Shown here piece by piece: positions 1 through 64,000 of a stretch of DNA of 64,000 bases (position 1 is the first letter of the stretch; every line of letters starts with the position of its first letter). A model generated the notes under the pieces. The model had not been told where the DNA came from, searched no databases, and was given only the letters and a program-made list of their open reading frames with translations. The translations under genes were made by a program, and so were the position numbers. Origin of the DNA: Scardovia wiggsiae F0424. Its GTDB lineage: Bacteria > Actinomycetota > Actinomycetes > Actinomycetales > Bifidobacteriaceae. The stretch lies in contig NZ_AKCI01000001.1 in assembly GCF_000269605.1 (NCBI RefSeq), positions 992,001 to 1,056,000 of the forward strand, in the 5' to 3' direction.

Positions 1-712
1 GCGCCTGGGCATCTTCTTCCAAGCCATAATGCGAGTCATTCGTCGCCACCAGCGGGGCGCCAATCTCATCCGCGATCCTCAGCAGGTCCTCAGCCACACG
101 CTTCTCAATAGGCAGCCCATGGTCCATAACTTCAACATAGAAATTGTCCCTGCCAAAAATATCCTGGAGCTCCCCCGCTTCCCGCAGCGCCTCCCTGTAC
201 TGCCCCAAACGGAGCCTTGTCTGCACAGCACCTGACGGGCAGCCCGTAGTAGCAATGACCCCGGAGTGGTATGTGCTCAGGATATCCCTGTCCATACGCG
301 GATTCTTGCCCATAAGGCCTTCAAGGTTCGCCAGGGAAGACGCTTTGAGCAGGTTGACCAGGCCTTCATCATTTTCAGCCCACATGGTCATATGTGTATA
401 GGAGCCGTTGGCTGAAACATCGTCAGAATGCTGATCCTGCGTCCCCCAGTGCACCCGGGTCTTATCTGACCGGGCCGTCCCCGGGGTCACATACGCTTCG
501 ATCCCGATAATCGGCTTGATCCCTTCATCAACTGCAGTACGCCACATTTCATACGCACCATGCATATTGCCATGGTCAGTGATGCCCACGGCTTTCTGGC
601 CCAGGGATTTGACTACGCTGACCAGCTTCTTTACCGGTACCGCCCCGTCAAGGGTAGAGTAATCCGTGTGGTTATGGAGATGCACGAAATCCGCGGTAGT
701 CGAAGAAGCCAT
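1..712 (-). CDS. dnaE: DNA polymerase III alpha subunit, N-terminal part (cut by window edge)
   Basis: About 237 N-terminal residues of the replicative polymerase alpha subunit, reading off the left edge of the window. The frame opens MASSTTADF and continues with the PHP-domain signature HLHNHTDYS at residues 11-19, then GITDHGNMHG and a region with EAYVTPG, all typical of bacterial DnaE. The PHP domain carries a metal site used for proofreading in some bacterial DnaE proteins. The ATG at 710-712 lies 42 bp downstream of rluD, so the gene is probably the distal member of the division/translation block. No frameshift is visible in the part present. Identity is firm; nothing can be said about the polymerase core, which is outside the window. 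Confidence 0.93.
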   Translation of the reverse strand, partial: MASSTTADFVHLHNHTDYSTLDGAVPVKKLVSVVKSLGQKAVGITDHGNMHGAYEMWRTAVDEGIKPIIGIEAYVTPGTARSDKTRVHWGTQDQHSDDVSANGSYTHMTMWAENDEGLVNLLKASSLANLEGLMGKNPRMDRDILSTYHSGVIATTGCPSGAVQTRLRLGQYREALREAGELQDIFGRDNFYVEVMDHGLPIEKRVAEDLLRIADEIGAPLVATNDSHYGLEEDAQA

Positions 713-754
713 ATACACCAATCTAGCGTAATGTATAGTCCAGTTTACCGGCAG

Positions 755-1702
755 CTAAACGGCCTGCCTCTGCTGCCGGCTGCGGGCACGGAGCGTTTCC
801 AGGGAATGTGCCAGGTCCCCGGGAAGTTCAGATTCTACATGGACCACGAGCCGGGTATGGGGATGCTTGAATTCAAGTTTCATCGAGTGCAGCCACTGGC
901 GGCCGATGCCGAGCCCGCGGGCCAAAACGGGGTTAGCCCCGTACATAGTATCGCCTACAAGGGGATGGCCTATAGATGACATATGCACGCGGATCTGATG
1001 TGTGCGCCCGGTCTCCAGATTAACGGAGATATATGTCGTCTCACCGAAACGTTCCATAACATCCCAATGGGTAATGGCAGGACGCCCGTCAGGCATTATA
1101 GTGAACCTGAAATCGGCAACAGGGTCACGGCCGATCGGAGCGTCAACAGTAGCTTTATCCTGCTTAAGGCTGCCCTGGGCTACCGCATAATAGATCTTGG
1201 TTACTTCATGCTCGGAAAACTGCCGGCGCATTTCCCTATATGCCAGCTCGGACTTGCATACCAGCATCAGCCCGCTGGTTCCTGCATCCAATCGTGATAC
1301 TATGCCCTGCCTTCCCTGCGGGCCGTATTCCGTGATGTGCACGCCGCGCGCTTTCAGCGTCCCCAGGACGGTAGGGCCGGTCCATCCTACGGATGGGTGC
1401 GCAGCCATACCAACCGGCTTATCCACTATAACAAGGTCATCATCTTCATAAACAATACGCATACCGTAATCAACCGGTTCAGGCTTATCCCTCTCTTCCG
1501 CAATCGCAACTTCAATCGAATCGCCCTGTGCCAGTTTTTCTGATTTCTGTGCTGACCTCTGAGACCCGCGGCCGGCAATCGATACTTCCCCTCTGTCAAT
1601 ATAAGCCGCTGCCTGTGAACGCGAAACCCCCAGCATCCTTGATACCGCAATATCAAAACGCATACCTATCAGCGCTTCGGGGACAGGCATGACGCGGTCC
1701 AT
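755..1702 (-). CDS. rluD: RluD-type 23S rRNA pseudouridine synthase
   Basis: RluA/RluD-family pseudouridine synthase that converts uridines to pseudouridine in structured RNA, probably large-subunit rRNA. An N-terminal S4 RNA-binding domain (about residues 14-70) precedes the catalytic domain. The catalytic Asp is in SRLDAGTSG near residue 140, followed by IYYAVAQG and GRTHQIRVHM. Only the usual His of HRLD is Ser. The ATG at 1702 overlaps the lspA stop as TGATG and is preceded by a G-rich ribosome site, so I prefer it to the GTG one codon upstream; translation is probably coupled to lspA. The lspA-rluD pairing is common in actinobacteria and firmicutes. The exact target uridines are inferred from family membership only. 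Confidence 0.93.
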   Translation of the reverse strand: MDRVMPVPEALIGMRFDIAVSRMLGVSRSQAAAYIDRGEVSIAGRGSQRSAQKSEKLAQGDSIEVAIAEERDKPEPVDYGMRIVYEDDDLVIVDKPVGMAAHPSVGWTGPTVLGTLKARGVHITEYGPQGRQGIVSRLDAGTSGLMLVCKSELAYREMRRQFSEHEVTKIYYAVAQGSLKQDKATVDAPIGRDPVADFRFTIMPDGRPAITHWDVMERFGETTYISVNLETGRTHQIRVHMSSIGHPLVGDTMYGANPVLARGLGIGRQWLHSMKLEFKHPHTRLVVHVESELPGDLAHSLETLRARSRQQRQAV

Positions 1703-2304
1703 CACACTGCCCCCCGGGGAGGATCCTGTGCATTGCCTCCGGGGCCTTTTGCCGCTGCTTCCCTGCTTCGCAGCGGTACCCCCTTAAATATAAGGATAAT
1801 AAACCCTGCAGCGGCAAAAGTAAGGAACACATCGGCCAGGTTCCCTACCGACCAGCCATAGTTGATAAAATCAACGACTTTGCCGTCCATGAAACCGCCG
1901 GCATAAACGATCCTGTCGATCGCATTGCCTCCTGCACCGGCAAGTGCCAGCCCCAGTACACAGGACCATGCAGCCGAATCAGACCGGATGCCCGCAATGA
2001 TAAGCGCAGCACAGGCGCACAAAGCAGCAGCGGAAATCACTGCAGTCACCGAAGACCCGAATCCCAGGGACGCGCCGGCATTCCTGTAAAGCTCCAGGCT
2101 TATCACATTCGGGATAACGGTTATGGATCTGCCCCCGCTAAGCACCCGCAGTGCACAGGCCTTTGCCGCCTGGTCTGCGCACAGGCCGAAAACCGCCACA
2201 ACTATAAAGACGGCTATACAGCGGATACTGCCGTACAGCCGTCCCGATACCTGCTTGCCCACAAGATAAGCCCTGGCTTTACTTGGCCTGGGAGCTGCCG
2301 GCAT
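1702..2304 (-). CDS. lspA: Lipoprotein signal peptidase II
   Basis: Membrane aspartyl protease that removes the signal peptide from diacylglyceryl-modified prolipoproteins. It has four hydrophobic segments and the family motifs: RNAGASLGFG (the N-x-G-x-x-F region), GAGGNAIDR with one catalytic Asp, and VGNLADVF with the other. At 200 residues it is slightly longer than usual because of basic N-terminal and charged C-terminal tails. Its first codons overlap the 3' end of divIVA by 26 bp and its stop overlaps rluD, so it sits in a tight minus-strand operon. The start at 2304 is the longest frame and is not certain. Confidence 0.93.
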   Translation of the reverse strand: MPAAPRPSKARAYLVGKQVSGRLYGSIRCIAVFIVVAVFGLCADQAAKACALRVLSGGRSITVIPNVISLELYRNAGASLGFGSSVTAVISAAALCACAALIIAGIRSDSAAWSCVLGLALAGAGGNAIDRIVYAGGFMDGKVVDFINYGWSVGNLADVFLTFAAAGFIILIFKGVPLRSREAAAKGPGGNAQDPPRGAV

Positions 2305-3643
2305 CCTGCTGGGCTCCCCCTGAATAATTATCGGTATTATTGATCTGGTCAGAAAGCTGGGAAAGGAAGCTCGTCAAACGTCCGCGGTAATCCGACTCAA
2401 ACTGTTTCAGGCTGTCAATATTGCCCTCAATAACCTTGGAATCCGCATACAGCTTATCCTTGACCTGGCGTGAATACATATCAGCATCGCCGCGGGTCTT
2501 GGTGTTATAGGCATCAGCATTCTGACGTACCTGCGCAGCATATGCTTCGCTGTCGGAACGCTGCTGTTTGCTGTATTCATCAGCTTCACTGCGTGTTACT
2601 GCAGAGTAGTTGTCTGCATCATTACGGGTCTTTGTGGAGTAGGCATCAGCCGTTGCGCGGGTCTCCTTGGCATACTGGTCAGCCTCAGAAATGATCTGGT
2701 CGTGCTGGGAATGCCCCTCGTTAACAAGCTGGTTTGCCTCATCCTTGCCGCGGTTGACATACTTGTCATGCAGCTCCATAGCCATAGCGAGCATCTGAGC
2801 TGCCTTCTCCGATGTGCTCTTGCGCTCATCTGAGGCAGCGGCAGCGATTTTCTCCAGACTGCCGGTCTCGGTGCTCGGCTCCGAGGCAGAAACCTGCTGC
2901 CGCAGCGTTTCCTCGCGCTGAGCGGATTCATTGAGCTCGTTCTGCATCGTTGCCAGCTGTGCCTGCATAGCCTCAACCTGCCTGCTGGCCTCCTCGGCCC
3001 GCTGGGCAGCCTCCTGGAGGCGATGCTCGGCGTCCTCAGCCTTACGGTTTGCTTCCTGTACGGCAAGCTGTGAATTCTGCAGCTCCTGAGTAAGCGTTTC
3101 CCCACGCTTCATATATTCGTCTCTCTCATTACGGAGCCCGGTAAGCTGCTGCTGCAGAGCCTCGGAAGCAGAGCTGCCCTGTGCGGCCTGGTCTGTCAGC
3201 TGGTTGATCTGGTCGTTCAGCTGATCGACCTGTGTTTTAAGCTGCTCATTCTGCTGGTTTACAGTGTCCATCTGGACTTTTGCCTGGTCAACCTGGCCAG
3301 TCAGGGTCTTGATCCGATCGTTGGCTGAATCAAGTTCACTCCGCAGTGACGACTCCGCCTCCGATGAAGAAGCTGAACTCTGCTGGAGCTTTTCCTGCGC
3401 AGCACTCAGCTCGCTGCGGAGCCTTGTATTCTCCCCCGTCAGCTGTGATACCTGAGTATTCAAAGCCGCAACATCAGGGCCCAGGGACTGGGTCTGCGTT
3501 GCATACTGCTTTCCAAGCTCATCAACCGTCTGGGCGCACTCCTCGAGGAAATCGTCAACTTCATCCAGGTTGTAGCCCTGCTGAAAACGACCCGCAAGAG
3601 GAATCTTCTTATTACGGATATCTCCTGGTGTTAAAAGTGCCAT
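2279..3643 (-). CDS. divIVA: DivIVA/Wag31-family polar growth and septum-site protein
   Basis: Cytoplasmic coiled-coil scaffold that binds curved membrane at poles and septa and, in actinobacteria, directs cell-wall growth. The DivIVA N-terminal domain is clear (MALLTPGDIRNKKI, then GYNLDEVDDFLEE). It is followed by a long Q/E/R-rich coiled coil (about residues 45-260) and a C-terminal part with roughly seven 11-residue repeats of the form ADxYSxxxRxx (about residues 318-400). The ATG at 3643 has GGAG about 8 bp upstream and restores the conserved N-terminus; an in-frame TTG at 3661 is less likely. At 454 residues it is longer than mycobacterial Wag31. It lies downstream of sepF and yggT, the usual neighbours. 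Confidence 0.93.
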   Translation of the reverse strand: MALLTPGDIRNKKIPLAGRFQQGYNLDEVDDFLEECAQTVDELGKQYATQTQSLGPDVAALNTQVSQLTGENTRLRSELSAAQEKLQQSSASSSEAESSLRSELDSANDRIKTLTGQVDQAKVQMDTVNQQNEQLKTQVDQLNDQINQLTDQAAQGSSASEALQQQLTGLRNERDEYMKRGETLTQELQNSQLAVQEANRKAEDAEHRLQEAAQRAEEASRQVEAMQAQLATMQNELNESAQREETLRQQVSASEPSTETGSLEKIAAAASDERKSTSEKAAQMLAMAMELHDKYVNRGKDEANQLVNEGHSQHDQIISEADQYAKETRATADAYSTKTRNDADNYSAVTRSEADEYSKQQRSDSEAYAAQVRQNADAYNTKTRGDADMYSRQVKDKLYADSKVIEGNIDSLKQFESDYRGRLTSFLSQLSDQINNTDNYSGGAQQDAGSSQAK

Positions 3644-3827
3644 ATCTGCTCCGGTATGCAATTGTCCAATATACTACCATTAATTATGGTATCACGATTG
3701 TTGTAAAACAGTATCCTGACCGTCCGGTTAGCTTTGGGTTAGCCTTATCTGGACAGCCCCTCCGCCTCCCTGCCAGCAAGGCTGCACACCGGGTACAGCA
3801 CAGAAGCTGCGTACGCAGGCCTCAGGA

Positions 3828-4118
3828 CTACGGCAGGAAATATGTGACCATGGTTATGCCGAAATACAGGATCATAAACCCTACATCAAGAGCGACCGGC
3901 CCGATCCTGAGCGGAGGGATGATGCGCCGCATCAGGCGCAGGGGAGGCTCAGTCACTGTATAAACAGCATTCACAATGGGGTACGCGACCCGTCCCGGCT
4001 GCCATCTGCTGAGAAGGGCAACCCAGTCCAGGACAACCCGCACGGTAAGCACAAACAGGTACGCGCTGAGCAGGATGCGGATAATGCGCAGTACGAAGAA
4101 TAGAGACATAAGGAACAT
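3828..4118 (-). CDS. YggT-family small membrane protein
   Basis: A 96-residue integral membrane protein of the YggT family. Two hydrophobic segments flank a central polar stretch: residues about 5-30 (LFFVLRIIRILLSAYLFVLT) and 70-95. The region with RLMRRIIPPLRIGPVALD is the typical YggT signature. Genes of this family sit between sepF and divIVA in many Gram-positive division clusters, as here, and are thought to help membrane or division functions, but a biochemical role is not established. It is separated from divIVA by 184 bp and from sepF by 110 bp. Confidence 0.88.
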   Translation of the reverse strand: MFLMSLFFVLRIIRILLSAYLFVLTVRVVLDWVALLSRWQPGRVAYPIVNAVYTVTEPPLRLMRRIIPPLRIGPVALDVGFMILYFGITMVTYFLP

Positions 4119-4228
4119 TATATCCGCCTTGCGGTATGGTACCTGTGAATCTGCTGACCGCTAAGAAGAAGCGGTACAGGGCAGCAAACCGCTCAGAGGT
4201 GCAGAGGGCGGAACAGGGACCGGAGCTC

Positions 4229-4705
4229 TCAGTCAAAAAGCCCGGCAGCAGTACTGTCCTGGGCAGCCTGTTCAACCTTGATGTTGACCTGGGCAGGGCT
4301 CAGGAGGAAAACACGCGGGGTGACACGTTCGATGGACCCACGGACCCCGAAAACTACGCCTGCAGAAAAATCAACAATACGGTAGGCAACTGCCTCAGGG
4401 ACACCGGTCAGATTGAGCACGACAGGGACGCCGTCGCGGATAGCCCTGCCCACCAGCTGTGCCTCTTCATATGTTTTAGGATGGATCGTTGTGATGCGGT
4501 TCATGCGCGACCTCGGGGTTGGGGTATGTGTGACGGAAGATGGCGGAGCGGACTCAGTCGTGTAAGAAGGCCGGGGGGCAACATCCTCGTCATCATCGAA
4601 AGTCGAATCCGACGGTTCGGCCGAGTATTCCTCTATATCCCGGTCTTCATCTTCGGTACTTGCCAGCCCGAAGAATGACATAGCGCCTTTAAAAGGGTTC
4701 GCCAT
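4229..4705 (-). CDS. sepF: Cell division protein SepF
   Basis: Membrane-associated partner of FtsZ that tethers and bundles protofilaments at the septum. The N-terminus MANPFKGAMSFFGLAS is the membrane-targeting amphipathic helix. An acidic linker (about residues 20-60) leads to the SepF core, with TTIHPKTYEEAQLVGRA and DGVPVVLNLTG, then RIVDFSAGVVFGVRG. A very strong ribosome site (AAGGAGG) precedes two adjacent ATG codons; the second, at 4705, has the better spacing and gives the conserved start. It follows ftsZ by 27 bp, so the two are surely co-transcribed. Its length of 158 residues is normal. Confidence 0.94.
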   Translation of the reverse strand: MANPFKGAMSFFGLASTEDEDRDIEEYSAEPSDSTFDDDEDVAPRPSYTTESAPPSSVTHTPTPRSRMNRITTIHPKTYEEAQLVGRAIRDGVPVVLNLTGVPEAVAYRIVDFSAGVVFGVRGSIERVTPRVFLLSPAQVNIKVEQAAQDSTAAGLFD

Positions 4706-4732
4706 CATACCTCCTTAAGGTAATTCCCTGCT

Positions 4733-6043
4733 TCAGCGCAGGAAGTCAGGGATAATAAGGCCATCGTCAGGGTCGGCTTCAGGTATTTCAGGGGTATCAT
4801 CCTGTTTTGGCCGGGCCGGCTGCGCGGGCTGTGCCGGCTGCGTATCCTGGCTGTGCTGTTCCTGCGGATGCGGCTGGGAAGCCTCAGATACTGCAGGGCG
4901 TTCACCTGTATCATCAGCAGTACCGGCGGGCTCAGCATGCGGCGCAGCTTCCCTGTATGCAGAAGCATCAGCAGCGGTATCGCCGGCACCGGCCCTGCCA
5001 ATAACAGGCTCTTCAGAAGTTTCATCTGCTATCAGCTGGCTTGGAATGCTGCGGCCAGGAGCACGGCTTTCATCCCGGGCGACCCCTTCAAAACCTGTTG
5101 CAATAACAGAGACGACTACCTCATCACCATAAGCATCATCATTAACCAGGCCGATAATGATATTTGCCCCTTTAGCAGCATACTTATTAACAAGCTCAGA
5201 TGCCTGGGTGAACTCTTCAAAGCCCATATCAGTCGGACCCGCAATATTTACCAGGAGGCTGGTAGCGCCATCAATAGGGGTATCAAGGAGCGGCGAGTTG
5301 ACAGCGATCTCAGCCGCCTGGACAGCCCTGTCTTCACCGCGGGCATGCCCGATACCGAACATCGCCGTCCCTGCATTCTGCAGGACAGAACTGACATCCT
5401 GGAAGTCAACGTTGATCGTGGGGTTAGTGCTGGAGATCAGGTCTGTGATGCAGCGCACTCCCGACATAAGGGACGTATCAGCCATCTGGAATACTTCGCG
5501 GATATTCATGCCCTTGATATCCATATCCTGGAGGCGGTCATTCGGGATGACGATAAGGGCATCCACTTCTTTACGGAGCTTCTCAATCCCGTCCTCAGCC
5601 GATGCCGCGCGTCGCCCGCCTTCAAAACTGAAAGGTTTTGTTACCACACCAATAGTTACGGCACCCTGCTGGCGTGCAGCACGCGCTACGATTGGGCTGG
5701 CGCCGGTACCGGTGCCGCCGCCTTCCCCGGCAGTCACAAATACCATATCCGCGCCTTTAAGGACCTGCTCGATCTCACTCTGATGGTCCTGCGCGGCCTT
5801 TGCACCACGCTCAGGATCTGCACCGGCCCCAAGGCCCCGGCTGGAAGAATCCGTCAAAGCGATGCGCACATCCGCATCACTTTTGTTAAGATCCTTCATA
5901 TCAGTATTAACAGCTACAAACTCAACGCCTGCAATGCCCTCGTCGATCATACGGTTGACAGCATTCCCGCCGCCACCGCCGACGCCTACAACCTTAATGA
6001 CTGTTTTACTGTTCATCTCTTCATTTGGGTCAAGGTCGGTCAT
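4733..6043 (-). CDS. ftsZ: Cell division protein FtsZ
   Basis: Tubulin-like GTPase that forms the Z-ring. The glycine-rich GTP-binding segments are intact: VGVGGGGGNAVNRM near residue 20 and the tubulin signature GEGGGTGTGASP near residue 110. The T7-loop region reads NVDFQDVSSVL. After the core there is a variable Pro/Gln/Ala-rich linker (about residues 320-420) and a conserved C-terminal peptide, DGLIIPDFLR, the docking site for SepF and FtsA-like partners. The ATG at 6043 has AGGAG nine bases upstream and is preferred to an in-frame TTG at 6064. sepF follows 27 bp downstream. No ftsQ/ftsW or mur genes are upstream; dus lies there instead. Confidence 0.97.
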   Translation of the reverse strand: MTDLDPNEEMNSKTVIKVVGVGGGGGNAVNRMIDEGIAGVEFVAVNTDMKDLNKSDADVRIALTDSSSRGLGAGADPERGAKAAQDHQSEIEQVLKGADMVFVTAGEGGGTGTGASPIVARAARQQGAVTIGVVTKPFSFEGGRRAASAEDGIEKLRKEVDALIVIPNDRLQDMDIKGMNIREVFQMADTSLMSGVRCITDLISSTNPTINVDFQDVSSVLQNAGTAMFGIGHARGEDRAVQAAEIAVNSPLLDTPIDGATSLLVNIAGPTDMGFEEFTQASELVNKYAAKGANIIIGLVNDDAYGDEVVVSVIATGFEGVARDESRAPGRSIPSQLIADETSEEPVIGRAGAGDTAADASAYREAAPHAEPAGTADDTGERPAVSEASQPHPQEQHSQDTQPAQPAQPARPKQDDTPEIPEADPDDGLIIPDFLR

Positions 6044-6283
6044 GCTGCTCCTGTCGTTATGCAATTTTCAACGCTATACACAACTTTAACGCAAAAAACT
6101 ATTACATATAAATGTTCGCAAAAAATAAAGACATTTCGTAAAAAATGTGTGTTTTAAGTATAACTTTATGAAGGAATTGTGAATGTCTGCTGAAACATGG
6201 GATCGGGCAAGCCGCCGTTATGCTGCCGGGCGGGGATATGCCTGCGATGGGAAGGCTGAGGGGTCATTCCCCTCCCCCTGTGG
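6044..6283 (-). promoter_or_regulatory. ftsZ upstream region, A+T-rich
   Basis: A 240-bp gap between the dus stop and the ftsZ start. The stretch 6070-6180 is strikingly A+T-rich compared with its surroundings, with several A or T runs, and is the obvious place for the ftsZ-sepF promoter. I could not identify a convincing -35/-10 pair with standard spacing, so no specific promoter is claimed. No good gene is present here; ORFs crossing it are shadows. Confidence 0.4.
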
Positions 6284-7453
6284 TCAGTATGACGCATCAT
6301 CAACATCGCCCTCAAATATGTTTGCACGCTCAGCATCTGTAAGGGAGTGCGATTCCAGCCATCCATACGGCAGATGGACCTTTCTGGCATAGCGTGTCCG
6401 CCCGCGCGGCTTATCAGCAAGCTCCCGGGGGAAGCGCGCACCGGGATCAAGCCTGTCCAGCTCGCGGCGTACGTCGGCCAGGGACTCGCAGCGCATAAAA
6501 GCCGACCGGGTATGCCCTCCAACAGGGAAACCCTTAAGGTACCACGCAATATGCTTGCGCAGATCGCGGACAGCCATCTGCTCATCGCCGTCACAATATT
6601 CAGTCAGCAGCTGCGCATGCCGCATAATCACCCGGGCGACCTGCCCGAGATCCGGGTCAGTACGGCTGCTGCTGCCGGCGAACGCATTCCTGATATCCGC
6701 AAAAAGCCACGGACGCCCCTGGCATCCCCGCCCAACAGCCACACCGTCGCACCCGGTCTGGTTGGACATGGCAATGGCATCTTCTGCAGTCCAGATATCG
6801 CCGTTCCCTATAACAGGTATTGACACACACTCTTTCAGCCTGCTTATCTGCGACCAGTCAGAATGCCCTCCGTAATACTGGGCTGTTGTACGGGCATGGA
6901 GCGTAACATAAGCGCATCCCTCAGACTCTATGATATGCGCAGCTTCAATCATCGTTTCATGCGAATCATCAATACCCACGCGGATCTTTGCTGTTACCGG
7001 GATACCGGCAGGGCTGCACACACGCACCACCCTGCGGATAATATCCTTGAGGAGCCCCGTCTTCCAGGGCAGGGCAGACCCTCCTCCGCGGCGGGTGACT
7101 TTAGGGACCGGACAACCAAAATTAAGGTCAATATGGTCTGCCATATTGCCGTCAACGACCATCCGGGCTGCCTCTTCAACGATCGCAGGGTCAACCCCGT
7201 ACAGCTGGAGGGAACGGAACTTTTCCGAAGGCGCAAAGCGGCACAGACGGAAAGCTTTAGGATTGCGCGCAGTTAAAGCACGCGCAGTCACCATCTCTGC
7301 AATATACAGCCCGTCAGGACCATATTCCTCGCATAAGACCCGGAACGGCCAGTTCGTCACCCCCGCCATCGGCGACAGGACAACGGGTACGCTTACTGTG
7401 TGGGTACCGAGCATGAAGCCGGGCAAAACCCCTTTCTGGCCCATCCCTGCCAT
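6284..7453 (-). CDS. dus: tRNA-dihydrouridine synthase (Dus family)
   Basis: Flavin-dependent enzyme that reduces uridine to dihydrouridine in tRNA D-loops. Family hallmarks are LSPMAGVTNWPFR near residue 28 (FMN site), NFGCPVPKVTRRGGG near residue 112 with the catalytic Cys, then HARTTAQYYGG and IPVIGNGDI. The length of 389 residues is typical for the actinobacterial DusB-like group. The first of two nearby ATGs (7453) is used; no strong ribosome site separates them. The gap to glyS is only 13 bp, so glyS-dus form a transcription unit, as in other bifidobacteria-like genomes. The exact tRNA positions modified are not predictable here. Confidence 0.93.
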   Translation of the reverse strand: MAGMGQKGVLPGFMLGTHTVSVPVVLSPMAGVTNWPFRVLCEEYGPDGLYIAEMVTARALTARNPKAFRLCRFAPSEKFRSLQLYGVDPAIVEEAARMVVDGNMADHIDLNFGCPVPKVTRRGGGSALPWKTGLLKDIIRRVVRVCSPAGIPVTAKIRVGIDDSHETMIEAAHIIESEGCAYVTLHARTTAQYYGGHSDWSQISRLKECVSIPVIGNGDIWTAEDAIAMSNQTGCDGVAVGRGCQGRPWLFADIRNAFAGSSSRTDPDLGQVARVIMRHAQLLTEYCDGDEQMAVRDLRKHIAWYLKGFPVGGHTRSAFMRCESLADVRRELDRLDPGARFPRELADKPRGRTRYARKVHLPYGWLESHSLTDAERANIFEGDVDDASY

Positions 7454-7466
7454 AAAAACACCGGAC

Positions 7467-8897
7467 CTATGCAGCGGCAGCCGCGCGGACAGCTTCAGGG
7501 GTGCGCGGATACGTATTGCGCTTATCTTTAATAAACGCCCCTACATAGCCTGCAACACGGTCCAGGGCTACACGCTCCTGCTTCATGGTATCGCGCTCAC
7601 GGATGGTCACAGCCTGATCATCCAGCGTGTCAAAATCAACAGTAACGCACAGCGGGGTACCGATTTCATCCTGGCGGCGGTACCGGCGTCCGATAGCACC
7701 CGCCTCATCGTAATCGATATCCCAGCCATCCTCGCGGAGATCATCGGCAAGGTTATGGGCAATGCCCTGGAGTTCGGGTTTCCTCGACAGCGGGAAAACC
7801 GCCGCCTTCACCGGCGACAGCCGCGGATCAAGGCGCAAGACCGTACGGGTATCAACCCCTCCCTTAGTATTGGGGGCTTCATCCACATCATACGCATCAA
7901 CAAGGAATGCCATAAGCGAACGGGTCAGCCCTGCGGCAGGCTCTATCACGTACGGTATGAAACGCTCGCCGGAAGCCTGGTCAAAATAGCTCAGGTCCTT
8001 GCCGGAATGCTGCGAATGTGCGTTCAGGTCATAGTCGGTGCGGTTTGCTATGCCTTCAAGCTCCCCCCAGTCAGAGCCCTGGAAACCGAACTTATACTCA
8101 ATATCCACTGTACGCTTGGAATAATGGGACAGTTTCTCCTTCGGATGCTCATACAGGCGGAGGTTATCAGGGTTAATACCAAGATCGACATACCACTGGC
8201 GGCGTGCATCGATCCAGTACTGATGCCACTCTTCATCGGTCCCCGGGACAACGAAGAATTCCATCTCCATCTGCTCAAACTCGCGTGTACGGAAAATGAA
8301 ATTCCCCGGAGTGATCTCATTGCGGAAGCTTTTGCCCATATTGGCAATGCCGAAAGGGGGCTTCTGACGGGAAGTCCCCAGGACTTCCGCAAAATCAACG
8401 AAAATACCCTGCGCCGTTTCCGGGCGGAGATAATGCAGCGAATTCTCATCTTCAACAGGCCCCAGATGGGTGCGGAGCATCATATTGAAATCGCGGGGCT
8501 GGGTCCATTTGCCTACAGTGCCGCACTCAGGGCACGGTATAACACCCATACCCTCAGGCGTATGGCCATGTTTAGCCTCATAATGCTCTTCAAGATGGTC
8601 TGCACGGAAGCGCTTGTGGCAGTTCAGGCATTCAACCAGCGGGTCATTAAAGACATTGACATGCCCGGAAGCGACCCATACTTCGCTGGGAAGGATGACT
8701 GACGTATCAACACCGACTACATCGCCGCGCGTGGTCACCATGGAACGCCACCACTCATGCTTGATATTGTCTTTGAGTGCAACGCCCAGAGGGCCGTAAT
8801 CCCATGCGGAACGTGTGCCTCCGTAGATCTCTCCCGCGGGGAATACGAACCCCCGCCTTTTCGCCAGCTGGGTGACTGCTTCAAGCTTTGACTCCAT
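7467..8897 (-). CDS. glyS: Glycyl-tRNA synthetase (alpha2, eukaryote/archaeal-like type)
   Basis: Class II synthetase that charges tRNA-Gly. It opens [20 protein letters not shown] and has the typical motif [14 protein letters not shown] zinc-binding insertion has CLNCHKRF and [10 protein letters not shown] (about residues 84-130). Motif 2 is [15 protein letters not shown], and the anticodon-binding domain is C-terminal. GAGGAGG eight bases upstream fixes the ATG at 8897 rather than the longer frame to 8936. Its 476 residues match the single-chain type found in actinobacteria rather than the alpha/beta type of E. coli. It heads a unit with dus. Confidence 0.96.
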
Positions 8898-8951
8898 TAA
8901 GACCGCCTCCTCAAGCAGCTCACAAGTCCTATACAAACATTACAAAGATAG

Positions 8952-10247
8952 CTAACGCCCGCGATATGTCCCGTCCCTGTCAAGGCCCAGGAGCCTTCGC
9001 CAGAAATCAAGCGGACGCCCGTACGGCAGCGCAGCATCGCCATACACCTGGAGGCCGAGCTTGCACTCTTCGACATCAACTTCCCGGATCCCGCTGACAT
9101 AGCTGCTGGCCTCCGTGAATGCTTCCCGGTCATAGAACACATGCGCAACACAGCGCAGCAGCTGTACGGTCCGCCCGATCGGAAGCGAATCCCAGTGCCG
9201 CAGCTCGATAAAGTTCTTCAGGCGCACATCATTAAAATGCGTAGAGATGATATGGGATATCTCATAATCATTGAGCGCGCGGTCAGGATACACATCGGCA
9301 GCATTATCAAAGGCCGCTATGCGGACAGGGTCACTTTCCTGCGCATATTCAGGGGTCTGCGTAACATCCGCAACCATAAGGGGTGATGCTAGGACATTAT
9401 ATGCAGCCTGTTCAAAGCCGAAATTGCCGTCAAAAAGCCCCGGCGTAACACCGGCGCGGCTATTTCCGATACGTGTCCAGAAATGCTGCCGCAGAAGGCG
9501 GTAAGGGCTGGCCTGCCCTTCAAAATAGGGGGAATTGCGGAAGAAGTAGGCAAGGACAGGACCCAGTGCTGTCCCGGTACGCATTTTAGCGACAGCATCT
9601 TCTTCGCTGAAATAATCAATGCTGATCTGCACAGATGCTGATGCTCGCATCATATTGCGCCCGAAGCCCGACATCCTGCCAAAGTAGGCGTCCATACACC
9701 GGTAGCGCTTCCTGGGGATGACATCAATATCTTCGCTGAGGGAATGCGGCTGATATCCCTGGGTTACCAGCTGTACACCGTGCCGGCGCAGGGCCGGCCC
9801 GATATTCTGGAGGAAATCGGCATAAAGCCTTTCCAGCCCGCCGGCAGAATGTACCACACTGAATGAGCATTCTATCTGCCCGCCGGGCTCCAGCGAGATC
9901 CTGATACCCTCTTTCCCCAGGCCCAGCAGGAAATCCCCCTCGTACACCTCTTCAGCGGGATCATACAGCCCTCTGAGGTCTTCCAGTACACTGCGGATGC
10001 CATGTTCCTCAGCATAGGTGACAGCCGTACCTTCCGGTGCAGAAACAGGGTTATCTGCCGTCCGGACAGGCAGATGTTCGATCTCAACGCCAAGTCCGCC
10101 CCCATGCCCCGCTGCGTCTTTGATCCCTGCCCTGTGGAAAGCTGCGACTGATTCCAGATGCTGCGGATTGACATGCCTGTCCTGATGCCAGTAATCAAAT
10201 TCCTGTATAGACATATCTTTCAGCGTACTCATCGGGCAAAACCGCAC
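8952..10247 (-). CDS. Glutamate-cysteine ligase, GCS2/plant-like family
   Basis: Predicted ATP-dependent ligase joining the gamma-carboxyl of glutamate to cysteine. Family support comes from GGGLGVEIEHLP near residue 48, EGIRISLEPGGQIE near residue 110 (glutamate-binding region), RASASVQISIDY, and IELRHWDSLP near residue 365. The length of about 430 residues is usual for the GCS2 family. No glutathione synthetase (gshB) is nearby, so the end product (gamma-glutamylcysteine, glutathione or another thiol) is open. Starts are possible at GTG 10247, ATG 10232 or ATG 10217; none has a good ribosome site. It is divergent from the arylsulfotransferase-like gene with about 100 bp between them. The family call is good; the substrate is inferred. 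Confidence 0.82.
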   Translation of the reverse strand: MRFCPMSTLKDMSIQEFDYWHQDRHVNPQHLESVAAFHRAGIKDAAGHGGGLGVEIEHLPVRTADNPVSAPEGTAVTYAEEHGIRSVLEDLRGLYDPAEEVYEGDFLLGLGKEGIRISLEPGGQIECSFSVVHSAGGLERLYADFLQNIGPALRRHGVQLVTQGYQPHSLSEDIDVIPRKRYRCMDAYFGRMSGFGRNMMRASASVQISIDYFSEEDAVAKMRTGTALGPVLAYFFRNSPYFEGQASPYRLLRQHFWTRIGNSRAGVTPGLFDGNFGFEQAAYNVLASPLMVADVTQTPEYAQESDPVRIAAFDNAADVYPDRALNDYEISHIISTHFNDVRLKNFIELRHWDSLPIGRTVQLLRCVAHVFYDREAFTEASSYVSGIREVDVEECKLGLQVYGDAALPYGRPLDFWRRLLGLDRDGTYRGR

Positions 10248-10346
10248 ACGTCCGGAAGCAGAATAGGCAGGCAGGATATTAGTATTAGAATGGAAAATAT
10301 TGTTCTATCAGCACTCAGACAGCAGCAAACAGCACCAGGGGGATAT

Positions 10347-12431
10347 ATGGCCGATACCCATAGCAGCCCTGCCCGCACAGCAGACGGACGGGATCCGCGG
10401 AAGGCTGCCGGACGCAATCCCTCACATGTAGCTGTAGTCCCTGATCCCGGAACGCGCGCTGCCGGCACCGGGCAGGCTTTCCTGAGGGCACATGATATAC
10501 GGACCCGCCAGCGCAAAGATATGGCCGAAAAACCGCGTTACCGGGCATTTAAATGGATCATCACCCTTACTGTTATTGCGATGATCGGCGTGCTGGGGAT
10601 ATGGACGACCCGGCAGTATTACCGTGCAAAAAACAGCCTTGCTGCCACTACTGTCCTTACAGACCGGATAAAGAAAATCTATACGCTTGACTATCAGGAC
10701 CAGGCACAGCAGAAAATCGACAGTTACAAAAAATCACGCCGCTATACGCCCGGCAACATGCTGGTCCTTGCCAATCCATACGGTACAAATACGACATCGC
10801 TGTACACGTACTTTGAGACCGATTCCCCTGCAAAAGTCAGCTATACTGTGTCAACACCGGAAGACAGGTCCTATCCCGCTTTCACCCGCAGCGCCTTCCA
10901 GAAGCAGATATATCAGACATCCCATGAATTCAGCGTTATCGGGCTTATCCCTGCAGCAAAAAATATAGTGACCTATACTGTCACTTACGAAGACGGCCAT
11001 ACAGACATACAGAAGTTCACTTATGTTACGGGCGACCTGTGGGGTTCTGCGCCTGTCAGGCTGAAAAAAACTGTTACAGCACGGTTCAGGGAAACAGATA
11101 AGGGTATCCGCGCCGGGCTTGCCCGGGGGCTGTTCGCAGTTTTTGGGCTGGGGACGAATTCGCGCGACTACGTTTACCTGTATGACGCAGACGGGATACT
11201 GCGCGCTGAATTCCCCATGATGAACAACCATGGGAAAAATTTTTCCTTCCACGACGGCCTTATGTACTACGTCAGCGACTTCAACCAGATCAGCGCAATG
11301 GACAGCCGGGGCAAGCTGGTCAGCATTTTCAACATCCCCAGCATCTACCAGATAAACAGCGCCCACACTTTTGACAGCCAGGGGAACCTCCTCCTTATCG
11401 CTTCAGATAAATCACAGCTTGATACGAACAACCTTATAGTGAAGGTCAGCAGCGTCACAGGCACTGCAACCGAATACATCAATTTCAGCACCTTGCTCAA
11501 CGACTACCGCAAAACCACCCGGCGGCCGCTGTCCACAGACAATGACCTGCGCTGGAACTGGCTGATGCTGGATTCGATCCAGTACGTGCCCGGGGGCTCG
11601 GTCATTGTCAGCTCGCAGGAAACATCAACTGTTATGAAGATCCGGCTCCCTGACAGCGCTGCTTCACCTGCTTCATCAGCTTCAGGCGCCTCCTCCGGGG
11701 ACAGCACTCCAGGCAGCACTTCAGCAGATGCTGCAGGCACCGCTGCGTCGCAGCCTTCCATCACCTATTTCCTTGGCCCGCATCAGATATGGGATGCAAC
11801 TGTCTACTCTGACTACCTCTACCGCAAAAGTGAAGATTTCAGTACCCATGCAGGGCAGCACAGCGTTGAGCAGCTTGATGACGGGGATGCGAATTCATGG
11901 ATCAGCGAATATAACAGCCTACGCAGGAAAAAACATACGGCTGAGGCTTCAGACGGCACATCCCAGCCCTCCGGCACCGGAGAGGGTGCGGAGCTCCAGC
12001 CGCTGGGTGACGGGCAGCATCTCGTGTATATGTTCAACAACAACTACGGCTACAGCCCTACCAATACTGCCGTCAGCTGGCCCGGCATGGTTCCCGGCGT
12101 CAATACAGTTTCCCAGGGGGACCTTTCCCGGTATAAGTCACGTTTTTACATATATCGCGTAGATGAAAACTCAGGCACCTATACCCTGGCCTCATCCTTC
12201 GACATCCCCTATTCCCCGCGGTACTCCAACGCCCAGATGATACCCGTGCCCCAAAGCAGCACTTCAGGCGATACCAGCCATACCATGCTGGTCCTTGCCA
12301 ACACCGCGCAGCAGCATACGTGGGGGATATACAGCCCCCAGGGGGATGAACTCGTCCGGTTTACCGCATCAGGCATCAGCAGGACAGATTCCGTATACTG
12401 CTATACCTTCACCGGGTTCTATTTCAGCTAA
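10347..12431 (+). CDS. Membrane-anchored arylsulfotransferase (ASST)-like protein
   Basis: A 694-residue protein. An N-terminal polar tail is followed by one membrane helix (about residues 68-88, WIITLTVIAMIGVLGIW), so the large C-terminal part is probably extracellular. That part resembles bacterial arylsulfate sulfotransferases, six-bladed propellers that move sulfate between phenols. Recognisable stretches are MLVLANPYGTNTTSLYTYF, VYLYDADGILRAEF, NSAHTFDSQGNLLLIA and SIQYVPGGSVIVSSQ. The canonical DWxHxNS motif reads NWLMLDS and the SSR arginine is Gln, so classical catalysis is doubtful. A Ser/Ala/Thr-rich insertion lies near residues 435-470. The ATG at 10347 follows AGGGGGA with good spacing; upstream in-frame ATGs overlap the divergent gene. 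Function is unknown. Confidence 0.72.
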   Translation: MADTHSSPARTADGRDPRKAAGRNPSHVAVVPDPGTRAAGTGQAFLRAHDIRTRQRKDMAEKPRYRAFKWIITLTVIAMIGVLGIWTTRQYYRAKNSLAATTVLTDRIKKIYTLDYQDQAQQKIDSYKKSRRYTPGNMLVLANPYGTNTTSLYTYFETDSPAKVSYTVSTPEDRSYPAFTRSAFQKQIYQTSHEFSVIGLIPAAKNIVTYTVTYEDGHTDIQKFTYVTGDLWGSAPVRLKKTVTARFRETDKGIRAGLARGLFAVFGLGTNSRDYVYLYDADGILRAEFPMMNNHGKNFSFHDGLMYYVSDFNQISAMDSRGKLVSIFNIPSIYQINSAHTFDSQGNLLLIASDKSQLDTNNLIVKVSSVTGTATEYINFSTLLNDYRKTTRRPLSTDNDLRWNWLMLDSIQYVPGGSVIVSSQETSTVMKIRLPDSAASPASSASGASSGDSTPGSTSADAAGTAASQPSITYFLGPHQIWDATVYSDYLYRKSEDFSTHAGQHSVEQLDDGDANSWISEYNSLRRKKHTAEASDGTSQPSGTGEGAELQPLGDGQHLVYMFNNNYGYSPTNTAVSWPGMVPGVNTVSQGDLSRYKSRFYIYRVDENSGTYTLASSFDIPYSPRYSNAQMIPVPQSSTSGDTSHTMLVLANTAQQHTWGIYSPQGDELVRFTASGISRTDSVYCYTFTGFYFS

Positions 12432-12463
12432 GATCCGGCCGCATGGATCCGATGCCGGCACCT

Positions 12464-13147
12464 TTAAATATCAAAACCTAATATTTCTGCAGCTTCTGAG
12501 GGATCAGGGTCATAAGCCCAGTACTCGTCAAGATTATCATATGACGACATGCTTCGGATCTCGGCCCTGTCAATATACACTTCCCCGTTCAGATGGTCGG
12601 TCTCATGCTGGAAAATGCGGGCGTGCCAGTTATGCAGGTCAGCCTCATGCTCAACATTATTTTCGTCGAACCAATGGGCTTTGATATTCAGCCAGCGCTT
12701 CCGCACAGCCTGATACCCGTCAAAGGAAAGGCAGCCTTCGTAAAAGCTCGCAGTTTCGCTGCCCAGCGGTTCATACGACGGGTTGATGACCATATAAAAC
12801 GGGACATCGGAAATACCGCGCGGGTCCCGGGCCTCATCCGAATACTCAGAACTGTTATCTGCCTGAGGCCGCGCATGGTCCTCAATCACAGCGAGGGAAA
12901 GCCCCAGCCCGATCTGCGGGCCTGCAAGCCCTACGCCCGGAGCATCAAGCATAGTCTTGCGCATGCATTTTTTCAGCCGGTCAAGTGTGCTCTGCCGCAG
13001 CTGTCCGGTATACCGCACAGTCTTCAGCCGCAGCACCGGCTCCCCCATCTGTACGATAGGGAGCGTCCCGTTCCCATCCGCCGCAGAAAGGAGCTCACGC
13101 ACCTCACGGTCTAGCTCTGTATCGATATGTGCCTTGTCCCAAGCCAT
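12464..13147 (-). CDS. def: Peptide deformylase
   Basis: Metalloenzyme removing the formyl group from nascent N-terminal formyl-methionine. All three motifs are present: GVGLAGPQIG (motif 1), EGCLSF with the metal-binding Cys (motif 2) and HETDHLNG with the two metal-binding His and catalytic Glu (motif 3). At 227 residues it is longer than E. coli Def because of N- and C-terminal extensions, typical of actinobacterial type I enzymes. The ATG at 13147 follows AGGAA; the longer frame to 13189 adds a non-conserved stretch. It ends 32 bp from the convergent ASST-like gene. glmM lies 90 bp upstream. Confidence 0.95.
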   Translation of the reverse strand: MAWDKAHIDTELDREVRELLSAADGNGTLPIVQMGEPVLRLKTVRYTGQLRQSTLDRLKKCMRKTMLDAPGVGLAGPQIGLGLSLAVIEDHARPQADNSSEYSDEARDPRGISDVPFYMVINPSYEPLGSETASFYEGCLSFDGYQAVRKRWLNIKAHWFDENNVEHEADLHNWHARIFQHETDHLNGEVYIDRAEIRSMSSYDNLDEYWAYDPDPSEAAEILGFDI

Positions 13148-13237
13148 ATTCCTGCCTTTCTCTGCTGCATACCATGCGCATCCGGGCACCCGGCGGCCCG
13201 TATCCTGCGATCATATGCTGATGACGCTATAACGCTG

Positions 13238-14632
13238 CTACAGTGCCAGTTCAGATGCCACAACATCAGCCAGGCGCCTGCAAACTTCATCAGCCTGCTC
13301 CTGTGTTGCCGCCTCGACCATGACCCTTACCAGCGGTTCCGTGCCTGACGGCCGCAGCAGGACACGCCCGGTATCAGCAAGAAGCTTTTCCTCACGGCAG
13401 ACCGCTTCCTGCACTTTCGCATTAGTGCCGGCAGACAGTTTATCAACATTGGGGACGTTGATAAGCTGCTGTGGGAGCTGGGGGAAATCGGCAGCAAGAT
13501 CTTTAAGGCTCCTGCCTGAATCCATGACCTCATAGCATAAACGCAAAGCAGTAAGGGTACCGTCGCCTGTCGTAGCAAATTCACGGTTGATCACATGGCC
13601 GGACTGTTCGCCTCCGAGGGTGTAATCCCCACGGAGCATCTCTTCAAGCACATAGCGGTCGCCGACGTTAGTCTGCACTGTTTTGATCCCCATATCCTTA
13701 AGCGCCAGGATCAGGCCAAGATTGCTCATAACCGTAATAACGAGGGTGTCATGGCTGAGCTTGCCTTCGCGTTTATACGCCCGGGCGAGTATGCCCATGA
13801 TCTGGTCGCCGTTCACCATGGTACCGTCTTCATCTACTGCAAGGCATCGGTCAGCATCACCATCAAACGCAACGCCCATCTGGGCGCCGGATGCCCTGAC
13901 CATAGCCTGGAGCTGCTCGGGGTGGGTGGAACCGGCATGGTCGTTGATATTATAGCCGTCCGGCGAGGCGTTGATGACCACAACATCAGCACCCGTACGG
14001 CGCAAAGCTTCCGGAGCCACTACGGATGTAGCGCCATTGGCACAGTCGGCAACGATGCGCAGCCCGCGCAGAGGCTGGGGCCGGGTGCCGCCTTTATCCG
14101 CAGGAGCAATAGTATCCACAAGATGGTCGATATACATATTGGTGGCTGTCGTTATATCATGCGAGATCCTGCCTACACCCGCGCCGGTGGGACGCTGCCA
14201 GTCAGAGCCCATAATGCTTTCGATCTCATCCTCTTTAGCATCAGGGAGTTTGAAGCCGCCGCGCGCAAAAAACTTGATGCCGTTGTCCGGCATAGGGTTA
14301 TGGGACGCGGATATCACTGCACCCATTTCCACATTCAGCACTGATGTCAGATAAGCAACGCCGGGGGTCGGGATTATACCTACATCAAGCACATCGAATC
14401 CGGCGGAGCTCATCCCCGCTGACAGTGCAGCGGCGAGGAAATCCCCCGATACACGGGTATCGCGTCCCACGAGCGCGCGGCGGCGGCCGTGATGCGCATC
14501 ATCGCTGTCTGCAGCAGTACTGCTGTTTCCCAGGACGCGGGCAGCGGCATCCCCCATATCAAGGGCAAGCCTGGGAGTCAAAAAACCGTTCGCTAAACCG
14601 CGTGCACCATCGGTCCCAAATAAACGTGGCAT
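13238..14632 (-). CDS. glmM: Phosphoglucosamine mutase
   Basis: Interconverts glucosamine-6-phosphate and glucosamine-1-phosphate, feeding UDP-GlcNAc and peptidoglycan synthesis. The start MPRLFGTDGARG is the family N-terminus, and AGGAGG five bases before the ATG at 14632 confirms it; the open frame runs a further 210 bp upstream without support. Motifs seen are the phosphoserine loop ISASHNPMPDNG, metal loop DGDADR, sugar-binding GGEQSGHV and phosphate-binding RPSGTEPLVRV. Its 464 residues are normal. pepN ends 40 bp upstream and def follows downstream. Confidence 0.96.
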   Translation of the reverse strand: MPRLFGTDGARGLANGFLTPRLALDMGDAAARVLGNSSTAADSDDAHHGRRRALVGRDTRVSGDFLAAALSAGMSSAGFDVLDVGIIPTPGVAYLTSVLNVEMGAVISASHNPMPDNGIKFFARGGFKLPDAKEDEIESIMGSDWQRPTGAGVGRISHDITTATNMYIDHLVDTIAPADKGGTRPQPLRGLRIVADCANGATSVVAPEALRRTGADVVVINASPDGYNINDHAGSTHPEQLQAMVRASGAQMGVAFDGDADRCLAVDEDGTMVNGDQIMGILARAYKREGKLSHDTLVITVMSNLGLILALKDMGIKTVQTNVGDRYVLEEMLRGDYTLGGEQSGHVINREFATTGDGTLTALRLCYEVMDSGRSLKDLAADFPQLPQQLINVPNVDKLSAGTNAKVQEAVCREEKLLADTGRVLLRPSGTEPLVRVMVEAATQEQADEVCRRLADVVASELAL

Positions 14633-14672
14633 ATATCCTCCTGGAATAGTAGAAAACGGACCCAAACCCTGT

Positions 14673-17288
14673 TTACAGGCCAGCGTTATACTTCTGCACC
14701 TTGAGCACCCGTAAGGAAGAATCCATATTTTCTTCCACCATGCGGCGCAAAGCACGGTCAGCATCCCTATGGGAATCCAGCCACGCTTTCCCTGCAGCGG
14801 CGAGGTCTGACGGATGCGCAAACTGCGGATACAGTCCGGCACCGCTGAGCGGGCAGATAAGGGTCTCGCTCATATGGAACGTCTTGTTTTCCCATATCCA
14901 GTCAATGCTGTCAAAAAACCGCGATACATATCCGGCATACAGCTCAGGGCGGTTATTGAGGCCGAACCCCTCGGCCACCGCTTCGATCTGCGAATTCGTC
15001 AGCTCCCCATTGTGCAGTGCCTGCTCGAATGCCCACTGCTTTGCTTCAGGGGTCGGGATGGAAGCTTTGGCCTTATACGCGAACTCGCGGTTTTCTGTTG
15101 TATCATGCCTGGACAGTTCAGCATCGATATCATCGTTGGTGATCACACCCGCACGTGCACGGCAGATGGTAATAAACCAGCGCAGGTTGTTGTCGATCTC
15201 AAGGCCTGGAAGCACAATAGTCCCGTCAAGCAGGCCCTGCGTACGGCGGTCGAATTCCGAGCCCACACAGTAGTTCGCATATGCCGTGAGGAGCTGGAAC
15301 TGTTCATCCGACCCTGCCGAAGCAGCCTGGGCCAGATGCCACAGCTCATCGGATACCTGTCCGATAGCCGCATCACGCCTGTTAGGCGCCACGTAAAAGC
15401 TCGCAGCAGTATTGACCTGCCCAAGCGCGTAACGGAAGGTTGTCGATTCCCTCTCTGTTACCAGGGCCTTCAGTGAAGTATCAATGAAGGACTGCGCAGG
15501 GAGCTCAGCGCTGCGGGCCATATCCCACAGGCTCAGCCACGTGATCGCACGCGCAAGCGGGTCAGTGAAACGGTCCAGATGCCCCAAAGCAAACCGGAGT
15601 GATTCCGGATCAAGGCGGATCTTGGTATATGTCAGATCATCATCATTGATCAGGATAAAATCAGGTCGTTTGCGCCCCTGCGCATCAGATACAACAGTAC
15701 GCTCCCCATCAACATCAAGCTCAATACGGTCAGTACGGACAATATTGCCGTCATCATCAGCATTATAGAAGCCGACTGCAAGGCGGTGCGGACGCAGCAC
15801 GGAGTTATCAGCGGGGGCAGTCTGCACTAAAGCAAGCTCTTCGATCGTGCAGTCAGGGGCAACCCTGACTTCCGCAGAAATGGTATTGACTCCGGACTGT
15901 TCAAGCCACAGGCCCGACCACTTTTTCAGGTCGCGTCCGGATGTCGCTTCCAGCTCGGAAAGGAGGTCATCCAGCGTAGCATTGCCGTACTTATGTTTTT
16001 CCAGGTAGTTATGGATCCCCTGGAAGAACTGGCTTCGGCCAGTATAGGCTACAAGCTGGCGAAGCACAGACGCACCTTTTGCATATGTGATGCCGTCAAA
16101 ATTCACATACGTATCATTGAGGTCATTGATAGGGGCAACGATAGGGTGGGTTGTAGGCTTTTCATCTTCAGCCTGCCCCCAGCTTTTTTCACCAGAGCAG
16201 AATGTTGCCCACGTATCTTTCCACTCAGTTGCCTCAGCAGCCGCAAGGGTCGATGTAAATTCAGCGAAGGATTCATTCAGCCACAGGTCATTCCACCATT
16301 TCATGGTCACCAGGTCGCCGAACCACATGTGGGCCAGCTCATGGAGGACAGTGACTACGCGGCGTTCTTTGCTGGCATCGGTAGTTTTCGATTCATAGAT
16401 ATAGGAATCACGGATAGTCACACAGCCGATATTCTCCATAGCACCCGCGTTATATTCGGGCACGAATATCTGATCATACTTTTCATAAGGGTATTCTACA
16501 GCCCATGTGCTGTTATAAAAATCCATGCCTTTGGCAGTGATATCAAAAAGATAGTCTACATCCCCGGATGCAGCATCTTTCAAAGCCTGACGGCAGTATA
16601 TGCTCATCGGCACATTCCTGCCGCTGGCCAGGGTATGCGCAGTGCTCCACTTGGCATACGGGCCGGCGCATATAGCTGTAAGGTAGGGGGACATGACCGG
16701 GGTAGATTTGAATGTCCAGAAGCGGATGCTGTCATCATCCGGAGCAACTTCAGGCGTATACGCTGTGGGCTGGTTGGAAATGACTTCCCATTCAGACGGG
16801 GCTGCTACGGAGAAATCGAAAGTAGCTTTTATATCCGGCTGGTCAAATACAGCATAAACGCGGCGGGCATCCGGGACTTCAAACTGTGAATACAGGTAGA
16901 CCTTGCCGTCACTGGGATCTACGCTGCGATGCAGGCCTTCCCCCGTCCGTGAATACTGGCACTTGGCCACCACAGCCACCGAATTGTTCTCCTGCAGCCC
17001 GGTAAGGCTTATGCGGGAATCCTTGTAAACTTTGGCAGGGTCAAGCTCCTTGCCGTTGACTTTGACAGTCATGATCTCGTCAGCAACTATGTCAAGGAAA
17101 GTGCTGGAACCCGGCCTGGCGTCAAAATTGACCGTAGTAGTCGATATAAAATTAGCCTCATCCCCTGTTTCCGGCGAGGCATGGCCTGGGATATTCCCTG
17201 TGAGGTCAAGATGGACCCGGTAATTGGTTTCGCCAATAACAGCTTTACGTTCTGCTGCTTCTTCGCGTGTAAGGTTCGTACCCGGCAT
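14673..17288 (-). CDS. pepN: Aminopeptidase N (M1 family)
   Basis: Zinc aminopeptidase that trims N-terminal residues from peptides in the cytoplasm. It has GAMEN near residue 280 (substrate amine binding), the zinc site HELAHMWFGD with the distal Glu in NESFAEF, and an ERAP1-like C-terminal domain. At 871 residues it matches the actinobacterial PepN family. The ATG at 17288 has AAGGAG five bases upstream. No signal peptide is visible. It stands between rnj upstream (87 bp) and glmM downstream on the same strand. Confidence 0.95.
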   Translation of the reverse strand: MPGTNLTREEAAERKAVIGETNYRVHLDLTGNIPGHASPETGDEANFISTTTVNFDARPGSSTFLDIVADEIMTVKVNGKELDPAKVYKDSRISLTGLQENNSVAVVAKCQYSRTGEGLHRSVDPSDGKVYLYSQFEVPDARRVYAVFDQPDIKATFDFSVAAPSEWEVISNQPTAYTPEVAPDDDSIRFWTFKSTPVMSPYLTAICAGPYAKWSTAHTLASGRNVPMSIYCRQALKDAASGDVDYLFDITAKGMDFYNSTWAVEYPYEKYDQIFVPEYNAGAMENIGCVTIRDSYIYESKTTDASKERRVVTVLHELAHMWFGDLVTMKWWNDLWLNESFAEFTSTLAAAEATEWKDTWATFCSGEKSWGQAEDEKPTTHPIVAPINDLNDTYVNFDGITYAKGASVLRQLVAYTGRSQFFQGIHNYLEKHKYGNATLDDLLSELEATSGRDLKKWSGLWLEQSGVNTISAEVRVAPDCTIEELALVQTAPADNSVLRPHRLAVGFYNADDDGNIVRTDRIELDVDGERTVVSDAQGRKRPDFILINDDDLTYTKIRLDPESLRFALGHLDRFTDPLARAITWLSLWDMARSAELPAQSFIDTSLKALVTERESTTFRYALGQVNTAASFYVAPNRRDAAIGQVSDELWHLAQAASAGSDEQFQLLTAYANYCVGSEFDRRTQGLLDGTIVLPGLEIDNNLRWFITICRARAGVITNDDIDAELSRHDTTENREFAYKAKASIPTPEAKQWAFEQALHNGELTNSQIEAVAEGFGLNNRPELYAGYVSRFFDSIDWIWENKTFHMSETLICPLSGAGLYPQFAHPSDLAAAGKAWLDSHRDADRALRRMVEENMDSSLRVLKVQKYNAGL

Positions 17289-17375
17289 TTTTCTCCTTAG
17301 TTTTTCGCACGGCTGCCCGGATGCTTGGTTTGGGGCTGGTTTGCTGGTTTTCCTTTTTCTTTACTATATATTGTA

Positions 17376-19229
17376 TTAATCATGCTGAATAACATCCCGT
17401 GCAAGGTCTGCAACGACAGGGACGATCATAGGCCGGCGGCGGCGGAGCTTGCGCCCGATCCATCCGCCCAGCGTACGGCGCATCTTCTGCTGGAGCTGGT
17501 AAGTGTCTTTTGTCCCGGAAAGCATCGCATTCTCAAGGTCCAGCACGATCTGGGCACGGACTTCATTAAATTCGCTTTCATCCTCAGCGACAGCATTCAG
17601 ATAGATCTTCGGCCCGCTGATGACCTCATTCCTGTCAGTGTCTACTACAACGAAACTGGAAACAAAGCCTTCCTCGCTCAGGATGCGGCGCTTTTCCAGC
17701 TCATCTTCTGTGATCTCGCCGACAGAAGTACCATCGACATAGACGTATCCGCAGGGGACACTGCCAACGATAGCAGCCTGTCCATGGTACAGGTCAACGA
17801 CATCACCGTCCTCGGCAAGAACGACATTCTTGGGATCCACACCGGTCTTGACAGCTACCAGGCCATTGGCAATAAGATGCCTGTTCTCTCCGTGGATAGG
17901 CATTGCGCATTTAGGCTGGACGATATTGTAGAAATACAGGAGCTCGCCTTCATTGCAGTGCCCTGACACATGGATAGCCGCATTATCGCGGTTGACTACG
18001 CGCGCCCCGAGGCGGGCAAGCTTATTGATCACCTTGTAGACTTCATGTTCGTTGCCCGGGATCAGGGAGCTGGCCAGTATCACGGTATCAAATTCATTGA
18101 TAGTGATGTCCTGATGGTTCCCGTCTGCTATACGCCCCAACGCTGCCATGGGCTCCCCCTGGGACCCGGTGCACATATACACCAGCTGGTCATCACGTAT
18201 ATCACGGGCTTCTTTAAGGTCTACAACAGTGTTTTCAGGAAGATGCAGATAGCCCAGATCAGCTGCAATGCCCATATTGCGGACCATAGAGCGCCCTACA
18301 AAAACCACCTTGCGGTTATACTTATGCGCAGCATCAACGACCTGCTGGACCCGGTGCACATGGCTGGAGAAGCTGGCTACGATTATCTTGCGCTTAGCAT
18401 CGCCAAATGCCTTGTCAAGTGCCGGGCCGATCGACGTTTCCGGTTTGACGAACCCGGGCACTTCAGCATTCGTGGAATCCGCCATAAGAAGATCCACACC
18501 CTGCTCGCCCAGCCGCGAGAACTCACGCAGATCAGTGATCTTATGGTCCAGCGGCAGCTGGTCAAGCTTCATGTCCCCTGTGTCGATAATATGCCCTGCA
18601 GGTGTCCTGACAGATACCGCAAGTGCATCAGGGATAGAATGCGTCACCGTAATAAATTCAAGGCTGAAAGGCCCCGCCTTCATCTTGTCCCGGCCCTCAA
18701 CAGGCTGCATAACAGGTTCAATATGATGTTCCTTGCATTTCGCCTCCACGAATGCCAAGGTGAGCTTTGAACCGATCAGAGGGATATCCGGACGTTCCCG
18801 CAGCAGATACGGGACAGCGCCGATGTGGTCCTCATGCCCATGCGTCAGCACAAGGGCTTCAACTTTATCAAGCCGTCCGCGGATATAAGAAAAATCAGGG
18901 AGGATAAGATCCACGCCCGGCTGTTCCTCTTCAGGGAAAAGGACACCGCAGTCAATAAGGAGGATATGCCCGTTATACTCGACCACATTCATATTGCGGC
19001 CTATCTCGCCTAACCCTCCAAGCGGGACGATGCGCATAGACCCTTTACGGTACTTAGGGGGTGCAACCATCCTGTTTCCGCGGGTATCAGCACTGTTCCT
19101 TGATGCCGCAGCAGAGCGGGTCTGCGGCGCATTCGCCTTTGATCCCGGGCGGGCCGTATTTTTCTTCCTGCCCCCGTTCCTGCTGCTGTTCTTTCCGGTA
19201 TTTTTCGTAGTAGTGTTCTTATTGTTCAT
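17376..19229 (-). CDS. rnj: Ribonuclease J
   Basis: Metallo-beta-lactamase/beta-CASP nuclease with 5'-3' exo- and endonuclease activity in RNA maturation and decay. The metal site is complete: LTHGHEDHIGA, DTGDMKLD and HVSGHC. DSTNAEVPG marks the beta-CASP region, and a C-terminal domain ends near residue 617. An N-terminal extension of about 60 residues rich in Asn, Lys, Arg and Gly looks disordered and could bind RNA. The ATG at 19229 is preferred to a TTG three codons upstream; the ribosome site is weak. Bifidobacteria often have dapA before rnj, but here an MFS gene precedes it. A large hairpin lies in the leader. Confidence 0.95.
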   Translation of the reverse strand: MNNKNTTTKNTGKNSSRNGGRKKNTARPGSKANAPQTRSAAASRNSADTRGNRMVAPPKYRKGSMRIVPLGGLGEIGRNMNVVEYNGHILLIDCGVLFPEEEQPGVDLILPDFSYIRGRLDKVEALVLTHGHEDHIGAVPYLLRERPDIPLIGSKLTLAFVEAKCKEHHIEPVMQPVEGRDKMKAGPFSLEFITVTHSIPDALAVSVRTPAGHIIDTGDMKLDQLPLDHKITDLREFSRLGEQGVDLLMADSTNAEVPGFVKPETSIGPALDKAFGDAKRKIIVASFSSHVHRVQQVVDAAHKYNRKVVFVGRSMVRNMGIAADLGYLHLPENTVVDLKEARDIRDDQLVYMCTGSQGEPMAALGRIADGNHQDITINEFDTVILASSLIPGNEHEVYKVINKLARLGARVVNRDNAAIHVSGHCNEGELLYFYNIVQPKCAMPIHGENRHLIANGLVAVKTGVDPKNVVLAEDGDVVDLYHGQAAIVGSVPCGYVYVDGTSVGEITEDELEKRRILSEEGFVSSFVVVDTDRNEVISGPKIYLNAVAEDESEFNEVRAQIVLDLENAMLSGTKDTYQLQQKMRRTLGGWIGRKLRRRRPMIVPVVADLARDVIQHD

Positions 19230-19266
19230 TCTTATCAATTTTCTGTCTGTAATTTATCTGTCTTCC

Positions 19267-19311
19267 GGTACTGTCCGTGAGCTCCCGTTTACACGCACGG
19301 ACCGCAGTACC
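19267..19311 (-). repeat. Imperfect inverted repeat in the rnj leader
   Basis: Arms GGTACTGTCCGTG (19267-19279) and CACGGACCGCAGTACC (19296-19311) pair over 13 bp with a 3-nt bulge and a 16-nt loop. It lies between the MFS stop (19351) and the rnj start (19229). There is no T-run after it on the minus strand, so a classical intrinsic terminator is not supported. It could be an mRNA leader structure of rnj or a protein-binding site. Confidence 0.6.
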
Positions 19312-19350
19312 GCTCATAACTTTCTTTCCATTCTACTCTCTACCCAGGTT

Positions 19351-20715
19351 TTACGTACGGCGCGCGTATCTCATATAGCCTGCAGCAAGGAAAATAAGGG
19401 AAACTGCAGTCAGTATCCATAAGGAAGACAGGCCTGCGACCGGGCCGAAGCTGTCGAGTATGCGGCCGCATACCGCTGAGCCCAGCGCAGCACCGACCGT
19501 ACTGGCAGTTGACAGCCAGGACAGCCCCTCCGTCAGGGATGAGGCGGGGACTATCCCCTTGACCATAAGATTGCCGGAAGCGAAGATCGGAGCTACGCTT
19601 AATCCTGCTATGACTTCGATAATACCAATAACAGCTATATTCCGCGAGAATAATGCAATCCCTACAAAACCCAATGTCAGATAAGCCATAAGGATCACGA
19701 GCCGTCTCCACGGATTGCCGTGGTGCTGCCGGGAGCCGAACAGGATCGCCCCTGCGCACGATCCTGCGGCAAACAAGGCCAGCTGAAGCCCGAGCAGGCG
19801 TTCCTGCCCCATAGATTTCATCAGGGCGGTCATTGCCACGTCGAAAGCGGAGAAAGTGGAGTTAAAAGATATGAAGGCACAGCACAGGAGGAGCATGCCG
19901 GGATACATAAACGCCAGCCGTTTAGGATGCCGGTCTGCCAGCCCGGACGATGTAACTGTGCTGCTGGAATCATAATCGGCCCGGCCCGCCTCATCCTGCA
20001 CAGCCGGCGAAACAGAAGGCGCCGGAGAGATATTCCCTCCCTCAGGGACACCCGACAGTGCCAATGTATCCACCGCATGAAAAGCTGCAGAAGGTAGGAG
20101 GAAGAAGACAAGTCCGCCGATCCCCTCTGCGGCTGCACATACATAGAACGGAAGCGTGGGGGTACCTCCAGAAGCAAGGAACGCCACAAGTATCGGACCA
20201 ATTATAAAAACCGTTTCATCGACTGCAGATTCAAGGGAATATGCGGTATCCAGCAGGCTGCTGCCGTTCTGCTGTGCTGTTGCCCATGCCCAGCGGGTCC
20301 TCACAAGGGCCCCAATGGAGAATGAGGTAAGACCCAGATACGCAGCCAGCACGAACAGAAGAGCCAGATGCACGCGGTTCTGCGCCGCGGCGGCAAAAAG
20401 GATAAAGCCCGCCGTCTGAAGGGCGGTCAGCAGCAGGCCTATGCTGCGCTGCCCGAACCGGTCGAAAAGCCTGGCATACACAGGGGTGACAACGGCCGCA
20501 CACAGTACATACAAAGCGGTCATGAAACCCCCTGTAGCCCAGTCCTTATACAAATGGTTAAGGGCAAGGACTATGCCCAGGCTGACCATAGCCATAGGCA
20601 TACGGGCAACAGCCGCAGCAGCACAGAATGCCGCAGAGCCGGGCAGGGAAAATATCTGCAGATACGGTGAACGCGGCTTCACCGGCCTGCGGTATTCATT
20701 GGCGTTGCCCGTCAT
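19351..20715 (-). CDS. MFS transporter, substrate unknown
   Basis: A 454-residue polytopic protein with about twelve hydrophobic helices split by a hydrophilic loop (about residues 225-270). Major-facilitator features are the loop 2-3 region with ARLFDRFGQR and a second half starting near residue 270. The C-terminus is basic (YMRYARRT). It overlaps the upstream acetyltransferase gene by 20 bp, so the two are translated together and may serve one pathway, such as export or detoxification of an acylated compound. That link is inference; nothing in the sequence gives the substrate. Confidence 0.8.
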   Translation of the reverse strand: MTGNANEYRRPVKPRSPYLQIFSLPGSAAFCAAAAVARMPMAMVSLGIVLALNHLYKDWATGGFMTALYVLCAAVVTPVYARLFDRFGQRSIGLLLTALQTAGFILFAAAAQNRVHLALLFVLAAYLGLTSFSIGALVRTRWAWATAQQNGSSLLDTAYSLESAVDETVFIIGPILVAFLASGGTPTLPFYVCAAAEGIGGLVFFLLPSAAFHAVDTLALSGVPEGGNISPAPSVSPAVQDEAGRADYDSSSTVTSSGLADRHPKRLAFMYPGMLLLCCAFISFNSTFSAFDVAMTALMKSMGQERLLGLQLALFAAGSCAGAILFGSRQHHGNPWRRLVILMAYLTLGFVGIALFSRNIAVIGIIEVIAGLSVAPIFASGNLMVKGIVPASSLTEGLSWLSTASTVGAALGSAVCGRILDSFGPVAGLSSLWILTAVSLIFLAAGYMRYARRT

Positions 20716-21535
20716 CGCTCAGGCTTTCGGTCGGCGAACCAAGATATATGAACTTGTCAAGCGGCTCCCCCATAGGGCCTTTGGCATTTATTTTTTCAGC
20801 TACACGCAGAAGGCCGCGGTATTCATAAAACATATAGTTGCATTCAGTATCCGTATACAGGAAATACCTTCTGACCCTGTGCCGGTCAAGAGTTTCAAGC
20901 ATACTGAGCCACAGTGCCTTGCCCAGGCCCTGCCCCCGCATACTGCCGTCAACAATAAACAGGACGATCTCGGCCTCGGTATGGGGTTTTACAGGATCGG
21001 ATAATTCGTGCGTCCTCGCATCATCCTGCCGGATAGCTTCCGCATATTTATTCCCGTCAGGGACAGCGGTACGGATCCATGTATCATAATCAGCAAAGAT
21101 AGTATCCTGCCCTTTGAGCGCCTGTACCCCGGACTCGTGGGATGAATATATATCAGCAAGTACTATCCCCAGAGGTTTCCCGTCGGCTTCTGCCACCACA
21201 GAATGTGTGCATCTGCTGAGGTACCACAGGAAATCGTACTTCGCTGCGTAAAACTTTCTGCGGGCCTGGCTCTCATTCTGGGCCTGATCCGGAACAGGGG
21301 CGCGTCCATCTTTTTCCTCCCCATCAGGGCTGACGGGAACCGGGCTATCCATGGCAGAAAACCATGTTTTCTGGACTATCCGGGCAATACTGTCAATATC
21401 GGACTCACGAAGCTCCCGCAGGGATACCTGGCTTTCGCTGCTGATACCATCCAGATTTATGCTTTCGCGGGGAGAAGCACCGCCCTCACCGGACTCATGG
21501 TATGCCATATGCAGATAATTCCGTCTTTCATACAT
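20696..21535 (-). CDS. GNAT-family acetyltransferase
   Basis: A 279-residue protein with a GNAT acetyl-CoA fold. Motif A is RGQGLGKALWLSMLE near residue 215, preceded by AEIVLFIVDGS and followed by YFLYTDTECNYMFYEYRGL. The N-terminal 60 residues are acidic and variable. The acceptor cannot be predicted. Two possible starts (21535 and an ATG nine codons later) remain open. Its 3' end overlaps the MFS gene, suggesting coupled expression. Confidence 0.82.
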   Translation of the reverse strand: MYERRNYLHMAYHESGEGGASPRESINLDGISSESQVSLRELRESDIDSIARIVQKTWFSAMDSPVPVSPDGEEKDGRAPVPDQAQNESQARRKFYAAKYDFLWYLSRCTHSVVAEADGKPLGIVLADIYSSHESGVQALKGQDTIFADYDTWIRTAVPDGNKYAEAIRQDDARTHELSDPVKPHTEAEIVLFIVDGSMRGQGLGKALWLSMLETLDRHRVRRYFLYTDTECNYMFYEYRGLLRVAEKINAKGPMGEPLDKFIYLGSPTESLSDDGQRQ

Positions 21536-21641
21536 AGTGTCCCAGTTTACATAAACGTGTCAATATAAACCCCGCACGCGCCGCCTATGCGCCGCTGATG
21601 CTGCCTCCCGGTACACGGCAGGCGCAGCCGGGTACAGGCTG

Positions 21642-24600
21642 TCATTCATCATCGCCGGCCGGTACGTCCATACCTGATACAGGGTCAGCATCGCCATCCG
21701 CATCGTCAAGGGTGCCGCCGCGCAGCCGGGCTTCAAGGACAGCTGCCAATGCATCCGCAATCGATTTCCCCTGCAGCGGAAGGCTCGCGATGCTCCGGTC
21801 AGGCTCATTATCAATATCAACATAATAAAGTACAGCATCAATATGGCTGATATCAATGCCCGTCATATGAGAGAACATTAGCCTGTAGATATCAAGCTGG
21901 GCAAGCTTCACCCTTTCCTGCCGGCTGCCGCATTCCGGCTTATGCCCTGTTTTCCAGTCAACGATAGTGTAATATCCCGGAGCCGGGGAAGCCGGATCAT
22001 CCTCTGCGCGCCCCAGGAATACCGCATCAAGGGAGCCGCGGATATGGTATGCTGTGCCGTCTGCGCCCGTAATGGTATCAGTGATCGACTGTTCCACTGC
22101 ATAGGCTCTGCGCCGCGACCAGGCTGAGGATGCCAGGTTCCGCTTCCATCTGGCCATATCAGGAGCCCCCTTTTCCTGGGGATGTGGCGTCTCCCCCGGC
22201 AGCCCGCCGGATACCGCAGCCTTATGCACCATCTCCTGATATGCCTCCTCAGCATTACGGGCTTTATCCTGCCGGATCTGCAGGATGGCTGCAAAATCAT
22301 CCGGATCTGCACAGTCCGGGAGTATGAATTCCTGGGCCCACGCATGGAATTCCGTGCCGCGGCGCGCCTGGAGGGAATCTACCTGGGGCATAGGGCGGTA
22401 TACGGAATCATGGATCATGCCTGACGTCCCGGCAGAAGAAGGTTCCTTCCCCGATACAGGCGCTTCACTCCCGGAGCCTGATCCGAGGCTATCAGTAAAC
22501 TGCTCCTGGATTTTTGTCACATTGACTATGCCCGTGCGGTCTGCCTGCGTGAAGCCGGGCGCATCGCTGCGCCTGTCCTGCGGGGCTGTACCGCCCCCTT
22601 TCTGCTGTCTTTCCCTGATCAGCCTAACAGCTGCCCGGGCAAGCGGTTGCCCTTCTTCATCATCTATTGTTGCCCCTTCGCAGCTTTCTGCCCGGCCTTC
22701 TACAAGCCGCGCGCTGCCGGACAGCACATCCTGCACAATGCTGCTGCTCTCCGCCGGCCACACGGCAGTACGTTCAACTACCTGTGCCTGTGCCGATTCC
22801 GCCAGGGCTTCGGCAACAACAGCATCCCGGAAACGGCCGGCTTCTTCACCGACGAACAGGCCGACGGGAAGCTCGCAATGCCTGCCGGTGATATCTGCGG
22901 CATCATCAATATCGTAAACCGGATAGTCCGGATTCCTATAATAATGGCTGAAAAGCTCAAGCCAGAAATTAGAAGCATGCGACCGCAAATCGACAGTACA
23001 GTTCCTGACCCATGCATCTATGTCGTCTGCGCCCGGCTGTCCGCCTATGGACTCTTCAGCAGTTACAAAATGGACACGGTCATACGCCTTCGGGTCCTCG
23101 GCATCTGTATTCGTCTCGCAGAAGCTGAGGAACAGGTCATATTCTGCGCGGGTAAAGGCTACATATGCCAGGCGGCGCTCATCATCCAGCCGTTGCCGGC
23201 CCGTTTCGCTGCGCAGGCTGAAATACCCGGTATCCTGCTCATGCTTCCCGTAAAGCCTGTTCAGGGCACTGTACACTTTTTCTTCAGCAGAGGCAAGGGA
23301 TCCTGCCGGGAGCTTCCCGCGTTTCAGTTCAGCAGAAAGGATGCCGGCGACAGCCTCATCGTCGCCTGACCTTACTGCAGCAGCCAGCCTGTCAGCTGTC
23401 TCTTCATACCCCTTGCCGCCCCGGAGGGCCGACTCAGCAGCTTCCACTGCTGCCTCAATACTGCCCCCTACGATCCGCCTTTCAAGGTCTTCCACAGTCC
23501 CGAATTCAGACTGCAGGCCGTCAGCATCAGGGAAACCCGGGAGCAGTGCGCTGTCTGCGCGCACGGGGGAAGGCACGGCAGTAGGGATCATCACCCACGG
23601 CAATGCATATGTATAGTACTGAGGATCCTTAAAAAGCATGCGGCATCTGGTTTTTGTATCCTCACGCTTTCCTGCCGCAGCACTGTCTTCAGCAGTGCTT
23701 TTAAGCACAAATCCCTTGGGGGTGCGGTCAATAAGGCTGTCAGCATACTTTTCATCTGCGGGTGTGCCTGTATCATCAATGCGGGGAAACAGGCGGATGC
23801 CCAGATGTTCCCCCTGGCTGGAGGGGAATGCCGCCCGTGCCATACCCGCTACGGCTACAGCATCCCATTGCAGGCCTTTGGACTGGTGGATCGTCATCAG
23901 CACCACATCAGGATGCGACGAAGGCGGTACAGGCGCACTGTCCTGCATATCCGGGTTCTCCTTATTCGCCGTCAGCCATGCAACAAACCCCGAAATAGAA
24001 GGGAGCCGGCCCTGCGGAAGCTCATCCTGGTATGTCTGGGCAAGCGATATGAACGCCGGTGCGCATGACGGGGAAAAATGTTCAGGTGCATGCTGAAGGG
24101 CAATCGACTGCCCTACCGCGCTGTCAATATCAAAGGTCAGGACCCGGGCGGCGCAGGTGATGATATCGCTGATCGGTTGGCTAATATGTCCGGAGACGAA
24201 ACAGATGGCCTCTGAAACCTGCAGTATCCTCCGCAGGCCGTCGGCACTCAATGCCCTCGGGGCAGATTTACCAAGCTCTTTGCGCCATCTGCGGTAGCAA
24301 TTTTCAAAGTCTCCGCTGGCGAGGAGATCTGTCAGATACACCCCCTGGGGCAGCCTGTCCTTCGCCTGCCTGAGCTCCCTCTCGCTGAGGTGATGTACCG
24401 CAGCAATCCGCGCAAGCGCCTGTCTTTTATAGCCGCTGTTCAATAATTCCGCCATGGCGGAAAGGCTCCGGAGGTCTTCTTTTGATATGCCGAACCGTGG
24501 TGTTGCGAGCAGCCTTAATGCTGCAGCAGAATCCGTATGGTCCGTTATAACAGCGAGCAGGGCCAGCAGGTCCTGGGCATCCGGCCTGTCCCAGAGGGAT

Positions 24601-26309
24601 TCGTTACCTACTATCTCATAGGTGAGCCCTACCCTTTCAATAGCATCGGCATATTCCTGCATATGCGTTTTGGAACGGAACAGCACAGCGACATGGGTCT
24701 TCTCCATATTTTCAGCGGTTTCAGTGTAGCCCGCCTTTTTCCCGCTATACGCTTTGAGCACACGGTCACGCGCACGGTCCCTGGCATATACGGCAAAGCG
24801 GGCTATGGCATCCGCTTCCTGGGCCCGCGTCCTGTAGCCCGCAAGCCCAAGCACAGCATCGTTTTTCCTGCTAACATAGGAGAGTTTTTTTACTGCAACT
24901 TCCTGGGCCTCAGCGCGCAGGCGGCGCCCGAGGGGGTCTGAAGGCCCGGCAATGCTGCCTGCATTGCTGTTACGCCTCATTGATGCAGTGAGATGGTTGG
25001 CGGCATCAAGGATGATCCCCGGGTTGCGCCACGTATAGTTCATAGTGAAAATATCATCAGCATCCATGCCGTAGTCGTCAAGGAACATACGGAAAGCCCC
25101 CGGGCTGGCCCCGCGCCACGCATATATGGACTGGTAGGGGTCGCCGACCGCCGTTACATAGCTGCGCAGCGGGCTGTCCATACTGCCCCCGGATACACTG
25201 TCCGCGCTGTGGAAAAGCATATGGAGCAGTTTTGCCTGGGTCGTAGACGTATCCTGGTACTCATCAAGGAACACATGGGAGAATTTCTTCCGGTATTCCT
25301 CACGGATCCATGGATACCGCATTACCAGCTGGAACGCAGCTATCATAAAATCGCTGAATTCTGCAAACCCCTGGCGCCTTTTTTCCTCATCGTAGGCAAC
25401 GACCATATCAAGGAGCATGTCCCGCCTGCGGGTGGAGTACTGGAGGCTGCCGATAAGCGATTTATAGTAGCTTTCACGCTTCTCTTCCTCCATATCTTCC
25501 GGAGCGGATAGACCGGGGCCGAATTTCTGGGGGAATACGAGATTCGATGCGTCGGCAAGCGCGTCCTCGCCGTTATATGTGCGGACAACATCTTCTGCCA
25601 GACGCCCAAGCGTAAGGAGGAATTCCTGATCCCACGCACGCACTTTTTCTGCTGCTGCAGCAACCGTCTGGCATCCGGGGCTGATCATTGAGTTGGATAT
25701 TTCAGCATTCAGCTGAAGCGTATCCTGTATCAGCCTGGTATAACTGCCTGTATCATCCTGCGGGGATCCCTGCCCGGAGGATGGCGTCCTTCCCCCGTCT
25801 GGGGTTTCAGCATCCGGAGCAGCAGCCAGCTCGGACATGTATGCGCCGACTGTGCGGCTTACCACATCGCCGGCAAGCTGGTAGCTGCCTGCGGGGCTCA
25901 AAGGCACGGCAGCACTGTCAACGCCTGCAAGAGCACCATACTGGCGCACTATCGACTGGAAAAATGCATCGTATGTATACACTTCAGGATGCATAAATAA
26001 TGCGTTAGGGTCTTCCCTCCCCTGCGGACCCCGGCGGCGCAGGTTTTCATGCACACCCTGGGAAACGCGGGAAAACAGTTCCCCCGCAGCTTTCCGGGTA
26101 AAAGTAAGGCCCAGTATTTTTTCGGGCATGATATGGTCTTCACTGATCAGTTTGATAATGCGGTCGGTCATCACACGGGTCTTGCCGGACCCTGCCCCTG
26201 CCACAACAAGGATATCCCTGTCAGCAGGTGCCTGCCGTATCCTCTCCTGCTGGTCCTGCGCAGCCTGCATATATCCGGCCTCTGAACCTGTATTGACTGT
26301 ACTACTCAT
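21642..26309 (-). CDS. AdnB-like UvrD/REP helicase with C-terminal RecB-type nuclease
   Basis: Very large (1555 residues) SF1A helicase-nuclease of the kind that resects double-strand breaks in actinobacteria. Visible parts are Walker A VAGAGSGKTRV (about residues 36-46), LGLTFTRKAAGELF, motif II FLDEYQDTS, motif III GDPYQSIYAWRGA, MTIHQSKGLQW, and YVAFTRAEYDLFLS. Near residue 1450 there is a RecB-like nuclease motif, IVDWKTGHKP, preceded by RGSLDAVFLG. Mycobacterial AdnB is about 1100 residues, so this one is enlarged, partly by a Ser/Gly-rich stretch near residues 1230-1330. The ATG at 26309 follows GGGGAGG and overlaps the adnA-like stop by 8 bp, indicating coupling. I call it AdnB-like by motif and order; AddA is the alternative name. 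Confidence 0.85.
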   Translation of the reverse strand: MSSTVNTGSEAGYMQAAQDQQERIRQAPADRDILVVAGAGSGKTRVMTDRIIKLISEDHIMPEKILGLTFTRKAAGELFSRVSQGVHENLRRRGPQGREDPNALFMHPEVYTYDAFFQSIVRQYGALAGVDSAAVPLSPAGSYQLAGDVVSRTVGAYMSELAAAPDAETPDGGRTPSSGQGSPQDDTGSYTRLIQDTLQLNAEISNSMISPGCQTVAAAAEKVRAWDQEFLLTLGRLAEDVVRTYNGEDALADASNLVFPQKFGPGLSAPEDMEEEKRESYYKSLIGSLQYSTRRRDMLLDMVVAYDEEKRRQGFAEFSDFMIAAFQLVMRYPWIREEYRKKFSHVFLDEYQDTSTTQAKLLHMLFHSADSVSGGSMDSPLRSYVTAVGDPYQSIYAWRGASPGAFRMFLDDYGMDADDIFTMNYTWRNPGIILDAANHLTASMRRNSNAGSIAGPSDPLGRRLRAEAQEVAVKKLSYVSRKNDAVLGLAGYRTRAQEADAIARFAVYARDRARDRVLKAYSGKKAGYTETAENMEKTHVAVLFRSKTHMQEYADAIERVGLTYEIVGNESLWDRPDAQDLLALLAVITDHTDSAAALRLLATPRFGISKEDLRSLSAMAELLNSGYKRQALARIAAVHHLSERELRQAKDRLPQGVYLTDLLASGDFENCYRRWRKELGKSAPRALSADGLRRILQVSEAICFVSGHISQPISDIITCAARVLTFDIDSAVGQSIALQHAPEHFSPSCAPAFISLAQTYQDELPQGRLPSISGFVAWLTANKENPDMQDSAPVPPSSHPDVVLMTIHQSKGLQWDAVAVAGMARAAFPSSQGEHLGIRLFPRIDDTGTPADEKYADSLIDRTPKGFVLKSTAEDSAAAGKREDTKTRCRMLFKDPQYYTYALPWVMIPTAVPSPVRADSALLPGFPDADGLQSEFGTVEDLERRIVGGSIEAAVEAAESALRGGKGYEETADRLAAAVRSGDDEAVAGILSAELKRGKLPAGSLASAEEKVYSALNRLYGKHEQDTGYFSLRSETGRQRLDDERRLAYVAFTRAEYDLFLSFCETNTDAEDPKAYDRVHFVTAEESIGGQPGADDIDAWVRNCTVDLRSHASNFWLELFSHYYRNPDYPVYDIDDAADITGRHCELPVGLFVGEEAGRFRDAVVAEALAESAQAQVVERTAVWPAESSSIVQDVLSGSARLVEGRAESCEGATIDDEEGQPLARAAVRLIRERQQKGGGTAPQDRRSDAPGFTQADRTGIVNVTKIQEQFTDSLGSGSGSEAPVSGKEPSSAGTSGMIHDSVYRPMPQVDSLQARRGTEFHAWAQEFILPDCADPDDFAAILQIRQDKARNAEEAYQEMVHKAAVSGGLPGETPHPQEKGAPDMARWKRNLASSAWSRRRAYAVEQSITDTITGADGTAYHIRGSLDAVFLGRAEDDPASPAPGYYTIVDWKTGHKPECGSRQERVKLAQLDIYRLMFSHMTGIDISHIDAVLYYVDIDNEPDRSIASLPLQGKSIADALAAVLEARLRGGTLDDADGDADPVSGMDVPAGDDE

Positions 26310-29300
26310 TGCCTGCCTCCCCGGTATCAGCTCCGGGACGCGCCTGGGCAGCATTATCCGCGGGCTGGATAACCGTACTGACATACCCCGAGCATGCCGG
26401 ACACAGGTCCTGATGCCCTACTGAACTGTCTTTGTATGCGCAAAAACGCATATGGTCAGAAGTCGGCTGATGCTGCCCTATGTCAACCCTGTCAACAAGG
26501 CTGATACTCGCTGCATAAAACACCCGGGATATCATTGACAGCGCCCACAATGTGGAGGGTCCATGCGACAGGGGGTGCTCCTTCCCGCGCTGGCCGGCAG
26601 CGCTGCTGTCCGCTGCTGTATCCCAGCTCACCGGCGCATCGCCTGTTATCCGCTGCCACTGTTTTTCAGGTATGCTGTCAGGTTTTTTATCCGGCAGGGC
26701 TATCGGCTGTGCGGAATCAAGGAATGCCTCCCAGCCTTTATGGAATGGCCTGGGAGGGCCTCCGGTAACGGTAAAAACAGTAGTATCGGGATGCGCCTTT
26801 GTACCCGTCTGTTTTTCCTGCTCTCCTATGCGGTAAGCAATACAGCCATCGTCAAAAAGCGGCGACTGATAGTATACTTCGGGATAAAATTTGCTGTTGC
26901 TGCGTGTCGCAGCTATATCAATGGTACCGTCATCACGCATTACAGCATTGCCATATGCGGCAGGCAGCGCAGACAACACCACGGTAAACAGGTCGGCCTG
27001 TGATATCTGCGGGGCATTACGGAGGATTTCCTCACGGTCACTGTCCGTACGGCTGAAGGCTGCCTCGGCGTAATCGGTTTCAGACATGCGGTCCGCACCA
27101 TGCCTGTCTTCAAAGATAAGCCCCAGCTGATAGCACACCAGCTGCAGGTCATTGAACGTTTTCTTTGCATGCAGCGAACGGCCTGTTTTATAATCAATGA
27201 TCCGCTTATATACTTTTGTTTCCCCGCCTGCTGAGGCTTCGCGTGTTTCCAGGCGGTCTATACTCCCATGGAGTGAGATCACGCATCTGTAGAACATGTC
27301 CATGGTGATCCCCTTGGGGAACCCTCCTGCAAGCATCTGCATAAGGTCAAAGAAAACACGCTTGCTGACCGGCTCTGTGCCTGGGATACGGTTATAGGCA
27401 TACCGGATATCTTCCATTGTAAAATGTGCGGAGAAAGCTTTTTCGCTTTCAGCCTCCGTAAGATACCCTATCACCGGGCGGAAATCTGCGGATTTTTTAC
27501 TTGAAGTTTCCCTTTGGCCATAGCCCGGGACCTGCGATTCGAGGAGATAGAAAGCTGCATTCTGGAGTACAGCCTGCGCTGATGCATCATTACGCAAAGC
27601 ACGGTATACGTCTTGCGTAATATGCCCTGTATCAATATCTGTTTTCTCACGGCGATAGATTTCCATAAGGGCATCCGTAAGCCCGCTGAGGATATCCTGC
27701 TGGATTTCAGTATCGGCATCCCTGTAGCGCTCCCCGTATTCCATATCAAGCTTCTGCTCCGCAGCCGCCTGAAGGACTTTGTGGATAAGCGTGCCGTAAT
27801 CTGCAGCAGGGGACGGGGCTGACGGCCCGGAAAGCCTGCGGTCGAACAGATAACAGATGGGGCATCCCCATGCCATATCCGCTGCCGAAGGGGACAGGGA
27901 TACTGGGAGAGGGCCGGGACGGTCCCGATACTGTGCACGGGAGGATCCATCGCCCGGCACCAGGCCCGGAGTTATGGTATCGGTATCGTCGGTATCATCA
28001 GTATTGACGCCGTCTTTGGCCCCGCCGTAGAAAAACGCCCACCGCGAAGGATCGCTGCAGCCGGCAGCATCCCACCCTGCTGCACCGAAAGGATCCGTTT
28101 TTGAGTTTTTATACAGAAGCGCCAGAGCATCAACAGCGTCACGAGCCTCCTGTGAAAGGCTGTCATAAGAAGCCTCCCACATAGGCCTTTCAGTTTCAGG
28201 GAGCGCATTCAGCTGACGGGACAGTTCCCCTGAAATGATGCTGCGGGAACGGGCAATAATTTCCGAAGCACTCACGGCCCCGCTCACGCCCCGCTGCTGC
28301 ACCTGGCCATTTTTATCCGTGCCGCCGGCCGGTACATGGCCGTCAGCCTGAGACACAATATCAGGCATATAGACATCAAAGAAATCTGACGGTTCCTGCG
28401 TATCGCTGCGGACTGAGCTGACTGCTGCGCACCGTTCTGCACGGGTGAGCGCTATGAGGAAACTTTTCTTTTCGTTCTGCAGTATAGCAATGCTGCGGGC
28501 ATTATGCCCCGAATCAGAACTGCGGATACGCCCTGTAAGCATGATATCCGTCAGGTCATCTGCAGCAAAGATCCTGTCGCGCAGAGCCATATTAGGCCAT
28601 ACCCCGTTAAGCACCTGCGGTATCCATACATACTTCCATGACTGTCCTGCTGCAGCTGCGGGCGTAGCAAGCGTAACAGCGTTTTCGACAGGGGCTTTCT
28701 TTGACAGCGAATCTGTAGCAATATCCTGGGTCCTGATATACCTCATAAACCCGCCGATATCTGAACTGCCATCAGCATACGACGATGCTTCTGTAAACAG
28801 CCTGATAACAGTATCAAGCTGGTCATTAGCCTGCGCTTTCACGCTTTCCGAGGGGCCATTGGTTGCCTGCTTTCCCCACAGTTCAGAAAGGCCAATGGCT
28901 GTCCATGCATCCATAAGGGTATCGGCTGGACTGGCATGCTTCTTTCCTGCATGCTTCCTGACCCGCCGTATGATATCAATGAATATCTGTACATCTTTGC
29001 GCGCAGTCAGGCTGGATGCCGACAGGATAAAACCTTCAAGCAAAGCGCTGTACCGGCTATCTCCCGTATGGCTGCCGGCCAGCAGATCCAGGACTATCAG
29101 CTGAGGGGTCACATCAGACGAAGCCTCCTTTTCAGCATATGCTGCCGAAGAATAGCAGCCTTCACGGCGCCGCGAAAGGCGTTCAGGCATAGCTCTGTCA
29201 GACAGGGAAGCATAGGCCTGTGCGTGGGCAGCCAGCTGGCCCAGGATACCGCTGCCTGCTTCCGGAGAAGGCTGGCTGCGGATAAAGTTTGCCATTGTGC

Positions 29301-31167
29301 TGACAGCCTGGAGGGCAGCTGCAACAGGACCGGCATGCACATGCGTCCCGGTACTGTCCTGCCCGTAAGGGCTGTCCATATAATCAGAGATGAGCCTGTA
29401 CACTGCCCCGGAAACCTCCGATAAAGAGGATACCGCGAAAAAGTCCTGCATATCTGTGCACGATACTTGGGACAGTTCAATAAAGTCGAAAAGCCCATGG
29501 ACTGCACGGCTTTCACCGAGAGGCGTGCCTATCTGCCGCATGCGGGCTGCGATGCCCTGCTCCCTGAGGGCGGCGGCATACGCAGCAAGCGTACTGCTGT
29601 CATGGGCAATAATGGCCATATCATCGTAGGGGATACGGGCATCGGAAAGATGTGCTCCCATAATGCTGCGTACAACTGCAGCGGTTTCTTCCTGCGGGCT
29701 GCCGTAGTACACAGCGGTTATTGAACCGTCATCCTGCCGCGGCTGCGTCCCCGCGCCTTGCCCGGCGCCCAGCTTCCACGGGCGGGCGCCGACAGCTTCC
29801 TCGAATTCAACCTGTGATGTGATCGACATGCTTATACGGCTGCATACCTCATCACGCGCATCCCGTCCACTGCCTTCCGGCTGCGGGAGGATCAGCTTCT
29901 GCGCATCCAGCCGCCCGAGGGAAGCAGGGACAAGCCCCTGACCGCCGGAACTGCGCGGATCTTCCTGCACCCGCTGCGCGAGGTACTCCGGATAGGAACC
30001 GCGGAATGTCTGCGCTGCCTCATCGGGGCACATTACTACGATCAGCCCTGTACCGCACTCCTGCAGCTGCTGGAGGAATGCCGCGCCTGCCAGTGTCACT
30101 TCCTGGTAATCATCCACAATAACTATGCGCGGCAAATCATGCCGGATAGTCCCAGCAAGCCCGTCAGCCACATAATCCGCCAGAGACCGCTGTGCCTGGA
30201 TGAGAAGGTAGGAACTGTCAACATTGAATTTCCCGCGGGCCTGGTTCAGGCTGCTTACTGCAGCAGCATACTCACCGCGCAGGGCGAATGCCGCAGACCA
30301 TGCATACCTCAGACGGAGGTGCGGGCCGTTCCCTGCAAGGCTGAGGATGCGGTCCTCAAGCCCGTGCCGCGCTCCAACTTCATTCATACGGGCAAACATG
30401 GAGCGCAGCTCATCAACGAACCTGTCACCCAGCTGACGGTCAAAAAGCGACTCCGTGGTCTCAGCTGCCGCTGCCATCCCATGCGCCTCACGTGCCTTGT
30501 GTGCCGCTCCAGGCTCTTCATGCGCACTGTCCTCATACGTACTTTCCCTGAGGAAATCCACAAGCTTCATGCATGTTGCGCACTCAGCAGACTCACCGCT
30601 CCTGGCATGCTGCTTATGTCTGTCAAGTATCCCGTGGAGCAGCGAATCCTGGTCTGCCGCATCCAGATAATCGGGCGGAGTCTCCCCCCGTTTTGCGCGT
30701 ACAGCTGCAAGCATCTGGAAAGCCAGTGCGTTGATTGTCTGCGCAATACGCGGTTTCGCCGTGACCTGTATTGCGTCCAGCAGGCGGTTGTTATATGCCT
30801 TTGCCTGCCTGGCAGTAGGGGCTACAAGGGCAACAGCATTAGCCAGCTCGGGGGTAACGGTTATCCCGCGGGTCCCTGTGCGCATTTCGCCCGCATTTCC
30901 GGCCCCCTCCCCGGATGCACCCCTGCTGCCGGCAGCAGATCCGGACGGAGCCCTGTCTGAGGCAGCCGCTGCCTCCAGAGCATGGACTGCGGCATCTATG
31001 GCAAGGGACGTTTTCCCAGAACGTGGAGGACCGAAAACCGAAAGTGCCGGCCCCCTGTGTGAAACCTCATAATTTTTGAGGGCATCATCAATAAACTGGA
31101 AAGCCTGGGCCAGGATATGCCCGTAAGGGCCCTGCGTATCTGCCGCCCGGCTGCCCTGCGTTCCCAT
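26302..31167 (-). CDS. AdnA-like helicase-nuclease subunit
   Basis: Partner of the downstream AdnB-like protein, 1621 residues. The Walker A is FGPPRSGKTSL (about residues 45-55) and motif II reads VIVDDYQEVT, both departing from the UvrD consensus, as expected for the weaker motor of AdnAB. The nuclease signature IIDYKTGRSL is near residue 1320, preceded by SLHGSIDRLE. A CPICYLFDRRLSG segment is near residue 1110, and a C-terminal cysteine cluster (C-x12-C-x2-C) ends the protein. Mycobacterial AdnA is about 1050 residues, so this is much larger. The ATG at 31167 follows AGGAAAGGA and is preferred to the frame up to 31251. It is first in the adnA-adnB unit. Confidence 0.82.
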   Translation of the reverse strand: MGTQGSRAADTQGPYGHILAQAFQFIDDALKNYEVSHRGPALSVFGPPRSGKTSLAIDAAVHALEAAAASDRAPSGSAAGSRGASGEGAGNAGEMRTGTRGITVTPELANAVALVAPTARQAKAYNNRLLDAIQVTAKPRIAQTINALAFQMLAAVRAKRGETPPDYLDAADQDSLLHGILDRHKQHARSGESAECATCMKLVDFLRESTYEDSAHEEPGAAHKAREAHGMAAAAETTESLFDRQLGDRFVDELRSMFARMNEVGARHGLEDRILSLAGNGPHLRLRYAWSAAFALRGEYAAAVSSLNQARGKFNVDSSYLLIQAQRSLADYVADGLAGTIRHDLPRIVIVDDYQEVTLAGAAFLQQLQECGTGLIVVMCPDEAAQTFRGSYPEYLAQRVQEDPRSSGGQGLVPASLGRLDAQKLILPQPEGSGRDARDEVCSRISMSITSQVEFEEAVGARPWKLGAGQGAGTQPRQDDGSITAVYYGSPQEETAAVVRSIMGAHLSDARIPYDDMAIIAHDSSTLAAYAAALREQGIAARMRQIGTPLGESRAVHGLFDFIELSQVSCTDMQDFFAVSSLSEVSGAVYRLISDYMDSPYGQDSTGTHVHAGPVAAALQAVSTMANFIRSQPSPEAGSGILGQLAAHAQAYASLSDRAMPERLSRRREGCYSSAAYAEKEASSDVTPQLIVLDLLAGSHTGDSRYSALLEGFILSASSLTARKDVQIFIDIIRRVRKHAGKKHASPADTLMDAWTAIGLSELWGKQATNGPSESVKAQANDQLDTVIRLFTEASSYADGSSDIGGFMRYIRTQDIATDSLSKKAPVENAVTLATPAAAAGQSWKYVWIPQVLNGVWPNMALRDRIFAADDLTDIMLTGRIRSSDSGHNARSIAILQNEKKSFLIALTRAERCAAVSSVRSDTQEPSDFFDVYMPDIVSQADGHVPAGGTDKNGQVQQRGVSGAVSASEIIARSRSIISGELSRQLNALPETERPMWEASYDSLSQEARDAVDALALLYKNSKTDPFGAAGWDAAGCSDPSRWAFFYGGAKDGVNTDDTDDTDTITPGLVPGDGSSRAQYRDRPGPLPVSLSPSAADMAWGCPICYLFDRRLSGPSAPSPAADYGTLIHKVLQAAAEQKLDMEYGERYRDADTEIQQDILSGLTDALMEIYRREKTDIDTGHITQDVYRALRNDASAQAVLQNAAFYLLESQVPGYGQRETSSKKSADFRPVIGYLTEAESEKAFSAHFTMEDIRYAYNRIPGTEPVSKRVFFDLMQMLAGGFPKGITMDMFYRCVISLHGSIDRLETREASAGGETKVYKRIIDYKTGRSLHAKKTFNDLQLVCYQLGLIFEDRHGADRMSETDYAEAAFSRTDSDREEILRNAPQISQADLFTVVLSALPAAYGNAVMRDDGTIDIAATRSNSKFYPEVYYQSPLFDDGCIAYRIGEQEKQTGTKAHPDTTVFTVTGGPPRPFHKGWEAFLDSAQPIALPDKKPDSIPEKQWQRITGDAPVSWDTAADSSAAGQRGKEHPLSHGPSTLWALSMISRVFYAASISLVDRVDIGQHQPTSDHMRFCAYKDSSVGHQDLCPACSGYVSTVIQPADNAAQARPGADTGEAGNE

Positions 31168-31184
31168 AGCACATCCTTTCCTGC

Positions 31185-31212
31185 ATCTGTATACCTGATA
31201 TCTGTATACCTG
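31185..31212. repeat. Short direct repeat upstream of adnA-like gene
   Basis: Two exact copies of ATCTGTATACCTG (31185-31197 and 31200-31212) spaced by 2 bp, giving a 15-bp period on one face-and-a-half of the helix. They lie 18-45 bp before the adnA-like start, in its leader or promoter. A regulatory site or chance duplication are both possible. Confidence 0.55.
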
Positions 31213-31411
31213 CGGTCCCCTCGCACAGCCATAAGACCTATTGTCCCCCACTCCCCCGATACTCTGCGGCCGGCCGTTTTGCTTCCGTCCTTTCCCGGCG
31301 TTTCTTGCTCCCGGTTACACGTAAATTTACGGCTAATATATCTTATCTAAGATTCCAGAATAAATCAGGAGTGCTCAACTCCGAGTGATTAATATATTAA
31401 TATACTGCAAT

Positions 31412-31439
31412 AAATTATCCGGCTGAAATTATCCGGCTG
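31412..31439. repeat. Perfect 14-bp tandem duplication
   Basis: AAATTATCCGGCTG occurs twice with no gap (31412-31425, 31426-31439). It lies about 200 bp upstream of the hydrolase start within A+T-rich DNA. It may be replication slippage, a footprint left by excision of an element, or a paired binding site. Confidence 0.75.
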
Positions 31440-31534
31440 AACGGCTATACGCTTTCAATAAAGTAGCCTAATATATACGTATTCTATAAATTACACAAGA
31501 AAGAGCGTTTAAAGTGATTACTGCTAAGGACAAC

Positions 31535-31606
31535 ATGTATATTGAAAATCTAGTTAAAATTAAAGAATATCTCGATTTAGTGATTTACGGAATTACCATC
31601 AGATAA
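31535..31606 (+). CDS. Possible 23-residue leader ORF or gene remnant
   Basis: ATG at 31535 with AAGGA four bases upstream opens 23 codons (MYIENLVKIKEYLDLVIYG and four more) ending at TAA 31604-31606, 34 bp before the hydrolase start. An in-frame GTG lies seven codons upstream. The peptide resembles nothing I recognise. It may be a leader peptide, a remnant of a regulator, or chance. Low confidence. Confidence 0.2.
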   Translation: MYIENLVKIKEYLDLVIYGITIR

Positions 31607-31640
31607 AACTTTTCAATATTATAATTAGGAGGAATGCTGA

Positions 31641-32675
31641 ATGAACTATAAAAATCCATACGAACATTTATCTGGAAAATTAAATAATAGAAAACTGATT
31701 ACCGCTGGTTTTTCAGAAAAAACTTATGATACAGGGACTGTTAAACTGAACTTTGTCGTTGGTCCTGATAATGGACCAAGCTTATTGTTGATTCCAGCTC
31801 AAATCGGTATATGGGAAAGTTATAAGAAAGTGCTTTTACCGCTATCAAAATTTTTTCAGGTATATGCCATAGATGTGAGAGGCCATGGAAAATCTTCTTG
31901 GACACCGGGATATTACTCATGGAAGATTATTGGTGAGGACATAAAACTATTTATAGAAAATGTAATAAAACAAAAGGCGATCATCAGCGGAAATTCATCG
32001 GGCGGCATTATCGCTCTTTGGTGCGCTGCTAATATTCCCGAATATGTTTCCGGAATTATTCTTGAGGACGCACCTATTTTTTCTGCTGAAATGCCGCGGT
32101 TTAAAGAACAGGATAAATTTGTATACAACGGGCTGAAACACCTTGTTGATCAAATCGGAAATATACCAGATAGAGATTTAGCAAATTATTTTAAAGATAT
32201 GGAAGTACCAGCCTCTGATAAGAGAATCAAAAAAATCCCAAATTGGTTTGTCAGTTGGTTGTCACGAAAGATAAAGAAGTTTCAAAATAAATACCCTGAT
32301 AGTCCAGTCGAAATTGGATTCCCGGATAGCATGCGTTTGCTCATTAAATCATTATCTATGTTTGACCCGGATTTTGCCAGAGCCTTTGTAGATGGCAGAT
32401 TTTATGACGGTATTGACCATGCAGAAGCTTTTAAGAAAACGAAATGCCCCATATTGCTTATTCAGGCCGACTGGAAGCGATATGAAAATTACGGACTTGT
32501 AGGAGCATTTGATGATGATGACGCTCAGCATGCTATTTCCTTGGCTCCGCAAATAATATATAAAAAAGTTTCCGCTAATCATGTTATCCATGCTTTCAAG
32601 CCAAAAGAGTATATTAAACTACTATCAGAATTCAGAGAAACAGTATCTGACAATTCTATATGTAATGGTGCGTGA
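31641..32675 (+). CDS. Alpha/beta hydrolase, probably horizontally acquired
   Basis: A 344-residue alpha/beta-hydrolase-fold protein. The nucleophile elbow is ISGNSSGGIIALW (Ser in G-N-S-S-G, about residue 118), the oxyanion region is LLIPAQIGIWESYK, and FQVYAIDVRGHGKSSW precedes the nucleophile. The late histidine is in SANHVIHAF, and the acid is probably in LIQADW. An excellent ribosome site (AGGAGG) precedes the ATG at 31641. Codon and base use are much A+T-richer than all neighbours, so recent transfer is likely. No signal peptide. The substrate is unknown; lactonase, esterase or peptidase are equally possible. Confidence 0.85.
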   Translation: MNYKNPYEHLSGKLNNRKLITAGFSEKTYDTGTVKLNFVVGPDNGPSLLLIPAQIGIWESYKKVLLPLSKFFQVYAIDVRGHGKSSWTPGYYSWKIIGEDIKLFIENVIKQKAIISGNSSGGIIALWCAANIPEYVSGIILEDAPIFSAEMPRFKEQDKFVYNGLKHLVDQIGNIPDRDLANYFKDMEVPASDKRIKKIPNWFVSWLSRKIKKFQNKYPDSPVEIGFPDSMRLLIKSLSMFDPDFARAFVDGRFYDGIDHAEAFKKTKCPILLIQADWKRYENYGLVGAFDDDDAQHAISLAPQIIYKKVSANHVIHAFKPKEYIKLLSEFRETVSDNSICNGA

Positions 32676-32907
32676 TGAAGACGAGATTAACGTCCGAAAG
32701 CAATTATTTGAATTGTTACATGCTGCGGAAAAGGGGCAATATTTAGAGTTAACTCCAAATTTCTTTTCCCGAAAACTATTGAAGTATTTATATGATATTG
32801 GTGCATTCCAGGCAACTCGGTGGAACGGCAACACTATAAAGATTATCAGTTTATGCCCGATATGTTTAACAAGCGCACCCGGGCAACTGGACAGAATAAA
32901 AAGGTAA
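32665..32907 (+). CDS. Small hypothetical ORF overlapping the hydrolase 3' end
   Basis: An 80-residue frame starting ATG GTG CGT at 32665, overlapping the hydrolase stop by 11 bp in another frame. The sequence begins MVRDEDEINVRKQLFELL and continues with a charged helical stretch, then a basic segment and CPICLT near the C-terminus. There is no ribosome site, so translation would depend on coupling. I do not recognise it. It may be a real short gene carried with the hydrolase or the remains of a longer one. It shares the A+T-rich composition. Confidence 0.35.
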   Translation: MVRDEDEINVRKQLFELLHAAEKGQYLELTPNFFSRKLLKYLYDIGAFQATRWNGNTIKIISLCPICLTSAPGQLDRIKR

Positions 32908-33038
32908 CGGCTATACTTTTATATTCAATTAAACCCTTCTTACAGCAATACTTGGAAAATAAAGTTAGAAACTATACGCCGAGAAAGTAAAGCACCATCA
33001 GCAAAATAATAGGATCGAGAAATTCCCGGATAGAACCC

Positions 33039-33461
33039 CTATCCTTCCTGCTCTAGGAGCTGTACAAACTGTTCAGGTGTATAAACAGGGATCACTGATC
33101 TGGCATAATCTTTGGTATTCCGGGTAATAATACAATCCATACCCGAACGGACTGCCGTTTCTATCATAACTGCATCTTCAAAGTCAGATACCTCTGAGGG
33201 GATAGCACGGAGTACATCATCCGCAGCACTGTCGAGCATCCCGACAATACTCAGCAGCTGCTCCAGTTTCGACCTAGATTCCTTATCGTTATGGGTACAG
33301 CGATGGGTGAGATAGTAAATATCAGTTGCAGATTTCGCAGTGATGCAGCAAAGGCAAAGCTCGGCTGCCGCGGCGCGTAAAACAGCACGGGCAGATTCAG
33401 CAAAAGGTTCCCTCGCCTGAAGGAAATCTACGATAATACAGGTATCTACCAAGGCCTTCAT
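33039..33461 (-). CDS. PIN-domain ribonuclease toxin (VapC-like)
   Basis: A 140-residue PIN-domain protein, predicted to be the RNA-cleaving toxin of a toxin-antitoxin pair. The acidic residues of the PIN site are visible: Asp6 in LVDTCIIVDFL, the DFEDAVMIETA pair near residue 92, and the late RNTKDY. The ATG overlaps the antitoxin stop (ATGA, 33458-33461), so the two are coupled. Its base composition matches the host better than the adjacent A+T-rich island does. The target RNA is unknown. Confidence 0.85.
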   Translation of the reverse strand: MKALVDTCIIVDFLQAREPFAESARAVLRAAAAELCLCCITAKSATDIYYLTHRCTHNDKESRSKLEQLLSIVGMLDSAADDVLRAIPSEVSDFEDAVMIETAVRSGMDCIITRNTKDYARSVIPVYTPEQFVQLLEQEG

Positions 33462-33673
33462 ACCCTGTTGAGCCTCTCTTCCTTCGACTCTTCCAGAGTC
33501 ATACCTGCCGGGATACTGCCGAACAAAGAATTTACAGTATCCAGTTTATTCTGGTACGGGGAAGTCAGCTTGGCGACTGTCCTGCCGTTGCGCGTAACAT
33601 AAACATCCTCTGTCGCTGCCATCAGGAGATATTTCCCGAGGTTTGCCTTCAGCTCTGTTGCAGTGATAGACAT
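33458..33673 (-). CDS. Phd/YefM-family antitoxin
   Basis: A 71-residue partner of the PIN toxin. The N-terminal MSITATELKANLGKYLLMAA and VYVTRNGRTVAKLTSP are characteristic of the Phd/YefM DNA-binding domain. The C-terminus is acidic and basic mixed (LEESKEERL) and would cover the toxin. The ATG at 33673 follows AAAGGAGG; an upstream frame to 33778 adds non-conserved residues. Such antitoxins usually repress their own promoter, which would lie in 33674-33780. Confidence 0.87.
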   Translation of the reverse strand: MSITATELKANLGKYLLMAATEDVYVTRNGRTVAKLTSPYQNKLDTVNSLFGSIPAGMTLEESKEERLNRV

Positions 33674-33847
33674 GGCTTTTATCCTCCTTTCCATGTAATT
33701 GGTACTTCTAGTATACTTAAATCGTACGAATTGATCAATAATATCGAACGGAATTGCTATACCGTATGTAGCATCCACCGTTATGGGGGAATCAGCACTT
33801 TTAATCTTGTATTTTCCAGATAAAAAGCCGCAAACACTCTAAAATAT

Positions 33848-33859
33848 CTTCAGCTGAAG
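33848..33859. promoter_or_regulatory. 12-bp palindrome upstream of gldA
   Basis: CTTCAGCTGAAG is a perfect 12-bp palindrome 52 bp before the gldA start, in the divergent gap between the toxin-antitoxin operon and gldA. It could be an operator for gldA. No regulator is assigned. Confidence 0.35.
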
Positions 33860-33910
33860 TACAGACACGTGTATCATATTAGAGTACATCAAACGATCCA
33901 AAGGAGGATT

Positions 33911-35011
33911 ATGCGTACAGTCCTATGCTCACCAGGAAGCTATATCCAGCAGGAAGGCGCTATTTCCCAGCTTGCCGGGGAGTACGCCCATGCAGGCAGC
34001 ACAGGTGCTTACATACTTGTAGATCCCACTATAGACAGCCTGTATCATGACAGCATCGTATCCAGTTTCGATAGCGGCCAGGTTCCCTATACCCTCGCAG
34101 TCTTTGGCGGCGAGTGCTCCGATGCGGAAATACAGAAGCACGTTGCGCTGCTCGCCGATACCGATGCAGTTATAGGCATAGGCGGCGGCAAAACGCTTGA
34201 CTGCGCTAAAGCTGTAGGATATTACGGCAAGCGGCCTGCCATCATTGTGCCTACTGCTGCTTCAAGCGACGCCCCGTGCTCACGCCTGTCCGTTGTGTAT
34301 ACTGACGGCGGCCAGTTCGACCATTACCTTCCGCTTCCCGAAAACCCGCGTATGGTGCTGATGGACACGGAACTCATATCCAAAGCGCCTGTCCGCTTCC
34401 TGACAGCAGGTATTGGGGATGCCTTCGCCACATATTATGAGGCAGCTGCCTGCGTGCAGTCCAGCGCTATCACCATGACCGGAGGCCATGCCACAAACGC
34501 CGCTTTCGCACTGGCGACCCTGTGTCACGACAGCCTGCTCGCTGATGGTGTGAAGGCTGTATCTGCCGTAAAGCTGGGCCTTCGGACGAAAGCAGTAGAG
34601 AATATTATCGAAACGAATACCCTCCTCAGCGGGCTGGGGTTTGAGTCCTGCGGCCTGGCTGCAGCACACTCCATCCACGACGGGCTGACGGCTATCCCTG
34701 AGACCCACTCCTACCTTCATGGGGAAAAGGTTGCATACGGTACCCTTGCCCAGATGATCATGGAAGACCGTCCCCTGGAAGAGCTTGCCGAAGTGTACCA
34801 TTTCTTCCGTGCAGTAGGGCTGCCGACGAATTTTGCCGGTATCGGCATCCACGATGTTACCGATGAGCAGCTCCTCCACGTCGGGGAACTTGCCTGCAGC
34901 CCGCAGGACACTATGGCTAATATGCCTTTTGAAGTCACACCGGCAGATGTTGCGAATGCCCTCCGCGCCGCAGACGCCCTGGATAAAGAATTTTCTGTTG
35001 GTTCCCACTAA
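33911..35011 (+). CDS. gldA: Glycerol dehydrogenase (iron/zinc alcohol dehydrogenase family)
   Basis: NAD-dependent oxidation of glycerol to dihydroxyacetone, or the reverse. The NAD site is GIGGGKTLDCAKAVG near residue 95, followed by PTAASSDAPCS. The metal ligands line up with those of the Bacillus enzyme: Asp in GIGDAFATYYEA (about 171), His in AAHSIHDG (about 255) and His in YLHGEKVAYG (about 272). AAAGGAGG precedes the ATG at 33911, giving 366 residues. The gene stands alone, ended by a strong terminator at 35050. No dihydroxyacetone kinase is adjacent. Related 1,2-diol or hydroxyacid dehydrogenases are possible. Confidence 0.92.
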   Translation: MRTVLCSPGSYIQQEGAISQLAGEYAHAGSTGAYILVDPTIDSLYHDSIVSSFDSGQVPYTLAVFGGECSDAEIQKHVALLADTDAVIGIGGGKTLDCAKAVGYYGKRPAIIVPTAASSDAPCSRLSVVYTDGGQFDHYLPLPENPRMVLMDTELISKAPVRFLTAGIGDAFATYYEAAACVQSSAITMTGGHATNAAFALATLCHDSLLADGVKAVSAVKLGLRTKAVENIIETNTLLSGLGFESCGLAAAHSIHDGLTAIPETHSYLHGEKVAYGTLAQMIMEDRPLEELAEVYHFFRAVGLPTNFAGIGIHDVTDEQLLHVGELACSPQDTMANMPFEVTPADVANALRAADALDKEFSVGSH

Positions 35012-35049
35012 TCTGCAGGGATCTTTTCAGATAAAGCTATACCTTCACC

Positions 35050-35094
35050 GAAGCAGGGGGGTAACTAGAATCCCCCTGCTTCTCAATGTTTTTC
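35050..35094 (+). terminator. Rho-independent terminator of gldA
   Basis: An 11-bp G/C-rich stem (GAAGCAGGGGG ... CCCCCTGCTTC, 35050-35082) followed by TCAATGTTTTT. It lies 39 bp after the gldA stop. Confidence 0.88.
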
Positions 35095-35172
35095 CATACC
35101 CTTTTATAAGCTGTTCAATATCAGAGATACAGATACCTTAGGAATCGAGATTGTAATTCCCTACAAAATGGG

Positions 35173-36513
35173 GTGCTTATGAGAACAGGGCAAACAATGG
35201 CAGATACTACCGCTGCACACACCAGCAGCACTGACCGCGCCAGCCGCGCTAACCGAGTTCCTCAGGTTCCCGGGGATGCCGCCAAGGCTGCCGAAACATC
35301 AAAACAGGCTATGCGGCTGTTCAACCTCAGCAAAAACAAGCTTGTCAAAATAGCCCAGTGGTACAGGGATCTCGGCGAACAGGAACGGGAATTCCTCAAC
35401 CTCATTACAGTGACCGCAATCGAAGACTATCTGGAATGGGCCAACCTCCCGGAGCCTATCGATAAGCGCGGAAAAGTAAGTGCTGACCATCTCTTCTCCA
35501 TCGCGCCTATTGAAACAGCACGCGCGATCAGCCTGTCGAATGTGCTTGAAGTGACCCGCACTGTCGTTGATATAATCACGGAGAATATCGGCATTATTGC
35601 CCCAAAAGGGAAGGAACGCGACTATTACGAGGCAGCCCTGTACTACTCGCGCGAAGTTTCCTTCTCGGCAGCCGAAGTATATGCTGAGGTAGCCGAAACG
35701 CGAAGCCGCTGGATGACGCGCGAAGAAGGCCTGGTGCTCAACTCCCTTCTGGAGAATAAGCTTGACCTCGCCCTCCAGTCCCGCATGGGCGTATACGGAT
35801 GGGATGACTCCACTGCCTTTTTCGCTGCAGTTGGCAGCGCACGGGCACAGGAGAATTCCGAGATCACAACCGGATTCTTCCAGGCCCAGACACGCCTTGC
35901 GGTACAGGGCCTTGATGCGGAGATCCTTATGGGCACGCATACGAATACCCTTTTTATGGTCCTTGTGGGAGCCGGCAGCAGCGAAAATTTTGATAGCATA
36001 CGCACCAAGATCGCAAACCTCTTCAGCGAAGACGACTGCCTGTGCATTGGGCCGTATGCCACAGGGTATGAAGGGGCGTCGCACAGCATCCGCGCAGCGT
36101 ATAACGGTTACTATGCCAGCGCGATGGAACTTGATCCGCCGCATCCGCTTTTCGCTGATGACATCATTGCAGACCGTGTGCTTTTCGGCGATGCAACAGC
36201 AGCAGACCAGCTTTACAGTATCTACAGGTCCCTTGAAGATTCCGGCAAGCGCAGCGAAGTACTGCCGACAGTGGAATACTATCTCCTGAAAAACTGCTCG
36301 CTTGAACAGACCGCGGAACATATGGTCGTACATCCGAATACTGTAAGGTACCGGCTGCATAAAGCTATGGAGCTCACAGGGTGGGATCCGACGAACCCCA
36401 AGGAAGCGCACGCACTGCGGATCGCCATCAAAATAGGCCGGTACCGCGAGGCGCGCAGCAGGAGTTCTACTTATCCCCGGGCTGTCCCCCAGCTGGGCAG
36501 CCATGATCAATGA
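35173..36513 (+). CDS. FasR-like PucR-family transcriptional regulator
   Basis: A 446-residue regulator. The C-terminal PucR-type helix-turn-helix is clear (CSLEQTAEHMVVHPNTVRYR, about residues 375-395, then AHALRIAIKIGRY). The central part YYSREVSFSAAEVYAE near residue 157 and the following ETRSRWMTREEGLVLNSLL resemble the PucR-like regulators beside fabD in Streptomyces (FasR), as I recall them. I therefore infer a role in fatty-acid synthesis control, with fas and acc about 14-28 kb away as candidate targets. The start is open: GTG 35173, ATG 35179 or ATG 35197, none with a strong ribosome site. The 3' end overlaps gmk tail-to-tail by 47 bp. Confidence 0.78.
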   Translation: MLMRTGQTMADTTAAHTSSTDRASRANRVPQVPGDAAKAAETSKQAMRLFNLSKNKLVKIAQWYRDLGEQEREFLNLITVTAIEDYLEWANLPEPIDKRGKVSADHLFSIAPIETARAISLSNVLEVTRTVVDIITENIGIIAPKGKERDYYEAALYYSREVSFSAAEVYAEVAETRSRWMTREEGLVLNSLLENKLDLALQSRMGVYGWDDSTAFFAAVGSARAQENSEITTGFFQAQTRLAVQGLDAEILMGTHTNTLFMVLVGAGSSENFDSIRTKIANLFSEDDCLCIGPYATGYEGASHSIRAAYNGYYASAMELDPPHPLFADDIIADRVLFGDATAADQLYSIYRSLEDSGKRSEVLPTVEYYLLKNCSLEQTAEHMVVHPNTVRYRLHKAMELTGWDPTNPKEAHALRIAIKIGRYREARSRSSTYPRAVPQLGSHDQ

Positions 36514-37105
36514 TCTCCCACAACTGCGACGCAGCTTTCCCTACTTCATCGTTGATGATGACCACATCGAATTCGCCTTCTTCAGCCATTTCCCGCCGTG
36601 CTGTATCAAGGCGGCGGGCCTGCTGTTCGGAGGTCTCGGTATGGCGCGACTGCAGACGGCGCTTCAGGTCGTCAAAACTTGGAGGCGCAACAAAAACATA
36701 AACCGGATCCAGGCCCAGCTCCTGTGCGCGCGCCCGTACACGGTGCACCCCCTGTACGTCTATTTCCAGCATTGAGGGGATATTGGCCTTAAGATGCTCC
36801 AGTACGGGCTTCAGCGGCGTGCCGTAATGGTCCGTGCCGTGCACCACGGCCGATTCCAGGAGCTCACCGCGGGCATCCATCCGTTCAAATTCTTCAGCAG
36901 TTGTGAAATAATAATCTACACCGTCTTTTTCACCGGGGCGCGGCCGGCGGGTAGTTGCGGAAACAGATATCCACAGTTCAGGGTGTTCCGCCCGGACCGC
37001 TTTCTCTATCGTCCCTTTGCCCACAGCAGTAGGTCCGGCCAGTACAACAAGCCGGCGTTTATATGCGGTTATATCAGGGGTTACGTCAGGAGTCTTATCC
37101 GGCAT
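36467..37105 (-). CDS. gmk: Guanylate kinase
   Basis: Phosphorylates GMP to GDP. It has the P-loop VLAGPTAVGKGTIEK near residues 21-35, the GMP-binding SATTRRPRPGEKDGVDYYF and the lid region SRHTETSEQQARRL. Its 212 residues are normal. The start overlaps the pyrF stop by one base (TGATG), so the two are coupled. The 3' end runs 47 bp into the convergent regulator gene. Confidence 0.95.
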   Translation of the reverse strand: MPDKTPDVTPDITAYKRRLVVLAGPTAVGKGTIEKAVRAEHPELWISVSATTRRPRPGEKDGVDYYFTTAEEFERMDARGELLESAVVHGTDHYGTPLKPVLEHLKANIPSMLEIDVQGVHRVRARAQELGLDPVYVFVAPPSFDDLKRRLQSRHTETSEQQARRLDTARREMAEEGEFDVVIINDEVGKAASQLWEIIDHGCPAGGQPGDK

Positions 37106-38106
37106 CAGTCAGCGTCCTGCCCTTCCCGTATGCCGTGGGCAATCTGTTCAGCGGTTTCGCCATTTGCCATGCGCCTGTCCATATCATCGAAAGACTGCTG
37201 TATATCGGTTTTATATTCGTCTATCTTTTTCCGCAGGGAACTGATATCGGGCCCGTACGCAGCGATCGCGCGCGCAGCCGTAACAAGGACATTATGATAC
37301 GTCCCGGCAAAAACCACTTCAAGGTCTTTGCCTTTTGCCCCCTGCCAGCCGTATCCGGGAGACAGGATCGGCCCGGTAAATTCGGCAGGGTTCATGCCGT
37401 TAAGATCCATCTGATGCCCTATGGTCGCCCCGATAACAAGGCCCACAGACCCCATGCCGGGATAGCCGTCATTGTAATTCTGCGCGCCGCGCGCGATCCC
37501 ATAGGCAACCGTCCTGCCTTCATATTCCCCGCGCTGGCGGATAGATGTCTGGAGGTTTGCCGCTTCAGGGTTTGAGGTCAGCGATGCGATAAACACCCCA
37601 TGCCCCTGGCTCAGGGCATCCTCAATCAGCCCGTTGAGCGAATGGAACCCGTAATAAGGGATAAGCGTGATCGCATCAGTGTATAAAGGCCCGTCTGATT
37701 TAAGATAGGCATCAGCGATAGATGACAATGTTGTAGGGAGCCCCCCGCGCATACAGTCAACTATAGTGATCATCCCAAGCTGCCGGGCAGCATACAGTGC
37801 ACGTTCCAGCGCTGCTATGCCTTTCGAACCGTAGCGCTCAAACATCGGCATCATGAACTTGACTGCGGCACACCGGCCTTCAGCAGCCTGGAGCATCCGC
37901 ATAGCGAACAGCTCCGCGCCCTGCGGATCTACAGAGTAGCCCCAGTCAATAAGGTTTTTACGGTGCGGGTCAATACCGACGCACAGGGGGCCGTACTCCT
38001 TCATGGAGTCGCTTAGCCTCAGGCCGAATTCATACCGGATCGGATCCACAGAAGGGCCGGCGGAGGAGCCTGCTCCGCTCAACGCAGTTTCAGGGGAATC
38101 AGTCAT
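37105..38106 (-). CDS. pyrF: PyrF-like orotidine-5'-phosphate decarboxylase homologue with altered active site
   Basis: A 333-residue TIM-barrel protein of the type 2 PyrF family: LCVGIDPHRKNLIDWG near residue 40, AVKFMMPMFERYG, YTDAITLIPYYGFHSL, FIASLTSNPEAANLQ and GPILSPGYGWQG. The catalytic motif, normally DAKRGDIG, reads DCMRGGLP (about residue 117). The first Asp is kept, but the catalytic Lys is Met and the second Asp is Gly; I confirmed this on the nucleotides (37760-37780 region). Decarboxylase activity is therefore doubtful. The frame is intact and shares a 1-bp overlap with gmk, so it is expressed and not a simple pseudogene. carA and carB, often between nusB and pyrF in relatives, are absent. 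The role may have changed. Confidence 0.82.
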   Translation of the reverse strand: MTDSPETALSGAGSSAGPSVDPIRYEFGLRLSDSMKEYGPLCVGIDPHRKNLIDWGYSVDPQGAELFAMRMLQAAEGRCAAVKFMMPMFERYGSKGIAALERALYAARQLGMITIVDCMRGGLPTTLSSIADAYLKSDGPLYTDAITLIPYYGFHSLNGLIEDALSQGHGVFIASLTSNPEAANLQTSIRQRGEYEGRTVAYGIARGAQNYNDGYPGMGSVGLVIGATIGHQMDLNGMNPAEFTGPILSPGYGWQGAKGKDLEVVFAGTYHNVLVTAARAIAAYGPDISSLRKKIDEYKTDIQQSFDDMDRRMANGETAEQIAHGIREGQDAD

Positions 38107-38153
38107 ACTTATATTGTACTTGCCTTAAGCGCTAAACACATCATATGCGTCAT

Positions 38154-38786
38154 TTATTTTATTATCTTATCCTCAGATGCTCCAGCCTTTTCCCATTCTG
38201 CAGCATCAGCTTCAGGATGGCTTTTATCGGCAGGCTCATACGAAACTTTATTGCCGTTATCTTCGCTGTCCGGTCCGGCAGCCCTGTCAGATCCGGGATC
38301 CTCATCAGGCCAGCCGGCACCGTCAGGCTTTTCTGCGGCGAGCTGCGCACGATGCCCCTGCCATTCAGCTTCTTCCTGGCGGACAGCATCCGCATCCTTC
38401 TCTACAGCGCTGAGGAGCCCGTGCAGGAAGTTCGGGGCTTCGTCATCCGAATACGATTTCGCCAGGCTGAGGGCCTCATCGATAGCGACCTTTGCAGGCA
38501 CGTCATCGTTATAGACGATCTCCCACACCGCTATACGCGCAATATTGCGGTCAAGGGCATGCATACGTTTCACATCCCATCCTGTGGAATGCTCGCCGAT
38601 AGCCTTGTCTATCGTCCGGCGATGCGAAGCGACCCCCCTCACCAGCTCCTGGGCATACTCAGGAAGCGGGGTCTGCGCACCGGGGAATACCAGGCGTTCC
38701 TCGAGAAGGGGCATTATCTCCTGCCCCTTCTCATCAGCTTCATACAGCGTGTTAAGCGCGCGTTTGCGTGCGGTCGATCGTGCCAT
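38154..38786 (-). CDS. nusB: Transcription antitermination factor NusB
   Basis: RNA-binding antitermination factor used in rRNA transcription with NusE. The NusB fold covers residues 1-140: RSTARKRALNTLYEADEKG at the start, DKAIGEHSTGWDVKRM in the middle and AKVAIDEALSLAKSYSDDEA near residue 100. A C-terminal tail of about 65 residues is rich in Asp, Glu, Gly and Pro and looks disordered; such tails vary in actinobacteria. It lies 15 bp after efp and 47 bp before pyrF. Confidence 0.93.
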   Translation of the reverse strand: MARSTARKRALNTLYEADEKGQEIMPLLEERLVFPGAQTPLPEYAQELVRGVASHRRTIDKAIGEHSTGWDVKRMHALDRNIARIAVWEIVYNDDVPAKVAIDEALSLAKSYSDDEAPNFLHGLLSAVEKDADAVRQEEAEWQGHRAQLAAEKPDGAGWPDEDPGSDRAAGPDSEDNGNKVSYEPADKSHPEADAAEWEKAGASEDKIIK

Positions 38787-38801
38787 GCTCAGCTCTGGTA
38801 C

Positions 38802-39365
38802 TCAGTTTTCACGACCCAGGTAAGAACCGTCGCGCGTATCGATTTTGACCTTTTCACCTTCAGAGATGAACAGAGGGACCTGTACCTCTGCCCCGGTCTC
38901 AACGGTCGCAGGCTTGGTGCCGGCACTGGAACGGTTCCCCTGGAGGCCCGGCTCCGTATGGGACACAGTCAGGATAACAGAAGCGGGCAGTTCAACAGAC
39001 AGGGGGTTCCCGTCATGGAACGAAACGATGCAGTCTGTGCCTTCAAGGAGGAATTTCTCCTGTTCGCCGACCAGCGATTCAGGGATGAATACCTGGTCAT
39101 AAGTCTGCATATCCATGAAAACAAAATTGTCACCGTCACGGTATGAGTACTGCAGTGTCCGGTTATCTACAGTCTCAAAATCAAGCTTGACACCTGCATT
39201 GAATGTTTTATCTACGATCTTTCCGCTCAGGACTTCCTGGATCGTCGTGCGGACAAAAGCAGGGCCCTTGCCTGGCTTCACATGCTGGAATTTGATTACT
39301 TTCCAGAGTTTCCCTTCAAGGTTGAGTACAGATCCGTTCTTGATATCGTTTGATGTTTGTGCCAT
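38802..39365 (-). CDS. efp: Translation elongation factor P
   Basis: Relieves ribosome stalling at polyproline stretches. It has the N-terminal KOW-like domain with [19 protein letters not shown] (the loop Lys near residue 32 is present), an OB domain with [16 protein letters not shown] and C-terminal [13 protein letters not shown] and [11 protein letters not shown]. Its 187 residues are typical. AAGGT precedes the ATG. No Lys-modifying enzyme is nearby. It heads the efp-nusB-pyrF-gmk run. Confidence 0.96.
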
Positions 39366-39416
39366 CTTTATACCTTCATATTTTCGCGTTTATTACCTTA
39401 ATAAAAGTCTCATTAA

Positions 39417-40631
39417 TTATGCCATGGGGGATAAACGATTATGTGCGCCAAGCTCTTTAAGCACGCATTGTGCTGAGTTCACATAAAACTGCGCAGCAGT
39501 ATCCAGGCAGCTGTCAAGCGCTGTAAACCTGGGGCTGTGCCACGGGTAATGCCCCTTTTCGCCATTCGACCCTATAAAAGCAAAAACCATAGGGGCTTTA
39601 GTACCGTACTGGGCAAAATCCTCCCCGACCATAGACGGCACTACAGGGACAAGCTCCGCATACCGCGGTACATCCCCGGCGACTGCATCAGACAGCACTT
39701 TGTCGCCGGCCAGCGGCTCCGAGAGGTGTTCCCATTCCACGTCGGCGCCTATGGAATAAGCAGCCGCAGTATTCTGCACTATGGAATTGAACCTCTTTAT
39801 GGCCAGCTCTTCATCGGCACTGTAGAATGTCCTCACCGTCCCGATGAAATACGCTTCCGGAGGCACTACATTCCAGACGTTCCCGGCATGCACGCTGGTA
39901 ACAGAAACAACGGCCGGATGGAAGGGATCGATATTGCGGCTTACAACTGTCTGCAGGGACTGGACCATAGCCGCCATTGCCTCAATCGGCCCGGTGCCGG
40001 TATCCGGGCGGGCACCATGCGAACCCTGCGCATGGAGCGATACGCGGAACCTTAAGCATCCTGCCATGATGGGCTCACTGCCGACCGCTATCTCCCCCGG
40101 CTTCATATCAGGGTTATTATGGATCCCGATTATTGCATCGGCATCATCAACAGCCCCTGATGCAATTACAGCATCAGCCCCCTCGCCAAGCTCTTCAGCA
40201 GGCTGGAAAAGGATTATGATCCGCCCCGCAAACGTGTCTGTGTGGTGCGACAGGTAATATGCGGCACCCAGCAGGGCCGCCATATGGATATCATGCCCGC
40301 AGGCGTGCATCACCCCTTTATTGTGCGATGCATAACCGGGGGAAACCTCTTCCGTAACAGGGAGGGCATCAATATCGGCACGCAGTGCGACACAGGGATC
40401 CCCGGCATCTGCATTGCCTTCCTGGGTTCCGCAGATCATCCCGGCAAGCCCGGTCCCGAGGCCCGTGTCAGTAAGCCTTATACCCCATTGTGCCAGCAAA
40501 GAACGCAGGAACTGCGTGGTCCTGTATTCGTGGAATGACAGTTCAGGGTTCTCATGAAGGTAATGCCGTATTGACGTAAGGTCGGCAGTTCCGTCATCTT
40601 TTATAAATCCCCCGGATGCTTCACCGTCCAT
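39417..40631 (-). CDS. M20D-family metalloamidohydrolase
   Basis: A 404-residue zinc or manganese amidohydrolase of the hippurate hydrolase/N-acyl-amino-acid deacylase group. Metal and catalytic motifs are MHACGHDIHMAALLG near residue 112, PAEELGEGAD, and HSPRF near the C-terminus; a dimerisation domain lies between. It starts 4 bp after metI, so it belongs to the metQNI unit. The pairing suggests it frees methionine, cysteine or a related amino acid from an N-acyl form taken up by the transporter; this is inference. The ATG at 40631 is the only reasonable start. Confidence 0.87.
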   Translation of the reverse strand: MDGEASGGFIKDDGTADLTSIRHYLHENPELSFHEYRTTQFLRSLLAQWGIRLTDTGLGTGLAGMICGTQEGNADAGDPCVALRADIDALPVTEEVSPGYASHNKGVMHACGHDIHMAALLGAAYYLSHHTDTFAGRIIILFQPAEELGEGADAVIASGAVDDADAIIGIHNNPDMKPGEIAVGSEPIMAGCLRFRVSLHAQGSHGARPDTGTGPIEAMAAMVQSLQTVVSRNIDPFHPAVVSVTSVHAGNVWNVVPPEAYFIGTVRTFYSADEELAIKRFNSIVQNTAAAYSIGADVEWEHLSEPLAGDKVLSDAVAGDVPRYAELVPVVPSMVGEDFAQYGTKAPMVFAFIGSNGEKGHYPWHSPRFTALDSCLDTAAQFYVNSAQCVLKELGAHNRLSPMA

Positions 40632-40635
40632 AAGA

Positions 40636-41364
40636 TCATATCCCCTGCCTGCGCAGCAGGCGTTTGGCTATGGCATTGGCTATCAGCTGGACTATCTGCA
40701 CCAGGACCACCATAATGATTACACATATCCACGTGACATACGGGTTGAATTTCTGGTACCCAAAAGCGATAGCAAAATTACCGATGCCGCCGCCGCCGAT
40801 ATATCCGGCCAGAGCCGACATATCAAGTACAGAAACGAAAAGGAACGCATAGGCGAGGATCAGGGGGGCAAGGGATTCCGGCACCAGGACAGTCCTGATG
40901 ATCCCCATCCTTGATACCCCCATGGAACGGGCGGCTTCCACCACACCGGGGTCCGTTGAGACAAGGCTTTGTTCTACAAGCCTGGACGACGCCAGCGTAC
41001 ACATGATGACCATGGGGAAAGTGGCGGCAGTATTGCCGATGGATGTCCCTATAAGCTGGATGGAAATCGGCTGTATCGCCGCAAGGAATATGATAAACGG
41101 GATCGGGCGGATAACGTTGATGATGATATCAAGCACCCTGTAAACAACGGTATTCTCAAACAGGCTCCCCGGCCGCGTCCCCCACAGGACCACGCCAAGG
41201 ACCAGGCCGAGCAGCCCGCCGATTATAAGGGTGACGCTTACTATCCCCATAGTCTCGCCAAACGCCTTCAGCAGGGTCCCGTCCTGTATGTATCCCTGAA
41301 GGTCGCCAAAGTTCGTTGTATTTGCAGCAATCACTGTGCTGCCTGCTGATATGTGGATATCCAT
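40636..41364 (-). CDS. metI: Methionine-type ABC transporter permease MetI
   Basis: A 242-residue inner-membrane permease with about five helices. The binding-protein-dependent transport signature includes ARSMGVSRMGIIRTVLVPESL (EAA loop, near residue 145), followed by GYIGGGGIGNFAIAFGY, typical of MetI. It forms the channel for the MetQ-MetN system. It lies 14 bp after metN and 4 bp before the amidohydrolase. Confidence 0.93.
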   Translation of the reverse strand: MDIHISAGSTVIAANTTNFGDLQGYIQDGTLLKAFGETMGIVSVTLIIGGLLGLVLGVVLWGTRPGSLFENTVVYRVLDIIINVIRPIPFIIFLAAIQPISIQLIGTSIGNTAATFPMVIMCTLASSRLVEQSLVSTDPGVVEAARSMGVSRMGIIRTVLVPESLAPLILAYAFLFVSVLDMSALAGYIGGGGIGNFAIAFGYQKFNPYVTWICVIIMVVLVQIVQLIANAIAKRLLRRQGI

Positions 41365-41378
41365 TATCTGCCCCTGCC

Positions 41379-42584
41379 TTAAAAACTGCCTGAGCCTGAA
41401 CCGGCAGCAGTATATTTATCGTAATCTATGTTCCAGCCTTCGCTCCTGGCCTTTTCAAGGCGCTTAGCCTCATAGCCATAATATGTCCGTACTGCTTCCG
41501 CATAATCAACGGGGTCCTGGGCAGTGCCAAAATCTACGATGCCGTTTGCCATGCGCAGCTGCTTGATATAGGTATCAAGATTGCCGTCTGCACCATAAAA
41601 TTCATAGGTAAAGGCACCCAGCCCCCTGCCCGCCACTTCCTGGACACCGCCCATAAGTATGGAATTGGTGATATTCCTGTGAGTCAGCATTGCTGAAATG
41701 CGCTGGCCTGAAGGGGTAATATCGAACTCCGGGGCAGGCTCACGCATGATGACTGTCACCAGCCGGCCCTGGTTCATTGCCCGAAGCCGCTCTACATCCG
41801 CCTTGGACGGGATAGTGTTGATTGCGGTGGAAACAAACTCGCGGGTAATATCCTGCTGCGGCTGGGCAAATACCCGGTACAGGTCTCCGGATTCGACCGC
41901 TGCGCCCCCGCTCATGACCAGGACCCTGTCAGCAATGCGCGTAATAACATCCATCTGATGGGTAATAAGTACAATAGTGACACCGAACCGGGCATTCGTG
42001 CGCTTCAGGAGTTCCAGCACCTCAGAAGTCGTCTGCGGGTCAAGCGCGCTTGTAGCCTCATCAGCGAGCAGGATATCCGGACGTGTGGCAAGCGCACGGG
42101 CTATGCCCACACGCTGCTTCTGGCCTCCTGAGAGCTGGGCGGGATATGCATGTGCATACTGTGAAAGCCCAACGAATTCAAGCAGCTCCTTGATCCGCGC
42201 CTTCCTGTAGTCTTCACGCCACCGGTCCTGCTTAAGCGGGTATTCAATATTACCCGCAACAGTTTTGGAGGCAAAAAGGTTGAACTGCTGGAAAACCATA
42301 CCGATTTTCTGCCGTATAGGCCGCATTTTAGATTCAGAAAGTTTCGTGACATCCTGTCCCAGCACAGTTACCGTGCCCCCAGTAGGCCTTTCAAGCTCAT
42401 TGATAAGCCTTACCAGAGTAGATTTCCCCGCACCTGAATAGCCTATGACGCCGAAGATCTCACCTCTTTTGACACTGAATGACACATCATCTACCGCCAC
42501 CCGGGGTGCACCGTGAGGCTTTGCCGGCGGGAACTGTTTGGTGACGTGGTCAAAAGTGATAATGCTGTCGGCGTCCTGGGCCAT
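41379..42584 (-). CDS. metN: Methionine-type ABC transporter ATPase MetN
   Basis: Energises import through MetI. Walker A is GYSGAGKSTLVR, the signature is LSGGQKQRVGIARAL and Walker B is ILLADEATSALD. The C-terminal NIL domain (about residues 285-360, with EFDITPSGQRISAMLTH and EFYGADGNLDTYIKQL) senses substrate in MetN proteins. GGAG precedes the ATG at 42584; longer starts to 42629 are not supported. A C-terminal tail of about 40 residues with a Tyr-rich YAEAVRTYYGYEAKRLE segment is unusual. The substrate is inferred from family; cystine or other sulfur amino acids are possible. Confidence 0.93.
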   Translation of the reverse strand: MAQDADSIITFDHVTKQFPPAKPHGAPRVAVDDVSFSVKRGEIFGVIGYSGAGKSTLVRLINELERPTGGTVTVLGQDVTKLSESKMRPIRQKIGMVFQQFNLFASKTVAGNIEYPLKQDRWREDYRKARIKELLEFVGLSQYAHAYPAQLSGGQKQRVGIARALATRPDILLADEATSALDPQTTSEVLELLKRTNARFGVTIVLITHQMDVITRIADRVLVMSGGAAVESGDLYRVFAQPQQDITREFVSTAINTIPSKADVERLRAMNQGRLVTVIMREPAPEFDITPSGQRISAMLTHRNITNSILMGGVQEVAGRGLGAFTYEFYGADGNLDTYIKQLRMANGIVDFGTAQDPVDYAEAVRTYYGYEAKRLEKARSEGWNIDYDKYTAAGSGSGSF

Positions 42585-42709
42585 TGTGTTTATCTCCATC
42601 CTGTATATGTTTCTGCTAAGCGTATCCACTGCATAGGGATGTATTCAGGTGCTATCTGATACCCCTTAATGCCCCATGCTTCCGGGCGTTTCGGGTACTG
42701 TTCCTGCGC

Positions 42710-43771
42710 CTACTTCGCAGAGCCGGTCTCCTGTTTCTGGACTTCCCTGAGTATCTTCTGGAGGGATTCGGGGGAATCATTATTGAGAACTGCCTGCCCG
42801 CTGAAATGGTCCTTAAGGGCCTTGGTGACTGCGTCATTATGGAATATTTCTACCAGTTTCCGGTAAACAGCATTGTTGGCATCCGCCTTGCGCGAGACCC
42901 AGACATTGATGTACGGCTTCGCTGATTCCGATGAGGCGCTGTCATGATAAATCGCATCCTGAGGGCTCAGCCCTGCATCTTTGACATAATCATTGTTGAC
43001 CACTCCGGCACTGACACTCGGGTCGCCCAGTGCATTTGCCACTTTTGCCGCCTCTACAGCTTTAACGGTAACTTTGGAAGCAGAAGCATCAATATCGTTA
43101 GGCGTCGTGAAAGCGGTCCACCTGCCTTTCAGCTTGATAAGCCCGGCGCCTTCAAGGACACCGATAGCACGGGCCTGGTTCGTCTCATCATTAGGGATGG
43201 CCACAGTTGCCCCCTGCGGGATACTGCCGACATTTTTATACCGTGAAGAATACAGGCCAAGAGGGTATACAGCTACCCCGCCGATCGGCTGCAAGTCCTG
43301 GTTATTCTTGACATTATAGTTGGCCAGATACAGGATATGCTGGAATTCGTTAAGATCAAGGCTGCCCTGCGCTAAGGCAGGGTTCTCAGACGTATAGTCT
43401 GTGAAATTTTTCAGCTGGACGTAGATACCCTGTTTCTGCGCCTCTTCCTGGAACACTTTCCACTGAGGGTCATTCGCGCCTACGACCCCTATCACTACCG
43501 GGTTGCCTTTTGAACCCTTGGGGGCTGACGGCCTGTTCGAACTGAAAGCCCTGAAAACAAAAAACGCTCCCACAGCCAGCAGCGCAACAACAACAAGAGC
43601 AATTATCGAATTGCGCACACGGTTATCAACACGTACCGGTTCAGCAGTCGAGATATCCCCTGCAGCCTGCTGATCCTTCGATCCGCTCTGCGAACTCCCG
43701 GATCCGTTGCCTGTACCGGTATTATCAGCTCCCTGCGGATCTGTCCCCTGGAGGTTTGTTGGAGAAGCCAT
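42710..43771 (-). CDS. metQ: MetQ/NlpA-family substrate-binding protein, membrane-helix anchored
   Basis: A 353-residue periplasm-facing binding protein of the NlpA/MetQ family: NPVVIGVVGANDPQWKVFQE near residue 90, then LAQGSLDLNEFQHILYL and VAIPNDETNQARAIGVLE. Instead of a signal peptide with a lipobox Cys, it has a Gly/Ser-rich cytosolic tail (residues 1-50) and one membrane helix (about 55-73, SIIALVVVALLAVGAFFVF), with no cysteine after it. The ribosome site AAAGGTGAGG is strong. It is first in the metQ-metN-metI-amidohydrolase unit; 125 bp separate it from metN. Confidence 0.9.
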   Translation of the reverse strand: MASPTNLQGTDPQGADNTGTGNGSGSSQSGSKDQQAAGDISTAEPVRVDNRVRNSIIALVVVALLAVGAFFVFRAFSSNRPSAPKGSKGNPVVIGVVGANDPQWKVFQEEAQKQGIYVQLKNFTDYTSENPALAQGSLDLNEFQHILYLANYNVKNNQDLQPIGGVAVYPLGLYSSRYKNVGSIPQGATVAIPNDETNQARAIGVLEGAGLIKLKGRWTAFTTPNDIDASASKVTVKAVEAAKVANALGDPSVSAGVVNNDYVKDAGLSPQDAIYHDSASSESAKPYINVWVSRKADANNAVYRKLVEIFHNDAVTKALKDHFSGQAVLNNDSPESLQKILREVQKQETGSAK

Positions 43772-44134
43772 ACCTCACCTTTGCCTTTCTACCCTTAAGC
43801 ATTAATAGTTTTCCAGCTTTATGCGGCAGGCGCAGCGATCCATATCAGACCGGGATATCCTTCGTCAGCCATGCCGTTAAGCACTGGTTTACAGATTAGA
43901 GCATGAAACGCTGCGATCGCTGCAAAACGGATGATTTCCTTATACGTGTTATTTATGGCTCCTTCGAAATCCCCCTTTTTCTGCGGTCCGGCTCTGAACC
44001 TGCTAAATCCTGAATTGTGATGGCTTTGTTCAGACATGTGGCTATCATGTATACAGTTATCTGAAGTCAACAGTAAGGATTGCGTTTTGCCTAAAGGTTT
44101 ACACGTACCAGAACAGTCAGGCTTCTTCCCTTCA
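43772..44134. other. Divergent intergenic region metQ / NlpC-P60 gene
   Basis: A 363-bp gap. Near metQ there is an imperfect dyad GCATTAA...TTTATGC (about 43799-43824), a possible operator. Toward the hydrolase gene lies a promoter-like pair (44026-44055). I looked for a c-di-AMP (ydaO) riboswitch, often found before NlpC/P60 genes in actinobacteria, and saw no match to its conserved segments. ORFs crossing the region look like shadows. Confidence 0.4.
44026..44055 (+). promoter_or_regulatory. Candidate sigma70-type promoter for the NlpC/P60 gene
   Basis: TTGTTC (44026-44031) and TATACA (44050-44055) with an 18-bp spacer, 31-80 bp before the possible starts. Plausible by sequence only. Confidence 0.35.
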
Positions 44135-45154
44135 ATGAAGAAGCAAGTCACGGCTTTTGCCGGCGGCGTTCTTAAAGTGCCTACCAATTCAAAAGCATTT
44201 CGGCTCGGGGCGGTCGCACCAAGTGTAGCTGTCCTCGCAGCGCTGGCGGGCTCTACGGCACCTGCTATAGCTTCCAGCAACAATGGCATCCTGAGCGCAG
44301 ATGCAGCATCAGGGTCTTCAGTTTCCCGCTCTACACAGCGTGCAGACCTCCTGGATGAATCTTCCAATGTGACTACTGAGGCTGCAGCATCATGGTCTCT
44401 GAGCGATAACAGCTCGAATGCAAGTGTCCCCTACTCCCCTACAAAGAATGAGCAGGAAGCACGCACTAACCTTCAGAATCTGGTCAACACGGCCACTTCT
44501 GTATATAATTCTTCTTCGCGGGCCGAGGCTTCAAAACGTACCACGCTCAAAGGTGCGATTGATAATGCTTCTTCGAAGCTGGCAGATACCCATACAGGCA
44601 CCGATGACCTCAACTCAGCAGGGACTGCCCTCAGCAATGCCGCAAATGATGTCAAAGACAGCCAGTCAGCTGCCGTTGCTGCTGCCAATGCCGCAGCTGA
44701 ACAGCGTACAGCATCACGGCGCGCTGCAGCAAACACAAACCGTGCCACAGCAGCGGCACCGGTTTCTGCCCCTTCCGCACCCGTTGCCATCACCGGGAAC
44801 GGCTCCGGGGCGCAGGTAGCGCAGCTTGCATCAAGCTATGCAGGCAAAGCGCCCTATCGCTGGGGAGGGACGACTCCTTCCGGCTGGGACTGCTCCGGTA
44901 TGGTCATGTGGGTCTATGCACGTTTCGGCGTCAGCCTTCCGCATTCTTCAGGCGCACAGGCCCGTATGGGTACAGCGGTCCCTTCGCTTGCACAAGCCCA
45001 GCCTGGGGATATCCTGGCGAACGGGGCTCACGCAGCAATCTATGTGGGCAACGGCATGATCATCAATGCCCTTAACCCCAGCCAGGGGACAAAGATAACC
45101 CCTGTTTCATGGGGGTTCCATAGTGGCTATTCTATCCGCAGGATCTTTAATTAG
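44135..45154 (+). CDS. Secreted NlpC/P60 peptidoglycan endopeptidase
   Basis: A secreted cell-wall hydrolase cleaving D-Glu-diaminopimelate or similar stem-peptide bonds. A long signal sequence (MKKQVTAFAGG, then AVAPSVAVLAALAG and a cleavage-like APAIASS) precedes a Ser/Ala/Thr-rich helical stretch (about residues 55-220). The C-terminal NlpC/P60 domain follows: APYRWGGTTPSGWDCSG with catalytic Cys (about 253), GAHAAIYVG with His (about 299), then INALNPSQG. The ATG at 44135 gives a good signal peptide, but a TTG at 44086 with AAGGAT upstream is also possible and would add 16 residues. The stretch before the catalytic domain may form a coiled coil regulating access. Confidence 0.9.
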   Translation: MKKQVTAFAGGVLKVPTNSKAFRLGAVAPSVAVLAALAGSTAPAIASSNNGILSADAASGSSVSRSTQRADLLDESSNVTTEAAASWSLSDNSSNASVPYSPTKNEQEARTNLQNLVNTATSVYNSSSRAEASKRTTLKGAIDNASSKLADTHTGTDDLNSAGTALSNAANDVKDSQSAAVAAANAAAEQRTASRRAAANTNRATAAAPVSAPSAPVAITGNGSGAQVAQLASSYAGKAPYRWGGTTPSGWDCSGMVMWVYARFGVSLPHSSGAQARMGTAVPSLAQAQPGDILANGAHAAIYVGNGMIINALNPSQGTKITPVSWGFHSGYSIRRIFN

Positions 45155-45176
45155 TTTGTATTTCTAATTAGTTTGT
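45148..45176. repeat. Direct repeat at the end of the NlpC/P60 gene
   Basis: TAATTAGTTTGT occurs at 45148-45159 and 45165-45176, a 17-bp period covering the stop codon. It appears to be a short duplication of the gene's last bases. Confidence 0.6.
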
Positions 45177-45177
45177 G

Positions 45178-45212
45178 AATGGCCTGGCTGCTCATAGAGC
45201 TGCCGGGCCATT
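45178..45212 (+). terminator. Hairpin between convergent NlpC/P60 and ribF genes
   Basis: A long stem: AATGGCC pairs with GGCCATT and continues inward with one T-T mismatch and one G-T pair to a 3-nt loop. It sits 24 bp after the NlpC stop and 91 bp after the ribF stop. There is no T-run on either side, so it may be a weak or Rho-assisted bidirectional terminator. Confidence 0.55.
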
Positions 45213-45302
45213 AGTCACTGAGCAGTTTACCTGTTCCCTGGTATGAAACCGGTATCTTCTGTTTTTACAGTTCCCTGTTTTCCATAACTGCCCAGCTGGA
45301 AG

Positions 45303-46526
45303 TTATGCCGTTTTTCTTCTGCCTGATATAATCGCTTTTGCACGTTGGGAGTCTTCCCCAAGCTGGGCAATAAGCTCCTGAAAGCTGCCGAAACGGGCCT
45401 GCGGGCGCATGAATGCTGTAAATTCTATGGTGACGGTATGCCCGTACAGGTCCAGGCCTGTTTCATCGATAATATAAGCCTCAACTACACGTTCAGAGTC
45501 TGAATGTGCATCTGCAGCGTCACGGAAAGTCTCTTTCGTCCCGACAGAAACAGCAGCGGGCCATCTATGCCCTGCATCTGTTACATACCCCGCGTAAACG
45601 CCATCAACAGGGATAAAACCTTCAATGGTTCCGCCCAGGTTTGCTGTGGGGAAACCAAGCTGCCGGCCGCGGGCTTCACCATGGACTACCTCGCCCCTGA
45701 TCTGCGGGCTGCGCCCAAGCACCTCGGCAGCCTCAGCAATGCGCCCTCCGGCAAGTGCATCACGCACGTGGGAAGAACTCCAGTCACGCACCCGCACCAT
45801 ATGATGCTTTTTTGTCCATGCGCGCCTGTCTGCCTTGCTCATGGAATTGAGAGGGTTAGCAGGCTCTCCAGCACTGTCCGGGACATGGTACTGCACATCC
45901 GGGAATACCCATGTGAAGCCCCGACCCTGGTCTTCAACAGCATCAACTTCAAAAACCCCTGTAGAAGCAGCAACAGTGCGTGAAGTTTTGACATTGCCTT
46001 CAAGGCCGCGCCCAAACCGCGCATCTGCACCCAGCACCAGCGTGCGCATCCCCAGCTTTCCTACCAGCTGGCCTAGGAAATTGATATATGTCTGACGGGC
46101 AAATCCCGGCGTATACCGGACAATAAGCAGATACTGTATGCCAAGATCCCTGATCCACTGTATCCGCTGGCCGGCACTTGAAATAGCCTCAGGATCTTCA
46201 GGATCGGGTTCATTATTCCCCCCAAACTGAATGCTGCCGTCCTGAGGGGAACCATCATCCTGCACAGGGGCGGGTGCAGCAGGGATATGGATGCCGGGCC
46301 CTATACTACTGTGCGAGTGTACGAAAGACGGGCGCGGATCGAACATAATAACTACAGAAAAACTGCCGTATTTTTCTGCCAGCTCTGCTGTACGCCTGAT
46401 AACTGCAGCGTGCCCCTTATGCACGCCATCAAACGTCCCTATAGTAACGACCGACCGTTTCTCTTTATCAAGGACTGGCCAGGGGACTGCGCCGTCAGTA
46501 TCCGGAACAAGACGAATAACTTTCAC
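45303..46526 (-). CDS. ribF: Bifunctional riboflavin kinase / FAD synthetase
   Basis: Makes FMN from riboflavin and then FAD. The adenylyltransferase half has VVTIGTFDGVHKGHAAVI near residue 25 and VLGADARFGRG. The kinase half has HGEARGRQLGFPTANLGG near residue 280 and VEAYIIDETGLDLYG. An unusual acidic, Pro/Gly-rich insertion of roughly 40 residues sits after FDPRPSF (about residues 72-115). The start is a GTG at 46526 with GAGG five bases upstream; a TTG 15 bp earlier is the end of the open frame. It converges on the NlpC gene. Confidence 0.93.
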   Translation of the reverse strand: MKVIRLVPDTDGAVPWPVLDKEKRSVVTIGTFDGVHKGHAAVIRRTAELAEKYGSFSVVIMFDPRPSFVHSHSSIGPGIHIPAAPAPVQDDGSPQDGSIQFGGNNEPDPEDPEAISSAGQRIQWIRDLGIQYLLIVRYTPGFARQTYINFLGQLVGKLGMRTLVLGADARFGRGLEGNVKTSRTVAASTGVFEVDAVEDQGRGFTWVFPDVQYHVPDSAGEPANPLNSMSKADRRAWTKKHHMVRVRDWSSSHVRDALAGGRIAEAAEVLGRSPQIRGEVVHGEARGRQLGFPTANLGGTIEGFIPVDGVYAGYVTDAGHRWPAAVSVGTKETFRDAADAHSDSERVVEAYIIDETGLDLYGHTVTIEFTAFMRPQARFGSFQELIAQLGEDSQRAKAIISGRRKTA

Positions 46527-46681
46527 ATCTGCCTCAAACAATATTTATTCCATACTCAGCGTATGGATTTGCCCTAACGTAAGAATTATATCCGCAGCCG
46601 TGTAACCTGGGGCGAGCCTGCAAAGTATACGGTATTGCCTTTCTTACACGTCTTGCATGGGTGGTTCTGCAGGCCGTAAAA

Positions 46682-47278
46682 CTATTGTCCCAGTGTATTG
46701 ATCCCTATACTGTCGTGGGAATATAGCGCTGGGTCTTCTATGATCTTCCTGACTGCATCAGCGATACTGCCCACCGACACATCATGGCCTCCGAACGGCT
46801 CACCCTTATGGGTTACTTCATAGTCCACGGGGCCGGAAGTAAACCATCCCGGGCGGATCACTGTATAGTCAAGACTGCTGGACTCAATAACATCAGCTGC
46901 CTCACGGTAAGGCCGCAAAACAGGGTTCTGGCTCACATTCCCACCACCCAGGGAATCCGGGATCTCATCGTATATCCCCATTGAAGAAATGAATATAAGG
47001 CGGGCGACACCTGTTTTCTCCATTGCCGCAACAATGCTTCGGGCATAATCTGCCATGTCCCCGCTTAATGCGGCAAAAACGATATCCTGCCCGGCAACCG
47101 CCCCTTCCAGTGAAACCGGATCCTTCACATCCCCTGTTACCGCATCCTCACGGCTATTGTCAGAAACTATACGATGCCGCGCAAACAGAGTAAGATGCGC
47201 ATCAGTCTCGCGTATAAGGGTCTGGCGTACTGCTCCCCCTACAGTCCCTGTTGCACCAATAATAAGCACGCGCTTCAT
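46682..47278 (-). CDS. NAD(P)-binding Rossmann-fold protein (atypical SDR/NmrA-like)
   Basis: A 198-residue protein with a dinucleotide-binding loop at the start (RVLIIGATGTVGGAVRQTL). IVFAALSGDMADYA, RLIFISSMGIYDEIP and LDYTVIRPGWFTSG are typical of NAD(P)H-binding epimerase-like proteins. No catalytic Tyr-x3-Lys is evident, so it may be a reductase of the flavin-reductase/BVR-B type or a redox sensor. GGAGG precedes the ATG with 7-base spacing. It is a single gene with 155 bp to ribF and 195 bp to the tRNA. Confidence 0.82.
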   Translation of the reverse strand: MKRVLIIGATGTVGGAVRQTLIRETDAHLTLFARHRIVSDNSREDAVTGDVKDPVSLEGAVAGQDIVFAALSGDMADYARSIVAAMEKTGVARLIFISSMGIYDEIPDSLGGGNVSQNPVLRPYREAADVIESSSLDYTVIRPGWFTSGPVDYEVTHKGEPFGGHDVSVGSIADAVRKIIEDPALYSHDSIGINTLGQ

Positions 47279-47448
47279 AACAGGCCTCCCAAAAATACCT
47301 CAACGCCAGCTGTCCGCAGCACTTGCTGCGCACCTACAGATATTAGCCTGTTTGCGTGATACTGGCCGGCAATTTTTCTTTTGACTGATTCCATGGTACC
47401 GGCAACACTGCCAGCTGCGGTAGTCCATATAATTGCATAAACTACTTA

Positions 47449-47471
47449 AGTCGCCTCATTTTGCGGCGACT
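47449..47471. repeat. Inverted repeat directly upstream of tRNA-Ser
   Basis: AGTCGCC (47449-47455) and GGCGACT (47465-47471) form a 7-bp perfect stem with a 9-base loop, ending 2 bp before the mature tRNA. It could be part of the precursor 5' leader or a promoter-overlapping site. Confidence 0.6.
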
Positions 47472-47473
47472 GT

Positions 47474-47560
47474 GGAGACATGCCTGAGTGGCCGAAAGGG
47501 GCACCCTGCTAAGGTGTTAACTGCGCAAGTGGTTCGAGGGTTCGAATCCCTCTGTCTCCG
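47474..47560 (+). tRNA. tRNA-Ser(GCU)
   Basis: An 87-nt class II tRNA. Acceptor arms GGAGACA and TGTCTCC pair fully, with discriminator G. The anticodon stem-loop CACCCTGCTAAGGTG presents GCU, reading AGC/AGU serine codons. A long variable arm (AACTGCGCAAGTGGTT) and T-arm GAGGGTTCGAATCCCTC confirm tRNA-Ser. CCA is not encoded. Confidence 0.97.
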
Positions 47561-47564
47561 CCCC

Positions 47565-47601
47565 AGCCCTTACAGCACATCTGCTGTGAGGGCTTATTTA
47601 T
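47565..47601 (+). terminator. Terminator after tRNA-Ser
   Basis: A 13-bp stem AGCCCTTACAGCA / TGCTGTGAGGGCT with one G-T pair and loop CATC (47565-47594), followed by TATTTAT. It begins 5 bp after the tRNA. Confidence 0.85.
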
Positions 47602-47797
47602 GCCGAAACCGCAGGATAACGCGCATAATACCGGCCTTCATCTGAACCGTGTATGAAGCACTAAAAGAAAGAAATCAGCAGAAGCGTCAAAAATACGATG
47701 CCGAATAAAAGGATCCTGTAATGATAGAATAAGGTAGCGGGCAGCCGTAAACGATAATGTACAAATATCCTGTGTTTACAAAAGGGGGGTGTTACCA

Positions 47798-48319
47798 ATG
47801 ACGGCACTGAAGGCAATGGACATTGCAAATGATTTCATATCACGGTATGGGGCTGATTTATATCTGACGAACCTCAAGCTCAATAAGCTTGTTTACTATG
47901 CCCAGGTAGAGTCGCTGCGTGAAACTGGTAAGCCCCTTTTTACTGACACTGTTGAGGCATGGGATTACGGTCCCGTAGAACCAGAAGTATACCGCAGTTT
48001 CAAGCTATTTGGTGACGGGCATATCCAGACACCTTTAGGAGCATATACCACTGATACTTATGTTAACAGGATCGTTGATACTGTAGTTGAAAAATACGGG
48101 TATCTGACTGCATTCGATTTAGTCAACTATTCCCACCGTAATGGTGGCGCCTGGAAAATGGTTTACGATGGCAGCCGTAATAAGCCGATCAGTATAAAAA
48201 CGATCCTCAGTTCTCAGGATGTTAAAGAGTATCCCCAGTTAAAAGGGACCCTTGCCCAGAGCGCCGACACTGTTAATAAGCAATTTGCCAACGCCCTAAA
48301 GTTACTGGAAGACGCCTAA
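47798..48319 (+). CDS. Panacea-domain (DUF4065/SocA-like) antitoxin candidate
   Basis: A 173-residue protein with the Panacea domain: MDIANDFISRYGADLYLTNL, KLNKLVYYAQVESL, PLFTDTVEAWDYGPVEPEVY and a C-terminal helical part. The domain neutralises many unrelated toxins in published toxin-antitoxin screens (PanA proteins), and SocA acts as a proteolysis adaptor for its toxin. Here the gene lies 2 bp before a Doc/Fic toxin, so it is probably the antitoxin. AAAGGGGGG eight bases before the ATG at 47798 defines the start, excluding a GTG at 47789. It sits 238 bp after tRNA-Ser. Identity of the domain is good; the antitoxin role is inferred from context. Confidence 0.85.
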   Translation: MTALKAMDIANDFISRYGADLYLTNLKLNKLVYYAQVESLRETGKPLFTDTVEAWDYGPVEPEVYRSFKLFGDGHIQTPLGAYTTDTYVNRIVDTVVEKYGYLTAFDLVNYSHRNGGAWKMVYDGSRNKPISIKTILSSQDVKEYPQLKGTLAQSADTVNKQFANALKLLEDA

Positions 48320-48321
48320 AG

Positions 48322-48801
48322 ATGTGTATCCGTCCTGTCGTTATTGATGACGAAATACAGATTGACGCACTTGTTGAAGATATAGCCAGATTCCATAATG
48401 ATGCCATCAAAATAAAAGGTTACGCAGGGAGTGCCGCGGAAAGGGATAAAAGACAGCTGCAGGAAAAACAACATTTGAAAACAGTCCTTGACAATGTTTT
48501 CCATCCCCTCTTCGGCACCCCACTTGAAAACCGTTTTAAGGATGCATTTGCCCAGCTCGCGCATTGTATGGTGATAATTGCTAAGGACCACATCTTTCTG
48601 GACGGAAATAAAAGGACCGCAGTAAAATGCATGTCAATATGGTACAACTATGGAGTAAACCTGGATATTGATGATCCTCCTGATCCTGAGAAGAATTTAA
48701 TTTACAAGTGGATAGAAGGCATCGTGAAAAAAGAGAGGACTGAAACCGAACTTGCAGATTATCTCAGACAGCATCAGACTCCGGCCGATACTAATAATTA
48801 A
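48322..48801 (+). CDS. Doc/Fic-family toxin candidate
   Basis: A 159-residue Fic-fold protein. The active-site loop is HIFLDGNKRT (residues 90-99), close to the Doc motif H-x-F-x-D-x-N-K-R, in which the Lys replaces the Gly of AMP-transferring Fic proteins. Doc proteins of this kind phosphorylate elongation factor Tu and stop translation. The ATG lies 2 bp after the antitoxin stop with no ribosome site of its own, indicating coupled translation. No inhibitory helix (S/T-x3-E-x2-N) is obvious, in line with a separate antitoxin. The EF-Tu target is inference from the motif. A downstream convergent gene ends 19 bp away. Confidence 0.86.
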   Translation: MCIRPVVIDDEIQIDALVEDIARFHNDAIKIKGYAGSAAERDKRQLQEKQHLKTVLDNVFHPLFGTPLENRFKDAFAQLAHCMVIIAKDHIFLDGNKRTAVKCMSIWYNYGVNLDIDDPPDPEKNLIYKWIEGIVKKERTETELADYLRQHQTPADTNN

Positions 48802-48820
48802 ACCAACCGGCTGCAGACGC

Positions 48821-49777
48821 TCAGAGCTGTGCCCCTTTGGCCCCAGCTTCCCCGGCTGCGCGCTCATCTGATGAAAATGTAATAAATACTGCAACAATAA
48901 TAAGGCCAATACCAACGATATCAACCACTGTAGGTACCTCCCCAAAGAACAGCCCGATAATCGTAGCAACCGCAGGGCTTATCGACTGCATCACGGAGAA
49001 TTTGCTGGGAAGCGTGCGCCGCATAATAAACAGGTCAAAAATATATGGCAGGAATGACGCGCATAACGCCACACAAAACATGAGGGCTATCAGCGCAGGT
49101 GTCCCCCACGGCCGGTGCAACCACGTTGCCGAGGGCTGGGGATGGATAACGCTATTGATACCGGGGAGCATAAGGAATACCGACTGTGCTGCGAAACCGA
49201 TAGTAAGGGCTATTGTCATACTGTCCAGAGGGCGCCCACCGAGTGCAATGCGCCTGCCGGAGATAATATAAGTCCCCCACAGAACCCCGCTGATCAGGAT
49301 TGCCGCCAGCCCTGCCAGGGATGTCCTGTTCTGCGAGGCAAAAGAGCTCCAGCTGAGCGTAACGATCCCGCATACCGCAATAATTATCCCCACGTATTCG
49401 CGCCAGTGCCTGCCTGTCATCACTGCAACGGCGAGCGGCCCGATAAATTCTATAGCGACTGCCACACCTACATTGAGTGTGCCGATAGCCATGTAAAACG
49501 TGGTGTTCATGAACACAGATGAAATGCCCAGCGCTGCCAGCCACAGCCAGCCGCGTGCATGTGTGGGGAGTATCTCTGTAAATTTTTTCCATGGTTTACG
49601 CCATACCCATAAAAAGAGCAGCGCAAAACCGACACGCCACCATGCTGCGGGAAGAGGGGCAATCTGCGTGAAAGCAAGTTTCGCCACCATTGTTGCAGCA
49701 AAAATTATGATGGACTCAATAACCGTTAAAACAACGACCGGTACATCATTAAAAAACCTTATCGCGAGCTTTCTCAC
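48821..49777 (-). CDS. EamA/DMT-family exporter (RhtA-like)
   Basis: A 318-residue membrane protein with about ten helices in two EamA halves (residues about 10-150 and 160-300). Features include AWWRVGFALLFLWVWRK, FIGPLAVAVMTGRHWREYVG and SISPAVATIIGLFFGEVPT, resembling RhtA-type amino-acid or homoserine exporters. The start is GTG. It converges on the Doc gene with no clear terminator between. The substrate is unknown. Confidence 0.85.
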   Translation of the reverse strand: MRKLAIRFFNDVPVVVLTVIESIIIFAATMVAKLAFTQIAPLPAAWWRVGFALLFLWVWRKPWKKFTEILPTHARGWLWLAALGISSVFMNTTFYMAIGTLNVGVAVAIEFIGPLAVAVMTGRHWREYVGIIIAVCGIVTLSWSSFASQNRTSLAGLAAILISGVLWGTYIISGRRIALGGRPLDSMTIALTIGFAAQSVFLMLPGINSVIHPQPSATWLHRPWGTPALIALMFCVALCASFLPYIFDLFIMRRTLPSKFSVMQSISPAVATIIGLFFGEVPTVVDIVGIGLIIVAVFITFSSDERAAGEAGAKGAQL

Positions 49778-49926
49778 AAGAATACTCTACAGAAACCTCG
49801 GATATCCAGGGGTGTCCGACACGCCGCGGAAAGATCAGTTATTTTTATAATCCGTTATATCAGATATGCAGATATGCCGGCTGCCGCTAGCTGCAGGCGT
49901 TGAGGCTGTACCGTCGTATGAGCAGA

Positions 49927-50682
49927 TCAGCAGCTCCCGGCTGCAGGGGCTGCGCCGGCAGTATGGGCAGTACCGGCAGTACCAGTGATCTCCAGGATCA
50001 TTACTACCGCAGAAGCAACAGGCCCGTCATGGCTCAAAGATACATGGATATCAATATATGGTGATGCCCCGCAGCCGGCTTCCCCGCGGCTGTTTTCTTC
50101 CCTGCCTTCGATACCCCCCTCTCCGTTCCCAGCACGCACACCCAGGCTGCGGCTGAGATACTGCTCCATTTCTGCAGAAAGGGTGATATGCGGTACGCCC
50201 CTGTTGTCTGAAACGACTTCCACTTCCCTCCATGGGAAGTTATCCACAGTGTACGGATAAGTGTAAGGCGCCCGGGTGCTTGGGGTCGGAATACCGGCTT
50301 CCCCAGCGCTGCTGCCAGTCCCTCCGCTGCGGCGTGACAGAGCCTCGCACCATGCTTTGAGGAATGCTTCTTTGCCCGCCCAGCGCGCAGCCAGATGGGC
50401 AGCTATTTTATCCCCTTTAGCAGCACTGCGCTGCTGGGACTGGCGTATTTCACGTACCGAAAAGGCGCAGGCGAGAAACTCGGACTCCGGCGCAGCACAC
50501 TGTGCAGAAAATTCCTGCACACTGACCACGTCATGCCCAAGACCTGCCACGATATACCGCGGCCCCTGCAGCTCCTGCGTCCCCTGCGCCGGATAAGGAA
50601 GTCCGTGCTGCGCAGACGGAGGAGTATCCTGCCCCCCAGCCTGCGCAGTATCGTGCATATTATTGTGCATTCCTGAATTCAT
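49927..50682 (-). CDS. acpS: Holo-[acyl-carrier-protein] synthase
   Basis: Transfers phosphopantetheine from CoA to the carrier serine of the downstream-acting FAS. Motifs are VAGLGHDVVSVQEFSAQ (Asp ligand) and RWAGKEAFLKAW (K-E-x3-K-A), and the end has IHVSLSHDGPVASAVV. At about 250 residues it is twice the usual AcpS length because of a Gln/Gly-rich N-terminal tail and Gly/Ser-rich insertions. Possible ATGs at 50691, 50682 and 50670 all lie inside the fas 3' end (stop at 50660); 50658 lies just after. I use 50682, whose GGG has fair spacing, but the start is uncertain. FAS I here lacks its own phosphopantetheinyl transferase domain, so this enzyme is its partner. Confidence 0.9.
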   Translation of the reverse strand: MNSGMHNNMHDTAQAGGQDTPPSAQHGLPYPAQGTQELQGPRYIVAGLGHDVVSVQEFSAQCAAPESEFLACAFSVREIRQSQQRSAAKGDKIAAHLAARWAGKEAFLKAWCEALSRRSGGTGSSAGEAGIPTPSTRAPYTYPYTVDNFPWREVEVVSDNRGVPHITLSAEMEQYLSRSLGVRAGNGEGGIEGREENSRGEAGCGASPYIDIHVSLSHDGPVASAVVMILEITGTAGTAHTAGAAPAAGSC

Positions 50683-53600
50683 AATACCCATTATCTGCCA
50701 GACGTGCCTGAGGGTCAAGCAGCATAGCCTTTTCCGCCTCGTGGGAATCATAATGGCGGGAATCCTCGTGGAAGCGGCGGTTATCGATCAGCTCAAACAA
50801 AGGTTTCCTGCCGATCATACCATCCCTGCGGTGGCGGCCGCCCTCAGCAAGGCGCTTATTGGCCCTTCCTTTCCATGTACGGAGGACATCCTGCCCATAA
50901 GCATGCTCTACCGCTGCTTCAAAAGCACCAGGATGGACAAGCGCTATGAAGCCCGACACATGACCAAACCCTAGGGAAGTGACCAGGCCGGCCTTGATAG
51001 TGTGATGCGCCTTGCCCAGATCCAGAGGCCTGCGCAGCCAGACCATAAGGTCATCGCCCGCAAGCTTGGGGTCTACGCAGTCCAGGGATGCATTAGCCGG
51101 GATAATACCCGATGCGAACACCTGGACCAGGCCGTTTATCTGGAAGATAGCCGCCCCTCCCTTGGCATGGCCGGTAAGGGTCTTCTGAGAAATAACATAC
51201 AGAGGGTTGCCTTCGGACCTGCCGATAGCATGCGCCAGCGTGTTATGAAGTTCAGACTCGTTAGGGTCATTAGCATTCGTTGACGTGTCATGCTTGGAGA
51301 CCACAGCTATATCATCCGGGGCAACACCCAGTGCAGCAAGCTGACGGACAAGCGCCGAATCACGGCCGCCGCGGGCCGCTGCAAGCGCCCCAAGCCCAGG
51401 GGCGGGGATCGATGTGTGGGCGCCGTCTGCGAACGAGTTAGCGTACCCGACGACGGCTGCAACCGGAAGGCCGAGTTTCATGGCCAGGTCACCGCGCGTG
51501 ATGAGTATGGTCCCCCCGCCCTGGGCTTCGAGGAATCCTCCTCGGCGGCGGTCGTTCGCCCTGGAAAAGAACCTGCTGTCAATACCTTTGCCGTACATCT
51601 CCTCAGAGTTGGCCGTGGCATTCATATCGCCGAAACCGTTTACAGACTCGACGCCAATATCATCGATCGCACCGGTAACAACAAAATCTGCCTTGCCGAG
51701 CTTAATCTTATCAACGCCCTCCTCAAGCGATACGGCTGCAGTTGCACAGGCGGATACCGGCTGTATCATATTGCCGTAACCGCCAACATAGGACTGCATT
51801 ACATGTGCCGCAACAACATTAGGCAATGCTTCCTGAAGGATATCCGTCGGGTACGCCTGGCTCAGATAACGGTTTACATACAGCTGCCGCATGGAATTCA
51901 TGCCGCCGAAACCGGTGCCCTGCGTTGAAGCGAGCATTGACGGATGTATGGACTGGAGTATTTCTGAAGGCGAGAAACCTGCGGAAATAAAGGCATCGAC
52001 CGTGGTCACAATGTTCCATAGGGCGATTGGGTCCACGGAATCGACCATAGATGCCGGTATACCCCACTTGCGCGGATCAAAGCCCTTCGGGAACTGCCCG
52101 CCCACAGTCCGCGTCATGACAGCCCGCCGCGGCACGAAAACGGAAGCGCCCTGCGTACGTGTAACGAGCCATTCATCCGACCCGTCATCATGACGGATAA
52201 CAGTATGCTCACTGTCAGCATCCATATATTCACGCGCAGCAGCCTCATTCGCCACACTGAACGTGACGTCGTGGTCGAGGAAAACTTCCGCAGACTTGCT
52301 GTCAGTCCCATGAAGGTAATCTGACCCCATGCCGTCATCGAACGGGCGGATGCCGCTCCGCGCTACAACATCGTCATGGAATTTTTCGTAAATATCCTCT
52401 TCCGCGATGAGGTTGCCGTCAGTATCGATCCAACCGGGTTCGGGCGAATCCTGCCATGAGATGAGGCCCATATTCCATGCCAGTTCCAGCACACCTTCAG
52501 CACTCAGGTCAACGGTACCGTCCGCTGCAATACCCAGCTCAGCATCACGGCGGGTACGTCCGGAACCCCATGTACCCAGTTCGCCGATGGAAACAATAAC
52601 TATCTCATCTTCAGGACGGGCAGTCACGGAATCCCATTCACCCATTCTGACATCAGGCTGCTGCGGTGTATGGAGGGTGGGAAGGGCCTTGACTTCAGAA
52701 GTATCTTTACGGGTATTTTCTGAGACCGCTCCTGCGGAAGCACCAGCCTTTGCAGAAGGATCCGGGGTAATCCCTGCGAGAGAACCCGGAGCGTCTCCGG
52801 CCTCTAAGGAAGCTCCGGACACATCTTCCGGAATAGTGCCGGCATCGCTATGCTCTCCGCTGCTGTCAGCTTCGGATCCGGTACCCGCTCCGGCCAGAGC
52901 CTCCGCGCGCAGCTGGGACATATCGATATCCAGAGACCCCATTCCGCCTGTAAGGTCAGCCTCGACAGGATCCTGCCCAGCCTGCTTGCGGATTTCCGCC
53001 GAAGACAGTTTAAGGAGCTCGGCTGCTATCTCTTCAGTGCTGTAGGTCCGGACCCCCCGGCGTTCAATAGCCTCGACAAGCGGATCGTTCCCGCCCATCA
53101 GGCCGGTACCGCGCACCCAGCCGATCCGAGGATGGGCAAAGGTAACAGTGCCGGACCAGTCTTTTTCGACCCGGGACCGATTGACTATGGCATCAAAAGC
53201 ACTCTTGACTTCGCCGTACGCACCGTCACCGCCAAGGGTGCCGCGGTTAGGTGAACCCGGAAGCACCACATGCAGGCGATGGTCCACATCGGTGTCCGCC
53301 CCAAGAACGCCCAGCCGGGAGATAAGCCTCTCGACCCCCCAGAGCATAAGCCTGGCTTGGGATTCAAAAAGCTCGCCGGAATCAGACAGCGTGCCGTGGA
53401 CGCCGGGCGCAGCGAACGGGAACAGCAGCGTCGGGGCGTATCCCGGTTTGACCACGGTGGTTGTTGCGCCATGGGTCTCTTTCTGCTCATTGCCTACCCA
53501 CGCAGCAAGCGCATCCACATCGCGGTAGCTGGACAGGTTTGCCGGGACTATCCACAGGCGTGCTTCCCCCGCGGCATGCGTACGGTATATCTCTTTAGCC

Positions 53601-56600
53601 CACTGGATGAAACCGGTGTCAAAAGAATAGCTTGTTGCAATAACGGTCGCGCCGCCTGCAAGCAGCTGGGCAGCCACCTGGCCTGCGATCGACTTTTCGG
53701 ATGCGCCGGTAACTACAGCAATATCACGGGCGAACGGGAGCGTGCCGGCATCTTCCTGTGCAGAAGATACTGTACGCAAAGCCTCCCGGGATATACGGCC
53801 GAATGTTTCCGCATGGCGTGCAGCCTCTCCCCCGTGCAGCCTGGCCTGCTGTGCATACCATGCTGCCTGGCGGGCCACAGCCTCCCCTGCACCCGTATAG
53901 CTTTCCGCAGCGCATTGTTCATCATCGCCGTAATAGATATGCGCAAGGTCTTCGCGTGCACTGGCCCAGCGGTCGTCCAGAAGGACAGCTTTGCGCGCAT
54001 CGAACCGCGGGGAAACGAGTTTCGGCCACTGCGGTCCAAGCTCGGCGTTGACCATATCAACGATTCCGCTGTTATCCTCGGTTTCCTCAGCAGGTCCTGA
54101 AGCCTTTATGCCAAGCTTGTCCAGGATAAAATGTGCTGCGGATGCAAGGATGCCTGATTCCCCTGTGATCTGCTCGGAGAATTCTTTCAGGGCAGCAGAA
54201 TCCACCATCGCCCCAGCTCCGGCAGACTGTGCCGACTGCGGGGCTACCGTAACGCCATGGGCTGCAGCTACTGCCTGGACTGCTTTATCAATAAGCGCGT
54301 CAGCACCGGAAGTATTGGATACTGCGCCGGCAGGAAGTGTGGCCAGATCGCCGCCGCGCGTGCTGGCACCCTCACGGGTCCCCAGAAGCAGTTCTGCAGT
54401 AACGAATGCTGCCCAGCCATCACCCAGGCCCCAGGCATCATGCACATGCTGCGCAATATGGGACTGTTTCACGCCTGCCGAACCGAACAGCTGGTGGATA
54501 CGCTCCCGCACAGCGTCAGAAAGCACATGCCCGAAAGCCTTATACCGGGGAGCTGCCTTGGTTATAGTCGGCTCAAGCGCGCTGACAGCCGCTTCAGCAG
54601 CACCTTCAATGCTGGGGACACCCAGCTCTGCACTCATATCCATAAGCAGCTGGTTGCGCCGTGAAGATACGCCATTGGTCAGGGTATCAGTAGTGTCTTG
54701 TGCCCCGATCTGGTCTGGACGGATCTTTGCGCTGTATGCTATCAGCGTCCTGATGCCGTCCCACGCTGTGAACGGGATATCTTCAGCAGGCGCGGCACCG
54801 GAAGCGGGAACAGTACCGGCGGAAGCGGGAACACCGGAAGCACCGGCAGCCGGCACAGCTGCAGTATTGGTATCTGCTGACTTTGCCGGCGCTGCTGTAC
54901 CCTGCCCGGCGGCAGGCGCGGTTGCCGGGCTGGCAGCCTCCCCAGCAGAAGCAGCCTCGGAAACACCCGGCTCGGTATCAGCCTCGGGAGCCGTCTCCTC
55001 AACAAGCGAATCCGGGTCATCGTCTGTCATGTAGACACGCTTCCCATCGCGGCCTGCATTGAATACATCCACAGTTACGCCTGCAAACTCGGGGAGCAGC
55101 AGGGTGCGGGACCCGAGGTTCGCCAGCGTTGGGGAATTGCCAAGACCGACTTCAACATAATTTTCAACCCCAAGGCCGCCCCGCCCTTCAGGGGTGAACA
55201 GCAGGCTCTGGGTTTCGATCCACCGTACGGGGGACGCAAACTGCCAGCATAGGAGTTCGATAAGAAGGAGCCGTGCGAGTTTGCCTTCGTCAGCGGCATA
55301 CTCATTCCACCGATCATCATTGTCTGCGATCGCGCGCAGCTGTTCTGAAGGTACCACATCAAGGATAGCCCGGGCGAAATCGCGGGTCAGCTCAAACGGG
55401 CGTGCTACCAGGTTGGGGATATAACGCCCTACAAGGCGGCGGTACTTAATATTTTCAGGAAGCAGGGAATCCAGTTTTGCGCGGAACTCCGGAACACCTT
55501 TGCGCAGCAGGGTGGAATGGAATGGGACGTCAATGCCGGGGACCAGCATAAACGGCTTCTTGCCGCCCGCTTCACGCGCACGGCGGGAAGAATCCTTCTC
55601 AAGCGCTTTCAGTCCGGCAATAGTCCCTGCTATTGCATACTGGGAGCCTGCAAGGTTATAGTTAACGATCTGCAGGAATTCACCTGACTGGCGTGATATG
55701 CCATCAATGTAACCGTTAACATGGGCATCATCCACACCGAACTGGTTCGGGCGCAGAGCCCCCATACGGTAATTCGACCGGCCCTGTGCATCACGTTCAA
55801 TAAGATGGTGCATGGTGGAGCCGCGGTGGAAGACCAGCTCAAGCTCTGTTTCCAGCGGGATTATCTGGGCAAAAGCGCTCAGTGCATTATATTCCCCCAG
55901 GGAATGCCCGGCAAAATATGCGGGCTCGAAAATCATTCCCGCTTCACGCAAACGGGCGGTCTGCGCCTGGGCCACGGTTGCCAGCGCGACCTGGGTAAAC
56001 TGCGTCAGATTGAGCAGCCCTTCGGGATGCCGGTATGTCACGCCGCGCGCGGTAAGCTCTTTAGGGTTATCGCGCACAACAGCAAGTATGGAGAACCCGA
56101 GCCTGCTGCGGGTAAGCCTGTCTGCGCGTTCCCATACCTGGCGAGCTGCCGGTGACTGCGCGCGCTCATCAAGCGTCATGCCCTGCTTCTGGATACCCTG
56201 CCCGGGGAACACGTAAGCCGACGTATAAGGGCGACATACAGCAGTAGCACGGGATACGGTCTCTTCACCGATGCGGCATGTCACTTCAATAACGATCCCG
56301 CCGTCATTGACTTTGCCTACGCGCTCAACGCTGATCTCAACGCGGTCATTCAGCTGGACCATACCGTACATGGCATACGTCCATCCTGCGATCTCATAGT
56401 GCGCACCCTTGGTATCTGCCGCCTGCACAACATGCTGCGCAGCCGCGGACAGCCACATCCCGTGGACCAGCGGGGCCTGGAGCCCTGATACACGCGCTGC
56501 ACGGGCTGACGTATGGATCGGGTTGAAATCCCCTGATACACGCGCAAAGGCAGTCATATTATCCGGCGCCTGCACTGTAACGCGGCGCAGCAGACGGCGC

Positions 56601-59600
56601 GCAGCCGGGCGGATATCCGCCTTTATGCCGCCGTAATCAGGGGCGTCTTCAGGAAGCTGTGAAGAATAGACACGCCCGCGTATTGCGAAACGCTCCGTCT
56701 CATGGGCCAGTACAGTACCGTCCTGCCCAGCGTGCTCCACATGTATAGTGACCACACGCCCGGCTGAAGATTCCTGGAAATCCTCAGCCCAGCTCTTCAG
56801 ATCTATACGCTGGCCATAATGCCCCTGCAGCTGCGCATCGCTGACAAGCAGCTCAACGGAATGGTCCAGATGGACAGCATTGAGCAGGCCTTCAATAATT
56901 GGGGTCTCCCCTACATAAACAGAGCCGAGCGCAGTATATATCGCAGGCCATGCCGGTCCCGTAAGCGCATCAGGGACAATACCTGAGGGGATGAGGGACT
57001 GCGGCAGATGGCCGGCAGTAGCACTCTCATGGTCATACCCCAGATTTGCGCTGAGCGTATAATGGGCAGCCGCTATACCGAACGGATGGGCTGCATCCTT
57101 TGTTTCAGGGGATATTTCAGGCATACGGTCAAGTACATCGCCCGTGACGGCAGTATTGCCGATACCGGCAGTCCCTGCAAGGAGCACATAGATATGCCCC
57201 TTCAGGCGGTCACGGTCTACTACCGGCATGCGGAACGGATGGCCGTGGTCCACAATAAGCGGGATAACAATATGCCGCACGGCGTAAGGCTCCTGTTCAC
57301 CGGTCCCATGCCGCCTTTCACCATCCCAGAATGTATCAAGATGGATATCAAGGTCATAAAACTCCTGCATCCCCTGTGTCTGGACATGTGTCAGCGTGTA
57401 GTGAGGATCATCCCTGCGGGTATTGTACGCAGGATTGTCCATAACATGCCCGACCCATGAAATCGTTGGGGATTGGCGGATAAAGGCCTCGTCATCATCG
57501 CACCCTTCCTGGGCGGAAAGGCTGGCAGGGATCCGGTACCCTTCTTTACTGTCCGCAGTGCGGACACGGTCAGCAACGGCTTTATCAAAACGGGAGAGGA
57601 TATCTACTACGGGCTCATTCATCGTTGTGATGCCTGCAACAGAAAGCGGCCCGGGGATTATCCGTACAGAATCGGCGCTGTACCGGCTGTCTTCAGCCTG
57701 CCACAGCTGGTCGCGCCCCCACCAGCGCAGAAGGTCCCCGTCGATCACAGGGACGAACGGCAGCGGTTTCGGATATTCCTGGGACAGCTGTGGGAACCAT
57801 GCGGCATCTGTGGCAGCCACATGGGCGGTACGGGACTTCGGGTATTCCCTGCCCAATATTTCCAACGCCTGCTGCGGGTTTTCCACAGCCTGCGCATCAG
57901 AAAATACTGAGGTGAATGTGCCTTTATCCTGTTCATTGATACGCGCTTCAATACGGTGGAGGAGGTGAAGGAACCGCAGCCCGAAAGTCCTGTCTGCCCA
58001 CGGGTAGGTCAGTTCCACAAAACGCCCGGCCCACTCATAGTAGGTCATATCTTCCACATCACCGAAATACGGCTTGGCAGTGCTGTCAAGCGCCTGGATG
58101 ATCTCATCTCTGCGGCTTTCCAGTTCTTCAGGATGCTTCTCCAGATGCACGATCAGACGCCCTGCGCGCGCAGAAGCATTTTCGATCTCATAAATATCAG
58201 CATGGAGATGGCTCAGCCCCGAAGACATACCGCCGGCGACCCCTCCGCTGGGTACCCAGCTTTCCCCCAGCGGCGCAAAAGGGTCCCCGTTCTTTTCAGT
58301 ATCTGTGATACCGGGCGTTTCCACAAGGAATTTCTTGACCTGCGGGCTTGTATGGGCTTCTTTCGCCGTCATCAGTGCGGTCCCCACGAGCACACCGTCA
58401 ACAGGCATCGCAGGCAGGCCGTACTGCTCAGACCACTGGCCGGAAATATAATCTGCCGCACGCTCAGGTGTCCCGATACCGCCGCCGGCAACCAGGACGA
58501 CATTATGCCGGGCACGGATATCCGCATATGTGTTTACCAGCAGGTCATCAAGGCTTTCCCATGAATGATGCCCGCCTGCAGCACCGCCTTCAACTTCCAT
58601 GATCACGGTAACCGGATCAGCTTCCTTCGCAATATCCAGTACCTGCCTGATTTGTGCAACAGTACCGGGTTTGAAAACAACATAGGTGAACCCGTCATCA
58701 TGGAGCTGCGTTATCAGCTCCATAGCTTCGTCGGCCTCAGGGATACCTGCTGAAATCACTACCCCGTCAACAGGGGCACCTGAGATACGCGCCTTGGATA
58801 CTATCCGCTTCCCCCCAAACTGGAGGTTCCACAGATACCTGTCCATAAACATGGCGTTGAATTCTACGGATGTGCCTTCGTCAAGCAGGCTTTTAAGCCG
58901 CGCAATATTATTGTCGAACACTTCCTCAGTGACCTGCCCGCCGCCGGCAAGCTCGGCCCAGTACCCGGCGTTGGCCGCAGCCGCAGGCAGATCCGGCTCT
59001 ACCGTTGTAGGGGTCATACCTGCTACCATGATGGGCGAACGGCCTGTCAGGCGGGTAAAGGCAGTACTGACTTTGTCACCGGCCTCAGTGCTGACAATAT
59101 GCGGCGCAAACTGCGACCAGTCTTCAGCTGGTTTATATGTACGGCCGGGCGTAGCAAGGTCAAGGCGCTTGCCGGCACTTGCAGCGCTGACGACGCCGGC
59201 ACCGGTGCCTTCAATAAGGGCTGCAGTAAGCTTTTCTGCAACGACGCCCGGGCCGTAATCGATAAACCAGAGCGTCTGCCCGTCACGCTGGCTGCTTTCA
59301 CTGCCGGCGCCGGGCTCATCTGTGCTTCCGGAATCCGTGCCTTCGCCGTTGGCGGAGGCTTTCTTCCATGCACGGTAATCGCTGAGTATCCCCTCAACCT
59401 GGGCCGCCCAGTCAACACTGTCAACGAGTACGGCCTGGGCCAGGCGCCGCGCATATCCGCTGTCGATGCCGCATTCGTCAGCCCAGCGGCCGACAAGCTC
59501 CACTGCGTCTGCAAGTACCGGCGAATGGAAGGGGATCGATACCTCCAGATACTCCACTGACGGATCGAATACGCTGCCTCCCCGAACTTTCTGCTCACGC

Positions 59601-60337
59601 AGCTTCTGCTGGTGCTTATGCTCGTTGTTTATGCAGGTTTCAAGCTTGCGCAGATCCTCAGGATACCCCGATACCACATAGTTATCACGCGAATTTTTCA
59701 CACCGATAACGATTTCGCCCTGACGCTCAGGGATCCGTGAAATAAGTACTTCGATCTGTTCGCGGGTGGCCCCTTTAACAGACAGCATGGGCGATGCACC
59801 CTTCACCGGGACGATCCCCCGTGCCCCGGCGATACGGCTTCCCGCAGCGCCAATCAGGCGCGAAACAGCCAGTATGGATGTAATCTGCGCATCAGCCCCG
59901 GCCTGGGATATTTCGCCGCGGGCAAGGCTGCTGAGTACGTCTACGATATCAGTTGACAGAAGCCCCTGTGAATGGCCGGCTGCCCTGACAAATGAACCGG
60001 AAGCAAAAGGCATCCCCAGTTCTTTCGAGTCCAGAAGGGCTGCCAGCTGTGCCAATACAACTCCGGGCACACTGACCTCAGCATACCTGGCATCCCCCAG
60101 GATAAGGCTTTGCGATGCATAGGAGAAAAGGTCCAGGCGCCTCCCATAGACCGTCAGAAGCTCAGTTGCCGCAGGCTGCAGCAGTGCCTCAGCAGCAGCA
60201 TCGTAGGCACGCAGCTGTTCGAGGAGCCGGCTGTTCTGTGCAGCTTCATCCACAGTGCTGGTCCATGGCGTTGACTGTCCGGCGAAAAGGAAAGCATGCG
60301 GCTGGGTATCCATAGAGGAAAAGAACGAGTTGTCCAT
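50660..60337 (-). CDS. fas: Type I fatty acid synthase, multidomain
   Basis: A single chain of 3225 residues that makes fatty acids from acetyl- and malonyl-CoA. Domains in order with active sites: acyltransferase (AGHSQGLL, Ser about 123); enoyl reductase (SPIMVAGMTPTT about 435, EGGAAGGHHSWE); hot-dog dehydratase (DFNPIHTSARAA about 1280); malonyl/palmitoyl transferase (FAGHSLGEYN, Ser about 1479); Ala/Pro-rich linker; acyl carrier (GVSSRRNQLL, Ser about 1891-1892); ketoreductase (AVVTGASEKSIAG about 2200, YGEVK); second linker; ketosynthase (VSACATAAV, Cys about 2864; KHDTSTNAND; TGHAKGGAA). All key residues are present. The ATG at 60337 has AAAGG with 7-base spacing. Preceded by accD/accC, overlapping acpS. 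Confidence 0.97.
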   Translation of the reverse strand: MDNSFFSSMDTQPHAFLFAGQSTPWTSTVDEAAQNSRLLEQLRAYDAAAEALLQPAATELLTVYGRRLDLFSYASQSLILGDARYAEVSVPGVVLAQLAALLDSKELGMPFASGSFVRAAGHSQGLLSTDIVDVLSSLARGEISQAGADAQITSILAVSRLIGAAGSRIAGARGIVPVKGASPMLSVKGATREQIEVLISRIPERQGEIVIGVKNSRDNYVVSGYPEDLRKLETCINNEHKHQQKLREQKVRGGSVFDPSVEYLEVSIPFHSPVLADAVELVGRWADECGIDSGYARRLAQAVLVDSVDWAAQVEGILSDYRAWKKASANGEGTDSGSTDEPGAGSESSQRDGQTLWFIDYGPGVVAEKLTAALIEGTGAGVVSAASAGKRLDLATPGRTYKPAEDWSQFAPHIVSTEAGDKVSTAFTRLTGRSPIMVAGMTPTTVEPDLPAAAANAGYWAELAGGGQVTEEVFDNNIARLKSLLDEGTSVEFNAMFMDRYLWNLQFGGKRIVSKARISGAPVDGVVISAGIPEADEAMELITQLHDDGFTYVVFKPGTVAQIRQVLDIAKEADPVTVIMEVEGGAAGGHHSWESLDDLLVNTYADIRARHNVVLVAGGGIGTPERAADYISGQWSEQYGLPAMPVDGVLVGTALMTAKEAHTSPQVKKFLVETPGITDTEKNGDPFAPLGESWVPSGGVAGGMSSGLSHLHADIYEIENASARAGRLIVHLEKHPEELESRRDEIIQALDSTAKPYFGDVEDMTYYEWAGRFVELTYPWADRTFGLRFLHLLHRIEARINEQDKGTFTSVFSDAQAVENPQQALEILGREYPKSRTAHVAATDAAWFPQLSQEYPKPLPFVPVIDGDLLRWWGRDQLWQAEDSRYSADSVRIIPGPLSVAGITTMNEPVVDILSRFDKAVADRVRTADSKEGYRIPASLSAQEGCDDDEAFIRQSPTISWVGHVMDNPAYNTRRDDPHYTLTHVQTQGMQEFYDLDIHLDTFWDGERRHGTGEQEPYAVRHIVIPLIVDHGHPFRMPVVDRDRLKGHIYVLLAGTAGIGNTAVTGDVLDRMPEISPETKDAAHPFGIAAAHYTLSANLGYDHESATAGHLPQSLIPSGIVPDALTGPAWPAIYTALGSVYVGETPIIEGLLNAVHLDHSVELLVSDAQLQGHYGQRIDLKSWAEDFQESSAGRVVTIHVEHAGQDGTVLAHETERFAIRGRVYSSQLPEDAPDYGGIKADIRPAARRLLRRVTVQAPDNMTAFARVSGDFNPIHTSARAARVSGLQAPLVHGMWLSAAAQHVVQAADTKGAHYEIAGWTYAMYGMVQLNDRVEISVERVGKVNDGGIVIEVTCRIGEETVSRATAVCRPYTSAYVFPGQGIQKQGMTLDERAQSPAARQVWERADRLTRSRLGFSILAVVRDNPKELTARGVTYRHPEGLLNLTQFTQVALATVAQAQTARLREAGMIFEPAYFAGHSLGEYNALSAFAQIIPLETELELVFHRGSTMHHLIERDAQGRSNYRMGALRPNQFGVDDAHVNGYIDGISRQSGEFLQIVNYNLAGSQYAIAGTIAGLKALEKDSSRRAREAGGKKPFMLVPGIDVPFHSTLLRKGVPEFRAKLDSLLPENIKYRRLVGRYIPNLVARPFELTRDFARAILDVVPSEQLRAIADNDDRWNEYAADEGKLARLLLIELLCWQFASPVRWIETQSLLFTPEGRGGLGVENYVEVGLGNSPTLANLGSRTLLLPEFAGVTVDVFNAGRDGKRVYMTDDDPDSLVEETAPEADTEPGVSEAASAGEAASPATAPAAGQGTAAPAKSADTNTAAVPAAGASGVPASAGTVPASGAAPAEDIPFTAWDGIRTLIAYSAKIRPDQIGAQDTTDTLTNGVSSRRNQLLMDMSAELGVPSIEGAAEAAVSALEPTITKAAPRYKAFGHVLSDAVRERIHQLFGSAGVKQSHIAQHVHDAWGLGDGWAAFVTAELLLGTREGASTRGGDLATLPAGAVSNTSGADALIDKAVQAVAAAHGVTVAPQSAQSAGAGAMVDSAALKEFSEQITGESGILASAAHFILDKLGIKASGPAEETEDNSGIVDMVNAELGPQWPKLVSPRFDARKAVLLDDRWASAREDLAHIYYGDDEQCAAESYTGAGEAVARQAAWYAQQARLHGGEAARHAETFGRISREALRTVSSAQEDAGTLPFARDIAVVTGASEKSIAGQVAAQLLAGGATVIATSYSFDTGFIQWAKEIYRTHAAGEARLWIVPANLSSYRDVDALAAWVGNEQKETHGATTTVVKPGYAPTLLFPFAAPGVHGTLSDSGELFESQARLMLWGVERLISRLGVLGADTDVDHRLHVVLPGSPNRGTLGGDGAYGEVKSAFDAIVNRSRVEKDWSGTVTFAHPRIGWVRGTGLMGGNDPLVEAIERRGVRTYSTEEIAAELLKLSSAEIRKQAGQDPVEADLTGGMGSLDIDMSQLRAEALAGAGTGSEADSSGEHSDAGTIPEDVSGASLEAGDAPGSLAGITPDPSAKAGASAGAVSENTRKDTSEVKALPTLHTPQQPDVRMGEWDSVTARPEDEIVIVSIGELGTWGSGRTRRDAELGIAADGTVDLSAEGVLELAWNMGLISWQDSPEPGWIDTDGNLIAEEDIYEKFHDDVVARSGIRPFDDGMGSDYLHGTDSKSAEVFLDHDVTFSVANEAAAREYMDADSEHTVIRHDDGSDEWLVTRTQGASVFVPRRAVMTRTVGGQFPKGFDPRKWGIPASMVDSVDPIALWNIVTTVDAFISAGFSPSEILQSIHPSMLASTQGTGFGGMNSMRQLYVNRYLSQAYPTDILQEALPNVVAAHVMQSYVGGYGNMIQPVSACATAAVSLEEGVDKIKLGKADFVVTGAIDDIGVESVNGFGDMNATANSEEMYGKGIDSRFFSRANDRRRGGFLEAQGGGTILITRGDLAMKLGLPVAAVVGYANSFADGAHTSIPAPGLGALAAARGGRDSALVRQLAALGVAPDDIAVVSKHDTSTNANDPNESELHNTLAHAIGRSEGNPLYVISQKTLTGHAKGGAAIFQINGLVQVFASGIIPANASLDCVDPKLAGDDLMVWLRRPLDLGKAHHTIKAGLVTSLGFGHVSGFIALVHPGAFEAAVEHAYGQDVLRTWKGRANKRLAEGGRHRRDGMIGRKPLFELIDNRRFHEDSRHYDSHEAEKAMLLDPQARLADNGYYEFRNAQ

Positions 60338-60452
60338 TGTATTACCTTTTTCTGTATTATTTTTTTGCATTATCGGTTTCTTCTGTGCTTTTATTATTTA
60401 TTTGCTGTAGATATTTCTTCTGTTACAATCTGCATCCCGCGTTTCCGCGCGT

Positions 60453-62090
60453 TTACAGAGGCTGGTTACCGTGCCTCCTCGCATACCGTGGCTGGGCTTT
60501 TTTATCTTTGAGCAGTTCAAGCGCCTGCGAAACAGCAGAACGGGTATCCTCGGGATCGATCATGCTGTCTATCTCTCCTATCTCCAGGGAAAGGTTGGCA
60601 TTCACCGTGGTCTGCTCATATTCTTCAACGAGTTTCTGCCTCAGCCCGTCTACATCGCCGCCATCATCTGCAGTACGGCGGAGTTCCTTGCGGTGAAGGA
60701 TATTCACGGCACCCTGCGCGCCGAGGACGGCTATCTGCGAATTGGGCCAGGCGAGGTTGATGTCGGCGCCCATCGATTTCGACCCCATAACAATATATGC
60801 GCCGCCAAAAGCCTTGCGCAGGATCACAGTAACCAGGGGCACCTGCGCGTTGGCGTATGCATAGATCACTTTGGCACCGCGGCGGATAATGCCGGCATGC
60901 TCCTGGTCGCTGCCAGGCTTATATCCCGGGACATCCACGAGTGTAACGACAGGGACGTTGAAGGCATCGCAGAGCCGGACAAAGCGGGCAACTTTTTCAG
61001 ACGATTCAACGTCAAGGCTGCCGGCACGCACACAAGGCTGGTTGGCAACTATCCCCACACTGCGTCCGTTGATGCAGGCGAACCCTGTCACCACGCTTTG
61101 CGCAAAAAGCTCATGGACCTCAATGAATTCACCGTAATCTGCAATGCAGCGGATCACGTCAAGCACGTCATAAGGCTGACGGTCATTTTCAGGGACGATA
61201 TGGCTTATGCGCTCTGCCGCGAGGTCTTCTGCGCGCCCTTCGGCATAGGCGTAGGAGGGAGGGGCGCTCTCGCAGCTGGAAGGCAGATATGCCAGGAGCG
61301 TACGGGCATAATCAATGGCATCGGCCTCGTTTTCACCCAGATAGTGTGCTACGCCCGATGTGGCATTATGCACATGCCCGCCGCCAAGGTCTTCCATGGA
61401 GATATGCTCGCCGGTAGCAGCTTTAACGACCTCCGGCCCTGTAACAAACATATAGGAATTCTCTTTGGTCATGATCACAATATCGGTGAGTGCCGGGCAA
61501 TATACTGCACCACCCGCGCAGGGGCCGAGGATCAGCGATATCTGAGGTATGTATCCTGATGCCTGGCATGTTTTTTTGAATATCCTGCCGTATTGGGTCA
61601 GGGCTTCTACACCTTCCTGGATTCGGGCACCGCCGGAGTCTATGACTGCTATGACAGGCACTTTCAATTCCATTGCCATATCAAGCAGATGGCATATTTT
61701 TTTGCCCTCCGCCCGGCCCATAGTCCCCCCGCGGACGGAAAAATCCTGGGCATATACCCCGGCTGTCCGGCCCATGATCTGGCCGAAGCCGGTCACAACG
61801 GCTGAACCCGGGATATCTTTATTGATATTGCCGCCGCTGAAACGCCCTATTTCATGGAAAGTCTTGTCATCAAAAAGGAGGTCAAGGCGCTCACGCGCTG
61901 TATATTTCCCTTTTGGATGCTGGCGCTCCCGGGCGTTTTCCTCTGCATCAGCCGCAAGCTTTGCCGCGTGGACGATCTCCTCGCGGATTGGCTGCCGTCC
62001 TGCCGTAGTAATGACTGATGATGAGGCTGCCGGCGGTACTGGTATCTGCAAAGATACTTCCTGCTCATCCAGTGTATGTACTGCTGCCAT
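60453..62090 (-). CDS. Acyl-CoA carboxylase beta subunit (carboxyltransferase)
   Basis: A 545-residue carboxyltransferase of the PccB/AccD group, moving CO2 from biotin to acetyl- or propionyl-CoA. It has RERLDLLFDDKTFHEIG near residue 55, SGGARIQEGVEALTQYG near residue 165, the acyl-CoA and biotin pocket region GPCAGGAVYCPALTD, and DVPGYKPGSDQEHAGIIRRG near residue 395. The start overlaps the accC stop as TAATG. With the biotin carboxylase it supplies malonyl-CoA to the adjacent FAS. Choice between acetyl and propionyl substrates cannot be made safely by eye. Confidence 0.94.
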   Translation of the reverse strand: MAAVHTLDEQEVSLQIPVPPAASSSVITTAGRQPIREEIVHAAKLAADAEENARERQHPKGKYTARERLDLLFDDKTFHEIGRFSGGNINKDIPGSAVVTGFGQIMGRTAGVYAQDFSVRGGTMGRAEGKKICHLLDMAMELKVPVIAVIDSGGARIQEGVEALTQYGRIFKKTCQASGYIPQISLILGPCAGGAVYCPALTDIVIMTKENSYMFVTGPEVVKAATGEHISMEDLGGGHVHNATSGVAHYLGENEADAIDYARTLLAYLPSSCESAPPSYAYAEGRAEDLAAERISHIVPENDRQPYDVLDVIRCIADYGEFIEVHELFAQSVVTGFACINGRSVGIVANQPCVRAGSLDVESSEKVARFVRLCDAFNVPVVTLVDVPGYKPGSDQEHAGIIRRGAKVIYAYANAQVPLVTVILRKAFGGAYIVMGSKSMGADINLAWPNSQIAVLGAQGAVNILHRKELRRTADDGGDVDGLRQKLVEEYEQTTVNANLSLEIGEIDSMIDPEDTRSAVSQALELLKDKKAQPRYARRHGNQPL

Positions 62091-64000
62091 TATTTATCCC
62101 CTTCTTTCCGGTCTCTGTCAACCGCCCCATCATTGTCCGCCCCGCGGCCGGTGCCATCGGCGCCGCTGGTGCTGCCTGCACTATCCGCGGCAGTACTGCC
62201 GGCATCTTCCGTACCGGCAGAAGCCTCCCCGGAACCGTCCTGAGAGATAGTTACCAGAGGGTCGCCTGCATCGACACTGTCAGACGGCCCGACCATGATC
62301 TCAGCCACACGCCCTGACAGCGGGGCATAAACATAATTTTCCATTTTCATAGATTCGAGGACCACGAGAAGATCGCCTTTGGAAACCTTCTGATTCGTAG
62401 CAACATTGACCCGCGTGACCACAGCCTGCATAGGGGCGCTGATCTGCCCATGGGAATCAGATGATGCCTGTGACCCGCTGTCAGCATGCGCCGTGCTGAG
62501 CCCGTTCCCTCTCAGGGGCTGGGCCGGGCGGCGCTGCGAACGCAGCCGTCCCTGGGTAAGCAGCCCCACAAAATCTGTGGGGACGTTGAGCCGCACACGC
62601 TTGCCGTTGATCTCCATAATAAAGGACTGCGGCGCAACGCTGCCTATTATCTCCTGCGGGGACTGCATCTGGACAAGGCTCTGCGGCATACCCGCCCGCG
62701 CAGAAGCAGCGCTCTGCGAAAGGTAGTTCTTCTCCAGCCAACGTGTAGTAACAGCGAAGCTGCCGTTTTCGGCGGTGAAATCAGGATTGTGGAATATATC
62801 GCGGTACAGTTCGCAAGGTGTTGTGATCCCTGTGATCTCAAATTCATCAAGTGCCCTCAGCACGCGGGGTATAGCCTCTTCACGGGTACGGGCAGTAATG
62901 ATAATCTTTCCCATCATGGAATCAAATTTGGGTGAAACAGTGTTGCCTTCAGCCACGCCGAAATCGATCCGTATGCCCGGGCCTGAGGGGAAATGAAGGT
63001 GCTCTATGGTGCCGGAACCCGGGGTAAGATTTTTCTGCGGGTCTTCGCTGGTGATACGCAGCTCGAAACTGTGTCCGCGCGGCTCCCCTGCCCGGGTAAG
63101 CTCTTTGCCGTCTGCAATATTGAGCTGCTCCCGTACAAGATCGATCCCGCATACTTCCTCGCTTACCGTATGCTCTACCTGCAGACGGGGGTTGACTTCC
63201 AGGAAATACACGTCGCTTGTTGGGGTCACCATGAATTCGCAGGTCCCCAGGCCTTCATATCCGACTGAATCAAAAAGCCTGCGGGAGTATGTCATCAGGC
63301 GTGCCTGCACCTTGTCGCTGAGGAAAGGCGCAGGGGCTTCTTCAATGAGTTTCTGGTTCCTGCGCTGTACAGAGCAGTCGCGGGTGGAATACACGGTAAA
63401 ATTCCCCAGCGAATCACGCCCGCACTGCGTTTCCACATGCCGCGCGTGGGCTACGAATTTCTCAATGAAGTATTTGCCCAGATCACTGCCCTGGAGGGAA
63501 TCATGGGCAGAGTAGAAAGACCTGAGCCCGTCTTCGTCCTTCACTACAGTAATGCCGCGCCCGCCGCCGCCATCGGTACGTTTCATCATTACCGGATACC
63601 CATAGCTTGCACCAAATTCCACCAGTGTGTGCACATTATCGACGGGTTCACTGACGCCCGGTACCGGCGGAACCTGTGCTACATGGGCCACACGCCGGGC
63701 ACTGATCTTATCCCCGAGGTCTTCAAGCACCTGCGGCCTGGGGCCGACCCATGTAAGCCCGCGTTCCAGCACATGCGCAGCAAAATCCGCAGATTCCGAG
63801 AGGAACCCGTACCCCGGGTGTATGGCATCTGCCCCGCTGCGGCGGGCAATATCAAGGATCGCATCCTGGTTAAGATATGTTTCGTTATATGTATCCCCGG
63901 GAAGATAATACGCTTCTGCCGCCTGGTCAACATAAGGGGCACGGCGGTCCGGCTCGGAGTACACGGCTACTGTTTCAATCCCCATTTCCTTTGCCGTGCG
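62090..64000 (-). CDS. Acyl-CoA carboxylase alpha subunit: biotin carboxylase plus biotin carrier (N-terminus cut)
   Basis: The open frame runs to the right edge, so the first residues (about 25) are missing; the visible start RTAKEMGIETVAVYSEPDR is internal. Biotin carboxylase features are HPGYGFLSESADFA, KRTDGGGGRGI (ATP grasp), RDCSVQRRNQKLIEE and EVNPRLQVEHTVSEEV. The biotinyl domain holds LESMKMENYVYAPLSG with the carrier Lys. A 50-residue acidic, Ser/Gly/Ala-rich tail follows the domain, which is unusual as the biotin domain normally ends such proteins. The 1-bp overlap with the carboxyltransferase gene ensures matched synthesis. Confidence 0.95.
   Translation of the reverse strand, partial: RTAKEMGIETVAVYSEPDRRAPYVDQAAEAYYLPGDTYNETYLNQDAILDIARRSGADAIHPGYGFLSESADFAAHVLERGLTWVGPRPQVLEDLGDKISARRVAHVAQVPPVPGVSEPVDNVHTLVEFGASYGYPVMMKRTDGGGGRGITVVKDEDGLRSFYSAHDSLQGSDLGKYFIEKFVAHARHVETQCGRDSLGNFTVYSTRDCSVQRRNQKLIEEAPAPFLSDKVQARLMTYSRRLFDSVGYEGLGTCEFMVTPTSDVYFLEVNPRLQVEHTVSEEVCGIDLVREQLNIADGKELTRAGEPRGHSFELRITSEDPQKNLTPGSGTIEHLHFPSGPGIRIDFGVAEGNTVSPKFDSMMGKIIITARTREEAIPRVLRALDEFEITGITTPCELYRDIFHNPDFTAENGSFAVTTRWLEKNYLSQSAASARAGMPQSLVQMQSPQEIIGSVAPQSFIMEINGKRVRLNVPTDFVGLLTQGRLRSQRRPAQPLRGNGLSTAHADSGSQASSDSHGQISAPMQAVVTRVNVATNQKVSKGDLLVVLESMKMENYVYAPLSGRVAEIMVGPSDSVDAGDPLVTISQDGSGEASAGTEDAGSTAADSAGSTSGADGTGRGADNDGAVDRDRKEGDK

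Follow-up and report, generated by a model that had tools for sequence, protein, structure and literature searches.

The pyrF2-gmk locus

Four genes lie on the minus strand in the order efp, nusB, pyrF2, gmk within the window, by which we mean the whole 64,000-nucleotide stretch of DNA that was analysed (Table 1). We take the two upstream frames to be nusB and efp. The gene referred to here as pyrF2 is an unbroken open reading frame running from ATG to TGA, and the start of gmk overlaps its stop. A sequence-only reading of this DNA had described the frame as intact and the operon position with gmk as kept, and both descriptions hold. About 3 kb from gmk, at 33039-33778, a frame resembling a PIN-domain toxin and an upstream antitoxin-like frame were noted by eye.

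Table 1. Features of the pyrF2-gmk locus, in window coordinates
Feature	Position	Strand	Evidence
pyrF2, altered type-2 OMP decarboxylase homologue (putative pseudoenzyme), 333 aa	37105..38106	minus	ORF, profiles, predicted fold
Altered DxKxxD motif, D117-C-M119-R-G-G122	37741..37758	minus	codons
K83 codon (AAG), retained first Lys of the tetrad	37858..37860	minus	nucleotides; invariant in 80/80 (best 80 of 169 loci)
TGATG, pyrF2 stop and gmk start sharing one base	37103..37107	minus	nucleotides, ORF ends
gmk, guanylate kinase, proposed partner	36467..37105	minus	TIGR03263, 203 bits (cut-off 160.45)
nusB (presumed), upstream neighbour	38154..38786	minus	ORF; orthologues upstream in many named loci
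efp (presumed), upstream neighbour	38802..39365	minus	ORF; orthologues upstream in many named loci

A conserved fold with an altered catalytic motif

The DxKxxD motif of active PyrFs, which comprises the proton-donor lysine and the aspartate reaching in from the partner subunit, reads DCMRGG in PyrF2. The lysine is replaced by M119 (ATG, 37750-37752) and the aspartate by G122 (GGG, 37741-37743), while D117 (37756-37758) is retained. Both residues that mark an active PyrF are therefore absent. The codons agree with the sequence-only reading on these two replacements, and also on VKFM in place of the VKPQ of PyrF. The same reading had held that the rest of the barrel is kept, which is borne out by several comparisons. 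PyrF2 matches Pfam OMPdecase with 49.7 bits (cut-off 27) and TIGR02127 with 192.5 bits (cut-off 110.6), and it aligns with the Streptomyces avermitilis OMP decarboxylase 3v75 at E 2e-60, M119 standing opposite the Lys and G122 opposite the Asp. The predicted fold (pLDDT 82.8) aligns with 3v75 at Z 36.7 and an rmsd of 2.1 over 279 residues, with 39% identity. By profile, barrel fold and tree, PyrF2 is a member of the OMP decarboxylase superfamily. A sequencing error or local oddity was rejected: DCMRGG also occurs in both same-genus genomes compared (L004 and L005), and every one of the 80 named orthologues (the best 80 of 169) differs from active PyrFs at these two positions.

A second PyrF and the pyrimidine pathway

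A genome search revealed two OMPdecase genes in the window's own genome. The second one, PyrF1 (C1:630734-631432), carries canonical VKPQ and DIKRGD motifs and shares no more than about 29% identity with PyrF2. Its cluster, read from the translations, comprises pyrB, pyrC, pyrF1, pyrK, pyrD and pyrE. A carB gene exceeding its family cut-off lies at C1:532952, and carA was found as well. As this cluster and carB are present in the same genome, pyrimidine synthesis has not been lost. The sequence-only reading had pointed to a second pyrF and to carAB, pyrB, pyrD and pyrE as informative, and all of these were found, PyrF1 being intact. Its proposal that pyrimidine synthesis is lost and the gene in early decay finds no support, since the pyr genes are there and the change in the motif is ancient and has been conserved. 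The carA and carB genes (L183, C1:529000-540000) lie away from nusB-pyrF2-gmk and are only 42% and 46% identical, respectively, to a bifidobacterial pair. The low identity and the separate location suggest that a foreign carAB replaced the original pair in the window's genus.

Distribution, conservation and selection

Searched with the window protein, 88 of the 151 Bifidobacteriaceae genomes had a PyrF2 orthologue and 63 had none. Eighty-seven of the orthologues scored at least 352 bits with at least 55% identity; the remaining one, in genome G028, scored 218 bits with 42%. Every one of the 88 genomes has at least two TIGR02127 matches; this check and the 88/151 count were read by eye. The G028 copy (L034, about 4363-5262, minus strand) has lost further pocket residues and shows GIHPD, VEFP and DTSRGG, and the genus mates of G028 in the sample (G016 and G039) have no PyrF2.

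Residues were compared in the named loci (Bifidobacterium, Gardnerella, Pseudoscardovia, Galliscardovia and unclassified Bifidobacteriaceae), the best 80 among 169 that were confirmed. Position 122 is glycine in all of these best 80 of 169. Position 119 is leucine in 72, glycine in five, methionine in two and valine in one, and lysine in none of the same 80. The corresponding hexamers, again among the best 80 of 169, are DCLHGG (53), DCLRGG (18), DCGHGG (five) and four singletons. D46, K83, D117, T126, Q255 and R279 are invariant in 80/80 (best 80 of 169), with the D46 and K83 counts biased upward because the patterns used to find these loci contained GIDPH and AAVKF; the DxKRGD site, T126, Q255 and R279 lie outside those patterns. 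Of the charged or histidine positions shared by at least 97% of the 80 orthologues (best 80 of 169), K83 is the sole lysine, and a relocated catalytic lysine was rejected, K83 being the only conserved candidate. The DxKRGD motif is intact in 20/20 Actinomycetales PyrFs, in 16/16 Bifidobacteriaceae PyrF1 sequences (16 loci, some from genomes without PyrF2) and in 4/4 single PyrFs of genus g4. The alignment thus yielded no active subfamily in which another Lys and Asp take these positions, a possibility that the sequence-only reading had raised against its own interpretation.

Substitution rates were estimated by the Nei-Gojobori method for 83 loci (3403 pairs). Mean dN was 0.163 for PyrF2 versus 0.217 for Gmk, and median dN/dS, taken from the 1350 pairs kept, was 0.17 versus 0.20. 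PyrF2 is under purifying selection with its catalytic residues absent, and it changes more slowly than the adjacent Gmk. Given this low dN and dN/dS, PyrF2 is a conserved paralogue rather than a decaying gene.

Origin of PyrF2

In a tree of 59 sequences and 278 columns (IQ-TREE, LG+G4+F), the PyrF2 sequences form a clade (ultrafast bootstrap 99) that groups with the Actinomycetales PyrFs (100); the branch separating PyrF1 is 2.5 changes per site long. Among the outgroup loci listed, carB precedes the active pyrF in 17/18 and gmk follows it in 10/18, the other eight having too little flank or no match to gmk. As judged from the tree, PyrF2 is a vertical descendant of the actinobacterial PyrF of the carAB-pyrF-gmk locus; together with the outgroup gene order, this indicates that it keeps the ancestral place and descent and has apparently lost the chemistry. 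The three outgroup loci checked for it (L142, L148 and L153) have a small frame between pyrF and gmk, presumably mihF-like, which is absent between pyrF2 and gmk of the window. Outside Bifidobacteriaceae the best match reached no more than 279 bits, compared with 544-591 bits for ten PyrF2 matches; this search covered 248 genomes of the order and 246 of the class, the two sets overlapping, and motifs were inspected in 20 outgroup loci, so that the residues may have been lost independently elsewhere. Four loci of genus g4 of the Bifidobacteriaceae (L035-L038) have a single PyrF with DxKRGD intact, which falls outside the clade of PyrF2 and Actinomycetales PyrFs, and no canonical PyrF1 was found in them.

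Association with guanylate kinase

Downstream of pyrF2 and on the same strand, gmk is found in 80/80 named loci (best 80 of 169); it is the next gene or fused in 79 of these 80 and, where unfused, lies within 281 bp in 59/60 loci of the same best 80 of 169. The exception is Galliscardovia ingluviei (L106), where two small frames at about 6970-7775 separate the two genes; by eye, these resemble a RelE/YafQ and RelB/DinJ toxin-antitoxin pair. carB lies upstream of pyrF2 in 78/80 named loci (best 80 of 169) and is absent from the available sequence around the other two (L053 and L131).

PyrF2 and Gmk form one open frame of 500-643 residues in 20/80 named loci (best 80 of 169). The linkers vary in length and sequence, the frame is unbroken in all 20, and the two fusions scanned passed the cut-offs of both families. 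On a PyrF2+Gmk tree the 20 fusions form one clade (one change, SH-aLRT 98), which indicates a single event kept in 20 loci, so that the 20 species are not independent. As the linkers contain in-frame ATG or GTG codons, Gmk may also be made alone from an internal start in the fused loci. The model of a fusion (pLDDT 72.4, pTM 0.62) gave no confident domain packing, and its Gmk half was poorly modelled.

In the window's genus carAB has gone from the locus and pyrF2-gmk are still together, which argues for Gmk rather than CarAB as the partner. CarAB as the partner of PyrF2 is disfavoured, its genes there lying elsewhere and being so little like the bifidobacterial pair. In eight loci examined from genomes without PyrF2, gmk comes immediately after carB in four; in the other four it comes after unrelated genes. 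Gmk does not need PyrF2 everywhere, as these loci and the PyrF2-free genomes of the family indicate. By eye, the carB-gmk interval of L162, L164, L166 and L167, which have no PyrF2, holds transporter-like and aminotransferase-like genes and a PIN-like pair, as if the site tolerated insertions. The adjacency to gmk is partly inherited, the active pyrF also lying near gmk in outgroups; this and the single origin of the fusion lower the odds of the main reading given below and of its bolder version.

Discussion

Both residues lost from PyrF2 are essential in the yeast enzyme. According to the accessible part of PMC12874384, alanine variants of yeast D91, K93 and D96' have no detectable decarboxylation, K93C loses more than 1e8-fold, and the DxKxxD core is said to occur in all organisms. 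The window residues aligned with D91, K93 and D96' are D117, M119 and G122. On the strength of this mutagenesis, PyrF2 very probably does not decarboxylate OMP. The proposal of the sequence-only reading that the protein is a pseudoenzyme with another role is thereby strengthened, K83 being the only conserved lysine and the gene being under purifying selection.

The residues that hold the ribose and phosphate have a different fate. In human OMP decarboxylase these are Asp259, Lys281, Thr321', Gln430 and Arg451, as given in the text seen of PMC12631982, and by motif reading, not superposition, they correspond to D46, K83, T126, Q255 and R279, all of which are kept. The same portion of that paper lists XMP (at about 0.2 uM) and UMP as ligands of OMP decarboxylase, states that GMP is not bound by the human enzyme, and contains its authors' suggestion of purine-pyrimidine crosstalk. 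It is likely, judging from the retained residues, that PyrF2 binds a nucleotide. Class-specific conserved changes surround the pocket (F84, G122, A174 and W254). Phe84 replaces a proline and Trp254 an alanine, and since both alter the pocket, the ligand may not be UMP.

We lean towards the reading that PyrF2 is a dead OMP decarboxylase that would still bind nucleoside monophosphates and act as a partner or regulator of Gmk. In Bifidobacteriaceae, the distantly related PyrF1 would make UMP, and PyrF2 would have given up the Lys and Asp on which decarboxylation depends and retained the nucleoside-monophosphate pocket. Co-produced with Gmk, or as one protein with it, PyrF2 would bind a nucleotide (UMP or XMP, for example) without turnover and would tune Gmk through that contact, linking the pyrimidine and purine pools. 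Contact between PyrF2 and Gmk is somewhat more likely than not; that PyrF2 regulates Gmk is about evenly poised. A bolder version, in which an ancestral OMP decarboxylase turned into a UMP/XMP-sensing regulatory domain of Gmk, a control point between pyrimidines and purines that was fused in one clade, is put forward tentatively, at slightly less than an even chance.

Alternatively, PyrF2 could catalyse a new reaction in its changed pocket of nearly invariant Cys118, Leu/Met119, Gly122 and Trp254, acting on some other phosphorylated compound as members of the OMP decarboxylase suprafamily from different branches do. The retention of K83, D117 and the binding residues, the class-specific pocket changes listed above and the strong selection on PyrF2 would all fit such an enzyme. 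However, the acid-base pair normally used is missing, other residues replace Cys118 in some forms (DGLQGG and DSGHGG), and the fusion to Gmk would be left unexplained, so that we regard this as unlikely. Slightly less likely still is a purely structural, assembly or expression partner of Gmk or CarAB, with no ligand sensing. The conserved order carAB-pyrF2-gmk and the PyrF2-Gmk fusion agree with a scaffold of this kind, yet invariant nucleotide-binding residues are unexpected in one, and CarAB as its partner is at odds with the displaced, divergent carAB of the window's genus. OMP decarboxylation by PyrF2, whether with residues at new positions or in a dimer shared with PyrF1, is very improbable: K83 and D117 are kept and the TIGR02127 score lies above the curated cut-off, but no conserved lysine other than K83 could substitute, Asp122 is missing in 80/80 (best 80 of 169), and the identity between PyrF1 and PyrF2 is low, at about 29%. 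Decay after loss of pyrimidine synthesis, to which the two lost catalytic residues, the 63 genomes without PyrF2 and the eroded G028 copy might point, is no more probable. It is rejected for the family, given the intact pyr cluster, the open frame, the purifying selection with a mean dN below that of Gmk, and the same replacement in 80/80 (best 80 of 169); individual lineages, G028 among them, may nevertheless be decaying.

The putative regulatory partner of Gmk can be set against several known systems. With type-2 PyrF (TIGR02127; S. avermitilis 3v75) it shares the barrel and, by motif, the ribose and phosphate residues, and with the type-2 PyrF of Actinomycetales also the locus carB-pyrF-gmk. 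It differs from type-2 PyrF in the lost DxKxxD lysine and partner aspartate, in P84F and A254W, in often adjoining gmk without a small gene between, and in being fused to Gmk in one clade. The downstream gene or domain is Gmk, exceeding the TIGR03263 cut-off both in the window and in each of the two scanned fusions; unlike ordinary Gmk, it carries an N-terminal pseudo-OMP-decarboxylase domain in 20/80 named loci (best 80 of 169). UMP synthase (OPRT-OMPDC) fusions, such as the Leishmania protein 3qw4, which was among the structure matches to PyrF2, likewise join the barrel to another nucleotide enzyme. In UMP synthase, however, both domains catalyse successive steps, whereas PyrF2-Gmk joins a purine kinase to a barrel that is without its catalytic residues.

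Pseudoenzymes as a general class can regulate an active enzyme. PyrF2 resembles the regulatory members of this class in having lost catalytic residues while keeping fold and conservation, and in its association with an active enzyme; those pseudoenzymes regulate their partner, whereas regulation of Gmk by PyrF2 is putative. Pseudoenzymes that regulate active enzymes are touched upon in the part seen of a review (PMC11266112).

A literature search, by which subscription papers were mostly not covered, found no report of bifidobacteria with two PyrFs, of a PyrF that is inactive or of a fusion between PyrF and Gmk. In the section of PMC12459721 examined, Bifidobacterium pyrF is treated as OMP decarboxylase and two copies go unmentioned. 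Most purine and pyrimidine genes of B. breve are essential according to PMC5514069, whose main text, as far as it was available, does not name pyrF or gmk.

A vertically inherited actinobacterial copy of a textbook enzyme, OMP decarboxylase, has thus lost the DxKxxD core across most of a family, and it has nevertheless been kept more strictly than the adjacent kinase. PyrF2 would be a naturally occurring OMP decarboxylase that is inactive yet has preserved its binding residues. It also leads us to predict that, in common gut bacteria, pyrimidine metabolism is connected with that of GMP in a new way. As TIGR02127 passes PyrF2, automatic PyrF annotation may assign the reaction to a protein that is probably incapable of it.
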